Source: Gammaproteobacteria bacterium
Lineage (GTDB): Bacteria; Pseudomonadota; Gammaproteobacteria; Pseudomonadales; Pseudohongiellaceae
Length of the DNA: 41,422 nt
NCBI GenBank assembly: GCA_030654835.1
Contig: JAURWS010000004.1
Span: 1-41,422 of the forward strand
Reading direction: 5' to 3'
The notes below the pieces were generated by a model. It saw nothing but the letters and a program-made list of their open reading frames with translations. It had not been told where the DNA came from and made no database searches. Of the stretch, positions 1 to 41,422 are shown one piece after another. The position numbers and the translations under genes are program-made. The stretch's first letter is position 1. Every line of letters begins with the position of its first letter.

Positions 1-8
1 CCCGTTCA

Positions 9-78
9 GGACACGCCCGTGAACCCATCCATGGATGGCGCGATCGAGCCCCCCATGGACGGGTTCACGGGCGTGTCC
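9..78. repeat. Dispersed palindromic element, copy 1
   Basis: An 18-bp perfect inverted repeat (9-26 with 61-78) extends inward by 7 more pairs after one mismatch (28-34 with 53-59). Read on the minus strand, the interior shares 23 identical bases with the element at 41140-41162. The single stem mismatch is A opposite C on the plus strand, which becomes a U-G wobble in a minus-strand transcript, the direction of the adjacent fliK. It lies about 80 bp downstream of the fliK stop. It has no T-run, so it is not a canonical intrinsic terminator. Its function is unknown; it belongs with the copies at the right end of the window. Confidence 0.75.
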
Positions 79-160
79 CGCATGAGCCGCCCCGCCCACC
101 GCGCTCGGCACCAACGCCACAGCAGGCGACAAATAACTGACGCCAGCGCGTCTCACATCA

Positions 161-2158
161 TCATGCGTAGTAGTCGACCAGGCCTTTCGGGACTTTCAGC
201 GACTGCATCGTCACCGGCCCGGCGTCGCCTTCATCGGCAAACATGCCACCATTGCCCTGCCCGCCCCGCCCCTCACCTTGCTGCTGCCGAGCCGCAGACT
301 GATCCGACACTTGCGCATCTGCCAGCTGCAGCCCTTGTTGACCCAGCATGTCCTGCAGCTGCGGGAAAGTCTGTTCCAACGCCTCCCTCACCTGCGCATG
401 CGCACTGGTGAACATCACATTCGCCTGATCCCCGCTGACGCTGATTCGCACAGTCATCGCGCCCAGCTCAGGCGGGTCCAGTTCGATCTGCGCGGAGCTG
501 ACCTTCTGCCCTGCCATCAGTGCCACACGCTTGGTGACGCTCTCCGCCCACTCGCTGTCACCGAAAGACTGCCCAAGCGGCTGGCCGAAGGATGATGCCT
601 GCATGCCCTGAGTAAAACTCAAGGTGCCTGCCGCTCCCCTGCTTCCCGAAGCAGCTACGCCTGTGGCGATGGAGTCCATACGCCAGGCCTGTTGCGACTC
701 AGGCCCGGGCGCACTGGTATTGAATGCGCTGGTGCCACGATCAGTGGCCTGCGGTGTCGTGGAGGTGGCAGCGGATTGTGGAGCAGTCTGCAAGCTGGAT
801 TGCGAGCCGGCCGAAGTGAGCCCGGCCTCCGCTCCGCTGCCCGCCTGCCGTAGCGCTTCGGCAAACTGCTGGAGCTGGCTGGCCGCCGACGTGTAATTGA
901 CGGAAAACTCGTGACGTCCTGCCTGTGCAAGGCCTTGCCCTGAACCCTGAACCAGACCGCTGGCGGGATCGAGCGTCGAGATGCCACGCCAGGCGCGCGC
1001 GCGCTCTGCTGCATCCGGCTGCCAGGCGCTCTCGGCAACCTGTCCCTGTGCGTTCGCTGTCTCCGTGACAGCTTGAGCGGTCGCCGCTGCCTCGCTGGCA
1101 ATCGCCTCGGGCAGCACAGCGCTGGCGGCTGTCACTTCGGTACCGGCAGCCTCAACAAGAGTGGTGGAAACCTTGTCCGAGGATATCTCAAACCGGGCAG
1201 CAGGCTGATCCGGAGAGTCCAGAAAGCCAGGCTGAGCAGGCGTTGGCAATGCATCAACGCCGGAACCTGCAGTAGCTGACGGCGCTGGCGGGATGACTCC
1301 GGTCGCGCCCTCCGGCAAGGCTGGCTGTGTGCCCGGTTGTGGCGTTGAGTGAGTGACCGCGCTGGTCCGCCCCCCTGTCAACCCAGTAGTGAGTTCCTTC
1401 TGAGCGCTACCCATAATCTCCTGCAGACCGCCCGGCACCACGGCGCCGTCTGCTGCTGGTTGCGTCTGCGGCAGGCCATTGGGGGACGTCGCGTCGTTGG
1501 CGGCAAGCATTGATGCTGCGGCGGGAGCGGCGAAGAGCGAGGCGACGGGTTGTGCTGAAGAGGTCTGCAGAGGCGCGCCAGCCAGGGGCTGATCGGCGAA
1601 CAGACTGGAGGCCGGCCCGTCTGGACGGAGGAGTGTAGGCAGCGACTGTGACGATGCCAGCAAGGAGGTTGGCGCAGCCCCCGGCAACCCTGCTGCAGTC
1701 AGCCCGGAAGCCGCCTGCTCTTCGAGTGGCGTGACCGAAGTGGCCAACACAGAGGCCTGCGTCGCGGCACCGGCAGCAACGGTTTCAGGAATTGCCGTGC
1801 CAGCAGCAGGCGGCAAGGTCTGACCTTCGAGCGGCAGAGGATTTCCTCCGAACAAGCCCAGTACATTGAAGGCTGGCTCTTGTGCGGGAGCGGCCTGCGA
1901 CTCCGTCGCCTTGGCATTGGCGGGTGGCTGCTCGCCGGTTTGTTCCCTCTTGCCCTCATCCAGCAGCTTTTCAAAGCGCGTTTTTTCGGCCTTTACCGGA
2001 ATCTGCTCGTTCGCGCTTTTCGCCACGGGCGACGCGGGCTCTAGGGTTTCTGGCGTTTCTGGAAGGCGCTTGTCGCTCTGCAGCGAGGGCGTTTTCGAGG
2101 AGGCCGAACGCGATGTCGGCGCGGTATTCAAGGATAGAAGTGTACTGAGTTGGGCCAT
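161..2158 (-). CDS. fliK: Flagellar hook-length control protein FliK
   Basis: FliK is the secreted molecular ruler that sets hook length and triggers the export-specificity switch through FlhB. The recognisable part is the C-terminal hook-length domain, roughly residues 540-640, with the signature stretch around ELDPPELGAM followed by V-R-I-S-V and a helix containing L-E-Q-T-F-P-Q-L. The preceding ~500 residues are low-complexity Ala/Ser/Gln/Pro-rich, as expected for a ruler. At 665 residues it is longer than enterobacterial FliK (about 400), but long forms are common in Pseudomonas-like bacteria. A sigma-54-type promoter lies about 60 bp upstream (2220-2235), so it is probably its own transcription unit rather than a continuation of fliJ-terC. 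The family call is sure; the low-complexity half cannot be aligned by eye. Confidence 0.93.
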   Translation of the reverse strand: MAQLSTLLSLNTAPTSRSASSKTPSLQSDKRLPETPETLEPASPVAKSANEQIPVKAEKTRFEKLLDEGKREQTGEQPPANAKATESQAAPAQEPAFNVLGLFGGNPLPLEGQTLPPAAGTAIPETVAAGAATQASVLATSVTPLEEQAASGLTAAGLPGAAPTSLLASSQSLPTLLRPDGPASSLFADQPLAGAPLQTSSAQPVASLFAAPAAASMLAANDATSPNGLPQTQPAADGAVVPGGLQEIMGSAQKELTTGLTGGRTSAVTHSTPQPGTQPALPEGATGVIPPAPSATAGSGVDALPTPAQPGFLDSPDQPAARFEISSDKVSTTLVEAAGTEVTAASAVLPEAIASEAAATAQAVTETANAQGQVAESAWQPDAAERARAWRGISTLDPASGLVQGSGQGLAQAGRHEFSVNYTSAASQLQQFAEALRQAGSGAEAGLTSAGSQSSLQTAPQSAATSTTPQATDRGTSAFNTSAPGPESQQAWRMDSIATGVAASGSRGAAGTLSFTQGMQASSFGQPLGQSFGDSEWAESVTKRVALMAGQKVSSAQIELDPPELGAMTVRISVSGDQANVMFTSAHAQVREALEQTFPQLQDMLGQQGLQLADAQVSDQSAARQQQGEGRGGQGNGGMFADEGDAGPVTMQSLKVPKGLVDYYA

Positions 2159-2194
2159 GCTGTTTCCTCCGCCGCCTGACCTCGGGAGCGGGTG

Positions 2195-2235
2195 CAGGCA
2201 TGATTCTTACCATGCCTGGAGCAATAAGCCTGCCA
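2195..2235 (-). promoter_or_regulatory. Sigma-54 promoter and hairpin upstream of fliK
   Basis: On the minus strand, 2235-2220 reads TGGCAGGCTTATTGCT. This matches the -24/-12 consensus TGGCACG-N4-TTGCW at all positions but one (G for C at the sixth base), with correct GG-to-GC spacing. Directly downstream an 8-bp perfect inverted repeat (2195-2202 with 2211-2218, AGGCATG core) sits between promoter and start codon. It could be an activator site or an untranslated-leader hairpin. Sigma-54 control of fliK fits the FleQ/FleR hierarchy of polar flagellates. Confidence 0.65.
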
Positions 2236-2283
2236 ATCTGTCCTGTGTCAGCAACGAGGGGTTGCGGAGGTGAGCAGTGCTCA

Positions 2284-3129
2284 TCAAGTAGATGGCTTCT
2301 CGTTACTGCCACTGGCCTCATCGGAGGTCACAGCGGCCTCCAGCTCCTGCGCCTGGGCCAGTAATTCCCTGCGTTTTTCGCGTTTGTCGTGGCGCTTGCG
2401 CACCCCCTCGCGGTGGAACATGTTGAGAATTTCGATACCCGCCGAGAACGCCATCGACGCGTAGATGTAGCCCTTGGGCACATGCACCCCGAAGCCTTCG
2501 GCGATCAGCGTGGTGCCGATCAACAACAGAAAGCCCAGCGCCAGCATGACGATGGTGGGGTTGCGGGCGATGAAATCAGCCAGCGGATCGGCGGCAAACA
2601 TCATCACACCAACGGCCACCAGTACGGCGATGATCATGATCGGCAGATGCTCGGTCATGCCCACTGCCGTCACGATGCTATCGATGGAGAACACCAGATC
2701 CAGCACCAGAATCTGGAACACCGCCGCCACGCCACCGGCAACCACGTTGACCTTCAGCTTGGCTTCTTCGTCGATGGGGTCGGGGTCGACGCTGTGATGA
2801 ATTTCGTGGGTGGCCTTCCACACAAGGAACAGGCCACCGGCGATGAGAATGATGTCCCGCCAGGACATCGGTTCATCAAAAATGTCGAAGAGAGGTTCGG
2901 TCAGCTGGACGACATGAGCGACTGTACCCAACAGCAGCAGACGCATGACCAGCGCGGCAGAAATGCCGATACGGCGGGTTCTGCGGCGTGAATGTTCGGG
3001 GAGTTTATTGGTCAGGATGGAGATGAAAATCAGGTTGTCGATGCCCAGTACAACCTCCATGGCGATCAGCGTGGCGAGTGCAATCCAGGCTGTAGGACTC
3101 AGGGCAAGCGAAAGCAGGTATTCCAACAT
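2284..3129 (-). CDS. TerC/YgdQ-family integral membrane protein
   Basis: A multi-pass inner-membrane protein of the TerC superfamily, 281 residues. The family signature is present: the first helix contains the acidic E-V-V-L-G-I-D-N motif near residues 25-32, and a second half-repeat has D-L-V-F-S-I-D-S-I near residues 144-152. At least seven hydrophobic segments alternate with short loops, and the C-terminus is a charged cytoplasmic tail ([10 protein letters not shown]). Family members have been linked to tellurite resistance and, more recently, to manganese export and metal loading at the membrane; the substrate here cannot be read from sequence. It sits between fliJ (113 bp upstream) and fliK on the same strand, an unexpected guest in a flagellar cluster. 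There is no sign of recent transfer: its composition matches its neighbours. Confidence 0.88.
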
Positions 3130-3242
3130 GACAAGTGTATCTCGGTAACAATAATCGGGGTGTGGAGTAACAACGCGCGCCCAGAGTAGTGAAGCCCGGC
3201 CGGGTTTTCAATCAGAAATTTGCGTCTGCATTGCAACGGAGG

Positions 3243-3689
3243 CTACTTCCAGGGGGCATTACCCCGCCAACGGCCTGCAAATTCGTCCTGTTCTTTCTGT
3301 GCGAGCCGCTCCTGTGCGGCGCTTTCTTCCGTAAGCAGACGGGCATGCAACTTTTCCAGACCCTTGTGGCGGGCGTCCAGCCGCTGCCAATGACGGCGGA
3401 CCTGATCGACCTGGCGAATCACCGTCGCCACCTGCTGCTTCTGCTGCTCGATGGCGCGCTCGACGTTCTGGCTGAAGCTGACGAACACACGGAATTGCTG
3501 GGCGCTCACACCCTGTTGCCCCTGAGTCTGCAACGAAGTGCGATATTCCACCAGATATTCTTCCAGTTGTTCCAATTGCTTTTGATCGGCGTGCTGCCGT
3601 TGCTGGATATAGGCGAGCGCCCTGGCGCTCTCTTCGGCCTTGCGCTGCGCCAGCGTGACCACCACGGCCAGCCGCTGGGAGCGTTTCAC
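3243..3689 (-). CDS. fliJ: Flagellar export chaperone/stalk FliJ
   Basis: FliJ is the coiled-coil stalk that docks into the FliI ATPase ring and contacts FlhA. The 148-residue product is almost entirely helical, rich in Gln, Glu, Arg and Lys, with heptad-like hydrophobic spacing and no membrane segment. That length is typical for FliJ (about 147). The start is GTG at 3689. Its GTGA overlaps the fliI stop TGA, implying translational coupling, and gene order fliH-fliI-fliJ supports the name, since FliJ sequences diverge strongly. Confidence 0.9.
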
Positions 3690-5164
3690 GAATTAGCGCC
3701 TGTGGCCCCGGTGGGCCGTGTGGTGGGAGTGGACTGGCCGTGGCTCAGCGTGCGGGCCTGCATCTGGGTCACGTTGCCGGTGGCAGAAGTCGCGGCGCCT
3801 GGGCGGACGGCGGGAATGACGACCTTGCCCAGCTTCGCCAGCGCTTCCTCATAGGAGACTTTCTCCTTCAGGCCCTGTTGCATGAACTGCCGCAGGTGGG
3901 GAAACCGTTCGATGGCGAAGTCGATGTCCTTGTCCGAACCAGCCACATAAGCGCCGACGCTGATCAGGTCGCGGTTCTGCTGGTAACGCGAATAGATACG
4001 GCGGAACAGCTGCATCTTGGCGAAATGATCCTGAGTGACCACCGACGGCATGACTCGACTGATGGAGGCCTCGATGTCGATGGCGGGATAGTGCCCCTCT
4101 TCGGCGAGGCGCCGGGACAGCACGATATGCCCGTCGAGGATCGCGCGCGCCGAGTCCGCCACCGGGTCCTGCTGGTCGTCGCCCTCGGTCAATACGGTGT
4201 AGAACGCGGTGATAGAGCCCTGCCCTGCGGCGGCGTTGCCCGCCCGCTCCACCAGCGCTGGCAGCTTGGCAAACACCGAGGGCGGATAACCCTTGGTCGC
4301 CGGTGGCTCGCCGATGGCCAGTGCAATCTCGCGCTGCGCCATGGCATAGCGGGTCAGCGAATCCATCAGCATCAACACATCCTTGCCCTGATCGCGAAAG
4401 CCCTCGGCAATGCGTGTGGTCAGCACTGCCGCGCGCAGGCGCAGCAATGGCGAATCATCCGCTGGCGAGGCCACGACCACCGCTCTCGTGAGCCCTGCCT
4501 CGCCGAGAATCTCGTCGATGAACTCTTTCACCTCACGGCCCCGTTCGCCGATCAGGCCAACGACGATCACATCTGCGGTGGTGAACTGCGTCATCATGCC
4601 AAGCAGCACACTCTTGCCAACGCCGCTGCCTGCGAACAGACCCAGGCGCTGACCGCGCCCGACCGTCAGCAATGCGTTGATGGCGGCGATGCCGACATCC
4701 AGAGGTTTGCGAATGGGTTGCCGTTGCAGCGGATTGATGGTGGGTGTCGCCGTGGAAGTGCCCTCGGCCACCGTGTGCATGGGGACCGGACCACGGCCGT
4801 CCAGCGGCAGGCCGAGTCCATTGAGGACGCGGCCCAGCAGTTCGGGGCCAACGGTCAATTCCTGCCCGCCCTGAATGGGGATGACTTTGGCGCCGGGCTG
4901 CAGGCCATCGATACTGAACAGCGGCATCAGGTAGATGCGCGGCCCGTCGAAGCCCACCACTTCTGTCTCAATCTCGCGGCCACTGCCATCGGTGACGCAA
5001 CAGCGCCCGCCGAGCACGACGTTGCAGCCGACGGCCTCCAGCGTCAGTCCGACCACGCGGGTGAGGCGGCCTTCCACCAGTGGCGTCAGACGTGGCGCCT
5101 GGCGCGGTTGATAGTGACGTATGCGCTGTGCAAGACTCTGCCGCACGTGCCCGGATGCCGACAT
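3686..5164 (-). CDS. fliI: Flagellum-specific ATPase FliI
   Basis: ATPase of the flagellar type III export apparatus, paralogous to F1-ATPase beta. Walker A is GSGVGKS at residues 179-185, and a Walker B-like strand ending [11 protein letters not shown] follows around residue 265. The catalytic glutamate-containing segment ([10 protein letters not shown]) and the family motif [14 protein letters not shown] are intact. The protein is 492 residues against a usual 440-460. The excess is a low-complexity Thr/Ala/Gly/Ser C-terminal tail of about 45 residues after the last conserved helix, just before the overlap with fliJ. It starts one base after the fliH stop, so fliH-I-J form a tightly coupled unit. 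Confidence 0.97.
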
Positions 5165-5165
5165 A

Positions 5166-6110
5166 TCAGTCCTCCCTCATCTCAACGAGCAATTCGGGCG
5201 GCACGACGCCGGCGCGCAATGACTCCATGGCATCGATCAGCCCCGGCTCGCCCGCAGACTCGGGGTCTTCGTCGTTGTCCGCGACATCCTGCAGGCGCGG
5301 CACCAGCGGCTCCGGAGCGACCTCGATAGGCTCGACCTCCAGCAGCGCGGGTTTGCCGGTCAATTGCTTGTCCAGCACCTGCGCGAGCATGGCCTTGAAG
5401 CGGCTCTCCACGGTGAAGTCCACCAGACTCTGTTCAGTTTCGATACGGCAGCCGCCAGCGGTGACGCTCGCATCGGGCAGCGCGCGCCAATTGTCGCCAT
5501 TGCGCGCACGGGCTTCTTCGAGCAGAGCGACATCAGCAGGATTGACGAACACCCGCACATTGTCGCGGCTCGGTGGCAGCGCCAGCAGCGCCTCGCGCAC
5601 CACCTGCAGGATGTGCGTGGAATTGATCTCCAGCTCGCGCCCGATCACGGCACTCGCCACGCCGGTGACGAGATTGAGCAACGCCTGCTCCAGTTTGTAG
5701 TCCTCTTCGTTGAGGGCATGAAAAATATGCAGCATCAGCTCATCGAGCTGGGCCAGCTTGGCGTCAATCTGTTGCTGGGCGCGCTTCAGGCCTTGCTGCT
5801 CACCCTGCGCGATGCCGTCTTTCTGACCCTGCTCGAAACCGCTCTTGCGCCCCTCGGCATTGCCTTCCTGACGCCCTTTCAGCAGACCTTCCTGATAACC
5901 CTCGTCGACACGCTCGTCGCGGGACTTTTCGGAAGCCTGACCCGGAGCTGCCGCGCCGCGTGCGTCACGGCGAGCGCTTTCCTCGCGGGTATGGGCCTGA
6001 ACCAGATGCCCGGCCTTGTCGATGACTGGCGGCATCCAGTTCTCGACGGGGACAGTCGCCAGATCCTTGAGTGGCACGCGGCCAACGCCGTCGAAGAGGT
6101 GTCTTTCCAT
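5166..6110 (-). CDS. fliH: Flagellar assembly protein FliH
   Basis: FliH binds and restrains FliI and tethers it to the C-ring. The central part (about residues 65-120) is a Gly-rich coiled coil with G-x-x-x-G repeats ([18 protein letters not shown]), the hallmark of FliH. The C-terminal half carries the V-type ATPase subunit E-like fold with the conserved VREALLALP and [10 protein letters not shown] segments. At 314 residues it is longer than the enterobacterial protein (about 235), with an acidic C-terminal extension of about 60 residues. It lies between fliG and fliI, and its stop is adjacent to the fliI start. Confidence 0.93.
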
Positions 6111-6145
6111 TTTTTTGTCCTGTGTTCGGTTGTGGTTCGGGGAGT

Positions 6146-6189
6146 TTATCGCGGGCGGGCCTTTATGCCCTTTGGGTACGCTCCCACAA
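6146..6189. repeat. Decayed REP element between fliG and fliH
   Basis: The 84-bp gap between fliG and fliH carries the two ends of the REP family seen elsewhere in this window: TTATCGCGGGC on the left and CGCTCCCACA on the right. The middle has diverged and the arms no longer pair well. It is the only gap of any size between successive genes from fliG to fliJ. Confidence 0.6.
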
Positions 6190-6194
6190 AGGGG

Positions 6195-7232
6195 TTAGAT
6201 CATGGCTTCGCCGCCACCGGCCAGCTGGATCTCGCCGGCATCGGCCATGCGTCTGGCGATGCCGAGAATCTCTTTCTGCGCCGTTTCGACTTCGCTGATG
6301 CGCACCGGCCCCTTCGCTTCCAGATCGTCACGCAACAGCTCGGCGGCGCGCTTGGACATGTTGGCGAAAATCTTCTCCTTGAGGAATTCGTCGGCACCTT
6401 TGAGGGCCAGAATGAGCACCTCGGAGGAGACTTCACGCAACAGCGCCTGAATGCCGCGATCGTCCACCTCACGCAGGTTATCGAACACAAACATAAGATC
6501 CTGAATGCGCTGACCCAACTCCTCGTCGACGCTCTTGATGGCTTCCATCAACTCGGCCTCAATGCTGCCTTCAAGGTTGTTCATGATCTCGGCGGCGGTC
6601 TTGGTGCCACCGATGCTGGTAGAAGGGTTGGAGCCCTTGCCGGAGAACTGCTTTTCGAGAATGGAATTGAGCTCCTTCAACGCGTCGGGCTGCACACTCT
6701 CCAGCGAGGCGACGCGCATCAGAATCTCCAGACGCACTTTGTCGGGAAACTGGGCCAGGATGTTCGCGGACTGGTCCGCTTCGAGATAGCTCAGCACGAC
6801 GGCCTGAATCTGCGGATGCTCGTGGCGAATGACGTCGGCCACCGAGCGCGGGTCCATCCACTTCAGGCTGTTGATGCCGCTGCTGGAGCCACCGAGCAGG
6901 ATACGATCGAGCAGGCCGCGCGCGCGGTCTTCACCCAGCGCTTCCACCAGCATGTTCTTGATATAGGTCTCGGCGCCCACGCCAAGGCCGGATTGCGAAC
7001 CACACTCGGTGAGAAACTGGGTCAGCACGTTGCCGACACTGTCCTGACTCACGGAGCGCAGCGCCGACATGGCAGTGCCCACCTTCTGCACTTCCTTCGG
7101 CCCCATCTGCTTGAGGACCTCGGCGGCATCTTTTTCGCCCATGCTCATCAACAGGATGGCGGCACGATCGACAGAGGTCACGTTCTTGACAACCCCTTGG
7201 GCACGGGAAGGAAAATTATCTTCAGGCATCAT
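6195..7232 (-). CDS. fliG: Flagellar motor switch protein FliG
   Basis: FliG is the C-ring protein that binds FliF through its N-domain, FliM through its middle domain (EHPQ motif) and the stator through charged residues in its C-domain. All three armadillo-like domains are visible: the N-domain (AAILLMSMGEKDAAEVL), the middle domain with H-E-H-P-Q at about residues 133-137, and the C-terminal domain with the R/E/D torque helix (REVDDRGIQALLREV, then LKGADEFLKEKI). The length of 345 residues is close to the usual 331-340. The start (ATG 7232 or 7229) overlaps the end of fliF by 8-11 bp, a classic arrangement. Confidence 0.97.
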   Translation of the reverse strand: MMPEDNFPSRAQGVVKNVTSVDRAAILLMSMGEKDAAEVLKQMGPKEVQKVGTAMSALRSVSQDSVGNVLTQFLTECGSQSGLGVGAETYIKNMLVEALGEDRARGLLDRILLGGSSSGINSLKWMDPRSVADVIRHEHPQIQAVVLSYLEADQSANILAQFPDKVRLEILMRVASLESVQPDALKELNSILEKQFSGKGSNPSTSIGGTKTAAEIMNNLEGSIEAELMEAIKSVDEELGQRIQDLMFVFDNLREVDDRGIQALLREVSSEVLILALKGADEFLKEKIFANMSKRAAELLRDDLEAKGPVRISEVETAQKEILGIARRMADAGEIQLAGGGEAMI

Positions 7233-8964
7233 CGTTTATCCATTGTTTGACTACTTGAGCAACACGCCCCGGATCCTGGGCCACCAGACCCTTGATGGCG
7301 TTGAGCTGACGCTCATAACCGTCGTCGGGACTGGGCAGCAATATGTCGTCGCCGCCAGACAGCGTCACCTTGTCATTGGCGACAGGCTTGCCATCGATGT
7401 CCAGGTCAGCGAATTCCCCACCGCCTGCGACCCGGGCCATGTCCTTGCTCTGGCTGCCCAGCGCCGCGAGATTGCGCAGCACCGGCCGCAGCACGCTGAA
7501 CACCAGCACGAACACCAGCAGGAGGCCTCCCACCTGTTTGACTGTGCTGAGCAGCCAGTCCTGCTGCCAGAAGGGTTCGGCACCGATTTCTTCGATCACC
7601 AGCGGTGCGAAGCGATTGTTGATGACGGTGACGCTGTCGCCACGCTCAGCGCTGTAACCGACGACGTCGCGCACTACGGCGGTGATGCGCTCCAGCTCTT
7701 CCGGCGTCCACGCTTCGGTAGCAGGCTCGCCCGCCGCTGCGGCCAGTGCGGGGCGATCATCCAGCATCACGGCCACGCTGAGGCGGCGCACGGAGACGGG
7801 GTCGTAGTTGGTGTAACTGATGGTGCGGTCCAATTCGTAATTACGGGTAGCCTGCTCACGGGTGTTGCCTGCGCCTGCTGCAGAGGCCGGATCGAGCAGT
7901 GCGCCATCCGCCAGCAAGGGGTCCTGCACCTGCCCGTCTACTGGTGGCTGATTGCTCAGTGCACCGGGAATACCGCCGTTGACTTCGGCACCGTCGCGAC
8001 GCTCCTGCAGCGACTGTTCGCTGCGCAGGATGCCATCGGGGTTGTAAGTCTCGGCCGCCTGTTCGGTGCGGGTAAAGTCGATGTCGGCGCTGATCTCGGC
8101 AGTGAAGCGCCCGGCGCCCACCAGTGGCTGCAGCATGCGGCTGACGCGCTCCACCAGCGCATCCTCATAGCGGCGCGCGTAGTCGAACTGCTCACCGGCG
8201 ATGACCAGATCACTCTTGTCGTCCTTGCGCGAAAGCAAGTTGCCGCGCTGATCGACGATGGTGACGTTTTCCGGGGTCAGCTCCGGCACGCTGGAGGCAA
8301 CCAGATTGGCGATGGCGTCGACCTGCGTGTCGCTGAAATCACTGCCACTCATCAGGGTGAGAAATACCGACGCGGTTGGCTTGCGGCTGCTGCGCACGAA
8401 GACCGAACGCTCCGGCGTCGCCAGATGCACGCGCGCGGCCTGCACATTGCGGAAACCCATGATCGTGCGCTGCAGTTCGCCCTCCTGACTGCGCTTGTAG
8501 CGATTGGCTTCCATGAACTGACTGGTGCCCAGACCCTGTTCGAGATCGAGGGCCTCATAGCCATAACCTGCCTCACGGGTAATGCCCGCTGCCGCCACCT
8601 GCAGACGCAGAGTAGAGACCTGGGCGGCCGGCACGAGAATGACACCGGTGGCGGGATCGACGCGATATTCGGTGCTGCCAGTCTCCAGAACTTCGACCAG
8701 CTGATTCATGTCATAGCCATTCATGTCGGCATACAGCGGCTGGTACTCTTCGCCGCGCGACCATAGAACGACAGCGAACCCGAGCGCGACACTGGCGGCG
8801 AGCCCCACCATCAGCCCGAACTGGCGAACCAGATCCAGACGCATGAAGCCGGTGAGAAATTCGCTGCTCATACTGTCGGTGATACGCCGACCACTCATTC
8901 CGGATCGGGCGCCCTCGCCTGCTCCCGAGGATCTTGCCGCTGCGTCGCCTGTCGTCGTTGCCAT
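7222..8964 (-). CDS. fliF: Flagellar MS-ring protein FliF
   Basis: FliF forms the MS ring in the inner membrane. Residues 1-40 are cytoplasmic, the first membrane helix is near 45-67, and the large periplasmic region includes the YscJ-like ring-building motifs with the conserved GITREAGYGYE and SQFMEANRYKRSQEGEL segments. A second membrane helix lies near 450-475. The C-terminal cytoplasmic tail ends in the acidic helix that recruits FliG (DPGRVAQVVKQWINDD). The length of 580 residues is normal. An Ala/Gly/Arg-rich N-terminal extension precedes the conserved region, so a start some 20-30 residues downstream is also possible. Confidence 0.96.
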   Translation of the reverse strand: MATTTGDAAARSSGAGEGARSGMSGRRITDSMSSEFLTGFMRLDLVRQFGLMVGLAASVALGFAVVLWSRGEEYQPLYADMNGYDMNQLVEVLETGSTEYRVDPATGVILVPAAQVSTLRLQVAAAGITREAGYGYEALDLEQGLGTSQFMEANRYKRSQEGELQRTIMGFRNVQAARVHLATPERSVFVRSSRKPTASVFLTLMSGSDFSDTQVDAIANLVASSVPELTPENVTIVDQRGNLLSRKDDKSDLVIAGEQFDYARRYEDALVERVSRMLQPLVGAGRFTAEISADIDFTRTEQAAETYNPDGILRSEQSLQERRDGAEVNGGIPGALSNQPPVDGQVQDPLLADGALLDPASAAGAGNTREQATRNYELDRTISYTNYDPVSVRRLSVAVMLDDRPALAAAAGEPATEAWTPEELERITAVVRDVVGYSAERGDSVTVINNRFAPLVIEEIGAEPFWQQDWLLSTVKQVGGLLLVFVLVFSVLRPVLRNLAALGSQSKDMARVAGGGEFADLDIDGKPVANDKVTLSGGDDILLPSPDDGYERQLNAIKGLVAQDPGRVAQVVKQWINDDA

Positions 8965-9029
8965 GATGTGTTCTTCTTGCTTCAGGTGTTGATGGTTTTA
9001 ATAGCGTTATTAGTTCTTGATGAGCCTGA

Positions 9030-9431
9030 TTACAGCGGCATGTTCATGATGTCCTGATAAGCGCTGACCAGACGATTGCGCACCTGCGTCATGGCTTCGA
9101 AAGACACCGACGCCTTCTGCATCTGAATCATCACCTGCGTGATGTCGACATTGCGATCACCCAGTTCGTAAGCCGTCTGCAATTCGCTGGAGCGGGTCTG
9201 CGTCTCGTTGACCGAATCCACCGCCTGCTTGAGCAGATCGGAGAAGCTGCTGCGCTCGCTTGCGCCACCCGCACTGACCATGTCCGAGCGCTGCGCCGCA
9301 TCGAGAACGCTGGCGAAGTTGACCTGGCCCGGTGCCAGGTCCTGCGCAGATGGCCCCTGAATCTGGCCGCGCATCTCGCGCATCTGCATGAGCACGCGGT
9401 TGATGTCGACGCGGTTGGTGGGTTCACTCAT
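9030..9431 (-). CDS. fliE: Flagellar hook-basal body protein FliE
   Basis: FliE links the MS ring to the proximal rod and is the first rod protein exported. The C-terminal half matches the family: F-S-D-L-L-K-Q-A-V-D-S-V-N followed by the ELGDRNVDITQVMIQMQKAS region and final VRNRLVSAYQDIMNMP. At 133 residues it is about 25-30 longer than typical, because of an N-terminal extension (residues 1-30) that does not look conserved. AGGAG lies about 10 bp upstream of the ATG, favouring this start. It opens the fliEFGHIJ run, 46 bp after fleR. Confidence 0.94.
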   Translation of the reverse strand: MSEPTNRVDINRVLMQMREMRGQIQGPSAQDLAPGQVNFASVLDAAQRSDMVSAGGASERSSFSDLLKQAVDSVNETQTRSSELQTAYELGDRNVDITQVMIQMQKASVSFEAMTQVRNRLVSAYQDIMNMPL

Positions 9432-9477
9432 TTTCGATCAGCTCCTTTTTTCCTTTTGTTCTGCAATCAGTGGGCAC

Positions 9478-10944
9478 TCAATAGACACCCAGCATGGTAT
9501 CGATGTTGATGCCGCTGTCGCGCATCCTGGCCATCTTGTAACGCAGGGTTCTGGCGCTGACCCCCAGCACCTCGGCTGTCTCTTTGCGACGGCCGCCCTG
9601 CTGACGCAGAGTCTGCAGAATGATTTCGAACTCACGCTGCTTCAGGTCACTGCCAAGAACACCTTCACCAAATTCGTCGTCTACCTGCGCCTGCATGTCT
9701 ACTGCAGCATCCGTGCCAGCCGTGTGCATCAGCGACGCGCTGTTGTCGACACCGCGTCCCGAGCCACTTCCTGCGCCATGAGCGAAACCATTGGTAAACG
9801 CATTGTTCTGGGCCCCGGTAGCATCAACGGCGAGGCCTGCAGCGGTGATCACGTTGCCGTCCTGCATGATCAGCGCACGCTGAATGATGTTGTCCAGCTC
9901 GCGCACGTTGCCCGGCCAGGGATAGGTTTCCAGCAGTTGCTGCGCACTGGCGTCAAAACTCAGTGAGCCGCGCGTCATTTTTTTGCCGTGGCGCTGCAGC
10001 AGACGCTGGGCCAGCGGCACGATGTCCTTGCGACGTTCACGCAGCGGCAGCCACTGCAGCGGGAACACGCTGAGGCGGTAATAGAGGTCTTCGCGGAAGG
10101 TGCCCAGGGCCACACACTGACGCAGGTCGCGGTTGGTGGTGGCGATCACGCGCACATCCAGAGAGATGGTCTTGCGGCCGCCGACGCGCTCTACCTCGCG
10201 CTCCTGCAGCACGCGCAGAATCTTGGCCTGCAGACCGATGTCCATCTCGGAGATTTCGTCCAGCAGAATGGTGCCGCCATCGGCCTGTTCGAACTTGCCC
10301 TGGCTGCTGTTGTAGGCACCGGTGAAGGCGCCCTTCTCGTGTCCAAACAGCGTGGCCTCCAGCATGTTCTCGGGGATCGCCGCACAGTTGATGGCGACGA
10401 AGGGCTTGTCAGAACGGGGCGACTGCATGTGGATATAACGCGCCAGCACCTCCTTGCCGGTGCCGCTCTCGCCGGAGATCAGCACGGTAGCATCGGACAC
10501 TGCCACCTTGCGCGCCATGGCGAGCAGGTTTTTGCTGGAGGCTTCTTCGGCAATCGGCTCCACGTCGGTGCCACGAACCGGAGCGGCGACATACTGACGC
10601 ACGGCGTCCACCAGAGTCTGCGGGTCAAAGGGCTTGACGAGATAGTCCACTGCACCATTGCGCATGGCCTCCACGGAGCGGCTGATGCTGCCGTAAGCCG
10701 TGATCAGCAAGACCGGCAACATCGGCGCCAGCACGCGGATGCGTTGCAGCAACTCGTGGCCGTCCATGCCGCCCATGTTGACGTCGGAGACCAGCATGTC
10801 GATGTCGCGGGTCGCGAACAGCTCCAGAGCCTCCTCGGCAGAACTGGCCGGAATGACGCGAAAACCGCCCAGTTCCAACGTGTCGCACAAAGCCTCACGC
10901 AGGTCCCAATCGTCTTCCGCCACCAGTATTGTTGCCTTGCTCAT
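9478..10944 (-). CDS. fleR: Sigma-54-dependent flagellar response regulator FleR/FlrC
   Basis: NtrC-class activator that, when phosphorylated by FleS, turns on middle flagellar genes (basal body, hook) with RpoN. The receiver domain has acidic pocket E10-D11-D12 and phospho-acceptor D54 (VSDVNMGG). The AAA+ domain has Walker A GESGTGKE (158-165) and the sigma-54-contacting GAFTGA loop at 205-210, followed by LLDEISEMD. The C-terminal Fis-type helix-turn-helix (GRRKETAEVLGVSARTLRYK) is complete. It has the full complement of domains at 488 residues and starts 12 bp after fleS on the same strand, so the two are co-transcribed. The name rests on its position between fleS and fliE. Confidence 0.95.
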   Translation of the reverse strand: MSKATILVAEDDWDLREALCDTLELGGFRVIPASSAEEALELFATRDIDMLVSDVNMGGMDGHELLQRIRVLAPMLPVLLITAYGSISRSVEAMRNGAVDYLVKPFDPQTLVDAVRQYVAAPVRGTDVEPIAEEASSKNLLAMARKVAVSDATVLISGESGTGKEVLARYIHMQSPRSDKPFVAINCAAIPENMLEATLFGHEKGAFTGAYNSSQGKFEQADGGTILLDEISEMDIGLQAKILRVLQEREVERVGGRKTISLDVRVIATTNRDLRQCVALGTFREDLYYRLSVFPLQWLPLRERRKDIVPLAQRLLQRHGKKMTRGSLSFDASAQQLLETYPWPGNVRELDNIIQRALIMQDGNVITAAGLAVDATGAQNNAFTNGFAHGAGSGSGRGVDNSASLMHTAGTDAAVDMQAQVDDEFGEGVLGSDLKQREFEIILQTLRQQGGRRKETAEVLGVSARTLRYKMARMRDSGINIDTMLGVY

Positions 10945-10956
10945 ATTGACCTCGTC

Positions 10957-12321
10957 CTATGCGTTGATTTGAATTTCTGTGGGAGCCTGCCTTGCAGGCG
11001 ATGGAACACCATCGCGAGCAGGCTCGCTCCCACAAGTCAGTGGTGGAACATTCTCCAAGTCCGGCAACCACGGCAGCAAGAACCCGGCACAAGTGCCACT
11101 CGGTGCGTCACTGGCGTCGACCTCGTCGCCCGCCTGCCGTGATTCAATGAAAAACTGCCCCTGATGCGCCTTGGCCACCACCTGGGCGACTGCCAGCCCG
11201 AGGCCGGTGCCCTGCGGGCGCGTCGTGAAGAAGGGTTCGGCGATCTGTTCCAGCAGCGCAGCGCTGATGCCGGGGCCGCTGTCGCGCACATAGACGCGCA
11301 GGAAGTCTTCGCCCTGCGGACCGGTGACGCGCTCGGCGCCAATCTGTAGCGCGCCGCCATGCTTACCTGCCTGTTGACACGCCTGCAGCGCGTTCTCGAT
11401 CAGGTTGAGCAGCGCACCAATCAGCGACTCGCGGTTGCAGCGAATGGCGACAGGGCCTGCGTCGTTGCGCCACTCACAGCTGAAGCTGCTGCGTAGCACC
11501 ACTTCGGCGGCGATGTTGAGTTCCTCAAGCAGGGTCTGCACGCTGATCAACTCGTCCAGCACGGTGTCACCGCGCGCGAAGATCAGCATGTCCTTCACCT
11601 GCCTCTCCATGTTGTGGAGGCGCGACATCAATTTGCTGCGGAATTTCTCACTCTGCTCGCCGGTGAGTTGCGGGTTGTCGAGCTGCCCGGCGTAGAGCAT
11701 GGCGGCGGAGAGTGGAGTGCGGATCTGGTGAGCGAGTGAGGACACCATCTTGCCCATGGCGGAGAGGCGCTGATGACGGCTCAGGTGCTGCTGCAGGCGG
11801 CGCGTTTCAGTCTGGTCGGTGAGGAGGATTATCTGGCCGGGCTCGTCGTTCAGGGAACGGGTGGCGAGGCTGACGCGGCGGCCGCTCTTCAGGGAAATCT
11901 CGTGGCCGTCATCCATGCGCGGGGCGAAACGCTCGCGGATGATGTCGCGCCAGAACTGGCTCTTGAGCGGTTCGCCAAGCAGTTCCACGGCGGCCGGATT
12001 GCAGTCGCTCACCTGCCCGTGGCTGTTCAACACCACCACGCCGCCTGGCAGCAGCTGCAGCAGATTCTCCAGACGGCTGGCGATGCGTTCCTTCTCGGAG
12101 ATTTCGACCAGACGCTGGCGGTTGGCAAGCTCCACCTCGTGCGTCAGTTGTTCGACGCGGCCCTGCAGGGTCTGATAGGCAGAGCTGAGTTCTGTAGAGA
12201 GTTCGCTGAAGGCACGAAAGGCCAGCTGCAGCGCGTCGGGACTGGTGAGCTCGAGACCGCCCTCGGGCCACAGCTCTTGAAGGTCGTGGTCTGTCCTGAC
12301 TGATTGGGCTGCTGCCGACAT
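10957..12321 (-). CDS. fleS: Flagellar sensor histidine kinase FleS/FlrB
   Basis: Soluble kinase partner of FleR with no transmembrane helices. An N-terminal coiled region (1-80) leads to a PAS domain (about 82-175). The HisKA dimerisation helix has phospho-acceptor H198 in [10 protein letters not shown], and the HATPase domain has N-box N-L-I-E-N-A and G-boxes ([17 protein letters not shown]). The conserved fold ends near residue 415. The remaining tail includes residues 430-448 encoded by a REP palindrome (10978-11034), so the native C-terminus has been replaced or extended by repeat-derived sequence. A strong sigma-54 promoter lies 58 bp upstream. Confidence 0.94.
10978..11034. repeat. REP palindrome inside the 3' end of fleS
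   Basis: Imperfect palindrome with arms TGTGGGAGCCTGCC... and its GGCTCGCTCCCACA counterpart, the same family as the copies at 13108-13174, 20392-20434 and 35580-35604. It is entirely within the fleS reading frame and encodes residues 430-448 ([16 protein letters not shown]...). The stop follows 18 bp beyond the element. Confidence 0.85.
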
Positions 12322-12378
12322 GCTGGCTCCGTGATTGAGTCACCGCGCCAGACAAACGTGGCGCTTTGATCACGGCAG

Positions 12379-12394
12379 AGCAATCTCTGTGCCA
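12379..12394 (-). promoter_or_regulatory. Sigma-54 promoter of fleSR
   Basis: On the minus strand the 16 bases read TGGCACAGAGATTGCT. This agrees with TGGCACG-N4-TTGCW at every position except the weakly conserved seventh base, and the invariant GG and GC are 10 bases apart. The -12 element is 58 bp upstream of the fleS start codon. In Pseudomonas and Vibrio, fleSR/flrBC are class II genes driven by RpoN with FleQ/FlrA, which fits this site. fleQ itself is not in the window. Confidence 0.82.
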
Positions 12395-12513
12395 GCAAAA
12401 TTATTCCATTTTTTTCAATACGTTAAAAATCAGACATCAGAAATGCCAGTGACAAAAGTCAAGATTTTGACGACCCTGTGTGCTCGCGATAATGCCTCAA
12501 CCTTGTGGGTGCA

Positions 12514-13083
12514 TCAGGCCCTTGGCGGCGTCACGCCGGTCTGGCCCATGTACTTGCCGTTGCGCTGCTTGTAAGTCACTTCACACTGCTCGTCAGACTG
12601 ATAGAAGAGCATCTGCGCCACACCCTCGTTCGCGTAAATCTTCGCAGGCAGCGGCGTAGTGTTGGAGAACTCCAAGGTCACGTGCCCTTCCCATTCCGGT
12701 TCCAGCGGCGTGACGTTGACGATCAAACCACAGCGCGCATAGGTGGATTTGCCGAGGCACACCACCAGCACGTCACTGGGAATTCGGAAGTACTCGACAG
12801 TGCGGGCCAGCGCAAAGGAGTTCGGCGGAATGATGCAGTAGTCTTCCTCGATGCTCACGAAACTGGTTTCGCTGAAGTTCTTCGGGTCAACAACACTGGA
12901 AGTATGCACGTTGGTGAAGATCTTGAATTCACGGGCGCAGCGCACGTCATAGCCATAGCTGGACGTGCCGTAAGAGATCACCTTCTGGCCGTTCACGAAG
13001 CGCACCTGCTTGGGCTCGAACGGTTCGATCATGCCGTGCTCGGCGGCCATTTTGTTGATCCATTTGTCGGACTTGATGGTCAT
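12514..13083 (-). CDS. dcd: dCTP deaminase
   Basis: Converts dCTP to dUTP and ammonia, feeding dTMP synthesis; a cytosolic homotrimer. The 189-residue protein has the family core: [17 protein letters not shown], the catalytic region [14 protein letters not shown] with [14 protein letters not shown] before it, and the nucleotide-binding strand [14 protein letters not shown]. The start is ATG at 13083 (MTIKSDKWI), the conserved N-terminus. The frame remains open upstream through a REP palindrome to 13173, but those extra residues are repeat-derived and unlikely to be translated. In Pseudomonas dcd lies near metG; here about 7 kb of other DNA intervenes. Confidence 0.97.
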
Positions 13084-13107
13084 TGCTGCTGTGTTCCTGA
13101 TGATGAT

Positions 13108-13174
13108 TGTGGGAGCGAGCCCGCTCGCGATTTCGACTTCGCGTGACTCAATCGCGAGCGGGCTCGCTCCCACA
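13108..13174. repeat. Intact REP doublet between dcd and the protease gene
   Basis: A perfect 25-bp inverted repeat (13108-13132 with 13150-13174, arms beginning TGTGGGAGCGAGCCCG) separated by 17 bp. It is the best preserved member of the REP family in the window and sits in the 125-bp gap downstream of the protease gene and upstream of dcd. A transcript in either direction would form a very stable hairpin, which could end or stabilise the protease mRNA. There is no T-tract. Confidence 0.92.
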
Positions 13175-13208
13175 GGGATGAATTTGGTGGCGATGATACG
13201 GCTTTTTA

Positions 13209-14732
13209 CTACTCGGCGAACAGCCCGTCAGACCACGCCGTCGGGATGCGGTATTGCTCCAGAATCGCCTGCTCGCTCGCCTGCGCCTCCTGATGATCGA
13301 CCACCACCTGATAGCCGCTATTGTTGCGGAACACCACATGCGGACTGGCATTGTCGTGCACCATCTGCGTGAAGTGCTTGAAGTCACGCACGGGCTGTCC
13401 GTTCACGGTGTCCACCACCCAGTTGCGCAGGTCGTGATAGCCCAGGTTGACGTCGGCAGCCATCACCTGCAGCGCCACTACCAGCTCGCGGCGCTCGGGC
13501 GAGGCCCACTCGTCACGCGCCTGCAGCAGGTTCACCGGCGCGGTGCGGTTCCAGTCCGGCCCCCAGCGCATGATCAGGTTCATGTTCAGCGGCACGAACA
13601 ACACGCCGCCGTACACGTAATACTCGGGAATCTCATCGAAGGCCTCCGGCTTCACCAGCCCGTAGCTCTCCTGGCGCTTGCTGGCCACCAGCGCGCTGGT
13701 CATCACCTGACCTTTGCGGGCAAATTCAATCTCGATGTTGTCGCCAATCTGCTGCAGATCAATGGCGTACTTGAAATTGGTCTGCAATGATTCATTCACG
13801 GCAATGGTGCTGTCGCCTGCCACCGCGAAACCCGCGATCTTCATCACTACGTCGTTTTCCTGCAGGATGCCCGCCGCTGGCGAGCCCTCGAACACCTTGA
13901 TCACCAGCACGCCGCTCTGGTCCGCAGTCAGGCCATACGCCTCCTTGGCGGCAGGGCTCTCCAGGTCCTGGGTGCGGAAACCCAGATCGGGAAAGCCGTC
14001 ATAGACTCCGTCTTGGGCGTCGGTCAACACATGATTGATGATGTCAGGCGGCACAAAATAACCGAGGTTCTCGGCGCGCCCGCCGGAGTTGGCCTGCATC
14101 ACCACGCCGACGATCTTGCCGTCGACAATCACCGGCCCGCCGCTGTTGCCCGGGTTGATCGCCGCATCGATCTGACCAGCCAGCAGGAAGTCACCGGAGT
14201 GGGCATAAATCTGCTGCTCGACACGTGAGAGGATGCCCTTGGTGATGCTCATCGTTCTGCCACCCATGGGATAGCCGAACACATACACCTCTTCCTGCGG
14301 GTCCGGCAATGGACCGAGCGTGAGCGCCTCCAAATCGGCGAAGAACGCCGGATCATCCACCGTCACCAGCGCCAGATCCGAGGCATGGGAGACGAACACC
14401 ACCCGCGCCGTGTAGCGATTGGGATCGTTGTGCTTCTGCACCTGCACATAGCTGGCGTTGGCAACCACATGCGCATTAGTGAGGATGCGATTGCCACTGA
14501 TGACAGAGCCAGAACCACTGCTCTGCGTCGGCGTCAGCAGGCGCCAGGGCGTGAAGTAATCCGGCGCCGCTGCCGTGGTGTAGATCTTGATGATGGAACT
14601 CTCGACGGCGCGAATCTCGTCACTGATCTGGGCGTGTGTGCCTGCGCTGAAGAGCAGGCAGAACAGCGTGATTGCGAGGGAGACTGAGGTGAATTTCGAG
14701 GTGCTGTGCGCGGCGGGTATGGCAGACGTCAT
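13209..14732 (-). CDS. Secreted HtrA/Deg-like serine protease
   Basis: A 507-residue S1C-type serine protease. Residues 1-34 look like a signal peptide (hydrophobic 15-30, then S-A-G-T-H-A-Q with likely cleavage after AHA-like residues), so it acts in the periplasm. The catalytic triad is H88 (TNAHVV), D119 (SDLALV) and S197 (GNSGGP). A PDZ domain follows (about 265-345), then a second C-terminal region (about 370-500) resembling the additional PDZ-like module of Deg9/Deg2-type proteases rather than the second PDZ of DegP. Members degrade or sequester misfolded envelope proteins; the specific substrate is unknown. It lies upstream of dcd on the same strand, separated by the REP doublet. Confidence 0.88.
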
Positions 14733-14829
14733 GGGCTATCCTTCAATGTTGTTCTTATCGGCTCTTGTGTAGCAGGTGACCGCCTTTATGTCACATCCCT
14801 TCGCGGGAAGGCAAGGGGCGGGACCTCGG

Positions 14830-15009
14830 CTACCTGAGCACACAGTTCGCCGCGTAATCCGTAGCCTCATTCAGACTCCAATCCCCTTTCGGCTTTTCTT
14901 CAAGATTGGCGCACCACTTTTCGCTGCCCACTTCGGGGGCGCAGCCGGTGAGAGTCAGGGTCAGCAGTGCTGTCAGGGTGAGTATGACGAGGCGTGATGG
15001 GTTGTTCAT
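14830..15009 (-). CDS. Small DUF3012 lipoprotein
   Basis: A 59-residue lipoprotein. The N-terminus MNNPSRLVIL is followed by a hydrophobic run ending in lipobox L-T-G-C, giving an acylated Cys near residue 21. The mature part has the family pattern A-P-E-V-G-S-E-x-W-C, then E-K-P-K-G-D-W, N-E-A-x-D-Y-A and a final Cys, which is DUF3012. The two Cys of the mature domain could form a disulfide. The start at 15009 was chosen because GAAGGAAA lies about 9 bp upstream and the signal begins there. No function is known for the family. Confidence 0.85.
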   Translation of the reverse strand: MNNPSRLVILTLTALLTLTLTGCAPEVGSEKWCANLEEKPKGDWSLNEATDYAANCVLR

Positions 15010-15041
15010 GGTGCGAATTTCCTTCAGTGAAAATTGGGAGA

Positions 15042-15455
15042 TCAAGTCTTGATCAGCGTGTGGCAGTAAAGCTGATAGCCCATGCTTTTGTAAAACGCCT
15101 GGGCATCAAGATTACCGGCAAGCACTTCCAATCGCACAGGCTTGTCATCATAAACGTCCGCTTGCAAAGACGACAGCAGATGCCTGGCCAATCCCTGACG
15201 TCGACAAGCAGCCACAGTGAAAAGCTGCCTCATGTAGTAATGCTCGGTGTCGTCACGCCATAGGCTATAGCAGACGATCTGGCCGTCGCGTTCAATGCCA
15301 TAACACTCGTAGCCCGTATCCAGCCAGCCGCGCATTCGCACAGCCAGCTCGGCGACAGACATGGGGTTACTGTGCTCTTCGTCCAGGATGAGTTGCTGAT
15401 TGAGCTCTGCCAGCTCTTCGGCTCGGTTTGAGTGAAACCTTGTGACGATGTCCAT
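15042..15455 (-). CDS. GNAT-family N-acetyltransferase
   Basis: A 137-residue acetyltransferase of the GCN5 superfamily. Motif A, which binds acetyl-CoA, is visible as MRQLFTVAACRRQGLARHLLSSL (R-x-x-G-L-A), followed by LEVLAGNLDAQAFYKSMGY, the typical motif B. The substrate is unknown. The start ATG at 15455 (MDIVTRF) has GGAG 5 bp upstream. The frame stays open to 15584, overlapping the next gene, so a longer form cannot be excluded. It lies 32 bp upstream of the lipoprotein gene on the same strand. Confidence 0.8.
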   Translation of the reverse strand: MDIVTRFHSNRAEELAELNQQLILDEEHSNPMSVAELAVRMRGWLDTGYECYGIERDGQIVCYSLWRDDTEHYYMRQLFTVAACRRQGLARHLLSSLQADVYDDKPVRLEVLAGNLDAQAFYKSMGYQLYCHTLIKT

Positions 15456-15540
15456 ATCAACTCCGGCGAGAGGCTCATGCTCAAGAGTATAGGTCAGAAA
15501 TTGCGGGCTCGGTAGCCGACTTTCAATGAGCTGCCAAGAG

Positions 15541-15996
15541 TCACTGAAAAGTTCGCCCCCCGTGTTTAAGCCAACCCGCAACATGCCGACCTACCGGGTC
15601 GTGATGCGTCCAATGCACCACACCACCAAGGTCGTTCCATTCATATTCGCCGTTAAACTCCACGGAGTCGCCAACTCTAATGGCGCTGATTCGCGGCGCG
15701 AGATCGATGTTATGAGCGATGAGGATTGTTTGCCCGGATGTCAGACTCAGAATAAAGCGCTGATGGCGCCCGTCGTCGTTGTCATCTGAAAGTATTCGCG
15801 TCACGACACCCTCGCCCTGAAATTGACGCCCTGCATCTTGCTGATTAAATCTGACTACGGCAGGTAAGGACTCAGATTGAGAACTACCGAAAGTTTCTGA
15901 CGTCGAGACTTCTTTAATTGGCGATTCGCCGGGTGTCTGGCCGAATCCAAAATAGATGCCACTGACGACAAGCAGTATTAGAAAGACGTTCTTCAC
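15541..15996 (-). CDS. DUF3465 family exported protein
   Basis: A 151-residue protein with an N-terminal hydrophobic segment (MKNVFLILLVVSGIYFGFG) acting as signal peptide or anchor. It then has the conserved DUF3465 body: H-Q-R-F-I-L-x-L-x-S-G-Q-T-I-L-I-A-H-N-I-D-L-A-P-R and the closing E-Y-E-W-N-D-L-G-G-V-V-H-W-T-H-H-D-P. Several conserved His and Asp residues suggest metal or nucleic-acid binding, but no activity is established. It overlaps the upstream DUF6429 gene by 4 bp (ATGA), so the two are translated together. DUF3465 genes are often found in mobile cassettes, which fits this islet. Confidence 0.85.
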   Translation of the reverse strand: MKNVFLILLVVSGIYFGFGQTPGESPIKEVSTSETFGSSQSESLPAVVRFNQQDAGRQFQGEGVVTRILSDDNDDGRHQRFILSLTSGQTILIAHNIDLAPRISAIRVGDSVEFNGEYEWNDLGGVVHWTHHDPVGRHVAGWLKHGGRTFQ

Positions 15997-16502
15997 TTCT
16001 GTCCCTTCTGCGTAACCTTCAGACCAAGCACTTCCGGGCTGTGATCAAGAAAATCCTCGTTGGGACTCCGGTAGAACGATGCCTGCGCCTCGTTTGTAAT
16101 GGTGACCTCCAAATCGTCGTGAACCAATGTGTAATCGACGAAGGTGCCATCACTTTCGTAGACACGAAAAAATGCTTTGCCGTCAACCGCGCTATTGCAG
16201 ATGAATCCTGTGGTGCCTTCAGCAGGGCAGACTTTTGTGTCCTTGTGATTGGGCAGGCATTCCCATGAAGTGGTGGTCGGCTTCATGAACTGCCTTTCGA
16301 AAGCCGCTTTGGCTTTCCGGACCCCTTCCTCGGAAAAAATTACTCCCTTTGCTTTTGTAGCAGGGTCCCCGATGAATCCTTTCCGGTAGAGTCTGTCGAG
16401 CGCGTCCCAGTCGATCCCTTTCCAGGCTCCGCGCTCATCGTGCAAGGTCAGGTAAAGAAGACCAAGCACGGCTTCATCGATTTTGTCGGTGTCTATTTTC
16501 AT
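15993..16502 (-). CDS. DUF6429-type protein with an extra C-terminal domain
   Basis: A 169-residue protein. Residues 1-75 match the DUF6429 pattern (M-K-I-D-T-D-K-I-D-E-A-V-L-G-L-L-Y-L-T-L-H-D followed by W-K-G-x-D-W-D-A-L-D-R-L), normally a free-standing protein of about 75-80 residues. Residues 80-169 form a second, unrecognised domain with three Cys (84, 92, 101 approx.) and a beta-rich look (FFRVYESDGTFVDYTLVHDDLEVTI). The fusion may be real or reflect joining of two cassette genes; there is no frameshift at the junction. It is coupled to the DUF3465 gene by a 4-bp overlap. The function is unknown. Confidence 0.7.
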   Translation of the reverse strand: MKIDTDKIDEAVLGLLYLTLHDERGAWKGIDWDALDRLYRKGFIGDPATKAKGVIFSEEGVRKAKAAFERQFMKPTTTSWECLPNHKDTKVCPAEGTTGFICNSAVDGKAFFRVYESDGTFVDYTLVHDDLEVTITNEAQASFYRSPNEDFLDHSPEVLGLKVTQKGQK

Positions 16503-16539
16503 GGTGTTGAGGAAAACCCCTGCCTGTTTGAACGAACTC

Positions 16540-16854
16540 TCAGACCGTAGATTGACGGACGTCTTGCTGGAATGGCCGAATGCCTGTCAGCGAGCGACCA
16601 ACTTCGGCTTGCGCGCACTCGATGTCATAGTGAGACTGCAAATTCATCCAGCTCTGGACGTCAGTACCGAAGAAACGAGCCAGCCTCAATGCAGTATCGG
16701 CGGTGATACCACGCCGCTCGCGAACAATCTCATTTATGCGTGTAGGGGTAACACCCACAGCACGTGCAAGCGCATTACTGGAGATGCCAAACGGCAACAT
16801 GAATTCTTCACGAAGAATTTCTCCAGAATGAACGGGTTTCAATTTCGTGGTCAT
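16540..16854 (-). CDS. HigA-family antitoxin/regulator, no adjacent toxin
   Basis: A 104-residue XRE-type DNA-binding protein of the HigA family. Its N-terminal signature is H-S-G-E-I-L-R-E-E-F, then a helix-turn-helix (SSNALARAVGVTPTRINEIVRERRGIT) and the typical T-A-x-R-L-A-R-F-F-G-T segment. HigA normally follows higB directly; here only 56 bp separate it from the next upstream gene and no HigB remnant is readable there. It is either an orphan antitoxin, a regulator of the neighbouring module, or the survivor of a deleted pair. Confidence 0.82.
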   Translation of the reverse strand: MTTKLKPVHSGEILREEFMLPFGISSNALARAVGVTPTRINEIVRERRGITADTALRLARFFGTDVQSWMNLQSHYDIECAQAEVGRSLTGIRPFQQDVRQSTV

Positions 16855-16910
16855 GATATTCCGCCTTCGACGTCTGCGCTCTATATTGGCTTCGTCAATC
16901 AGAGCTGAGA

Positions 16911-17210
16911 CTAAACAGAATGCGCCGAAAGCCTGACCCCAAGCGCCCGAGCCACCTTCAGAACTGTGTCAAAACGAGGCTTTGCTCCGGGAGCAAGAGC
17001 CTTATAGAGACTTTCCCTGCCCAAGCCAGCGTCCTTTGCCACTTGTGCCATCCCCTTTGCGCGGGCAATGTCTCCCAGAGCAAGTAGCAAAAGATCTGGA
17101 TCATCTGTCTCCAGTACTGCCGTCATATACTCAGCAATCGCTGCATCGTCAGTCAGATACCGCGCCGCATCGAAGGGAAGAAGCTTTACTTTTTTCTTGG
17201 ATGTACTCAT
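16911..17210 (-). CDS. Antitoxin of a RelE-like/HigA-like pair
   Basis: A 99-residue antitoxin of the type paired with 'addiction module killer' toxins. The C-terminal half holds a helix-turn-helix (AKGMAQVAKDAGLGRESLYKALAPGAKPRFDTVLKVARALG). The N-terminal part (FDAARYLTDDAAIAEYMTAVLET) is the conserved toxin-wrapping region. Its start ATG overlaps the toxin stop (17207-17210), so toxin comes first and the genes are translationally coupled. It probably represses its own promoter through the palindrome at 17520-17535. Confidence 0.86.
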   Translation of the reverse strand: MSTSKKKVKLLPFDAARYLTDDAAIAEYMTAVLETDDPDLLLLALGDIARAKGMAQVAKDAGLGRESLYKALAPGAKPRFDTVLKVARALGVRLSAHSV

Positions 17211-17527
17211 GGCTCCAACTCCAGTTGCTTGAGAAGTTTCTGTGCTCGTTTGATGTCTCTGCTCTGAGTGGACTTATCTCCACCAGCAAGCATGACGATG
17301 ATGATGTTTTGACGACGCGTGAAATACAATCGATAGCCGGGGCCGAAAGCAACCCGCATCTCTGAGACTTCTTCTCCGACAGGTTTCCAGTCACCAAGAC
17401 TTCCAGCCTCTACCTGGCGAACCCTGGCAGCAATACGAAGCTGCGCCTTTACATCTTTAAGAGCGTCAAGCCAGTCTTGGAATTCTTGTGTTTGGCGTAC
17501 CGTGAACATTTGCGATGATGTATCCAT
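17207..17527 (-). CDS. RelE/ParE-superfamily toxin
   Basis: A 106-residue toxin of the RelE/ParE fold, 'addiction module killer' subgroup, expected to cleave ribosome-bound mRNA. Seen directly: V-R-Q-T-Q-E-F-Q-D-W-L-D-A-L-K-D near the N-terminus, the G-D-W-K-P-V-G-E-E-V-S-E-M-R turn, then G-P-G-Y-R-L-Y-F-T and L-L-A-G-G-D-K-S-T-Q-like sequence (M-L-A-G-G-D-K-S). These are the landmarks of the family. Most relatives begin at the methionine equivalent to residue 7 (17509), so the upstream ATG at 17527, which sits inside a palindrome, may not be the true start. Confidence 0.84.
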   Translation of the reverse strand: MDTSSQMFTVRQTQEFQDWLDALKDVKAQLRIAARVRQVEAGSLGDWKPVGEEVSEMRVAFGPGYRLYFTRRQNIIIVMLAGGDKSTQSRDIKRAQKLLKQLELEP

Positions 17528-17535
17528 TTGGATAC
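17520..17535. promoter_or_regulatory. Candidate operator of the toxin-antitoxin pair
   Basis: Perfect palindrome GTATCC-ATTT-GGATAC spanning the first annotated start codon of the toxin gene. Its size and position fit an autorepression site for the helix-turn-helix antitoxin. If so, translation likely starts at 17509 instead. Confidence 0.5.
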
Positions 17536-17608
17536 TTAGTCAAGTGTCAAATGAACCGGGTGAAGTCCGGGGGTAGAGTTAGACTGCGTGGAGCCGTTTT
17601 TAACATTT

Positions 17609-18067
17609 TCACTTCCGGTACTCCATTAGATAATTGGCTAGCTCAACGCCTTTAATATCAACTCGCTGCTCTCTTATGACCACAAAACCACTTTTTTCGA
17701 AGAATGACTTAGCGGTGACACTGACATGAGAGAACAATAAATCCAGATTTTTGGACTCTTCGAATATCTTCGCCATCAACGCTGAACCCACACCCTCATT
17801 TTGGTGCTTTCCATGGACAAAGAAGTGATCTATGTATCCGTTGGACTGTACATCTGCGTAACCCACGGCGACCCCGCCCTTAAAGGCCACGAAAGGATTA
17901 ATTCCCCGAATTCTATTCCCCCACAGGTCTGGTTTGTACTCATCAGGAACCCAAGCTTTCAGCTGCCGCTCGGTATAATCATTCGTACAACCCAACCGAA
18001 CGGCACTGCGGTGGACCTCCCACAGCGGATGTTCTAGCCCTGATTTGAAACACTCGATATGAATCAT
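17609..18067 (-). CDS. GNAT-family N-acetyltransferase (cassette-like)
   Basis: A 152-residue putative acetyltransferase. Motif A is DHFFVHGKHQNEGVGSALM (Q/R-x-x-G-x-G/A), followed by the C-terminal SVTAKSFFEKSGFVVIREQ motif B. The N-terminus (VHRSAVRLGCTNDYTERQLKAWVP) matches the subgroup annotated as putative acetyltransferases with a W-P-rich substrate loop. The substrate is unknown. The ATG is 10 bp after a GTTAGAA core preceded by a palindrome, as in integron cassettes. The composition is AT-richer than the flanking chromosome. Confidence 0.84.
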   Translation of the reverse strand: MIHIECFKSGLEHPLWEVHRSAVRLGCTNDYTERQLKAWVPDEYKPDLWGNRIRGINPFVAFKGGVAVGYADVQSNGYIDHFFVHGKHQNEGVGSALMAKIFEESKNLDLLFSHVSVTAKSFFEKSGFVVIREQRVDIKGVELANYLMEYRK

Positions 18068-18077
18068 GGTCTTGACA

Positions 18078-18144
18078 TTCTAACGCACGCGTTCACGCGC
18101 AATTTTGGAACTGCAACGCGGCGTAGGAATTGTTGTTGTCCAAC
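18078..18144 (-). repeat. attC-like site between HAD and GNAT genes
   Basis: On the minus strand the segment ends GCGTTAGAAT, like the 3' end of many cassette attC sites, 10 bp before the GNAT start codon. The preceding bases pair imperfectly: CTACGCCGCGTT with the complement of AACGCGTGCGTTAG, leaving unpaired bases on one side as in folded attC strands. The core GTTAGAA deviates from GTTRRRY at its last base, and the opposite core is not recognisable, so the call is tentative. Confidence 0.4.
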
Positions 18145-18158
18145 CGATTGCTCGCCAT

Positions 18159-18824
18159 TCAGGCATGTTCTCTCCACACACTCTCGAAGTTCGACCAGTT
18201 CTTCAGCTTGATATGGCTTATGTCGGAATCATACACATGAGGTTGGCCACCAAACCAAATTGCCGTCATACCGGCTGATACAGCACCAGTGACATCCGCG
18301 TCCCATCTATCACCGATATACCACGTATCACAAGACTCGACTCCTAAAGCGCTTGATGCCCGTCCGAATATCGCTGTATCAGGCTTCCTTATGCCGTGGT
18401 CTGCGCTGGATATGACGAACTCAAAACAGGAATCCAAACTGTGTTTTGCCAGCTCAACTCTCATGCACAATGAACTGAAAATTGCATTACTAATGGCAGC
18501 GACCCGGATGCCATTCCCAGCAAGAAAATCCTAAGCCTGCCGTATGCCAGGCTTAGGCACTACTTCTACCGTTGCACTCCAAAGCAATAACTCAATGTCA
18601 TGTGCGCTCATTGCCTTTGATTGACTGCGCAGATTGGTCTCGATCCATCGTGCAAGTTGGAATTCACTATTCCCTTCTTGACCGCGAGCAATGGACTCTG
18701 TCGGTTCCTTCAAGGATATGTTCGGGGATAGATACGCTGAGATTTTTTCGAAACCAGAAGCTATGTTGTAGGATTTTTCCTCCAACACAGTATCGCCTAA
18801 ATCGAATATTACGGCCCTTGGCAC
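18159..18824 (-). pseudogene. HAD-superfamily hydrolase interrupted by an amber codon
   Basis: Haloacid dehalogenase-like phosphatase of 222 codons with a GTG start (18824). All four HAD motifs are present in one frame: I, VIFDLGDT (nucleophile D8); II, AISN; III, RKPDTAIF; IV, GDRWDAD. The frame is broken once, by TAG at 18531-18533, between PGIRQA and DFLAGNGIRVAA. Sequence on both sides is unchanged in frame and family-like, so this is a single nonsense change and not a frameshift or deletion. It could be a recent pseudogene, a sequencing error, or produce a truncated protein. No family-supported recoding is known for TAG here. Attributes: it begins 12 bp after an attC-like core (18837-18843). 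Confidence 0.82.
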
Positions 18825-18836
18825 AAGTCCCCTATG

Positions 18837-18882
18837 ACCTAACGTTCACCTCAAGTGCGCGCTTGCGCGTCACGTTGAAGGC
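18837..18882 (-). repeat. attC-like site between vapC and the HAD gene
   Basis: Minus strand: a hairpin in which CCT-CAA-GTG-CGCGC on the 5' side pairs with GCGCG-CAC-TTG-AGG, leaving three single extrahelical bases on the 5' arm, followed by TGAACGTTAGGT. GTTAGGT (18843-18837) fits the core consensus GTTRRRY exactly and lies 12 bp before the GTG start of the HAD gene. The opposite core (CTTCAAC) is one base off RYYYAAC. At about 46 bp it is shorter than usual attC sites. Confidence 0.45.
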
Positions 18883-18887
18883 ACTTG

Positions 18888-19295
18888 CTATTCCTTGCGC
18901 TGCCCAAACCAATTCTCAATCTGCAGCTTTGGAACTCTGGAAAATTCTTTGATGTTGTTAGTGACGAGCACAGCGTTATTGGCAATAGCAGTGCCCGCAA
19001 TGAGCAGGTCGTGAGGGCCGATTGGCGTACCTTTCTTCTCAAGCTTTGCCCGAATATCAGCTGTCACTTTTGCCTCTGCGCGACCAAACGGCAATACCTT
19101 CACGAGCGAACAAAGCTCTTCCATCTGCTCTTGCCGCTTCGTCAGAGAGCTCGATCTTGCGATTCCATACTCCAGTTCGTATATGACAATAGCAGGCACC
19201 CCTATGTCCTTGGGCGATACAGACAACAACTTCTGCGGGACATTCCCTACCCCTTTGAAGAAGTAAATTAAGATATTTGTATCAAGTACATACAT
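18888..19295 (-). CDS. vapC: VapC-family PIN-domain toxin
   Basis: PIN-domain ribonuclease toxin, 135 residues from ATG 19295. Metal-binding acidic residues are visible: D5 in MYVLDTNIL, E41 in IYELEYGI, and D in GPHDLLIA near residue 96. The final strand VTNNIKEFSRV has N at the position often N/D in this family. Homologues cleave tRNA or rRNA. The ATG shares a base with the stop of vapB, so the pair is co-translated. Antitoxin first, toxin second is the usual vapBC order. Confidence 0.93.
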   Translation of the reverse strand: MYVLDTNILIYFFKGVGNVPQKLLSVSPKDIGVPAIVIYELEYGIARSSSLTKRQEQMEELCSLVKVLPFGRAEAKVTADIRAKLEKKGTPIGPHDLLIAGTAIANNAVLVTNNIKEFSRVPKLQIENWFGQRKE

Positions 19296-19525
19296 CAAAG
19301 CTGCTCTCTCTGGACATCACTGATCTGGGTCTGACGGATGTCTTCCAGCGATGGAAAATCATTCCAACTCCCCGCCATTTCAGCAATCGAGTGCGGCCAT
19401 TCATTGGCCACTTTTTCCTGCACCAGCTGAGCAATCCACTTGCTCTTGGATACCCGTGCGGACTTAACTGCCTCATTCATTTTTCGCTCAATTTCGTCAT
19501 CGAGATATATCGTTACCTGTCCCAT
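19295..19525 (-). CDS. vapB: VapB-family antitoxin
   Basis: A 76-residue antitoxin with an N-terminal ribbon-helix-helix DNA-binding motif (QVTIYLDDEIERKMNEAVKSARVSKSKWIAQLVQEKV). The C-terminal toxin-binding tail (WNDFPSLEDIRQ) is the pattern seen in antitoxins paired with PIN toxins. AGGGGGCG lies 5-6 bp upstream of the ATG. It has its own well-formed promoter (19552-19579), likely autorepressed at the repeats overlapping the -10. Confidence 0.9.
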   Translation of the reverse strand: MGQVTIYLDDEIERKMNEAVKSARVSKSKWIAQLVQEKVANEWPHSIAEMAGSWNDFPSLEDIRQTQISDVQREQL

Positions 19526-19541
19526 ACATTCGCCCCCTAAA

Positions 19542-19579
19542 TATATGTGTGATTATATGTGCAGAATCCAGAATATCAA
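19542..19579 (-). promoter_or_regulatory. Sigma-70 promoter and repeat operator of vapBC
   Basis: Minus strand: -35 TTGATA (19579-19574), 16-bp spacer, -10 TATAAT (19557-19552), about 27 bp upstream of the vapB ATG. A direct repeat TATATGTG (plus strand 19542-19549 and 19554-19561, 4 bp apart) overlaps the -10, a plausible ribbon-helix-helix operator. Confidence 0.65.
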
Positions 19580-19605
19580 GCACTCGTGAGCGGAAAGGCA
19601 GACCC

Positions 19606-19977
19606 TCACCTCCCCCGCATCCCCATCATCCGTTCCAACTCTCTCTCCCGAAACCCATCCACCTGCGTCGGGTACAGCACCTTCGCAACAATCTCCACAA
19701 TTCGATTCAACAACTCTTCTGTGGTGACCGAGCCGCCAACCTCCGCCTCAAGCTCAACGACCTGCTGCATGGCGACACGAAACGGCGGCTCTTGTTCGCC
19801 CGTGATACCGAGGGCATCGATGTGGCCAATGATGCGCTGCTCCAGCGCGACGGCCGGATGTACGGTGTTAGGAGTGATGGGAGTGCGCAGCACAGCGGCT
19901 GCGTCTTGAGCGTGCAGAGAAAGTGAAGGGCTGGAGAGAAACAGAACAGTCAGTAGCAAACGGGTCGCGGCTGTCAT
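19606..19977 (-). CDS. Small exported protein of unknown function
   Basis: A 123-residue protein with a clear Sec signal peptide (MTAATRLLLTVLFLSSPSLSLHAQ, cleavage likely after LHA). The mature part has no domain I recognise. It is helical and acidic in the middle (QQVVELEAEVGGSVTTEELLNRIVEIVAKVL) with an Arg-rich end (RERELERMMGMRGR). A strong Shine-Dalgarno (AAGGAGGAG) lies 8 bp upstream of ATG. It begins 39 bp after the metG stop on the same strand and may be read from the metG transcript. Confidence 0.7.
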   Translation of the reverse strand: MTAATRLLLTVLFLSSPSLSLHAQDAAAVLRTPITPNTVHPAVALEQRIIGHIDALGITGEQEPPFRVAMQQVVELEAEVGGSVTTEELLNRIVEIVAKVLYPTQVDGFRERELERMMGMRGR

Positions 19978-20016
19978 GTTCTGTCTCCTCCTTCGTTCTG
20001 ATAATAAGGCGTGTGC

Positions 20017-22110
20017 TCAGACCACCCGCATACCCGGCTGAGCACCACTGTCCGGCTCCAGCAGCCAGATGTCTTTGCCGCCAGGCCCTGCGGCCAGGAC
20101 CATGCCTTCTGACATGCCGAACTTCATCTTGCGCGGGGCAAGGTTGGCGACCATGACGGTCAGGCGGCCGACCAGCGTTTCGGGCTGGTAGGCGGATTTG
20201 ATGCCGGAGAAGACGGTGCGCAGTTCGGGTTTGCCATCGGCGTCGAGGCCCAGGTCGAGGGAGAGTTTCAGGAGTTTCTCGGCGCCTTCGACGTGCTCGG
20301 CGTTGACGATGCGGGCGATGCGCAGGTCGACTTTGGCGAAGGCGGCGTAGTCGATTTCGGGGGCGATGGGGTCGGTGGAGAGTGGGGTGTTTATCGCGGG
20401 CAGGCTATCTATCGCGGGCAGGCCCGCTCCCACAGGGGCAGCAGAGGCGGCGACAGCGGCCATCATGGCTTCGATCCTGGCCGGGTCGACGCGGGTGATC
20501 AGGGGCTCGAAGGTGCCGATGCGGTGGCCGAGCAGCAGGGTGTCAACGCTGTCGAAGCGCAGGGGCTCGATGGCGAGGAAGCGCTCGACGTTTTGCGCCA
20601 TAGTGGGGAGCACCGGCTTCAGGTAGGCGATGAGCAGACGGAACAGGTTGAGTCCGGTGCTGCAGATGGCCTGCACTTCGGGGGATTGCTTGTCGGTCTT
20701 GGCCAGCGTCCACGGCGCCTTGTCGGCGATGTACTGGTTAGCCTTGTCGGCCAGCGTCATGATCTGGCGCAGCGCCTTGCTGAATTCACGCGCCTCGTAG
20801 TGGGCGGCGATCTCGTCCTTGGCGGCCTGGAATTCGGCGACCAGCTCAGGTTCGCTGCAGGTGGCGGACAGCATGCCGTCGAAGCCCTTGGTGATGAAGC
20901 CCGCACAGCGGCTGGCGATATTGACGACCTTGCCGACCAGATCGGAATTCACCCGCGCCACGAAGTCATCAAAGTTCAGGTCGAGGTCGTCCACCGCCGC
21001 CGAGAGTTTGGCGGCGTAGTAGTAACGCAGGTACTCCGGGTCGAGGTGGTCCAGGTAGTCACGCGCGTTGATGAAGGTGCCACGAGACTTGGACATCTTG
21101 TGGCCGTTGATGGTGACGAAGCCGTGCACGAACACGCCGGTCGGCGTGCGGCAACCCACGCTGCTGAGTATGGCTGGCCAGAACAACGTGTGGAAATTGA
21201 CGATGTCCTTGCCGATGAAGTGGTACAGCTCGGTGTCGTGGCCGGGTTTCCAGTAGTCGTCGAAGTGGTAGCCACTGCGCTTACAGAAGACCTCAAAGCT
21301 GGCCATGTAGCCGGCCGGGGCATCCAGCCAGACGTAGAAATATTTGCCGGGCTCATCGGGAATCTCGAAGCCGAAGTATGGCGCGTCGCGACTGATGTCC
21401 CACTCCTGCAGCCCGCCTTCCAGCCACTCGCTCAGCTTGTTGGCGACCTGTTCCTGGAGCGCGCCGCTGCGGGTCCATGTCTTCAGCATGTCGGTGAACA
21501 CGGGTAGCGTGAAGAAGAAATGCTCGGAGTCGCGCAACACGGGTGTCGCACCGGAGAGCGTGGAGCGTGGCTCGATGAGGTCAGCAGGGTTATAGGTGGC
21601 GTTGCAGGCTTCGCAGTTGTCGCCGTACTGATCCGGCGTCTTGCACTTCGGACAGGTGCCCTTGATGAAGCGGTCGGCCAGGAACAGGTTCTTCTCGGGA
21701 TCGAAGAGCTGGCTGATGCTGCGACGGCTGATGTGGCCGTTGGCCTTCAGCTTGAGGTACAGCCCCTGCGCCAGGGTCTTGTTCTCGGGCGAATGGGTCG
21801 AGTGGTACTGGTCAAAGCCGATGTTGAAACCGGCGTAGTCACGCTCGTGCTCCGCCTGCACGCGGGCAATCAATGCCTCCGGCGTGATGCCTTCGCTCTC
21901 GGCGCGCAGCATGATCGCGGTGCCGTGGGTGTCATCGGCGCAGACATACACGCAGTCTTCGCCGCGCAGTTGCTGGAAGCGTACCCAGATGTCGGTCTGC
22001 ACCACTTCCAGGATGTGGCCCAGGTGGATGGGGCCGTTGGCGTAGGGCAGCGCGCTGGTGACGAGGATGCGGCGGGGCTTGCGGGCGAGATTGAGGGATT
22101 GTGATGACAC
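20017..22110 (-). CDS. metG: Methionyl-tRNA synthetase
   Basis: Charges tRNA-Met, including initiator tRNA. It is a class Ia synthetase of 697 residues with HIGH-type motif HLGH in [13 protein letters not shown] (near residue 29), a zinc knuckle ([18 protein letters not shown] near 145-165) and KMSKS ([11 protein letters not shown] near 335). It also has an anticodon-binding helical domain and the C-terminal EMAP/Arc1p-like tRNA-binding domain ([16 protein letters not shown] to the end), which dimerises the enzyme. The linker between the last two domains holds residues 559-573 encoded by a REP element (20392-20434). The insertion is in frame and in a region that tolerates length variation, so the enzyme should be functional. 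Confidence 0.98.
20392..20434. repeat. REP element embedded in the metG linker
   Basis: Contains TATCGCGGGCAGG twice in tandem, followed by CCCGCTCCCACA: a REP unit plus an extra half-unit. It is translated on the minus strand as [14 protein letters not shown] within MetG. Sequence identity to the 35580-35604 and 13108-13174 copies marks it as the same family. Confidence 0.85.
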
Positions 22111-22136
22111 GTGTGCAAATTCCTTTGAACGCTGCC

Positions 22137-22150
22137 CCTGTGGGAGCGGG
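22137..22150. repeat. Half REP between metG and the rubredoxin gene
   Basis: CCTGTGGGAGCGGG abuts the stop codon of the rubredoxin gene (22151-22153) in the 40-bp gap before metG. Only one arm is left. Confidence 0.55.
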
Positions 22151-22315
22151 TTAGATTTCTATCATTTCGAAGTCTTCTTTGCCGACGCCGCACACCGGGC
22201 AGCACCAGTCTGCGGGCACGTCTTCCCAGCGGGTGCCAGCCGGGATGCCCTCATCGGGGACGCCGAGGGCTTCGTCATAGACAAACTCACATACCAGGCA
22301 CTGCCATTTCTTCAT
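22151..22315 (-). CDS. Rubredoxin
   Basis: A 54-residue one-iron electron carrier. The Fe(SCys)4 ligands are in the paired knuckles C-L-V-C-E-F-V-Y-D and C-P-V-C-G-V; the latter is preceded by an extra Cys (W-C-C-P-V-C). The remaining landmarks, G-x-P-x-x-G-I-x-x-G-T-x-W-E-D-V-P-x-D-W and the final D-F-E-M-I, are all present. The start ATG at 22315 gives the normal length; the open frame extends upstream without a family match. In related bacteria rubredoxins pass electrons to alkane hydroxylases or detoxifying oxygen reductases; no partner is in the window. Confidence 0.95.
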
Positions 22316-22411
22316 TCTGTTCACCGTTATCTCGATTATCTGGTCACGGACTGTCGCAGCCACCTGCGGCTGCGGTCCCAAGGGCGCAGATAATAACCCA
22401 TGCGGATGGAG

Positions 22412-24982
22412 TCAGGCAGCGGCGCGCAGCAGTTTTTCACATTCAGCGGGGGGAAGTGCGGGATGCATGAGCCAGCCCTGGATGGCGTCGCACTGGCACA
22501 GGCGCAGGACGGCCAGCTGTTCGACTGTCTCCACGCCTTCCGCCAGCACCTTCAGCCCAAGGCTGCGCGCCAGGCTGACCAGCCCGCAGACGATGGCGGC
22601 ACTCTTGGTGTTGCTGTCCACGTCGCGCATGAAGCTGCGGTCGATCTTGAGGGTATGCAGGGGGTACATCTGCAGCGAGGCCAGCGAGGAGTAACCGGTG
22701 CCAAAATCATCAATCGACACATGCAGGCCCAGTGCTACCAGTTCGGTGAGTATCTCGGCGACGACCTCGGGATTGTCCATCAGCGCCGTCTCGGTCAGCT
22801 CCAGCCCCAGCTGCTGCGGGTCGACACCCGTCTGCGCCAGCACCTGACACACCAGCGCCAGCAGGCTGCCTTCCTGGCGGAAATGCAGGGCCGAGATGTT
22901 GACGGAAACGCGGTGCGGAAAGCCCATCAGGGTCCAGGCGCGGATTTGCCGACAGGCCTGCAACAACACCCATTCTGTCAGCGGAATGATTAGTCCGCTG
23001 GTCTCCGCCACGGGGATGAATATCTCTGGCGATATCCAGCGGCCATCCAGCGCGCGCCAGCGCAGCAGCGCCTCGAAGCCGCAGATTTCCCCATCCGCCA
23101 CGCCGTACTGGGGCTGGTAGTAGAGTTCGAACTCTTCCATCTCCAGAGCCTCGGCCAGCAGCACCTTCAGCCGCAGAGTCTCCTGTTGCACCATGCCAAT
23201 GCCTTCGTCGAAGTAGCAGATGGCATGGCGCCCCATCGACTTGGCGCGATACATGGCGATGTCGGCATGAGAGATCAGCGTCTCCGCATCGCGCGCGTGT
23301 TGCGGGTAGCTGGCGAGACCGATGCTGACGGTGACATGAAAGTGGTGCTTGCCGATGCTGAAAGCGGGTTGCAGCGACTTGACGATCTTCTCCGCAATCG
23401 CGGCGACAGCCTCGTTCGAAACCAGCTCGGTCACCAAGACCACGAACTCGTCGCCGCCGAAGCGAGCCACGGTGTCACTCTGCCGCAGCGCCGCGCTGAT
23501 GCGTTGCGACACGGCCACCAGCAGTTCGTCGCCCACACTGTGGCCCCAGCCATCGTTGATGTCCTTGAAGTTGTCCAGGTCCAGCATCATCAGCGCACAG
23601 CTGGTTTTCTGGCGCGTGGCCTGAATCAGGCTGCGATCCAGACGATCCTGCAGCAAGGCCCGATTAGGCAGTCCGGTCAGCGAGTCATGCGTCGCGCGGT
23701 GCTGCATCGCCAGCTCCATCTCCCGGCGCTCCGACACATCGCGAATGAAAGCAGTGATCTCGATGCCCGTCGAGCCGTTGCTCTTGCCTAAAGAAATATC
23801 CAGGGGAATCTCGCTGCCGTCCTTGCGCCGCCCCACCAGCCCACGGGTCGCCGCCATTGCTCGCCCGGTCGGCATGCGCATATAGGCGGCGCGCAGATCA
23901 GTGTGTCGGTGCCGCACGGCCAGGGGCAGCAGTTTTTCCAGCGCCTGCCCGCGCAGCTCTTGCCGCGAATAACCAAACATGCTTTCCACCTGCGCGTTGA
24001 GCCGGATGATGACCCCTGCATCATCGACAGTTAGGATGCCGTCGGGCGCGTTCTCGAAAATATCTTCCTGGCGCCGTGTAAACACATCCATGGCACTGTA
24101 GAGGCGCCGCAGACGTGCCAGCGGAAGCGCCGCACCATCCAGGAAGATGGCACGATAGAGGAAGATATACGCCGCCATGGTGTACAGATGCCCAACGATG
24201 TTGCTGGGACGCTGCACGCTGTTGTAGTTGAGGGAAAAAAGTTCGCCAAGCGCGAGCAGGCTCACCGCTATTCCGAGTGCGGTAAGATTGTTGACCTGAA
24301 TGCGCTCGGCCCGGCTGCGAATGACCAGCAGCGACACCACATGCAGACCAACGGTCAGAGCCTGCACCAGTAGAAAGCCAACGTCCCCAGCCGTCTCTGC
24401 GGAGTAAGTCAACGGAATCCACGCCGAGCGAAATTCGAAGAGGAAAATGACGAAGATCAGGAGCGTGACGGTGACGCCCAAAAACCAGAAGCGCGCCTGC
24501 AGCGAGGGGCTGCGCTGCTCGCCCTTCTCCAGCGGCATCGACACGAAGACGAGCAGCGCGCCAGCGGCGATCAGCCTCGCCGCGAGGGAATAGAGCATTC
24601 CCTTTTGAGGGGTGTTCGTGGTGATGAACTCTGGCATTTCCGCATTGGATAGCAGATGGCCTGCATTCAACACAGCGACAGACAACGCGGCGCAGGCCAG
24701 CAGTACGGCGGTGTAGGAGCGCTGAGTATCAAGCAGCTGCCAGCCCACGACGAAGATACAGGCTACCGCCGTAATGGAGAACATTTCCAGCAGCGAATGG
24801 ACCCACACGGCGTGCTGGAGGGTCAGCAATTCAATCCCCTCCAACAACGACAAGACCATCATTAAGGGCAGAGCAAACACAATCAGTGCGGCCCCTGCGC
24901 GATTGAACAGAAGCAGCCCTCTGAACCAGAGGCGGAGCGGATGTAACGAATTCATGCTGTCATTCTTATTATTATTTTCCAT
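22412..24982 (-). CDS. Membrane-anchored PAS-GGDEF-EAL c-di-GMP enzyme
   Basis: A bifunctional-type cyclic-di-GMP protein, about 856 residues. The N-terminal ~285 residues hold about eight membrane helices in a MASE3-like sensor (HSLLEMFSITAVACIFVVGWQLLDTQR is characteristic). A PAS domain follows (about 310-425), then a GGDEF domain with intact R-F-G-G-D-E-F, and an EAL domain with E-A-L-L-R-W, N in VSVNIS, E in LELTE, D-D-F-G-T-G-Y, K in LKIDR and E in LAEGVET. Both active sites look complete, so it may synthesise and degrade c-di-GMP. ATG 24982 is used as start; TTG 24991 and ATG 24952 are alternatives. It neighbours a two-component pair and a chemotaxis cluster. Confidence 0.93.
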   Translation of the reverse strand: MENNNKNDSMNSLHPLRLWFRGLLLFNRAGAALIVFALPLMMVLSLLEGIELLTLQHAVWVHSLLEMFSITAVACIFVVGWQLLDTQRSYTAVLLACAALSVAVLNAGHLLSNAEMPEFITTNTPQKGMLYSLAARLIAAGALLVFVSMPLEKGEQRSPSLQARFWFLGVTVTLLIFVIFLFEFRSAWIPLTYSAETAGDVGFLLVQALTVGLHVVSLLVIRSRAERIQVNNLTALGIAVSLLALGELFSLNYNSVQRPSNIVGHLYTMAAYIFLYRAIFLDGAALPLARLRRLYSAMDVFTRRQEDIFENAPDGILTVDDAGVIIRLNAQVESMFGYSRQELRGQALEKLLPLAVRHRHTDLRAAYMRMPTGRAMAATRGLVGRRKDGSEIPLDISLGKSNGSTGIEITAFIRDVSERREMELAMQHRATHDSLTGLPNRALLQDRLDRSLIQATRQKTSCALMMLDLDNFKDINDGWGHSVGDELLVAVSQRISAALRQSDTVARFGGDEFVVLVTELVSNEAVAAIAEKIVKSLQPAFSIGKHHFHVTVSIGLASYPQHARDAETLISHADIAMYRAKSMGRHAICYFDEGIGMVQQETLRLKVLLAEALEMEEFELYYQPQYGVADGEICGFEALLRWRALDGRWISPEIFIPVAETSGLIIPLTEWVLLQACRQIRAWTLMGFPHRVSVNISALHFRQEGSLLALVCQVLAQTGVDPQQLGLELTETALMDNPEVVAEILTELVALGLHVSIDDFGTGYSSLASLQMYPLHTLKIDRSFMRDVDSNTKSAAIVCGLVSLARSLGLKVLAEGVETVEQLAVLRLCQCDAIQGWLMHPALPPAECEKLLRAAA

Positions 24983-24991
24983 ACGTTCCAA

Positions 24992-25215
24992 GCATCCATG
25001 TCGTTAAGGAATACAGTACAGCGCTGGTTTTCTATGATTCCGTTCGATGACATCGATCCCTGACCCATCCGGCGTCCAAGCGGGATAACGATAATCCGGC
25101 AAGCTTGCCACTATGGAAATCGGCAAAGTTCCGCAATTGCTGTAGGGAAAGCCTTATTTATTTTCTGCCTCGATTCGTCAACCTCCTCTCAACTCTGTCA
25201 TTCGAGCATCGCCTG
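24992..25215. other. Gap between the regulator and the c-di-GMP gene
   Basis: A 224-bp AT-richer stretch without a credible gene, upstream of the GGDEF-EAL gene and downstream of the response regulator. It holds a perfect 12-bp palindrome GGCAAGCTTGCC at 25098-25109, about 115 bp upstream of the GGDEF-EAL start, a possible regulator site. I see no clear promoter or terminator. Confidence 0.5.
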
Positions 25216-25851
25216 TCAGGGCTCAATCATGTGATTGCGCAACGCATAGCGCACCAGTTCGCTCATCGAACCAAGTGCCATCTTCTGCATGATGCGGAAT
25301 TTGTGGGTGCTGACAGTCTTGCCGGAGATATGCAATTTTTCGCTGATCTGGTTGATGCCAAGCCCGTTGGCCAGCAGCAGAAACACCTGCATTTCACGAT
25401 CTGACAAACGCTCATGTTGCTCAGATTCGTCAGCATGCGGGTCACCAAACAACAAACGCGCCCCAAGCTCTGGATGAATGTAATGCTGTCCTCGCGCGCA
25501 ATTGCGAATGGCCGCCAGAATCATCTCTGGCTCGCTGTCCTTGGTCAGATACCCAGTAGCGCCAGCCTTGATGGCGCGGCCTACCAGCTGGGCTTCCGCG
25601 TGCATCGACAGAACCAGTATCGGCAACGCAGGCCGCAGCTCCCGCACCTGCCGGATCAACTCGACGCCGGTGATTCCTGGCATGTTCATGTCGGTGAGCA
25701 GGAGATCAAACTGCTCGATCTCGATTTTTTTCAGCAAGTCCCGTCCGTTGGCAACTTCCGCTGCCAACTCAATATCGTCTGCCATCGCCAGCACGCGTCG
25801 CAGCCCCTGCCTCACAATCATGTGGTCATCGGCCACCAGTACGCGAATCAT
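25216..25851 (-). CDS. NarL/FixJ-type response regulator
   Basis: A 211-residue two-component regulator. The receiver domain (1-118) has acidic residues D8-D9, phospho-acceptor D54 in LLLTDMNMPG and the conserved Lys in YLTKDSEP. The C-terminal LuxR-type helix-turn-helix (LSDREMQVFLLLANGLGINQISEKLHISGKTVSTHKFRIMQKM) is complete. It is 10 bp downstream of the kinase gene on the same strand and is certainly its partner. UvrY/GacA-like regulators have this layout, but the identity cannot be fixed. Targets are unknown. Confidence 0.93.
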   Translation of the reverse strand: MIRVLVADDHMIVRQGLRRVLAMADDIELAAEVANGRDLLKKIEIEQFDLLLTDMNMPGITGVELIRQVRELRPALPILVLSMHAEAQLVGRAIKAGATGYLTKDSEPEMILAAIRNCARGQHYIHPELGARLLFGDPHADESEQHERLSDREMQVFLLLANGLGINQISEKLHISGKTVSTHKFRIMQKMALGSMSELVRYALRNHMIEP

Positions 25852-25861
25852 GCTCCTGTCC

Positions 25862-27568
25862 CTATGCTTTGATAGAAGTACGCAGCGGAATGCGCACGCT
25901 CACCCGGGTGCCTTTGTGCGGTCGGCTTTCAATGTAGCTGATTCCGCCGAATATCAATGCCCGCTCGCGCATCCCCATCAAACCAAACCCCGTTTCCTCT
26001 CGCACCACTCTTGGATCGAACCCAACGCCATTGTCGCGAATACTCATGGTGAACTCCTCGTCATCCCTCGCCATGGACACAGAGACCTCGGTGGCACTCG
26101 CATGGCGAGCCACATTGGTCAGGGATTCCTGCAATATGCGAAACGCGGCAACGGTGCGAGGCTCGTCCAGCTCAAGCGTATCCGCCGTCATTTCCGGATC
26201 GCAGTGAATGGTACAGCTGACGCCAGTGCGCTCCTGAAAACTCGTCAACAACCACTGCGCAGCCGGCACGAGGCCGGCATCCAGCGCCTCAGGCCGCGCA
26301 CTGGACGCAATGTCGCGAACCACTTTGATCATGTTATCGATGCTGCTTTTCATGTCGCACAGCGTCTCGTCAAACTGATGGTCATCAGGCGCAATGCGCA
26401 TCTGCAGCATGGCTGCATCCAGCCGCAGCGCTGTCAACCACTGCCCCATCTCATCGTGCAATTCGCGAGAAATCCTGCGGCGCTCTTCTTCACGAATTCT
26501 TTCGTTATGGGCGGCAAGCTCCCTGATCATGGCTCTGGAGCGCAGCAGTTCCAGCTCCTTCAGCTTCATGTCGGTGATGTCTTGTACGGTGCCAACGCCG
26601 ACGCAGATCTCCCCGTCGGCAGAAAATTCCAGCTCGGCGATTTCCCGCACCCACAGGGTCTCGCCGCCCACCACGATGCGATGCTGAATATCATACGGCA
26701 TCCCCTGCAGGGCCTCCTGCCAGCTGCGATTCACCATGTTGCGGTCATCGGGATGTACTGCGTCAAGAAATCTCTGGTAGGTCAGTCGTGCGTCAGATGG
26801 TGCCGCAAATATCCGGCGACATTCCTCGGACCACTCCAGACGATCCTGAGCGACATCCAGCCGCCAGCTGCCTAGACGTACCTGAGCTTGTGCCTGCGCC
26901 AGCAAAAATTCGCTCTCTCGCAGCCTCTGCTCCGCCAGGCGACGCTCGCTGATATCAAGCACATTCAGCACGATAAATCCTGTGAAACCCTGTGCCGTCT
27001 TGACGGCGCTGCCGTCGATCAACACCGATATACGATTGCCACCGGCGCTTACACACTCGGCCTCGAAGCGACAATGCCCGCGCTCCAGAACTTGAACCAG
27101 ATTAAACGCCAATTCATCTTTATATGCAGGGGCGTAAAGAGTGTCGACAGTGCATCCTAATAGCTCCACCCGCTCGCCGCCATGCATGGTGGCGAAGGCC
27201 GGATTGAACAGAAGGAGCTTGCGGTCATAAGCGCTGACCAGAGCAATTCCCCATTGTGCATTGAAAAAAAGCTGACGCCATTGTGAAAGCATAGCGCCCG
27301 AATTGCGCAAATCATTAATCTCGCTGGCGATGCGATAGCCGCCCAGTTCGCAGCTCAGAATTACTGCGGACAGAAGCGCACCCAAAGCCAGTGCCGAATG
27401 CCCTTGCGAGTAGAAACCACCGGCCACGACGATCCCGACAGCCAACAGTAGCGCCAGAGTGCCCATAAAGAATGGCAATAGGCTACGGGTTGGATGCAGA
27501 GCAGCACGGAGCTTGAGGAGTGCTCCTTGAAAGCTCTTGATAAATTTTGTGTCTGTGTGTTTTCTCAT
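25862..27568 (-). CDS. PAS-containing NarX-type sensor histidine kinase
   Basis: A 568-residue membrane kinase. Two hydrophobic helices (about 30-50 and 56-75) anchor it with almost no periplasmic loop, so sensing is likely cytoplasmic or within the membrane. Two PAS/PAC modules follow (about 95-215 and 220-335). The HisKA_3 dimerisation domain carries the phospho-acceptor in RRISRELHDEMGQWLTAL, and the HATPase domain has D-N-G-V-G-F-D-P and G-F-G-L-M-G-M-R-E-R. This architecture pairs with LuxR-type regulators, consistent with the next gene. The ligand is unknown. Confidence 0.92.
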   Translation of the reverse strand: MRKHTDTKFIKSFQGALLKLRAALHPTRSLLPFFMGTLALLLAVGIVVAGGFYSQGHSALALGALLSAVILSCELGGYRIASEINDLRNSGAMLSQWRQLFFNAQWGIALVSAYDRKLLLFNPAFATMHGGERVELLGCTVDTLYAPAYKDELAFNLVQVLERGHCRFEAECVSAGGNRISVLIDGSAVKTAQGFTGFIVLNVLDISERRLAEQRLRESEFLLAQAQAQVRLGSWRLDVAQDRLEWSEECRRIFAAPSDARLTYQRFLDAVHPDDRNMVNRSWQEALQGMPYDIQHRIVVGGETLWVREIAELEFSADGEICVGVGTVQDITDMKLKELELLRSRAMIRELAAHNERIREEERRRISRELHDEMGQWLTALRLDAAMLQMRIAPDDHQFDETLCDMKSSIDNMIKVVRDIASSARPEALDAGLVPAAQWLLTSFQERTGVSCTIHCDPEMTADTLELDEPRTVAAFRILQESLTNVARHASATEVSVSMARDDEEFTMSIRDNGVGFDPRVVREETGFGLMGMRERALIFGGISYIESRPHKGTRVSVRIPLRTSIKA

Positions 27569-28051
27569 GAATTGTTCACGGGCAGTTCTAACTTTTTTGA
27601 GAGTCCCCGAGACCCTTCATCTTTCGCCAACATGAGACAGGAGTGCGGGGCTTGTTATTGCAGGGGTCGAAGAGAGTGGCAGGACCACGCCGGAAAGAGA
27701 CCTACTTTCTGGTCGCTATCGTAATAGGAATTATTGATATTAACCATGATCGAAATCAATAAGCGTCAGAATTTCAAGTGACCGACAGCACAGTACTGGA
27801 AAATTTCCATAGAAAAGTAATCCATTTCCTACCCTGTAAAGATATACCCCTACATAAAAAGAAAGCTATTCCCGTCAAGCGTAATCCTTTGACGACAGCA
27901 ACTCAATTCGGCATGAGTGTATCCCTTAATTTGGGGGAATTCACTAAAGCTTGCAGTTTGCGCGTCGATGTCCAGTAACAATGAAAAGCGCCGCGAGTGT
28001 GATTCCAGACGACGGAGATCCACTGCATCAATCGGGTTCAACAAAGGTCTC
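27569..28051. other. Divergent intergenic region with chemotaxis promoter
   Basis: 483 bp between the divergent kinase and receptor genes, AT-rich in its right half, with no convincing gene. It contains a widely spaced inverted repeat ATTGAT (27733-27738) / ATCAAT (27755-27760) and the sigma-28-like promoter at 27945-27971. A reading frame opens at 27917, upstream of that promoter, and is not thought to be translated there. Confidence 0.6.
27945..27971 (+). promoter_or_regulatory. Sigma-28 (FliA)-type promoter of the chemotaxis cluster
   Basis: TAAAGCTT, 11-bp spacer, GTCGATGT. Compared with the flagellar consensus TAAAGTTT-N11-GCCGATAA, seven of eight -35 bases and five of eight -10 bases agree, with the exact spacing. 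Transcription would begin near 27978, about 75 bp before the receptor ATG at 28052. Confidence 0.6.
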
Positions 28052-29257
28052 ATGATGAAACACACTGCCATGTATTCAATCCTGATTCCCACGGCGATTG
28101 GACTGTTGGGAGCAGGCCTTTCCTTCTACGGCGCAAGCGAAAGTGTTGCAATGACGACTACCCCCATATTGGTCGGCCTGGTGTCAGGATTGTGGCTGAA
28201 CGTGCACATCAAACGCGACGCACAGGCGCAGATCAGCGCGGCAATCGATGATGCACTGGCTTCGCAAAAACCCTCGTGCAACCACGTCGAGGGACTCGAC
28301 ACGCTGTGCACCCGGGTGATGCCAATCTGGGCGCGACAACTGGTCTCCGTCAATGGTCAGACCGAAAGCGCCATCACCCATCTCTCCGGTAGTTTCTCCG
28401 ACATCAACGGTCGGCTTGATGCCGTGCTGCGCAACTTTCACAACTACGGTGGCAACGACAGCGGCAATTCAAAAGCTCACACGAAAAGCCCGGGAAACAA
28501 GGACAAATCTTCTCCACAGGGCGTCGTGGCGCTGATCGACAAAGGCCGCAGTGATCTCGAAGAAATGCTCAGCAATCTGCGCAGCGGCATGGCCGCCAAG
28601 AACGACATGGCGCTCCGGATCAAACAGATATCCGAGCTCTCCCATGAACTGAAAGACATGGCTGGCGCTGTCTCGGCGATCGCCTCTCAGACCAACCTGC
28701 TGGCCCTCAATGCTGCGATCGAGGCGGCCCGCGCCGGAGAGGCAGGCCGGGGGTTTGCCGTGGTCGCAGACGAAGTACAAAAGCTCTCCAGCCGCTCCGG
28801 CAGCACAGGAAAGCAGATCGCCGACCGCGTGCTGTGCGTGGATCAGGCCATCCAGAAAATCGTGCAAGCGGCCGAGCAACACGCGAGTGTCGAAGAGCTC
28901 GCCCTGCAGGAGTCGGAGCAAACCATCAAGACTGTCCTCGCCGTGTTTTCCGAAACGGTCGGCCATCTCAATGCGGCCACCACCAGCTTCGAGCATGAGG
29001 GGCACAACATTCAGACTGCCATTGCCGACGTACTTGTCGGGTTGCAATACCAGGATCGCATCAGCCAGATACTCAGCCACGTCACGGCCGATCTCGAACG
29101 CCTGCAGCAGTACGTCGATTCCGGGGCGCGCCATATCGACCCTGAGAGGTGGCTTGAGGAGCTTTCCAGAACCTATACCACGCTTGAGCAGCACGATCAT
29201 CACAAGGGAGTCCGCAACGACTCCGCTGCCAGTGCGTCAGGCATCACTTTTTTCTAA
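28052..29257 (+). CDS. Sensorless methyl-accepting protein with CheZ-like tail motif
   Basis: A 401-residue chemoreceptor-like protein. Two membrane helices near the N-terminus (about 5-25 and 30-48) are joined by a few residues, so there is no periplasmic sensor. A linker (to about 200) leads to a short signalling hairpin with the universal tip ([41 protein letters not shown] split over 215-260). The methylation region after the tip is shortened and diverged. Near the C-terminus [11 protein letters not shown] has D335 and Q339 in D-x-x-x-Q spacing, like the CheY-P phosphatase site of CheZ. There is no CheR pentapeptide. The start at ATG 28052 has AAAGG 5-8 bp upstream and lies after the FliA-type promoter. 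cheY follows 25 bp later. Confidence 0.85.
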
Positions 29258-29282
29258 CTGGACATTCCTTTAAGAGGATCGC

Positions 29283-29651
29283 ATGAACAAGACCATCATG
29301 ATCGTGGACGACTCGGCCAGCATTCGCCAGGTCGTCGGGTTGACACTGAAGAACGCGGGCTATGACACCGTAGAGGCTGTAGACGGCAGAGACGCCGTCG
29401 GCAAACTGGATGGACGCCGCGTTCACCTGATCATCTGCGATGTCAACATGCCCAACATGGATGGCATCTCTTTCGTTAAACAGATGAAGACCATGCCGAG
29501 CTACCGTTTCACACCCGTGATCATGCTGACCACCGAGGCTGGCGAATCCAAGAAGCAGGAGGGTCAGCTTGCTGGTGCCCGTGCCTGGGTCGTGAAGCCG
29601 TTTCAGCCAGCGCAAATGCTGGCCGCCGTGTCGAAATTGATTCTTCCCTGA
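29283..29651 (+). CDS. cheY: Single-domain response regulator CheY
   Basis: A 122-residue stand-alone receiver domain that carries the phosphoryl signal from CheA to the motor or acts as a phosphate sink. It has D9-D10 in IVDDSAS, phospho-acceptor in ICDVNMPNMDG (D near 52), T in MLTTEAG and K in VVKPFQP. It has no output domain. AAGAGGATCGC precedes the ATG. It lies between the sensorless receptor and a STAS gene. Whether it binds FliM or serves another output cannot be decided from sequence. Confidence 0.94.
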   Translation: MNKTIMIVDDSASIRQVVGLTLKNAGYDTVEAVDGRDAVGKLDGRRVHLIICDVNMPNMDGISFVKQMKTMPSYRFTPVIMLTTEAGESKKQEGQLAGARAWVVKPFQPAQMLAAVSKLILP

Positions 29652-29697
29652 GCCCAGACCCTGAACACCATGCCTGACTGACGCGAGCACCAACACC

Positions 29698-30033
29698 ATG
29701 ACACACGAATTTCTCGACCAAGACGATGGACGATTGATGGTCCGACTGGAGGGAGAACTCTCCATCTACAGAGCTGGAGAGCTCAAACAGCTCCTGCTCG
29801 ATGCGCTAAATGCCTGCAATGATCTGCAGATCGATCTTGGCGGTATCACAGAGATTGATAGCGCCGGGGTACAGCTGCTGTTGCTGGCCAAGAACGAGGC
29901 GTTGCGTTGCGGCAAGACATTCAGCATGAGCCGTCACAGTCTGGCGGTGATCGAGTTGCTGGAACTCTACAATCTGTCGCCGTGGTTTGGCGATGTGCTA
30001 GTCATTCCCGCGCGCGAGGTCAGAGCATTATGA
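29698..30033 (+). CDS. STAS-domain protein in the chemotaxis operon
   Basis: A 111-residue STAS-domain (anti-sigma-factor antagonist fold) protein. The phosphorylatable serine motif is intact in IDLGGITEIDSAGVQLLLLAK. This architecture is known from a subset of chemosensory clusters with cheY before and cheA after; its role there is not settled. Its stop codon overlaps the cheA start (ATGA at 30030-30033), which implies stoichiometric production with CheA and a direct interaction. No kinase of the RsbW type is in the window, so regulation by Ser phosphorylation would need an outside partner. Confidence 0.9.
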   Translation: MTHEFLDQDDGRLMVRLEGELSIYRAGELKQLLLDALNACNDLQIDLGGITEIDSAGVQLLLLAKNEALRCGKTFSMSRHSLAVIELLELYNLSPWFGDVLVIPAREVRAL

Positions 30034-32219
30034 GCGCTGCAAGCACTATGGCCGATGCCTTTCAAACTTTCCTCGCCGAGGGCCTGGGTCTGCTGCAGGA
30101 GATGGACGAAGGTCTCCTGCGTCTCGAAGACTACCCGACAGACGAAGAAGCCATTAACGCCGTCTTTCGTGCGGCCCACACCATCAAAGGCTCTGCAGGC
30201 CTGTTCGGGCTGGACGAGATTGTCGCGTTCACTCACAACGTCGAGAGCGTGCTGGATCGGGTCCGAGAAGGGACATTGTCCTTCAGCGGCGAGATGGTCG
30301 GCGTGATGTTTCGCTGCAGAGATCATATGGGCGAGCTGCTCCTGTTGGTCAGCAGCGAAAGCGAGATCGGTGGTGCGTTGCTGCACGAAGGGGAACAGCT
30401 GAGCGCACTGCTGCGCCGTCATCTCGGTGACTCCCACACCTTGGCATTGCAGCCGGACGAGCCCCGTCAGCAACAGGCGCAGCTCGACTCGCCAGTGGAT
30501 ATTCAACTGGACGGCGCACAACACGACGACACCTGGCACATCTCACTGCGCTTTGCTGCCGAGGTTCTGCAGAACGGCATGGACCCCGCCTCGTTCATCC
30601 GCTACTTGCACACACTTGGGAAAGTAACGCAGATCGAGACCCTGTTCGATACCCTGCCACCGGCGGAGCAGATGAACCCCGAGCACTGTTATCTGGGTTT
30701 CGAGATCCGCTTTCGTGGCGATGTCGCCAAATCCACCATCGAAGGCATCTTCGATTTCGTGCGCGACGATTGTGCACTGCGCATTCTGCAACCCGGCAGC
30801 AAGGTATCTGACTACATCCAGCTGATACAGGAATTGCCGGAGGAAGATCTGCGGCTCGGAGATCTGCTGGTCAAAGTCGGCGCGATTACCCAGCGCGAGC
30901 TGGAACGCGGTCTCGCCACACAACAGAACAATGTCTCCATCGAGCATGGCACCGGCCCGCTGGGGTCCATCCTCATCGAACAACACGCTGTGCAGCCCGA
31001 ACTGGTGGATGCCGCAGTGGCACGTCAGCAGGATGTACGGCAGCGCCAGAATCAGGAATCGCGCCTGATTCGCGTGCACGCCGACAAGCTCGACAGCTTG
31101 ATCAACCTGGTCGGCGAACTGGTCATCGCCAACGCCGGGGTCGGACTACTGGCGGCTCAGGGCAAGGACACCAGAATGATCGAGGCGCACTCCGACGTCT
31201 CCAGACTGGTCGAGGACATCCGTGATGAAGCCATGCGCCTGCGTATGGTGGAGATCGGCGAGACCTTCAACCGCTTCCGCCGCGTGGTGCGGGACGTCGC
31301 CCGCGAGCTGGGCAAGGACATCGCTCTCACCATCAGTGGCGCGGACACGGAACTGGACAAGTCCGTAGTCGAACGCATCGCCGATCCGCTGACTCACTTG
31401 GTGCGCAACGCGGTCGACCACGGCATAGAGAGCGCCGCCGAGCGGCTGGCGGCAGGCAAGCCCGCGCAGGGTCAGTTGCACCTGAATGCCTTCCACGAGT
31501 CAGGCAACATCATCATCGAGGTCAGTGATGACGGCGGTGGTCTGGACCGCGACCGCATTCTGACCAAAGCTATCGAAAAAGGGCTGGTCAACCCGGGCGA
31601 CCACCTCTCGGACAAGGATATCTGCAACCTCATCTTCGAGGCCGGTTTCTCCACCAGCGACAAGGTCTCGAATCTCTCCGGGCGTGGCGTCGGCATGGAT
31701 GTGGTGCGCCGCAATATCCAGGCGCTGCGTGGCACCGTCGAGATCGACAGTCAGCAAGGCGTCGGTTCGATCTTCCGCCTGCGGTTGCCGCTCACCCTGG
31801 CGATCATCGACGGGTTCCTGATGGGGGTGGGCGACGATCACTACGTGGTGCCGTTGGACATGGTGGTGGAGTGCGTGGAGCTGCAGGCCGGGGCCGACGC
31901 GCAACAGGGCTATATCAACCTGCGCAACGAGGCATTGCCCTTGCTGCTGGTCCGTCAACATTTCGGGCTGCCAGAGGCCCAGCGGCGCCGCCAGAACGTG
32001 GTGGTGGTCAACGACGGCGGCCGCAAGGCGGGACTCGTCGTCGACGACCTCAAGGGCGAGCTGCAGGCCGTCGTCAAACCGCTGGGCAGCATGTTCGACC
32101 AGCTGCGCGGCATCTCGGGCTCCACCATTCTCGGCTCTGGCGAGGTGGCGCTGATGCTCGATGTTCCGGTGCTTCTGCAACAGGCTACTCGCCAGGCAAG
32201 CACGCTTATCACCCACTGA
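30030..32219 (+). CDS. cheA: Chemotaxis histidine kinase CheA with MshEN-like repeats
   Basis: Central kinase, 729 residues from ATG 30030. The P1 Hpt domain has phospho-acceptor H50 (AAHTIKGSAGLFGLDEI). A middle region (about 150-260) corresponds to P2. Residues 275-333 hold two copies of a short helical repeat: R275-L-G, L280, G284, L291, L295, Q298, then P310-L-G, L315, H319, V326, V330, Q333. The first fits the c-di-GMP-binding MshEN half-motif exactly; the second is degenerate. Next come P3 dimerisation (DKLDSLINLVGELVIA), P4 catalytic (LVRNAVDHGIE, DDGGGLD, SGRGVGMDVVR) and P5 CheW-like (LPLTLAIIDGFL). The start overlaps the STAS stop. Confidence 0.95.
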   Translation: MSAASTMADAFQTFLAEGLGLLQEMDEGLLRLEDYPTDEEAINAVFRAAHTIKGSAGLFGLDEIVAFTHNVESVLDRVREGTLSFSGEMVGVMFRCRDHMGELLLLVSSESEIGGALLHEGEQLSALLRRHLGDSHTLALQPDEPRQQQAQLDSPVDIQLDGAQHDDTWHISLRFAAEVLQNGMDPASFIRYLHTLGKVTQIETLFDTLPPAEQMNPEHCYLGFEIRFRGDVAKSTIEGIFDFVRDDCALRILQPGSKVSDYIQLIQELPEEDLRLGDLLVKVGAITQRELERGLATQQNNVSIEHGTGPLGSILIEQHAVQPELVDAAVARQQDVRQRQNQESRLIRVHADKLDSLINLVGELVIANAGVGLLAAQGKDTRMIEAHSDVSRLVEDIRDEAMRLRMVEIGETFNRFRRVVRDVARELGKDIALTISGADTELDKSVVERIADPLTHLVRNAVDHGIESAAERLAAGKPAQGQLHLNAFHESGNIIIEVSDDGGGLDRDRILTKAIEKGLVNPGDHLSDKDICNLIFEAGFSTSDKVSNLSGRGVGMDVVRRNIQALRGTVEIDSQQGVGSIFRLRLPLTLAIIDGFLMGVGDDHYVVPLDMVVECVELQAGADAQQGYINLRNEALPLLLVRQHFGLPEAQRRRQNVVVVNDGGRKAGLVVDDLKGELQAVVKPLGSMFDQLRGISGSTILGSGEVALMLDVPVLLQQATRQASTLITH

Positions 32220-32265
32220 CAGTTAAACGATCGCTACTCAATAACAACCAAGGAGCACTACTCCC

Positions 32266-33927
32266 ATGATCTCGAATATGACGGTAAAGGCGAAACTCAT
32301 CGCGCTGCTTGCCACAGCCATTCTCTCGGCGCTGCTCATCACCGCGACGGCATTCTACGGGCTCACCCAGCTCGCCACGGCGATGACCGAGACGGGCGAG
32401 GTCCGCCTGCCCTCGGTGCACGGGCTGCTGGAAATGAAGGAAGGACAAACCTCCGTACGTGCCACCAATCTCTGGGCGCTGACCTGGGAGAACAACTATG
32501 AGGCGCAGGAGCGCTTTCGTGATGTGCTGGCGGCCAAGGCCACCGCGTGGACCAATATCGAGTCCGGGCGCAGCCTCTATGAACCGCTGCCCCAGACACC
32601 CGAAGAAGCCATCCTCTGGGACCGCTTCCAGAAAGAGTGGGCCCTGTGGGAAGCAGTGGACGACAAACTGACCCAGACCATCGACGACCTCTCCAGTAAC
32701 CGTTCGCAGGAAGAACAGCAGGCATTGTTTGCGCAGTTGATTGCCCAGCTGGCCGAGATCGGACCGCTGTACTTCACCACCGTGGAAACCATGACCGAAC
32801 TCGTCGACCTGAACGTCGCACTGGCAGACGAGGCAGTGGTTGCAGGACGCGCTGCCGACAGCCAGGTGCAGAGCATCATGATCATCATTGCCAGCGCCGC
32901 AACGCTGTTGCTGATTGCACTGGGCCTGTTCGTGATTCGCAGCATCCTCAGTCAGCTGGGTGGCGATCCCATCTATGTGTCCGCTCTGGTTGGCAGGATT
33001 GCCGGTGGAGATCTGTCGGTGCACGTCGACCTGCAGCCCGGTGACAACACCAGCATGCTCTCCGCCATCAAAGGCATGGCCGAGAAGATCTCGCAAATCA
33101 TCGCCGAAGTGCGAGCGGCTTCGGACAATCTCTCTTCGGCCTCCGAGCAGGTGTCGGCAACTGCTCAGTCATTGAGTCAGGGTGCCAGCGAACAGGCGGC
33201 TTCCGTGGAAGAAACAAGCTCCAGCATCGAGCAAATGAGCGCTTCCATTGCTCAGAACACCGACAATGCCAAAGTCACCGATGGCATCGCCTCTCGTTCT
33301 GCCGTCGAGGCCGCCGAGGGCGGTGACGCGGTCAAGCGCACGGTGGAAGCCATGCAGAGCATCGCTGGCAAGATCAGCATCATCGACGACATCGCCTATC
33401 AGACCAATCTGCTCGCTCTGAACGCCGCGATAGAGGCGGCTCGTGCTGGTGAACACGGCAAGGGCTTCGCCGTGGTAGCTGCGGAAGTTCGCAAGCTGGC
33501 GGAGCGCTCACAGGTGGCCGCACAAGAGATCGGTGGATTGGCAGGCGGCTCCGTCGCCATGGCTGAACGGGCCGGGAAACTGCTGGATGACATGGTCCCG
33601 AACATCCGCAAAACCTCCGATCTGGTGCAGGAGATTACAGCGGCGAGCGAGGAGCAAAGCAGTGGTGTCGGCCAGATCAACTCCGCAATGAACCAGCTCA
33701 ATCAGGCCACGCAACAGAATGCCAGCGCTGCGGAAGAACTCGCGGCCACCGCTGAGGAAATGAGCAGCCAGGCCGAACAACTGCAGGAGCTGATGAGCTT
33801 CTTCAAGCTGACCGGGACGAATAACGCTCCGCTGCAGAAGAAAGCTTCGTCCAAGGGAGGCGGCCGAGCCTCCGCTCCGGCGACCTTCGTCGACACCCGG
33901 AACAGCCCCGAATTCGTGCGCTTCTAA
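32266..33927 (+). CDS. Methyl-accepting chemotaxis receptor with CheR/CheB-tethering tail
   Basis: A 553-residue class receptor. TM1 is about 10-30, the periplasmic four-helix-bundle sensor about 31-202, and TM2 about 203-225. A HAMP domain follows, then a long signalling hairpin with the conserved tip ([38 protein letters not shown] as residues about 378-416) and both methylation helices. After a flexible Lys/Gly/Ala-rich linker the protein ends E-F-V-R-F. This fits the receptor C-terminal pentapeptide pattern x-aromatic-x-x-aromatic, which recruits CheR and CheB. Both enzymes are in this operon, so this is probably its dedicated receptor. The ligand is unknown. It lies 46 bp after cheA and 11 bp before cheW. 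Confidence 0.94.
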
Positions 33928-33938
33928 GGGGTACAGCC

Positions 33939-34538
33939 ATGAACCAGTCAATGAGAAACCAGGTCGTCAGCAACCAGGTCGTCAACCGCCCTGGCGTCAA
34001 TCAAGGGCTCAAATCCTTGCTGAATCGTCAGGTCGATGCCCACAGCGATCACGAGCAGGAGGCCCATCAATATCTGACCTTCATGCTCGGCGCAGAGGTC
34101 TTTGCCATCGGCATCCTGCACATCAAGGAAATCATCGAATACGGAAAACTAACAACAGTGCCGATGATGCCGGACTTCATCCGCGGCGTGATCAATCTAC
34201 GCGGCGCCGTGGTGCCGGTGATTGACCTGTCACGCCGCTTCGGCGGCATGCGCAGCCAGATCAGCCGCCGCAGTTGTATCATCATCCTCGAACTGCATTC
34301 GGACGAAGAACGCCATGTGATCGGCGTGGTGGTGGATGCCGTCAATGAGGTGCTGGATATCCAAGACGCCGAGATCGAAGCAGCGCCAGCCTTCGGTACC
34401 AGCGTGCGCAGCGACTTCATTGCCGGGATGGGCAGGATTCAGGAGTCGTTTGTGATCATTCTCGACGTGAACAACGTCCTCTCCGGGAAGGACCTGAACC
34501 TGTTGACGGAACTCGAGCACAGCGAGGTGGAAGATTGA
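33939..34538 (+). CDS. cheW: Chemotaxis coupling protein CheW
   Basis: A 199-residue CheW adaptor linking receptors to CheA. The SH3-like double-barrel core runs from about residue 42 (YLTFMLGAEVFAIGILHIKEIIEY) to the end. It has the receptor-binding G-V-I-N-L-R-G-x-V-V-P-V-I-D-L segment and a terminal VIILDVNNVLSG strand. The N-terminal 40 residues are an unusual Asn/Gln/Val-rich extension with near-repeats (NQVVSNQVVN) absent from typical CheW (about 160 residues). An internal start is possible, but a Shine-Dalgarno-like AAGGGG supports the first ATG. Confidence 0.95.
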   Translation: MNQSMRNQVVSNQVVNRPGVNQGLKSLLNRQVDAHSDHEQEAHQYLTFMLGAEVFAIGILHIKEIIEYGKLTTVPMMPDFIRGVINLRGAVVPVIDLSRRFGGMRSQISRRSCIIILELHSDEERHVIGVVVDAVNEVLDIQDAEIEAAPAFGTSVRSDFIAGMGRIQESFVIILDVNNVLSGKDLNLLTELEHSEVED

Positions 34539-35404
34539 TTTCCTTGCGCAGCGTCACGGCGAAGAACGGCTCCGGCGCTGCGGTCGGCGGTGCGGTCAGT
34601 GATGAATTGCAAGATCGCGAATTCGCGCAGTTTCGCGACCTGATTTTTCGGGTGGCAGGCATCAGCATGACACCCGCCAAGAAGCCCCTGGTGGCAGGAC
34701 GCCTGCACAAGCGCCTGCGCCACCACGGCCTGAAGTCCTATGCAGAGTATCTCGATCTGCTCGATCAGTTTCCGGAAGAGATGCAGATCGCCATCGACCT
34801 GCTCACCACCAACGAAACCCATTTCTTTCGTGAACCCAAGCATTTCGAATTTCTGCGGCACGAGTTGCTGCCCCGCCACTTCGCGCAGGATTCAAGCAAG
34901 AGTCCACTGCGCATCTGGAGCGCGGCCTCCTCCAGCGGACAGGAGGCCTACAGTCTGGCCATGCTGCTCAACGAGGTGGCCGCACGGGAGCCATGGGAAA
35001 TCTTTGGTTCCGATATCAGCACACGCGTGCTGGAGCAGGCGCGCGCGGGCGTCTACAACATCGATCAGGCCCATGAAATCCCCGACCCCTATCTGCAGGC
35101 CTGCTGCCTGCGCGGTGTGGGCGGCCAGGCGGGCAACTTTGCCATCGACCCGGCGCTGAAGTCGCGAGTCGCCTTCGCGCATATCAACCTGAACGAAACA
35201 CTGCCAGATGTAGGCCGCTTCGACGTGATCTTCCTGCGCAACGTCCTGATCTATTTTCAGCCCGAGACCAAGCGCGAGGTGATCAACCGCCTGCTGGAGA
35301 AACTGCGCCCGGGTGGCCACTTCATCGTCGGGCATTCCGAGAGCCTCAATGGGATCACCCCGGGCTTGCAGACCGTCGCCGCTTCCATCTACAGGAAACC
35401 CTGA
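34535..35404 (+). CDS. cheR: Chemoreceptor methyltransferase CheR
   Basis: SAM-dependent glutamate methyltransferase of receptors, 289 residues. The N-terminal helical domain has R-L-H-K-R-L-R and TTNETHFFRE. The SAM-binding motif is IWSAASSSGQEAYSLAM (usual form S-S-T-G-E-E-P-Y-S). It also has D in GSDIS, the beta-subdomain region that binds receptor pentapeptides, and FDVIFLRNVLIYF. The start is TTG (34535) overlapping the cheW stop TGA, with GAGGTGG 8 bp upstream; no ATG gives the complete N-domain. The partner receptor with an E-F-V-R-F tail is two genes upstream. Confidence 0.95.
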   Translation: MISLRSVTAKNGSGAAVGGAVSDELQDREFAQFRDLIFRVAGISMTPAKKPLVAGRLHKRLRHHGLKSYAEYLDLLDQFPEEMQIAIDLLTTNETHFFREPKHFEFLRHELLPRHFAQDSSKSPLRIWSAASSSGQEAYSLAMLLNEVAAREPWEIFGSDISTRVLEQARAGVYNIDQAHEIPDPYLQACCLRGVGGQAGNFAIDPALKSRVAFAHINLNETLPDVGRFDVIFLRNVLIYFQPETKREVINRLLEKLRPGGHFIVGHSESLNGITPGLQTVAASIYRKP

Positions 35405-35982
35405 TGCACAAGCCGCCGCATGTCATCGAGATCTACCTGCAACCCGGTGAATACTGGTTCGGCGACGAGGACACCCGCATCCGCACCATCCTCGGCTCCT
35501 GTGTCGCCATCACATTGTGGCATCCGCACAAGCGCATCGGCGGCATGTGCCATTTCATGCTGCCTGCGCGCAACCATCAATCGCGGGCGGGGCCCGCTCC
35601 CACAATGGCGCCGGATGGACGCTATGGAGATGAGGCGGTGCGGCTGCTGTGCGAGGAGATCGAGCGCAGTGGCAGCTGTGCCACAGAGTTCGAGGCCAAG
35701 CTGTTCGGCGGTGGCCGCATGTTCCGACCGGGTCCGCAAAGGCTGCACAGGCCCGGCGCCATGACACGCGACTCGGCTACCGACAGTATTCATGACCGCA
35801 ACATCGAGGCCGGGCGCGAGCTGATGCGACGACACGGCATCCGTGTCGTCGCCGAACATCTGGGCGGGCTCGGACATCGTCAGGTGGTCTTCGACATCTG
35901 GAGCGGTCACGCCTGGATGAAACATACCCCGCTGCCTGCCGAGACCGTTTCCCAGCTTGAAGAACATGGAGATGTGCTGTGA
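35404..35982 (+). CDS. cheD: Receptor glutamine deamidase CheD
   Basis: CheD deamidates receptor glutamines and can bind CheC/CheY-P. A 192-residue protein with the catalytic Cys-His pair C33 (TILGSCVAI) and H50 (GGMCHFMLP), and KLFGGGRMF near residue 97. Between H50 and the next conserved strand (DGRYGDEA, 71-78), residues 59-67 (QSRAGPAPT) are encoded by a REP element (35580-35604), lengthening a surface loop. Both catalytic residues remain. The ATG overlaps the cheR stop, and the stop overlaps the cheB GTG start, so cheR-cheD-cheB are translationally chained. Confidence 0.94.
35580..35604. repeat. REP unit embedded in cheD
   Basis: ATCGCGGGCGGGGCCCGCTCCCACA-type single REP unit, translated in frame as part of a CheD surface loop. 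It matches the right half of the metG copy (CCCGCTCCCACA). Confidence 0.82.
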
Positions 35983-37073
35983 AACCCATTCGTCTGATGA
36001 TCGTCGATGACTCCGCCACCGTGCGCCAGGTATTGTCCGCCATTCTTGATGCACAGCCGGACATGGAGGTAATCGCCACCGCCCAGGACCCTCTGTTTGC
36101 AATGGAAAAGATGCAGAAGGACTGGCCGGACGTCATCATTCTCGATGTCGAGATGCCACGCATGGACGGCATCACCTTCCTGCGCCGCCTGATGAGCGAG
36201 CACCCTACTCCGGTAGTGATTTGTTCGACACTCACCGAAAAAGGCGCCGAGACGACAATGCAGGCCCTGGCGGCCGGGGCCATCGGTTTCGTGACCAAAC
36301 CGAAGCTGGGTCTCAAGCAGTTCCTCATCGACGGCAGCGTCGACCTGGTGGCTCAGGTGCGTGCCGCTGCGCAAGCCAAGGTCCGCTCACCACGCGTTTT
36401 GCAGGCACCAGCGTCACAGGCGCAGCCGTTGAGGGCACAGCCGTTGCAACGTCTGGACCTCTCCCCCGCAGCATTGCAGGCCATGGCAGAAACGACTGAC
36501 AAGGTAGTGGCGGTCGGCGCTTCCACGGGCGGCACCCAGGCGCTGGAGCTATTTCTGAGCAGCCTGCCGCGAGTCTCGCCGGGCATCGTGATCGTGCAGC
36601 ACATGCCAGAGAAATTCACGGCAGCCTTCGCCGGGCGCCTGAACAAGGTCTGTGCGCTGGAGGTCATGGAAGCGCGGCATGGAGATCGTGTCCTGCCCGG
36701 TCGCGCCTTGATTGCGCCAGGCGGCAAACACATGACGCTCAAGCGCAGCGGGGCACAGTATCAGGTGGAAGTGGTCGACGGTCCGCCGATCAATCGCCAC
36801 CGCCCCTCCGTCGATGTGCTGTTTCGCTCAGTTGCGCGCACGGCGGGTAGCAATGCCCTGGGCATTATCATGACGGGCATGGGCGACGACGGCGCGCGAG
36901 GACTACGACTGATGCATGATGCAGGCGCGACCACGCTGGCGCAGGACGAAGCCAGCTGTGTGGTCTATGGTATGCCGAAAGAAGCGGTGAAACTCGGAGG
37001 AGTGGATCGCTCGGTAGCACTTGAGGCACTTGCGACAGAGGTAGGACGTTTTACCGATTCAATCACCCACTGA
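35979..37073 (+). CDS. cheB: Chemotaxis methylesterase/deamidase CheB
   Basis: Removes receptor methyl groups when phosphorylated by CheA. A 364-residue protein with an N-terminal receiver having D10-D11 and phospho-acceptor D56 ([12 protein letters not shown]). A Gln/Ala/Pro-rich linker (about 130-172) follows, then the esterase with catalytic Ser182 (GASTGG), His208 (VQHMP) and Asp in MTGMGDDGA. The usual R-D/H-R-PSVD substrate loop is present ([11 protein letters not shown]). It starts at GTG, overlapping the cheD stop. It is the last gene of the cluster; 123 bp follow before the permease gene. Confidence 0.96.
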
Positions 37074-37196
37074 CCTGCACACAGATACCCTCCCTGGACA
37101 CCAACCATAGATCGCGTGATTTCCTCAGGCCAGCCGTGCTTTAATCCGGTAAAAAGCCGTCACGGCACTAATAACTACAGGGCTGAGGAGAACACT

Positions 37197-38636
37197 ATGG
37201 GGTGGCGAGTCAAACCGTTGGACGAGATTATGGCGGCGGCGGAGAAGCGATCGCTCAAGCGTTCACTGGGTGCCTTTGATCTGACCATGCTGGGGATCGG
37301 CGCGGTGATCGGCACCGGCATCTTCGTACTGACCTCCATCGCGGCGGAAAAGGCCGGCCCGGGGATGCTCTTCTCCTTCATCATCGCCGGCATCGTCTGC
37401 CTGCTGACCGCGCTGATCTACGCCGAAATTGCCTCCATGGTGCCGGTGTCCGGCTCCGCCTACACCTACTCTTACGCGGTGCTGGGTGAGTGGGTGGCAT
37501 GGATGGTTGGCTGGGCTCTCATCCTCGAATACGCCGTTGCCGCCGGAGCAGTCTCGGTCGGCTGGGCGGGGTACATCAATGGCTTCCTCGAAGCCAATGG
37601 CTGGGGCCTGCCACTCGCGCTCACGGCCGGCCCTGCCGACACCGTCACGCTCGCCAACGGCACCGAAGCCTCTGGCGGGTTCAATCTGCTGGCCTTCCTG
37701 ATTGCCCTCTTCGTCACCTCCATGCTGCTGATCGGCACCACGGCCAGCGCACGCCTGACCACCATCCTGGTGCTGGTGAAGATCACCGCACTGACAACCT
37801 TCATCGTGCTGGCGATGCCGGCGGTGGACATGGAGAACTTTGTGCCGCTGACTCCCAACGGTTGGGGGACGCCCCTCTCCGGCATCGGGGTGCTGGGAGC
37901 GGCAGCATCGATCTTCTTCGCCTTCATCGGTTTCGATGCGGTGTCCACGGCGGCCGAGGAGACCAAAAATCCTGATCGCAACATCCCCATCGGCCTGATC
38001 GCCTCTCTGGGTGTGTGCACGGTGTTTTATCTGCTGGTGGCCTTTGCGGCAGTGGGTGCCGTCGGTGCACAGCCCGGCGGCGTGCTCTCCCAGTCTCGCG
38101 AGCCACTGGCCTTCATCCTGCGTGAGCTGGGCTTCGGCACAATGGGCAACTGGGTGGCTGCGGCCGCCGTGGTCGCACTGCCCTCCGTGATTCTGATGAT
38201 GATGTACGGTCAGACTCGCATCCTCTTCACCATGTCCCGCGATGGTCTGCTGCCGGAAGTGCTCTCGCGCGTGCATCCGCGTCTGCACACGCCGCACGTG
38301 GTCACGCTGGCCACCGGTGTCGCCGTGTCATTCTTCGCGGCGATGTTCCCGGTCGGCATGCTTGCCGATCTCACCAACTCGGGAACGCTGTTCGCGTTCT
38401 TCATGGTCGGGGTCGGGGTCATGGTGCTGCGCCGCCGTGAGCCCGGGCGCCGCCGCCCGTTCCGCACGCCACTGATCTGGATTGTCGGGCCGCTGGCCGT
38501 CTCCGGGTGCGCCCTGCTGTTCGTGAGTCTGGGCGCCTATACCATTCAGCTCTTCATCGGCTGGGCATTGATCGGCATCGGCGTGTACTGGTTCTACGGG
38601 CGCCGTCGCAGCGTCCTGGCACGCACCAATCCTTGA
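37197..38636 (+). CDS. APC-superfamily cationic amino acid-type permease
   Basis: A 479-residue secondary transporter with about 12 membrane helices. The APC signature lies in helix 1: GIGAVIGTGIFVLTS, the unwound G-x-G-T-G-I-F segment that binds the amino acid backbone. Helix 6 has FFAFIGFDAVSTAAEETKNPDRNIP, typical of the CAT/YhdG-like branch. It probably imports an amino acid by proton coupling; the substrate is unclear. The start ATG 37197 was chosen because GAGGAG lies about 8 bp upstream and the conserved N-terminal region begins soon after. It is outside the chemotaxis cluster functionally, with its own upstream gap. Confidence 0.93.
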   Translation: MGWRVKPLDEIMAAAEKRSLKRSLGAFDLTMLGIGAVIGTGIFVLTSIAAEKAGPGMLFSFIIAGIVCLLTALIYAEIASMVPVSGSAYTYSYAVLGEWVAWMVGWALILEYAVAAGAVSVGWAGYINGFLEANGWGLPLALTAGPADTVTLANGTEASGGFNLLAFLIALFVTSMLLIGTTASARLTTILVLVKITALTTFIVLAMPAVDMENFVPLTPNGWGTPLSGIGVLGAAASIFFAFIGFDAVSTAAEETKNPDRNIPIGLIASLGVCTVFYLLVAFAAVGAVGAQPGGVLSQSREPLAFILRELGFGTMGNWVAAAAVVALPSVILMMMYGQTRILFTMSRDGLLPEVLSRVHPRLHTPHVVTLATGVAVSFFAAMFPVGMLADLTNSGTLFAFFMVGVGVMVLRRREPGRRRPFRTPLIWIVGPLAVSGCALLFVSLGAYTIQLFIGWALIGIGVYWFYGRRRSVLARTNP

Positions 38637-38658
38637 AGGGGACTGCAGGGTTCATTCC

Positions 38659-39378
38659 ATGAAGGCGCACATTTTTCAACACGTCTCGTTTGAAGGGCCG
38701 GGCAGCATCGATCTGTGGCTGCATGCCCGGCAGGCCCATGTCACCACGACGCGGTTTTACGAGCACGACGCCCTGCCCGCGCTGAACGACGTCGATCTGC
38801 TCATCATCATGGGCGGGCCGATGAGCGTGAACGACGAGGCCACCCTGCCCTGGCTGCACGATGAGAAACGCTTCATTGCCGAGGCGATCGCGGCGAGCAA
38901 GGCGGTGTTTGGTGTCTGTCTCGGAGCACAGCTGATTGCCAGCGCGCTCGGTGCGCGTGTCTATCCGGGGCTACAAAAGGAGATTGGCTGGTTCGACATC
39001 GTCGCCCGGCCCCAGCAAGTGGCTGGCAACGCCGACAACGACCAGACGCTGTTCCAGCTGCCCGATACTACCCGCGTCTTCCACTGGCATGGCGAAACCT
39101 TCACGCTGCCAGACGAGGCAACCCGGCTGGCGGGCAGTGCTGCCTGCGCCTTGCAGGCGTTTCAATATGGCAACCGGGTGATCGGCTTGCAGTGCCATCT
39201 TGAAACCACACCGGCCGACGCCGAGGCCCTGCTCACCCACTGCCGCGAGGAATTGGCTGGCGCCCAGGGCGGTGTGTATGTCCAGACGCCCGCAGAGATA
39301 CGCGCAGAGCCCGTGGAGACCTATCGACAGATGACCGCCCTTCTCACCTCGTTGCTCGACTTCATCACGCGGCCTTGA
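38659..39378 (+). CDS. Class-I glutamine amidotransferase-like protein
   Basis: A 239-residue stand-alone GATase-1 domain of the 'GMP synthase-like' group, cytosolic. The nucleophile Cys lies in VFGVCLGAQLIA (near residue 87), and the His-x-Glu pair in IGLQCHLETTP, so the triad is complete. MGGPMSVND near residue 53 is the usual oxyanion strand. Such proteins can hydrolyse Gln or gamma-glutamyl compounds; no synthetase partner is adjacent. It is 22 bp downstream of the permease, perhaps co-transcribed, which would fit amino acid or gamma-glutamyl metabolism, but this is inference. Confidence 0.88.
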   Translation: MKAHIFQHVSFEGPGSIDLWLHARQAHVTTTRFYEHDALPALNDVDLLIIMGGPMSVNDEATLPWLHDEKRFIAEAIAASKAVFGVCLGAQLIASALGARVYPGLQKEIGWFDIVARPQQVAGNADNDQTLFQLPDTTRVFHWHGETFTLPDEATRLAGSAACALQAFQYGNRVIGLQCHLETTPADAEALLTHCREELAGAQGGVYVQTPAEIRAEPVETYRQMTALLTSLLDFITRP

Positions 39379-39448
39379 TCGAGGGCTTTGGCCAGAGCTG
39401 CTGTGCTAGAATCGCGCCTCCTCAACGTCTCCACGGAACCTCCTGCAA

Positions 39449-40405
39449 TTGGCTGAATCTGCTGACATCGTGACCGGCGCCGCCACTATCACCAGTACCG
39501 CGACGAGCAACCTCGCACTGGTCGAGCTCATCAATGACTTGTTGCCTCAGACCCAATGCGGCCAGTGTGGCCATCAGGGCTGTCGCCCCTATGCCGAAGC
39601 GGTGGCCGCTGGCGAAGCTCTCAACCGCTGCCCGCCCGGCGGTGCCATCACGATTCGAGAACTGGCCGTATTGCTGGGCCGCGAGGTGTTGCCACTGGAC
39701 CCCGAACACGGCGTCGAGAGGGAGCGCCGCATCGCCAGCATTCGCGAGGCCGAGTGCATCGGCTGCACCAAGTGCATCCAGGCCTGCCCAGTCGACGCCA
39801 TCCTCGGCGCCCCCAAACTGATGCACACCGTGATTGTCTCCGAGTGCACCGGCTGCGACCTGTGCGTAGAACCCTGCCCAGTGGACTGCATCGACATGCT
39901 GCCGGTCTCCTCCGTCCCAGCTGCGCTACTGCCAATGCCGTTGCTGCTGCTAGATTCTGTGTTCACTGCCGGTGCCGGGCCAGACCACGAGACCCGCGTT
40001 CGGCGTCAGCGTTCCGGCCACTGGCGCAGCCGTTATGAATTCCGCGAACAACGGCTCGTCAACGTGCGTGCGGCGCAGCAGGCTCGACGCCAGGAGGTCC
40101 GCAACACGACGGCCGCAGCGACCGGACAGCTCACGCCCAAAGTGCTCGAATGGCTGCCTCCGCTCGAACGGTCGGCCGAAAGCGTTGTCGATGCAGCCTT
40201 CCCGCCCCCCGTCTCCTCAACGATCGTCGCCAAGGCTGTGAGCTGCGCGGACCTCTACAGCGAAGGGCCCGTCGCGGCAGATGCCATGCACCCAGCGGCG
40301 CCGCTGCTGGACCCCGAGAAGGCCCGCGCCGACATCCGGGCCGCCGTGTTGCGGGCGAAGGCGCGCAAGGACGCACTGCGTCGAGCCGATGAAGAGGGCC
40401 GGTAG
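39449..40405 (+). CDS. RnfB-like iron-sulfur protein without membrane anchor
   Basis: A 318-residue Fe-S protein. The N-terminal RnfB-type cluster motif uses C37, C40, C45 and C61 ([11 protein letters not shown] then CPPGG). Two ferredoxin 4Fe-4S motifs follow, C103/C106/C109/C113 and C133/C136/C139/C143. Unlike RsxB/RnfB of the membrane complex, there is no N-terminal transmembrane helix, and about 165 extra residues follow the last cluster, rich in Arg, Ala and Glu with no motif I know. No other rnf gene is in the window; nth follows 33 bp later, as next to rnf genes in many gammaproteobacteria. It is likely a soluble ferredoxin-type carrier. The start is TTG (39449) or GTG (39470). Confidence 0.88.
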
Positions 40406-40438
40406 TCCCCAATAGAATAATTTGCGGGAGAGCCCATC

Positions 40439-41074
40439 ATGAACAAACTCAAACGTGAAGAAATGTTTCGGCGCCTGCGGGCGGAGAATCCCGAACCGAC
40501 CACCGAACTGGAATTCAACTCCACCTTCGAGCTGCTGATTGCGGTGATTCTTTCGGCACAGGCCACCGACGTCAGCGTCAACAAGGCCACCCGCGAGCTC
40601 TACAAAGTTGCGAATACGCCGGAGACCATGCTGGCGCTCGGCGTCGACGGCCTCAAGCGTTATATCAAAACGATCGGTCTGTTCAACACCAAAGCAGAGA
40701 ATGTCATCAAGACCTGTGCGGCGCTGATCGAGCGACACCATTCAGAAGTCCCCGCTGAGCGCGAGGCGCTGGAGGCGTTACCGGGCGTCGGGCGCAAGAC
40801 GGCGAACGTGGTGCTGAACACAGCGTTCCGACAACTGGCGATGGCGGTGGATACGCATATCTTTCGCGTGTCGAATCGCACGGGGTTGGCGCCAGGCAAG
40901 AACGTATTGGAGGTCGAAAAAAATCTTCTGAAATTCGTCCCGCGTGAATATCTTCTGGATGCCCACCATTGGTTGATCCTTCACGGCCGCTATACATGCG
41001 TGGCGCGCAAGCCCAAATGCAATTCATGTCTGATTGAAGATCTCTGCGATTTTTCTGAAAAAACGGAGGAGTGA
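40439..41074 (+). CDS. nth: Endonuclease III
   Basis: Bifunctional DNA glycosylase/AP lyase that removes oxidised pyrimidines. A 211-residue protein of standard length. The helix-hairpin-helix motif LPGVGRKTANVVL contains catalytic Lys120, and VDTHIFRVSNR contains catalytic Asp138, both at the same numbers as in E. coli. The C-terminal 4Fe-4S loop is C-V-A-R-K-P-K-C-N-S-C-L-I-E-D-L-C. It forms a unit with the RnfB-like gene, whose Fe-S electron-transfer role may relate to the cluster of Nth only by inference. A Shine-Dalgarno (GGGAG) precedes the ATG. Confidence 0.98.
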   Translation: MNKLKREEMFRRLRAENPEPTTELEFNSTFELLIAVILSAQATDVSVNKATRELYKVANTPETMLALGVDGLKRYIKTIGLFNTKAENVIKTCAALIERHHSEVPAEREALEALPGVGRKTANVVLNTAFRQLAMAVDTHIFRVSNRTGLAPGKNVLEVEKNLLKFVPREYLLDAHHWLILHGRYTCVARKPKCNSCLIEDLCDFSEKTEE

Positions 41075-41090
41075 TTTTAGGGGGCTGAGC

Positions 41091-41197
41091 GGGTTGCGAA
41101 TTGGCATGGCAGTGACACGCCCGTGAATACATCCATGTAGGGCTCGATCGCGCCATCCATGGCGCTCAACGGTCACCGCCATGCCAATCCGCAACCC
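41091..41197. repeat. Dispersed palindromic element, copy 2 (three-way junction)
   Basis: A 26-bp outer stem (41091-41116 with 41172-41197) has two mismatches, both A opposite C (U-G wobbles on the minus strand). It encloses two short hairpins: TACAT-CC-ATGTA (41128-41139) and GCGCCAT-CC-ATGGCGC (41150-41165). It starts 17 bp after the nth stop. The inner part shares 23 identical bases with copy 1 in opposite orientation. No open reading frame of note lies within it. Confidence 0.8.
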
Positions 41198-41350
41198 ACT
41201 CCCTGAAGTCTCTGCTAATTCGCAGCGATGGATGTGGCACCACATACTGGATGTTTGGTTAGCTGCAGGAATAGCAGCTTCGATGTGCTAAAAACGAGTG
41301 AGGTTTTCCGAGCGACTACAGAAGGTAGAGCTGTGGTGCGGGGAGTGCTG
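41198..41350. other. Non-coding stretch after nth
   Basis: About 150 bp between two copies of the palindromic element. I see no gene, tRNA or clear promoter in it. Confidence 0.5.
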
Positions 41351-41422
41351 CTGACGGACCGTCTGCCGCCAGGGATGGCGGCAGCCGAGCCCCCATGGAT
41401 GGGTTCACGGCGTGTCCGTCAG
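41351..41422. repeat. Dispersed palindromic element, copy 3
   Basis: Outer stem CTGACGGAC / GTCCGTCAG (41351-41359 with 41414-41422, perfect) encloses CTGCCGCCA-loop-TGGCGGCAG (41363-41371 with 41376-41384) and CCCAT-GG-ATGGG (41392-41403). It has the same plan as copy 2, on the opposite strand, with different stem bases that still pair. It runs to the window edge, so it may be longer. Confidence 0.78.

Follow-up and report, generated by a model that had tools for sequence, protein, structure and literature searches.

An MshEN N-subdomain between the P2-like and P3 domains of a gammaproteobacterial CheA, a probable c-di-GMP input on the kinase

Does a chemotaxis histidine kinase carry a c-di-GMP-binding module of its own? 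The question is raised by a cheA gene in a stretch of 41,422 nucleotides from a gammaproteobacterium of the Pseudohongiellaceae (contig JAURWS010000004.1; hereafter, the window). An initial annotation of this DNA noticed, between the P2 and P3 domains of the encoded kinase, a repeat that resembles the c-di-GMP-binding half-motifs of MshEN domains. We conclude that residues 275-333 of this CheA are an MshEN N-subdomain located at the joint between P2 and P3, and that it most likely serves as an input for c-di-GMP on the kinase. The features of the gene that bear on this reading are as follows.

30030..32219, + strand: cheA, encoding a chemotaxis histidine kinase of 729 amino acids, with its ATG at 30030
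30525..30797, + strand: P2-like domain, residues 166-256, with a predicted beta-alpha-beta-beta-alpha-beta order
30852..30923, + strand: MshEN half-motif I, residues 275-298 (RLG...Q298)
30924..30956, + strand: spacer between the half-motifs, residues 299-309, 11 residues
30957..31028, + strand: MshEN half-motif II, residues 310-333 (P310, L311, G312, V326, V330, Q333)
30996..31163, + strand: continuous helix predicted by AlphaFold2, residues 323-378, from the last bundle helix into the first P3 helix

The domains of CheA follow one another in the order Hpt (P1), P2-like, MshEN N-subdomain, P3, HATPase (P4) and CheW-like (P5). Pfam models match the protein at residues 11-91 (Hpt), 344-403 (H-kinase_dim), 452-589 (HATPase_c) and 595-718 (CheW), all four above their cut-offs, and the P2-like domain has no Pfam match. 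The consensus that we used for an MshEN half-motif is RLGxx(L/V/I)(L/V/I)xxG(L/V/I)(L/V/I)xxxxLxxxLxxQ. Half-motif I of CheA reads RLGDLLVKVGAITQRELERGLATQ and conforms to this consensus with an alanine at position 11 as its sole departure; R275, L, G, L280, G284, L291, L295 and Q298 are all there in the translated protein, at exactly the residues first assigned to them. Half-motif II reads PLGSILIEQHAVQPELVDAAVARQ and is likewise as the initial annotation had described it, a weaker second copy 11 residues further on that has P310 in place of Arg, H319 in place of the turn Gly, and V326 and V330 in place of Leu. Together the two half-motifs extend from base 30852, where residue 275 begins, to base 31028, where residue 333 ends. 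A tandem-repeat search of the DNA found no repeat.

Homology with MshEN is evident from a curated family model. The NCBIfam entry NF053729 ('c-di-GMP_motif, MshE-related'; 53 positions, curated cut-off 38 bits) matches the whole CheA protein at residues 275-333 over its full length, with an E-value of 1.6e-8 and a score of 34.2 bits, which is under the cut-off. The score is 40.4 bits for the isolated 91-residue segment and 41 bits with the neighbours in frame. Relative to the model, which is matched from end to end, the longer spacer of CheA is an insertion. From a scan of bacterial genomes we took the best 80 of 131 confirmed orthologous loci, all of them with a CheA match, and NF053729 matches all 81 segments (the window and the 80 orthologues) at E<=1, with a best value of 1.1e-14. 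Models for PRK15489 and for NfrB, a c-di-GMP-activated glycosyltransferase, each give weak matches in 81 of the 81 segments. Weak matches to DUF4388 occur in 56 of the 81 (best E-value 1.3e-4).

Within the window's own genome, the strongest place for NF053729 scores 76.7 bits, CheA is second, and two weak places follow. The strongest place is an open reading frame of 588 residues with RIG...Q and RLG...Q half-motifs, a five-residue spacer between them and a match to Pfam PF05157 (MshEN) after them. A lone half-motif match of 19.4 bits is found elsewhere in the genome, in a 55-residue open reading frame (L117, G000:C44:25040-25132).

PF05157 itself has no match in CheA, nor is it among the families listed for the 81 segments. 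In proteins with recognisable half-motifs (L002, L086, L089, L096 and L110) the PF05157 match begins right after the second half-motif. The Pfam entry therefore models the C-terminal subdomain of MshEN, which CheA lacks, and the missing match does not count against the module. Since the Pfam model covers the other subdomain, surveys based on Pfam have probably missed the module in CheA.

Comparisons with known structures lead to the same family. A profile built from the segment alignment (A1) finds PilF (1.8e-16), PilB (6.8e-9) and MshE (5htl; 1.2e-5) among PDB sequences, the best PilF stretch being the third GSPII domain. When compared by hhalign with six MshEN N-subdomains that keep contact positions (three with all four Gly/Gln positions, three with three), the CheA module gives a probability of 97.9 and an E-value of 4.1e-13, as opposed to a probability of 0.7 against six degenerate MshEN domains that keep no Gly/Gln contact position. 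An AlphaFold2 model of the segment (pLDDT 80.9, pTM 0.68) has the four-helix bundle of an MshEN domain. The initial annotation had proposed a comparison of the predicted fold with MshEN structures, and the likeness was borne out: ranks 1 to 9 in Foldseek are all c-di-GMP-bound MshE or PilF GSPII-B (8pkz, 8pdk and 5htl among them), with probabilities of 0.99-1.00, an rmsd of 1.7-2.4 A over 55-63 columns and a TM-score (query) of 0.46-0.57, and with weak E-values of 0.06-0.28, none below 0.001, for a query that is short. In a model of residues 160-410 (pLDDT 77.1, pTM 0.48) confidence is lower at residues 340-349, the junction of bundle and P3. Foldseek with this longer model gave just weak ferredoxin-like matches for the P2-like part.

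The orthologues include members of Thauera, Azoarcus, Pseudomonas, Zobellella, Massilia, Methylophilus and Azospira. As the query of the scan contained the module, the set of 80 loci leans towards CheAs that have retained it. G277, L280, Q298, G312, L315, V326, A329 and Q333 are invariant in all 81 sequences. R275 is found in 70 (otherwise K in 6, L in 3 and M in 2) and G284 in 75; the R, L, G, L, L and Q of half-motif I are complete in 68 of the 81 when L, I or V is allowed at positions 17 and 21. In half-motif II, 50 sequences have P at position 310, 10 have Q, 7 have R and 7 have K; 26 of the 81 have G at position 319, and 20 have A at position 330. Loss of the ligand residues in close orthologues had been named beforehand as a result that would speak against the c-di-GMP reading. 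No such loss was seen: the Gly and Gln positions are kept in 81 of 81 sequences, and losses occur in some relatives that are more distant.

The spacer between the half-motifs is 6-28 residues long across the 81 aligned sequences, and at 11 residues that of the window's CheA departs from the five-residue spacer of MshE. The distance from C248 in the P2-like domain to G277 is 29 residues in 79 of the 81, and that from Q333 to A351 in P3 is 18 in 61 and 15-23 in the others. The ends of the module are thus kept at an almost constant distance from P2 and P3, while the loop in its middle is free. The variation between half-motif II and P3 also indicates that a strictly rigid helix is not universal.

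Several observations were made on the orthologues in passing. All 80 rows of alignment A2, which comprises 80 of the 81 sequences (L048 omitted), have the stretch FDFVRDDC unchanged in the P2-like domain. In five loci (L024, L026, L037, L047 and L077) cheA is split over two reading frames, possibly by frameshifts or assembly errors. A locus labelled as a Klebsiella pneumoniae MAG (L085) has a chemotaxis cluster of the same type, and that label may be wrong. The plasmids NZ_CP102455.1 (Aeromonas sp. BC14) and NZ_CP139142.1 (Pseudomonas sp. HR96) match over 88-95% of the stretch comprising the P2-like domain and the module, and are annotated as CheA only.

The contacts made by c-di-GMP in MshE allow the ligand site to be mapped onto CheA. 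According to the portions of the two reports available to us, these contacts are with the backbone at Gly-3, with Gln-24 of each half and with leucine clusters that reach across the halves (PMC5013675; PMC11731258). By this mapping, half-site I of CheA consists of R275, G277, L291, L295, L311 and Q298, all intact, and half-site II of P310, G312, L276, V326, V330 and Q333. Like the MshEN domain of Vibrio cholerae MshE (PDB 5HTL), the CheA module has two half-motifs of 24 residues, a predicted four-helix bundle, the Gly/Gln contact positions and the leucines of half-site I. However, it differs from MshE in having the N-subdomain only, a spacer of 11 residues rather than five, Pro in place of the second Arg, and valines in half-motif II, and in being fused to a histidine kinase.

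For two of these differences there are precedents. The isolated N-subdomain of MshE (MshEN 1-62) is reported, in the part of that study we could consult, to bind c-di-GMP with a KD of 0.35 uM (PMC5013675), so the missing C-subdomain is no bar to binding. The best sequence match to the CheA module is the GSPII-C domain of Thermus thermophilus PilF (a chain of PDB 6F8L). The two share a half-motif I of the RLG type, a half-motif II of the PLG type that ends in Q, and a spacer longer than five residues (seven in GSPII-C as aligned with the CheA profile); GSPII-C, unlike the CheA module, is part of a pilus ATPase and has a third half-motif. As far as the accessible text goes, it departs from the consensus only in the Pro that opens motif II, and it is assigned the weaker c-di-GMP site of PilF, with a KD of 324-460 nM (PMC11731258). 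Going by this partial account, Pro310 of CheA seems no bar to binding, although the precedent is not airtight, since elimination was the basis for assigning the site to GSPII-C, a domain with three half-motifs.

Does the fold in itself demand the contact residues? As a control we examined MshEN proteins of the window's genome and its relatives. From a PF05157 search, 33 of 34 loci were taken (L005, under the cut-off, was omitted); 32 were scored and 30, many of them from one genus, passed a pattern for the helical core. All four Gly/Gln positions are lost in 22 of these 30, kept in three and kept in part in five, as judged by a crude ungapped placement with a wrong register for L087; one of the five is misplaced. 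Most of the 22 are near relatives of one another and of a single ATPase-like kind, and their losses are therefore not independent. Nonetheless, they keep the core without the Gly and Gln residues, which are hence no requirement of the fold. Their invariance in CheA, when the fold can do without them, points to a ligand.

Because the orthologue set is biased towards the module, a wider sample was collected with a query limited to the P2-like domain (alignment A3). We searched 369 genomes of the class and took 90 of about 145 P2-like matches, spread along the score list and thus not random. A P2-like domain was considered close at >=80 bits and the module present at >=40 bits. The module is concentrated in CheAs with a close P2-like domain: of 43 such proteins it is present in 35, weak in three and absent in five, whereas it is present in only three of the 47 in which the P2-like domain scores below 80 bits. 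The eight close cases without a clear module, one weak and one absent of which have no P3 in the available stretch, indicate that the module is dispensable in some CheAs. Of the 38 sampled CheAs that have the module, all keep G277 and Q333, and 37 keep each of Q298 and G312; these counts are partly circular because membership was set by a profile of the same family. A few rows (e.g., L152, L154, L155 and L161) lost single letters in the fixed-length alignment of this sample, and its counts at positions 310 and 311 are off.

In L127, L129, L138, L146, L150 and L160, all of them CheAs whose P2-like domain is close, part or all of the module is missing. One genome (G304) has lost the module in one CheA paralogue and kept it in two others, and weaker relatives of the P2-like domain were found in many CheAs without the module.

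A quick tree with a midpoint root was made from the CheA domains other than the module for 88 of the 90 rows (two have no P3). On this tree, in which 46 of the 85 inner branches are open and L165, L208 and L159 form very long ends, the module label changes nine times, compared with a mean of 28.8 when labels are shuffled. The module is missing in 43 of the 44 rows of one strongly supported CheA group. Five CheAs that bear the module (L158, L161, L163, L173 and L176) adjoin this group rather than the window's CheA. In the last four of these distant proteins the spacer is five residues long, as in MshE, and in L176 half-motif II opens with Arg and has Thr at its second position. These five-residue spacers, with the seven of PilF GSPII-C, show that the family tolerates differences in spacer length. 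As judged from the tree, the module may be old in the sampled CheAs and may have been lost in the module-less group, with the long spacer a later change.

Could a helical linker simply happen to look like an LGxxLV repeat? The score of the whole protein falls below the NF053729 cut-off and Pfam finds no MshEN domain, but with an E-value of 1.6e-8 over the full model, matches in 81 of 81 segments, PDB matches by sequence alone and agreement of the fold, we regard coincidence as scarcely credible. The initial suggestion of an MshEN-like repeat can thus be sharpened, as sequence profile, profile-profile comparison, predicted fold and conservation of the contact residues all identify a real MshEN N-subdomain. 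Such a fold might still be kept without a ligand, as a rigid spacer or a docking surface between P2 and P3, in the manner of the N-domains of XpsE and PilB type. In favour of this reading, half-motif II is modified and the spacer lengthened, MshEN domains often lose the ligand residues while they retain the core (22 of 30 control segments), and the module is missing in some related CheAs. However, a spacer would not need the Gly and Gln residues that are invariant in both halves of 81 of 81 sequences and that 37-38 of the 38 module-bearing CheAs of the class sample retain, and the profile comparison favours domains that have kept the contact positions. We consider a ligand-free role unlikely, if by no means far-fetched.

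It is also conceivable, if quite improbable, that the ligand of the module is not c-di-GMP but a nucleotide akin to it, such as 3',3'-cGAMP. In the part of the MshE study at hand, MshEN is reported to bind cGAMP weakly, with a KD of 3.3e-4 M (PMC5013675), and the changed residues of half-site II mean that the half-sites of CheA are no longer equal. Against this, the backbone amides at motif positions 3 and 4 of MshEN discriminate against adenine, according to the same portion of that study (PMC5013675), and in CheA the third-position Gly does not vary in either half. Binding of c-di-GMP itself by the CheA module, as read from its sequence, is likely. An effect of c-di-GMP on the output of the kinase is a less secure proposition, though its chances seem somewhat better than even.

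If the module does bind c-di-GMP, the following arrangement is suggested. A four-helix bundle made of the two 24-residue half-motifs would sit between the P2-like and the dimerisation (P3) domains and would take up one c-di-GMP per subunit, across both half-motifs. Half-motif I would bind as it does in MshE, and half-motif II, with its Pro instead of Arg, as in PilF GSPII-C. The final bundle helix probably runs on into the first helix of P3. Through this shared helix, we propose, the ligand would tighten or turn the bundle and thereby alter autophosphorylation or phosphotransfer. Alternatively, the output might be routed through the placement of P1 and P2 instead of the P3 helix.

The genes around cheA form a chemotaxis cluster.

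22412..24991, - strand: MASE3-PAS-GGDEF-EAL gene, at a distance of 5.0 kb from the start codon of cheA and 5.9 kb from the motif, both of which follow it
27917..37073, + strand: chemotaxis cluster of MCP, CheY, STAS, CheA, MCP, CheW, CheR, CheD and CheB genes
29698..30033, + strand: STAS-domain gene between cheY and cheA, with a 4-base overlap with the cheA start

The initial annotation had linked the kinase to a complete GGDEF-EAL enzyme encoded about 5 kb away. Among the 80 orthologous loci, whose flanks of at most 6 kb would, if applied to the window, take in no more than the final half kilobase of the GGDEF-EAL gene, homologues of the STAS protein are found in 77, of CheY in 73, of the upstream MCP in 72, of the downstream MCP in 68, of CheW in 58 and of the GGDEF-EAL protein in 12. 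These flanks being too short for the purpose, the GGDEF-EAL gene was re-examined with about 10 kb on each side in 20 stretches from 17 genomes, picked for long contigs (one is clipped to 13 kb, and in one, L218, the CheA lacks the module). Three of the 20 contain a GGDEF or EAL homologue, 16 a STAS homologue, 19 CheY and 19 CheW. The distance that had been given is right, at 5.0 kb to the start codon; the link to CheA is not upheld, and we reject a nearby GGDEF-EAL gene as a regular partner of cheA (12 of 80 loci, three of 20 wide stretches). The STAS protein, with homologues in 77 of 80 loci and 16 of 20 wide stretches, is usual in chemotaxis clusters of this kind. Beside the cluster in the window, at 25216-27568, there is also a pair of genes for a NarL-type regulator and a PAS histidine kinase. 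Homologues of this pair are located just upstream of the first MCP gene in five of the 20 wide stretches (L212, L215, L218, L219 and L221), where it is commoner than the GGDEF-EAL gene, and the pair is perhaps loosely associated with the cluster.

The combination of CheA with MshEN has been named before. In the available part of Wang et al. 2016 (PMC5013675) a single sentence places MshEN with CheA and CheX; this is the same domain combination, and the CheAs meant there may or may not be of the present kind. The caution in the initial annotation that the architecture might not be unique was thus well founded, at least on that one sentence. In the main text of a survey of CheA architectures (Berry et al. 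2023; PMC10782961), as far as it was accessible, MshEN, T2SS and c-di-GMP are absent, and within the open-access literature on CheA with MshEN, T2SSE_N or MshE, to the extent that its text was available, we found no experimental test of c-di-GMP on such a CheA. Relative to the published combination, what is new here is the presence of the N-subdomain only, the modified second half, the long spacer and the junction to P3.

Crosstalk between c-di-GMP and chemotaxis mainly proceeds via receptors with PilZ domains, PilZ adaptors that act on CheR, and flagellar brakes. The Cbp1 receptor and MapZ are reportedly among the named examples. Whether many beta- and gammaproteobacterial CheAs use a bundle between P2 and P3 to sense c-di-GMP directly is on present sequence comparisons an evenly balanced matter. 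If they do, the second messenger would enter chemotaxis arrays at the kinase itself, and not via receptors, CheR or the motor. With c-di-GMP sensed within CheA, the route would be direct and simple, and the module is seen in many environmental proteobacteria.
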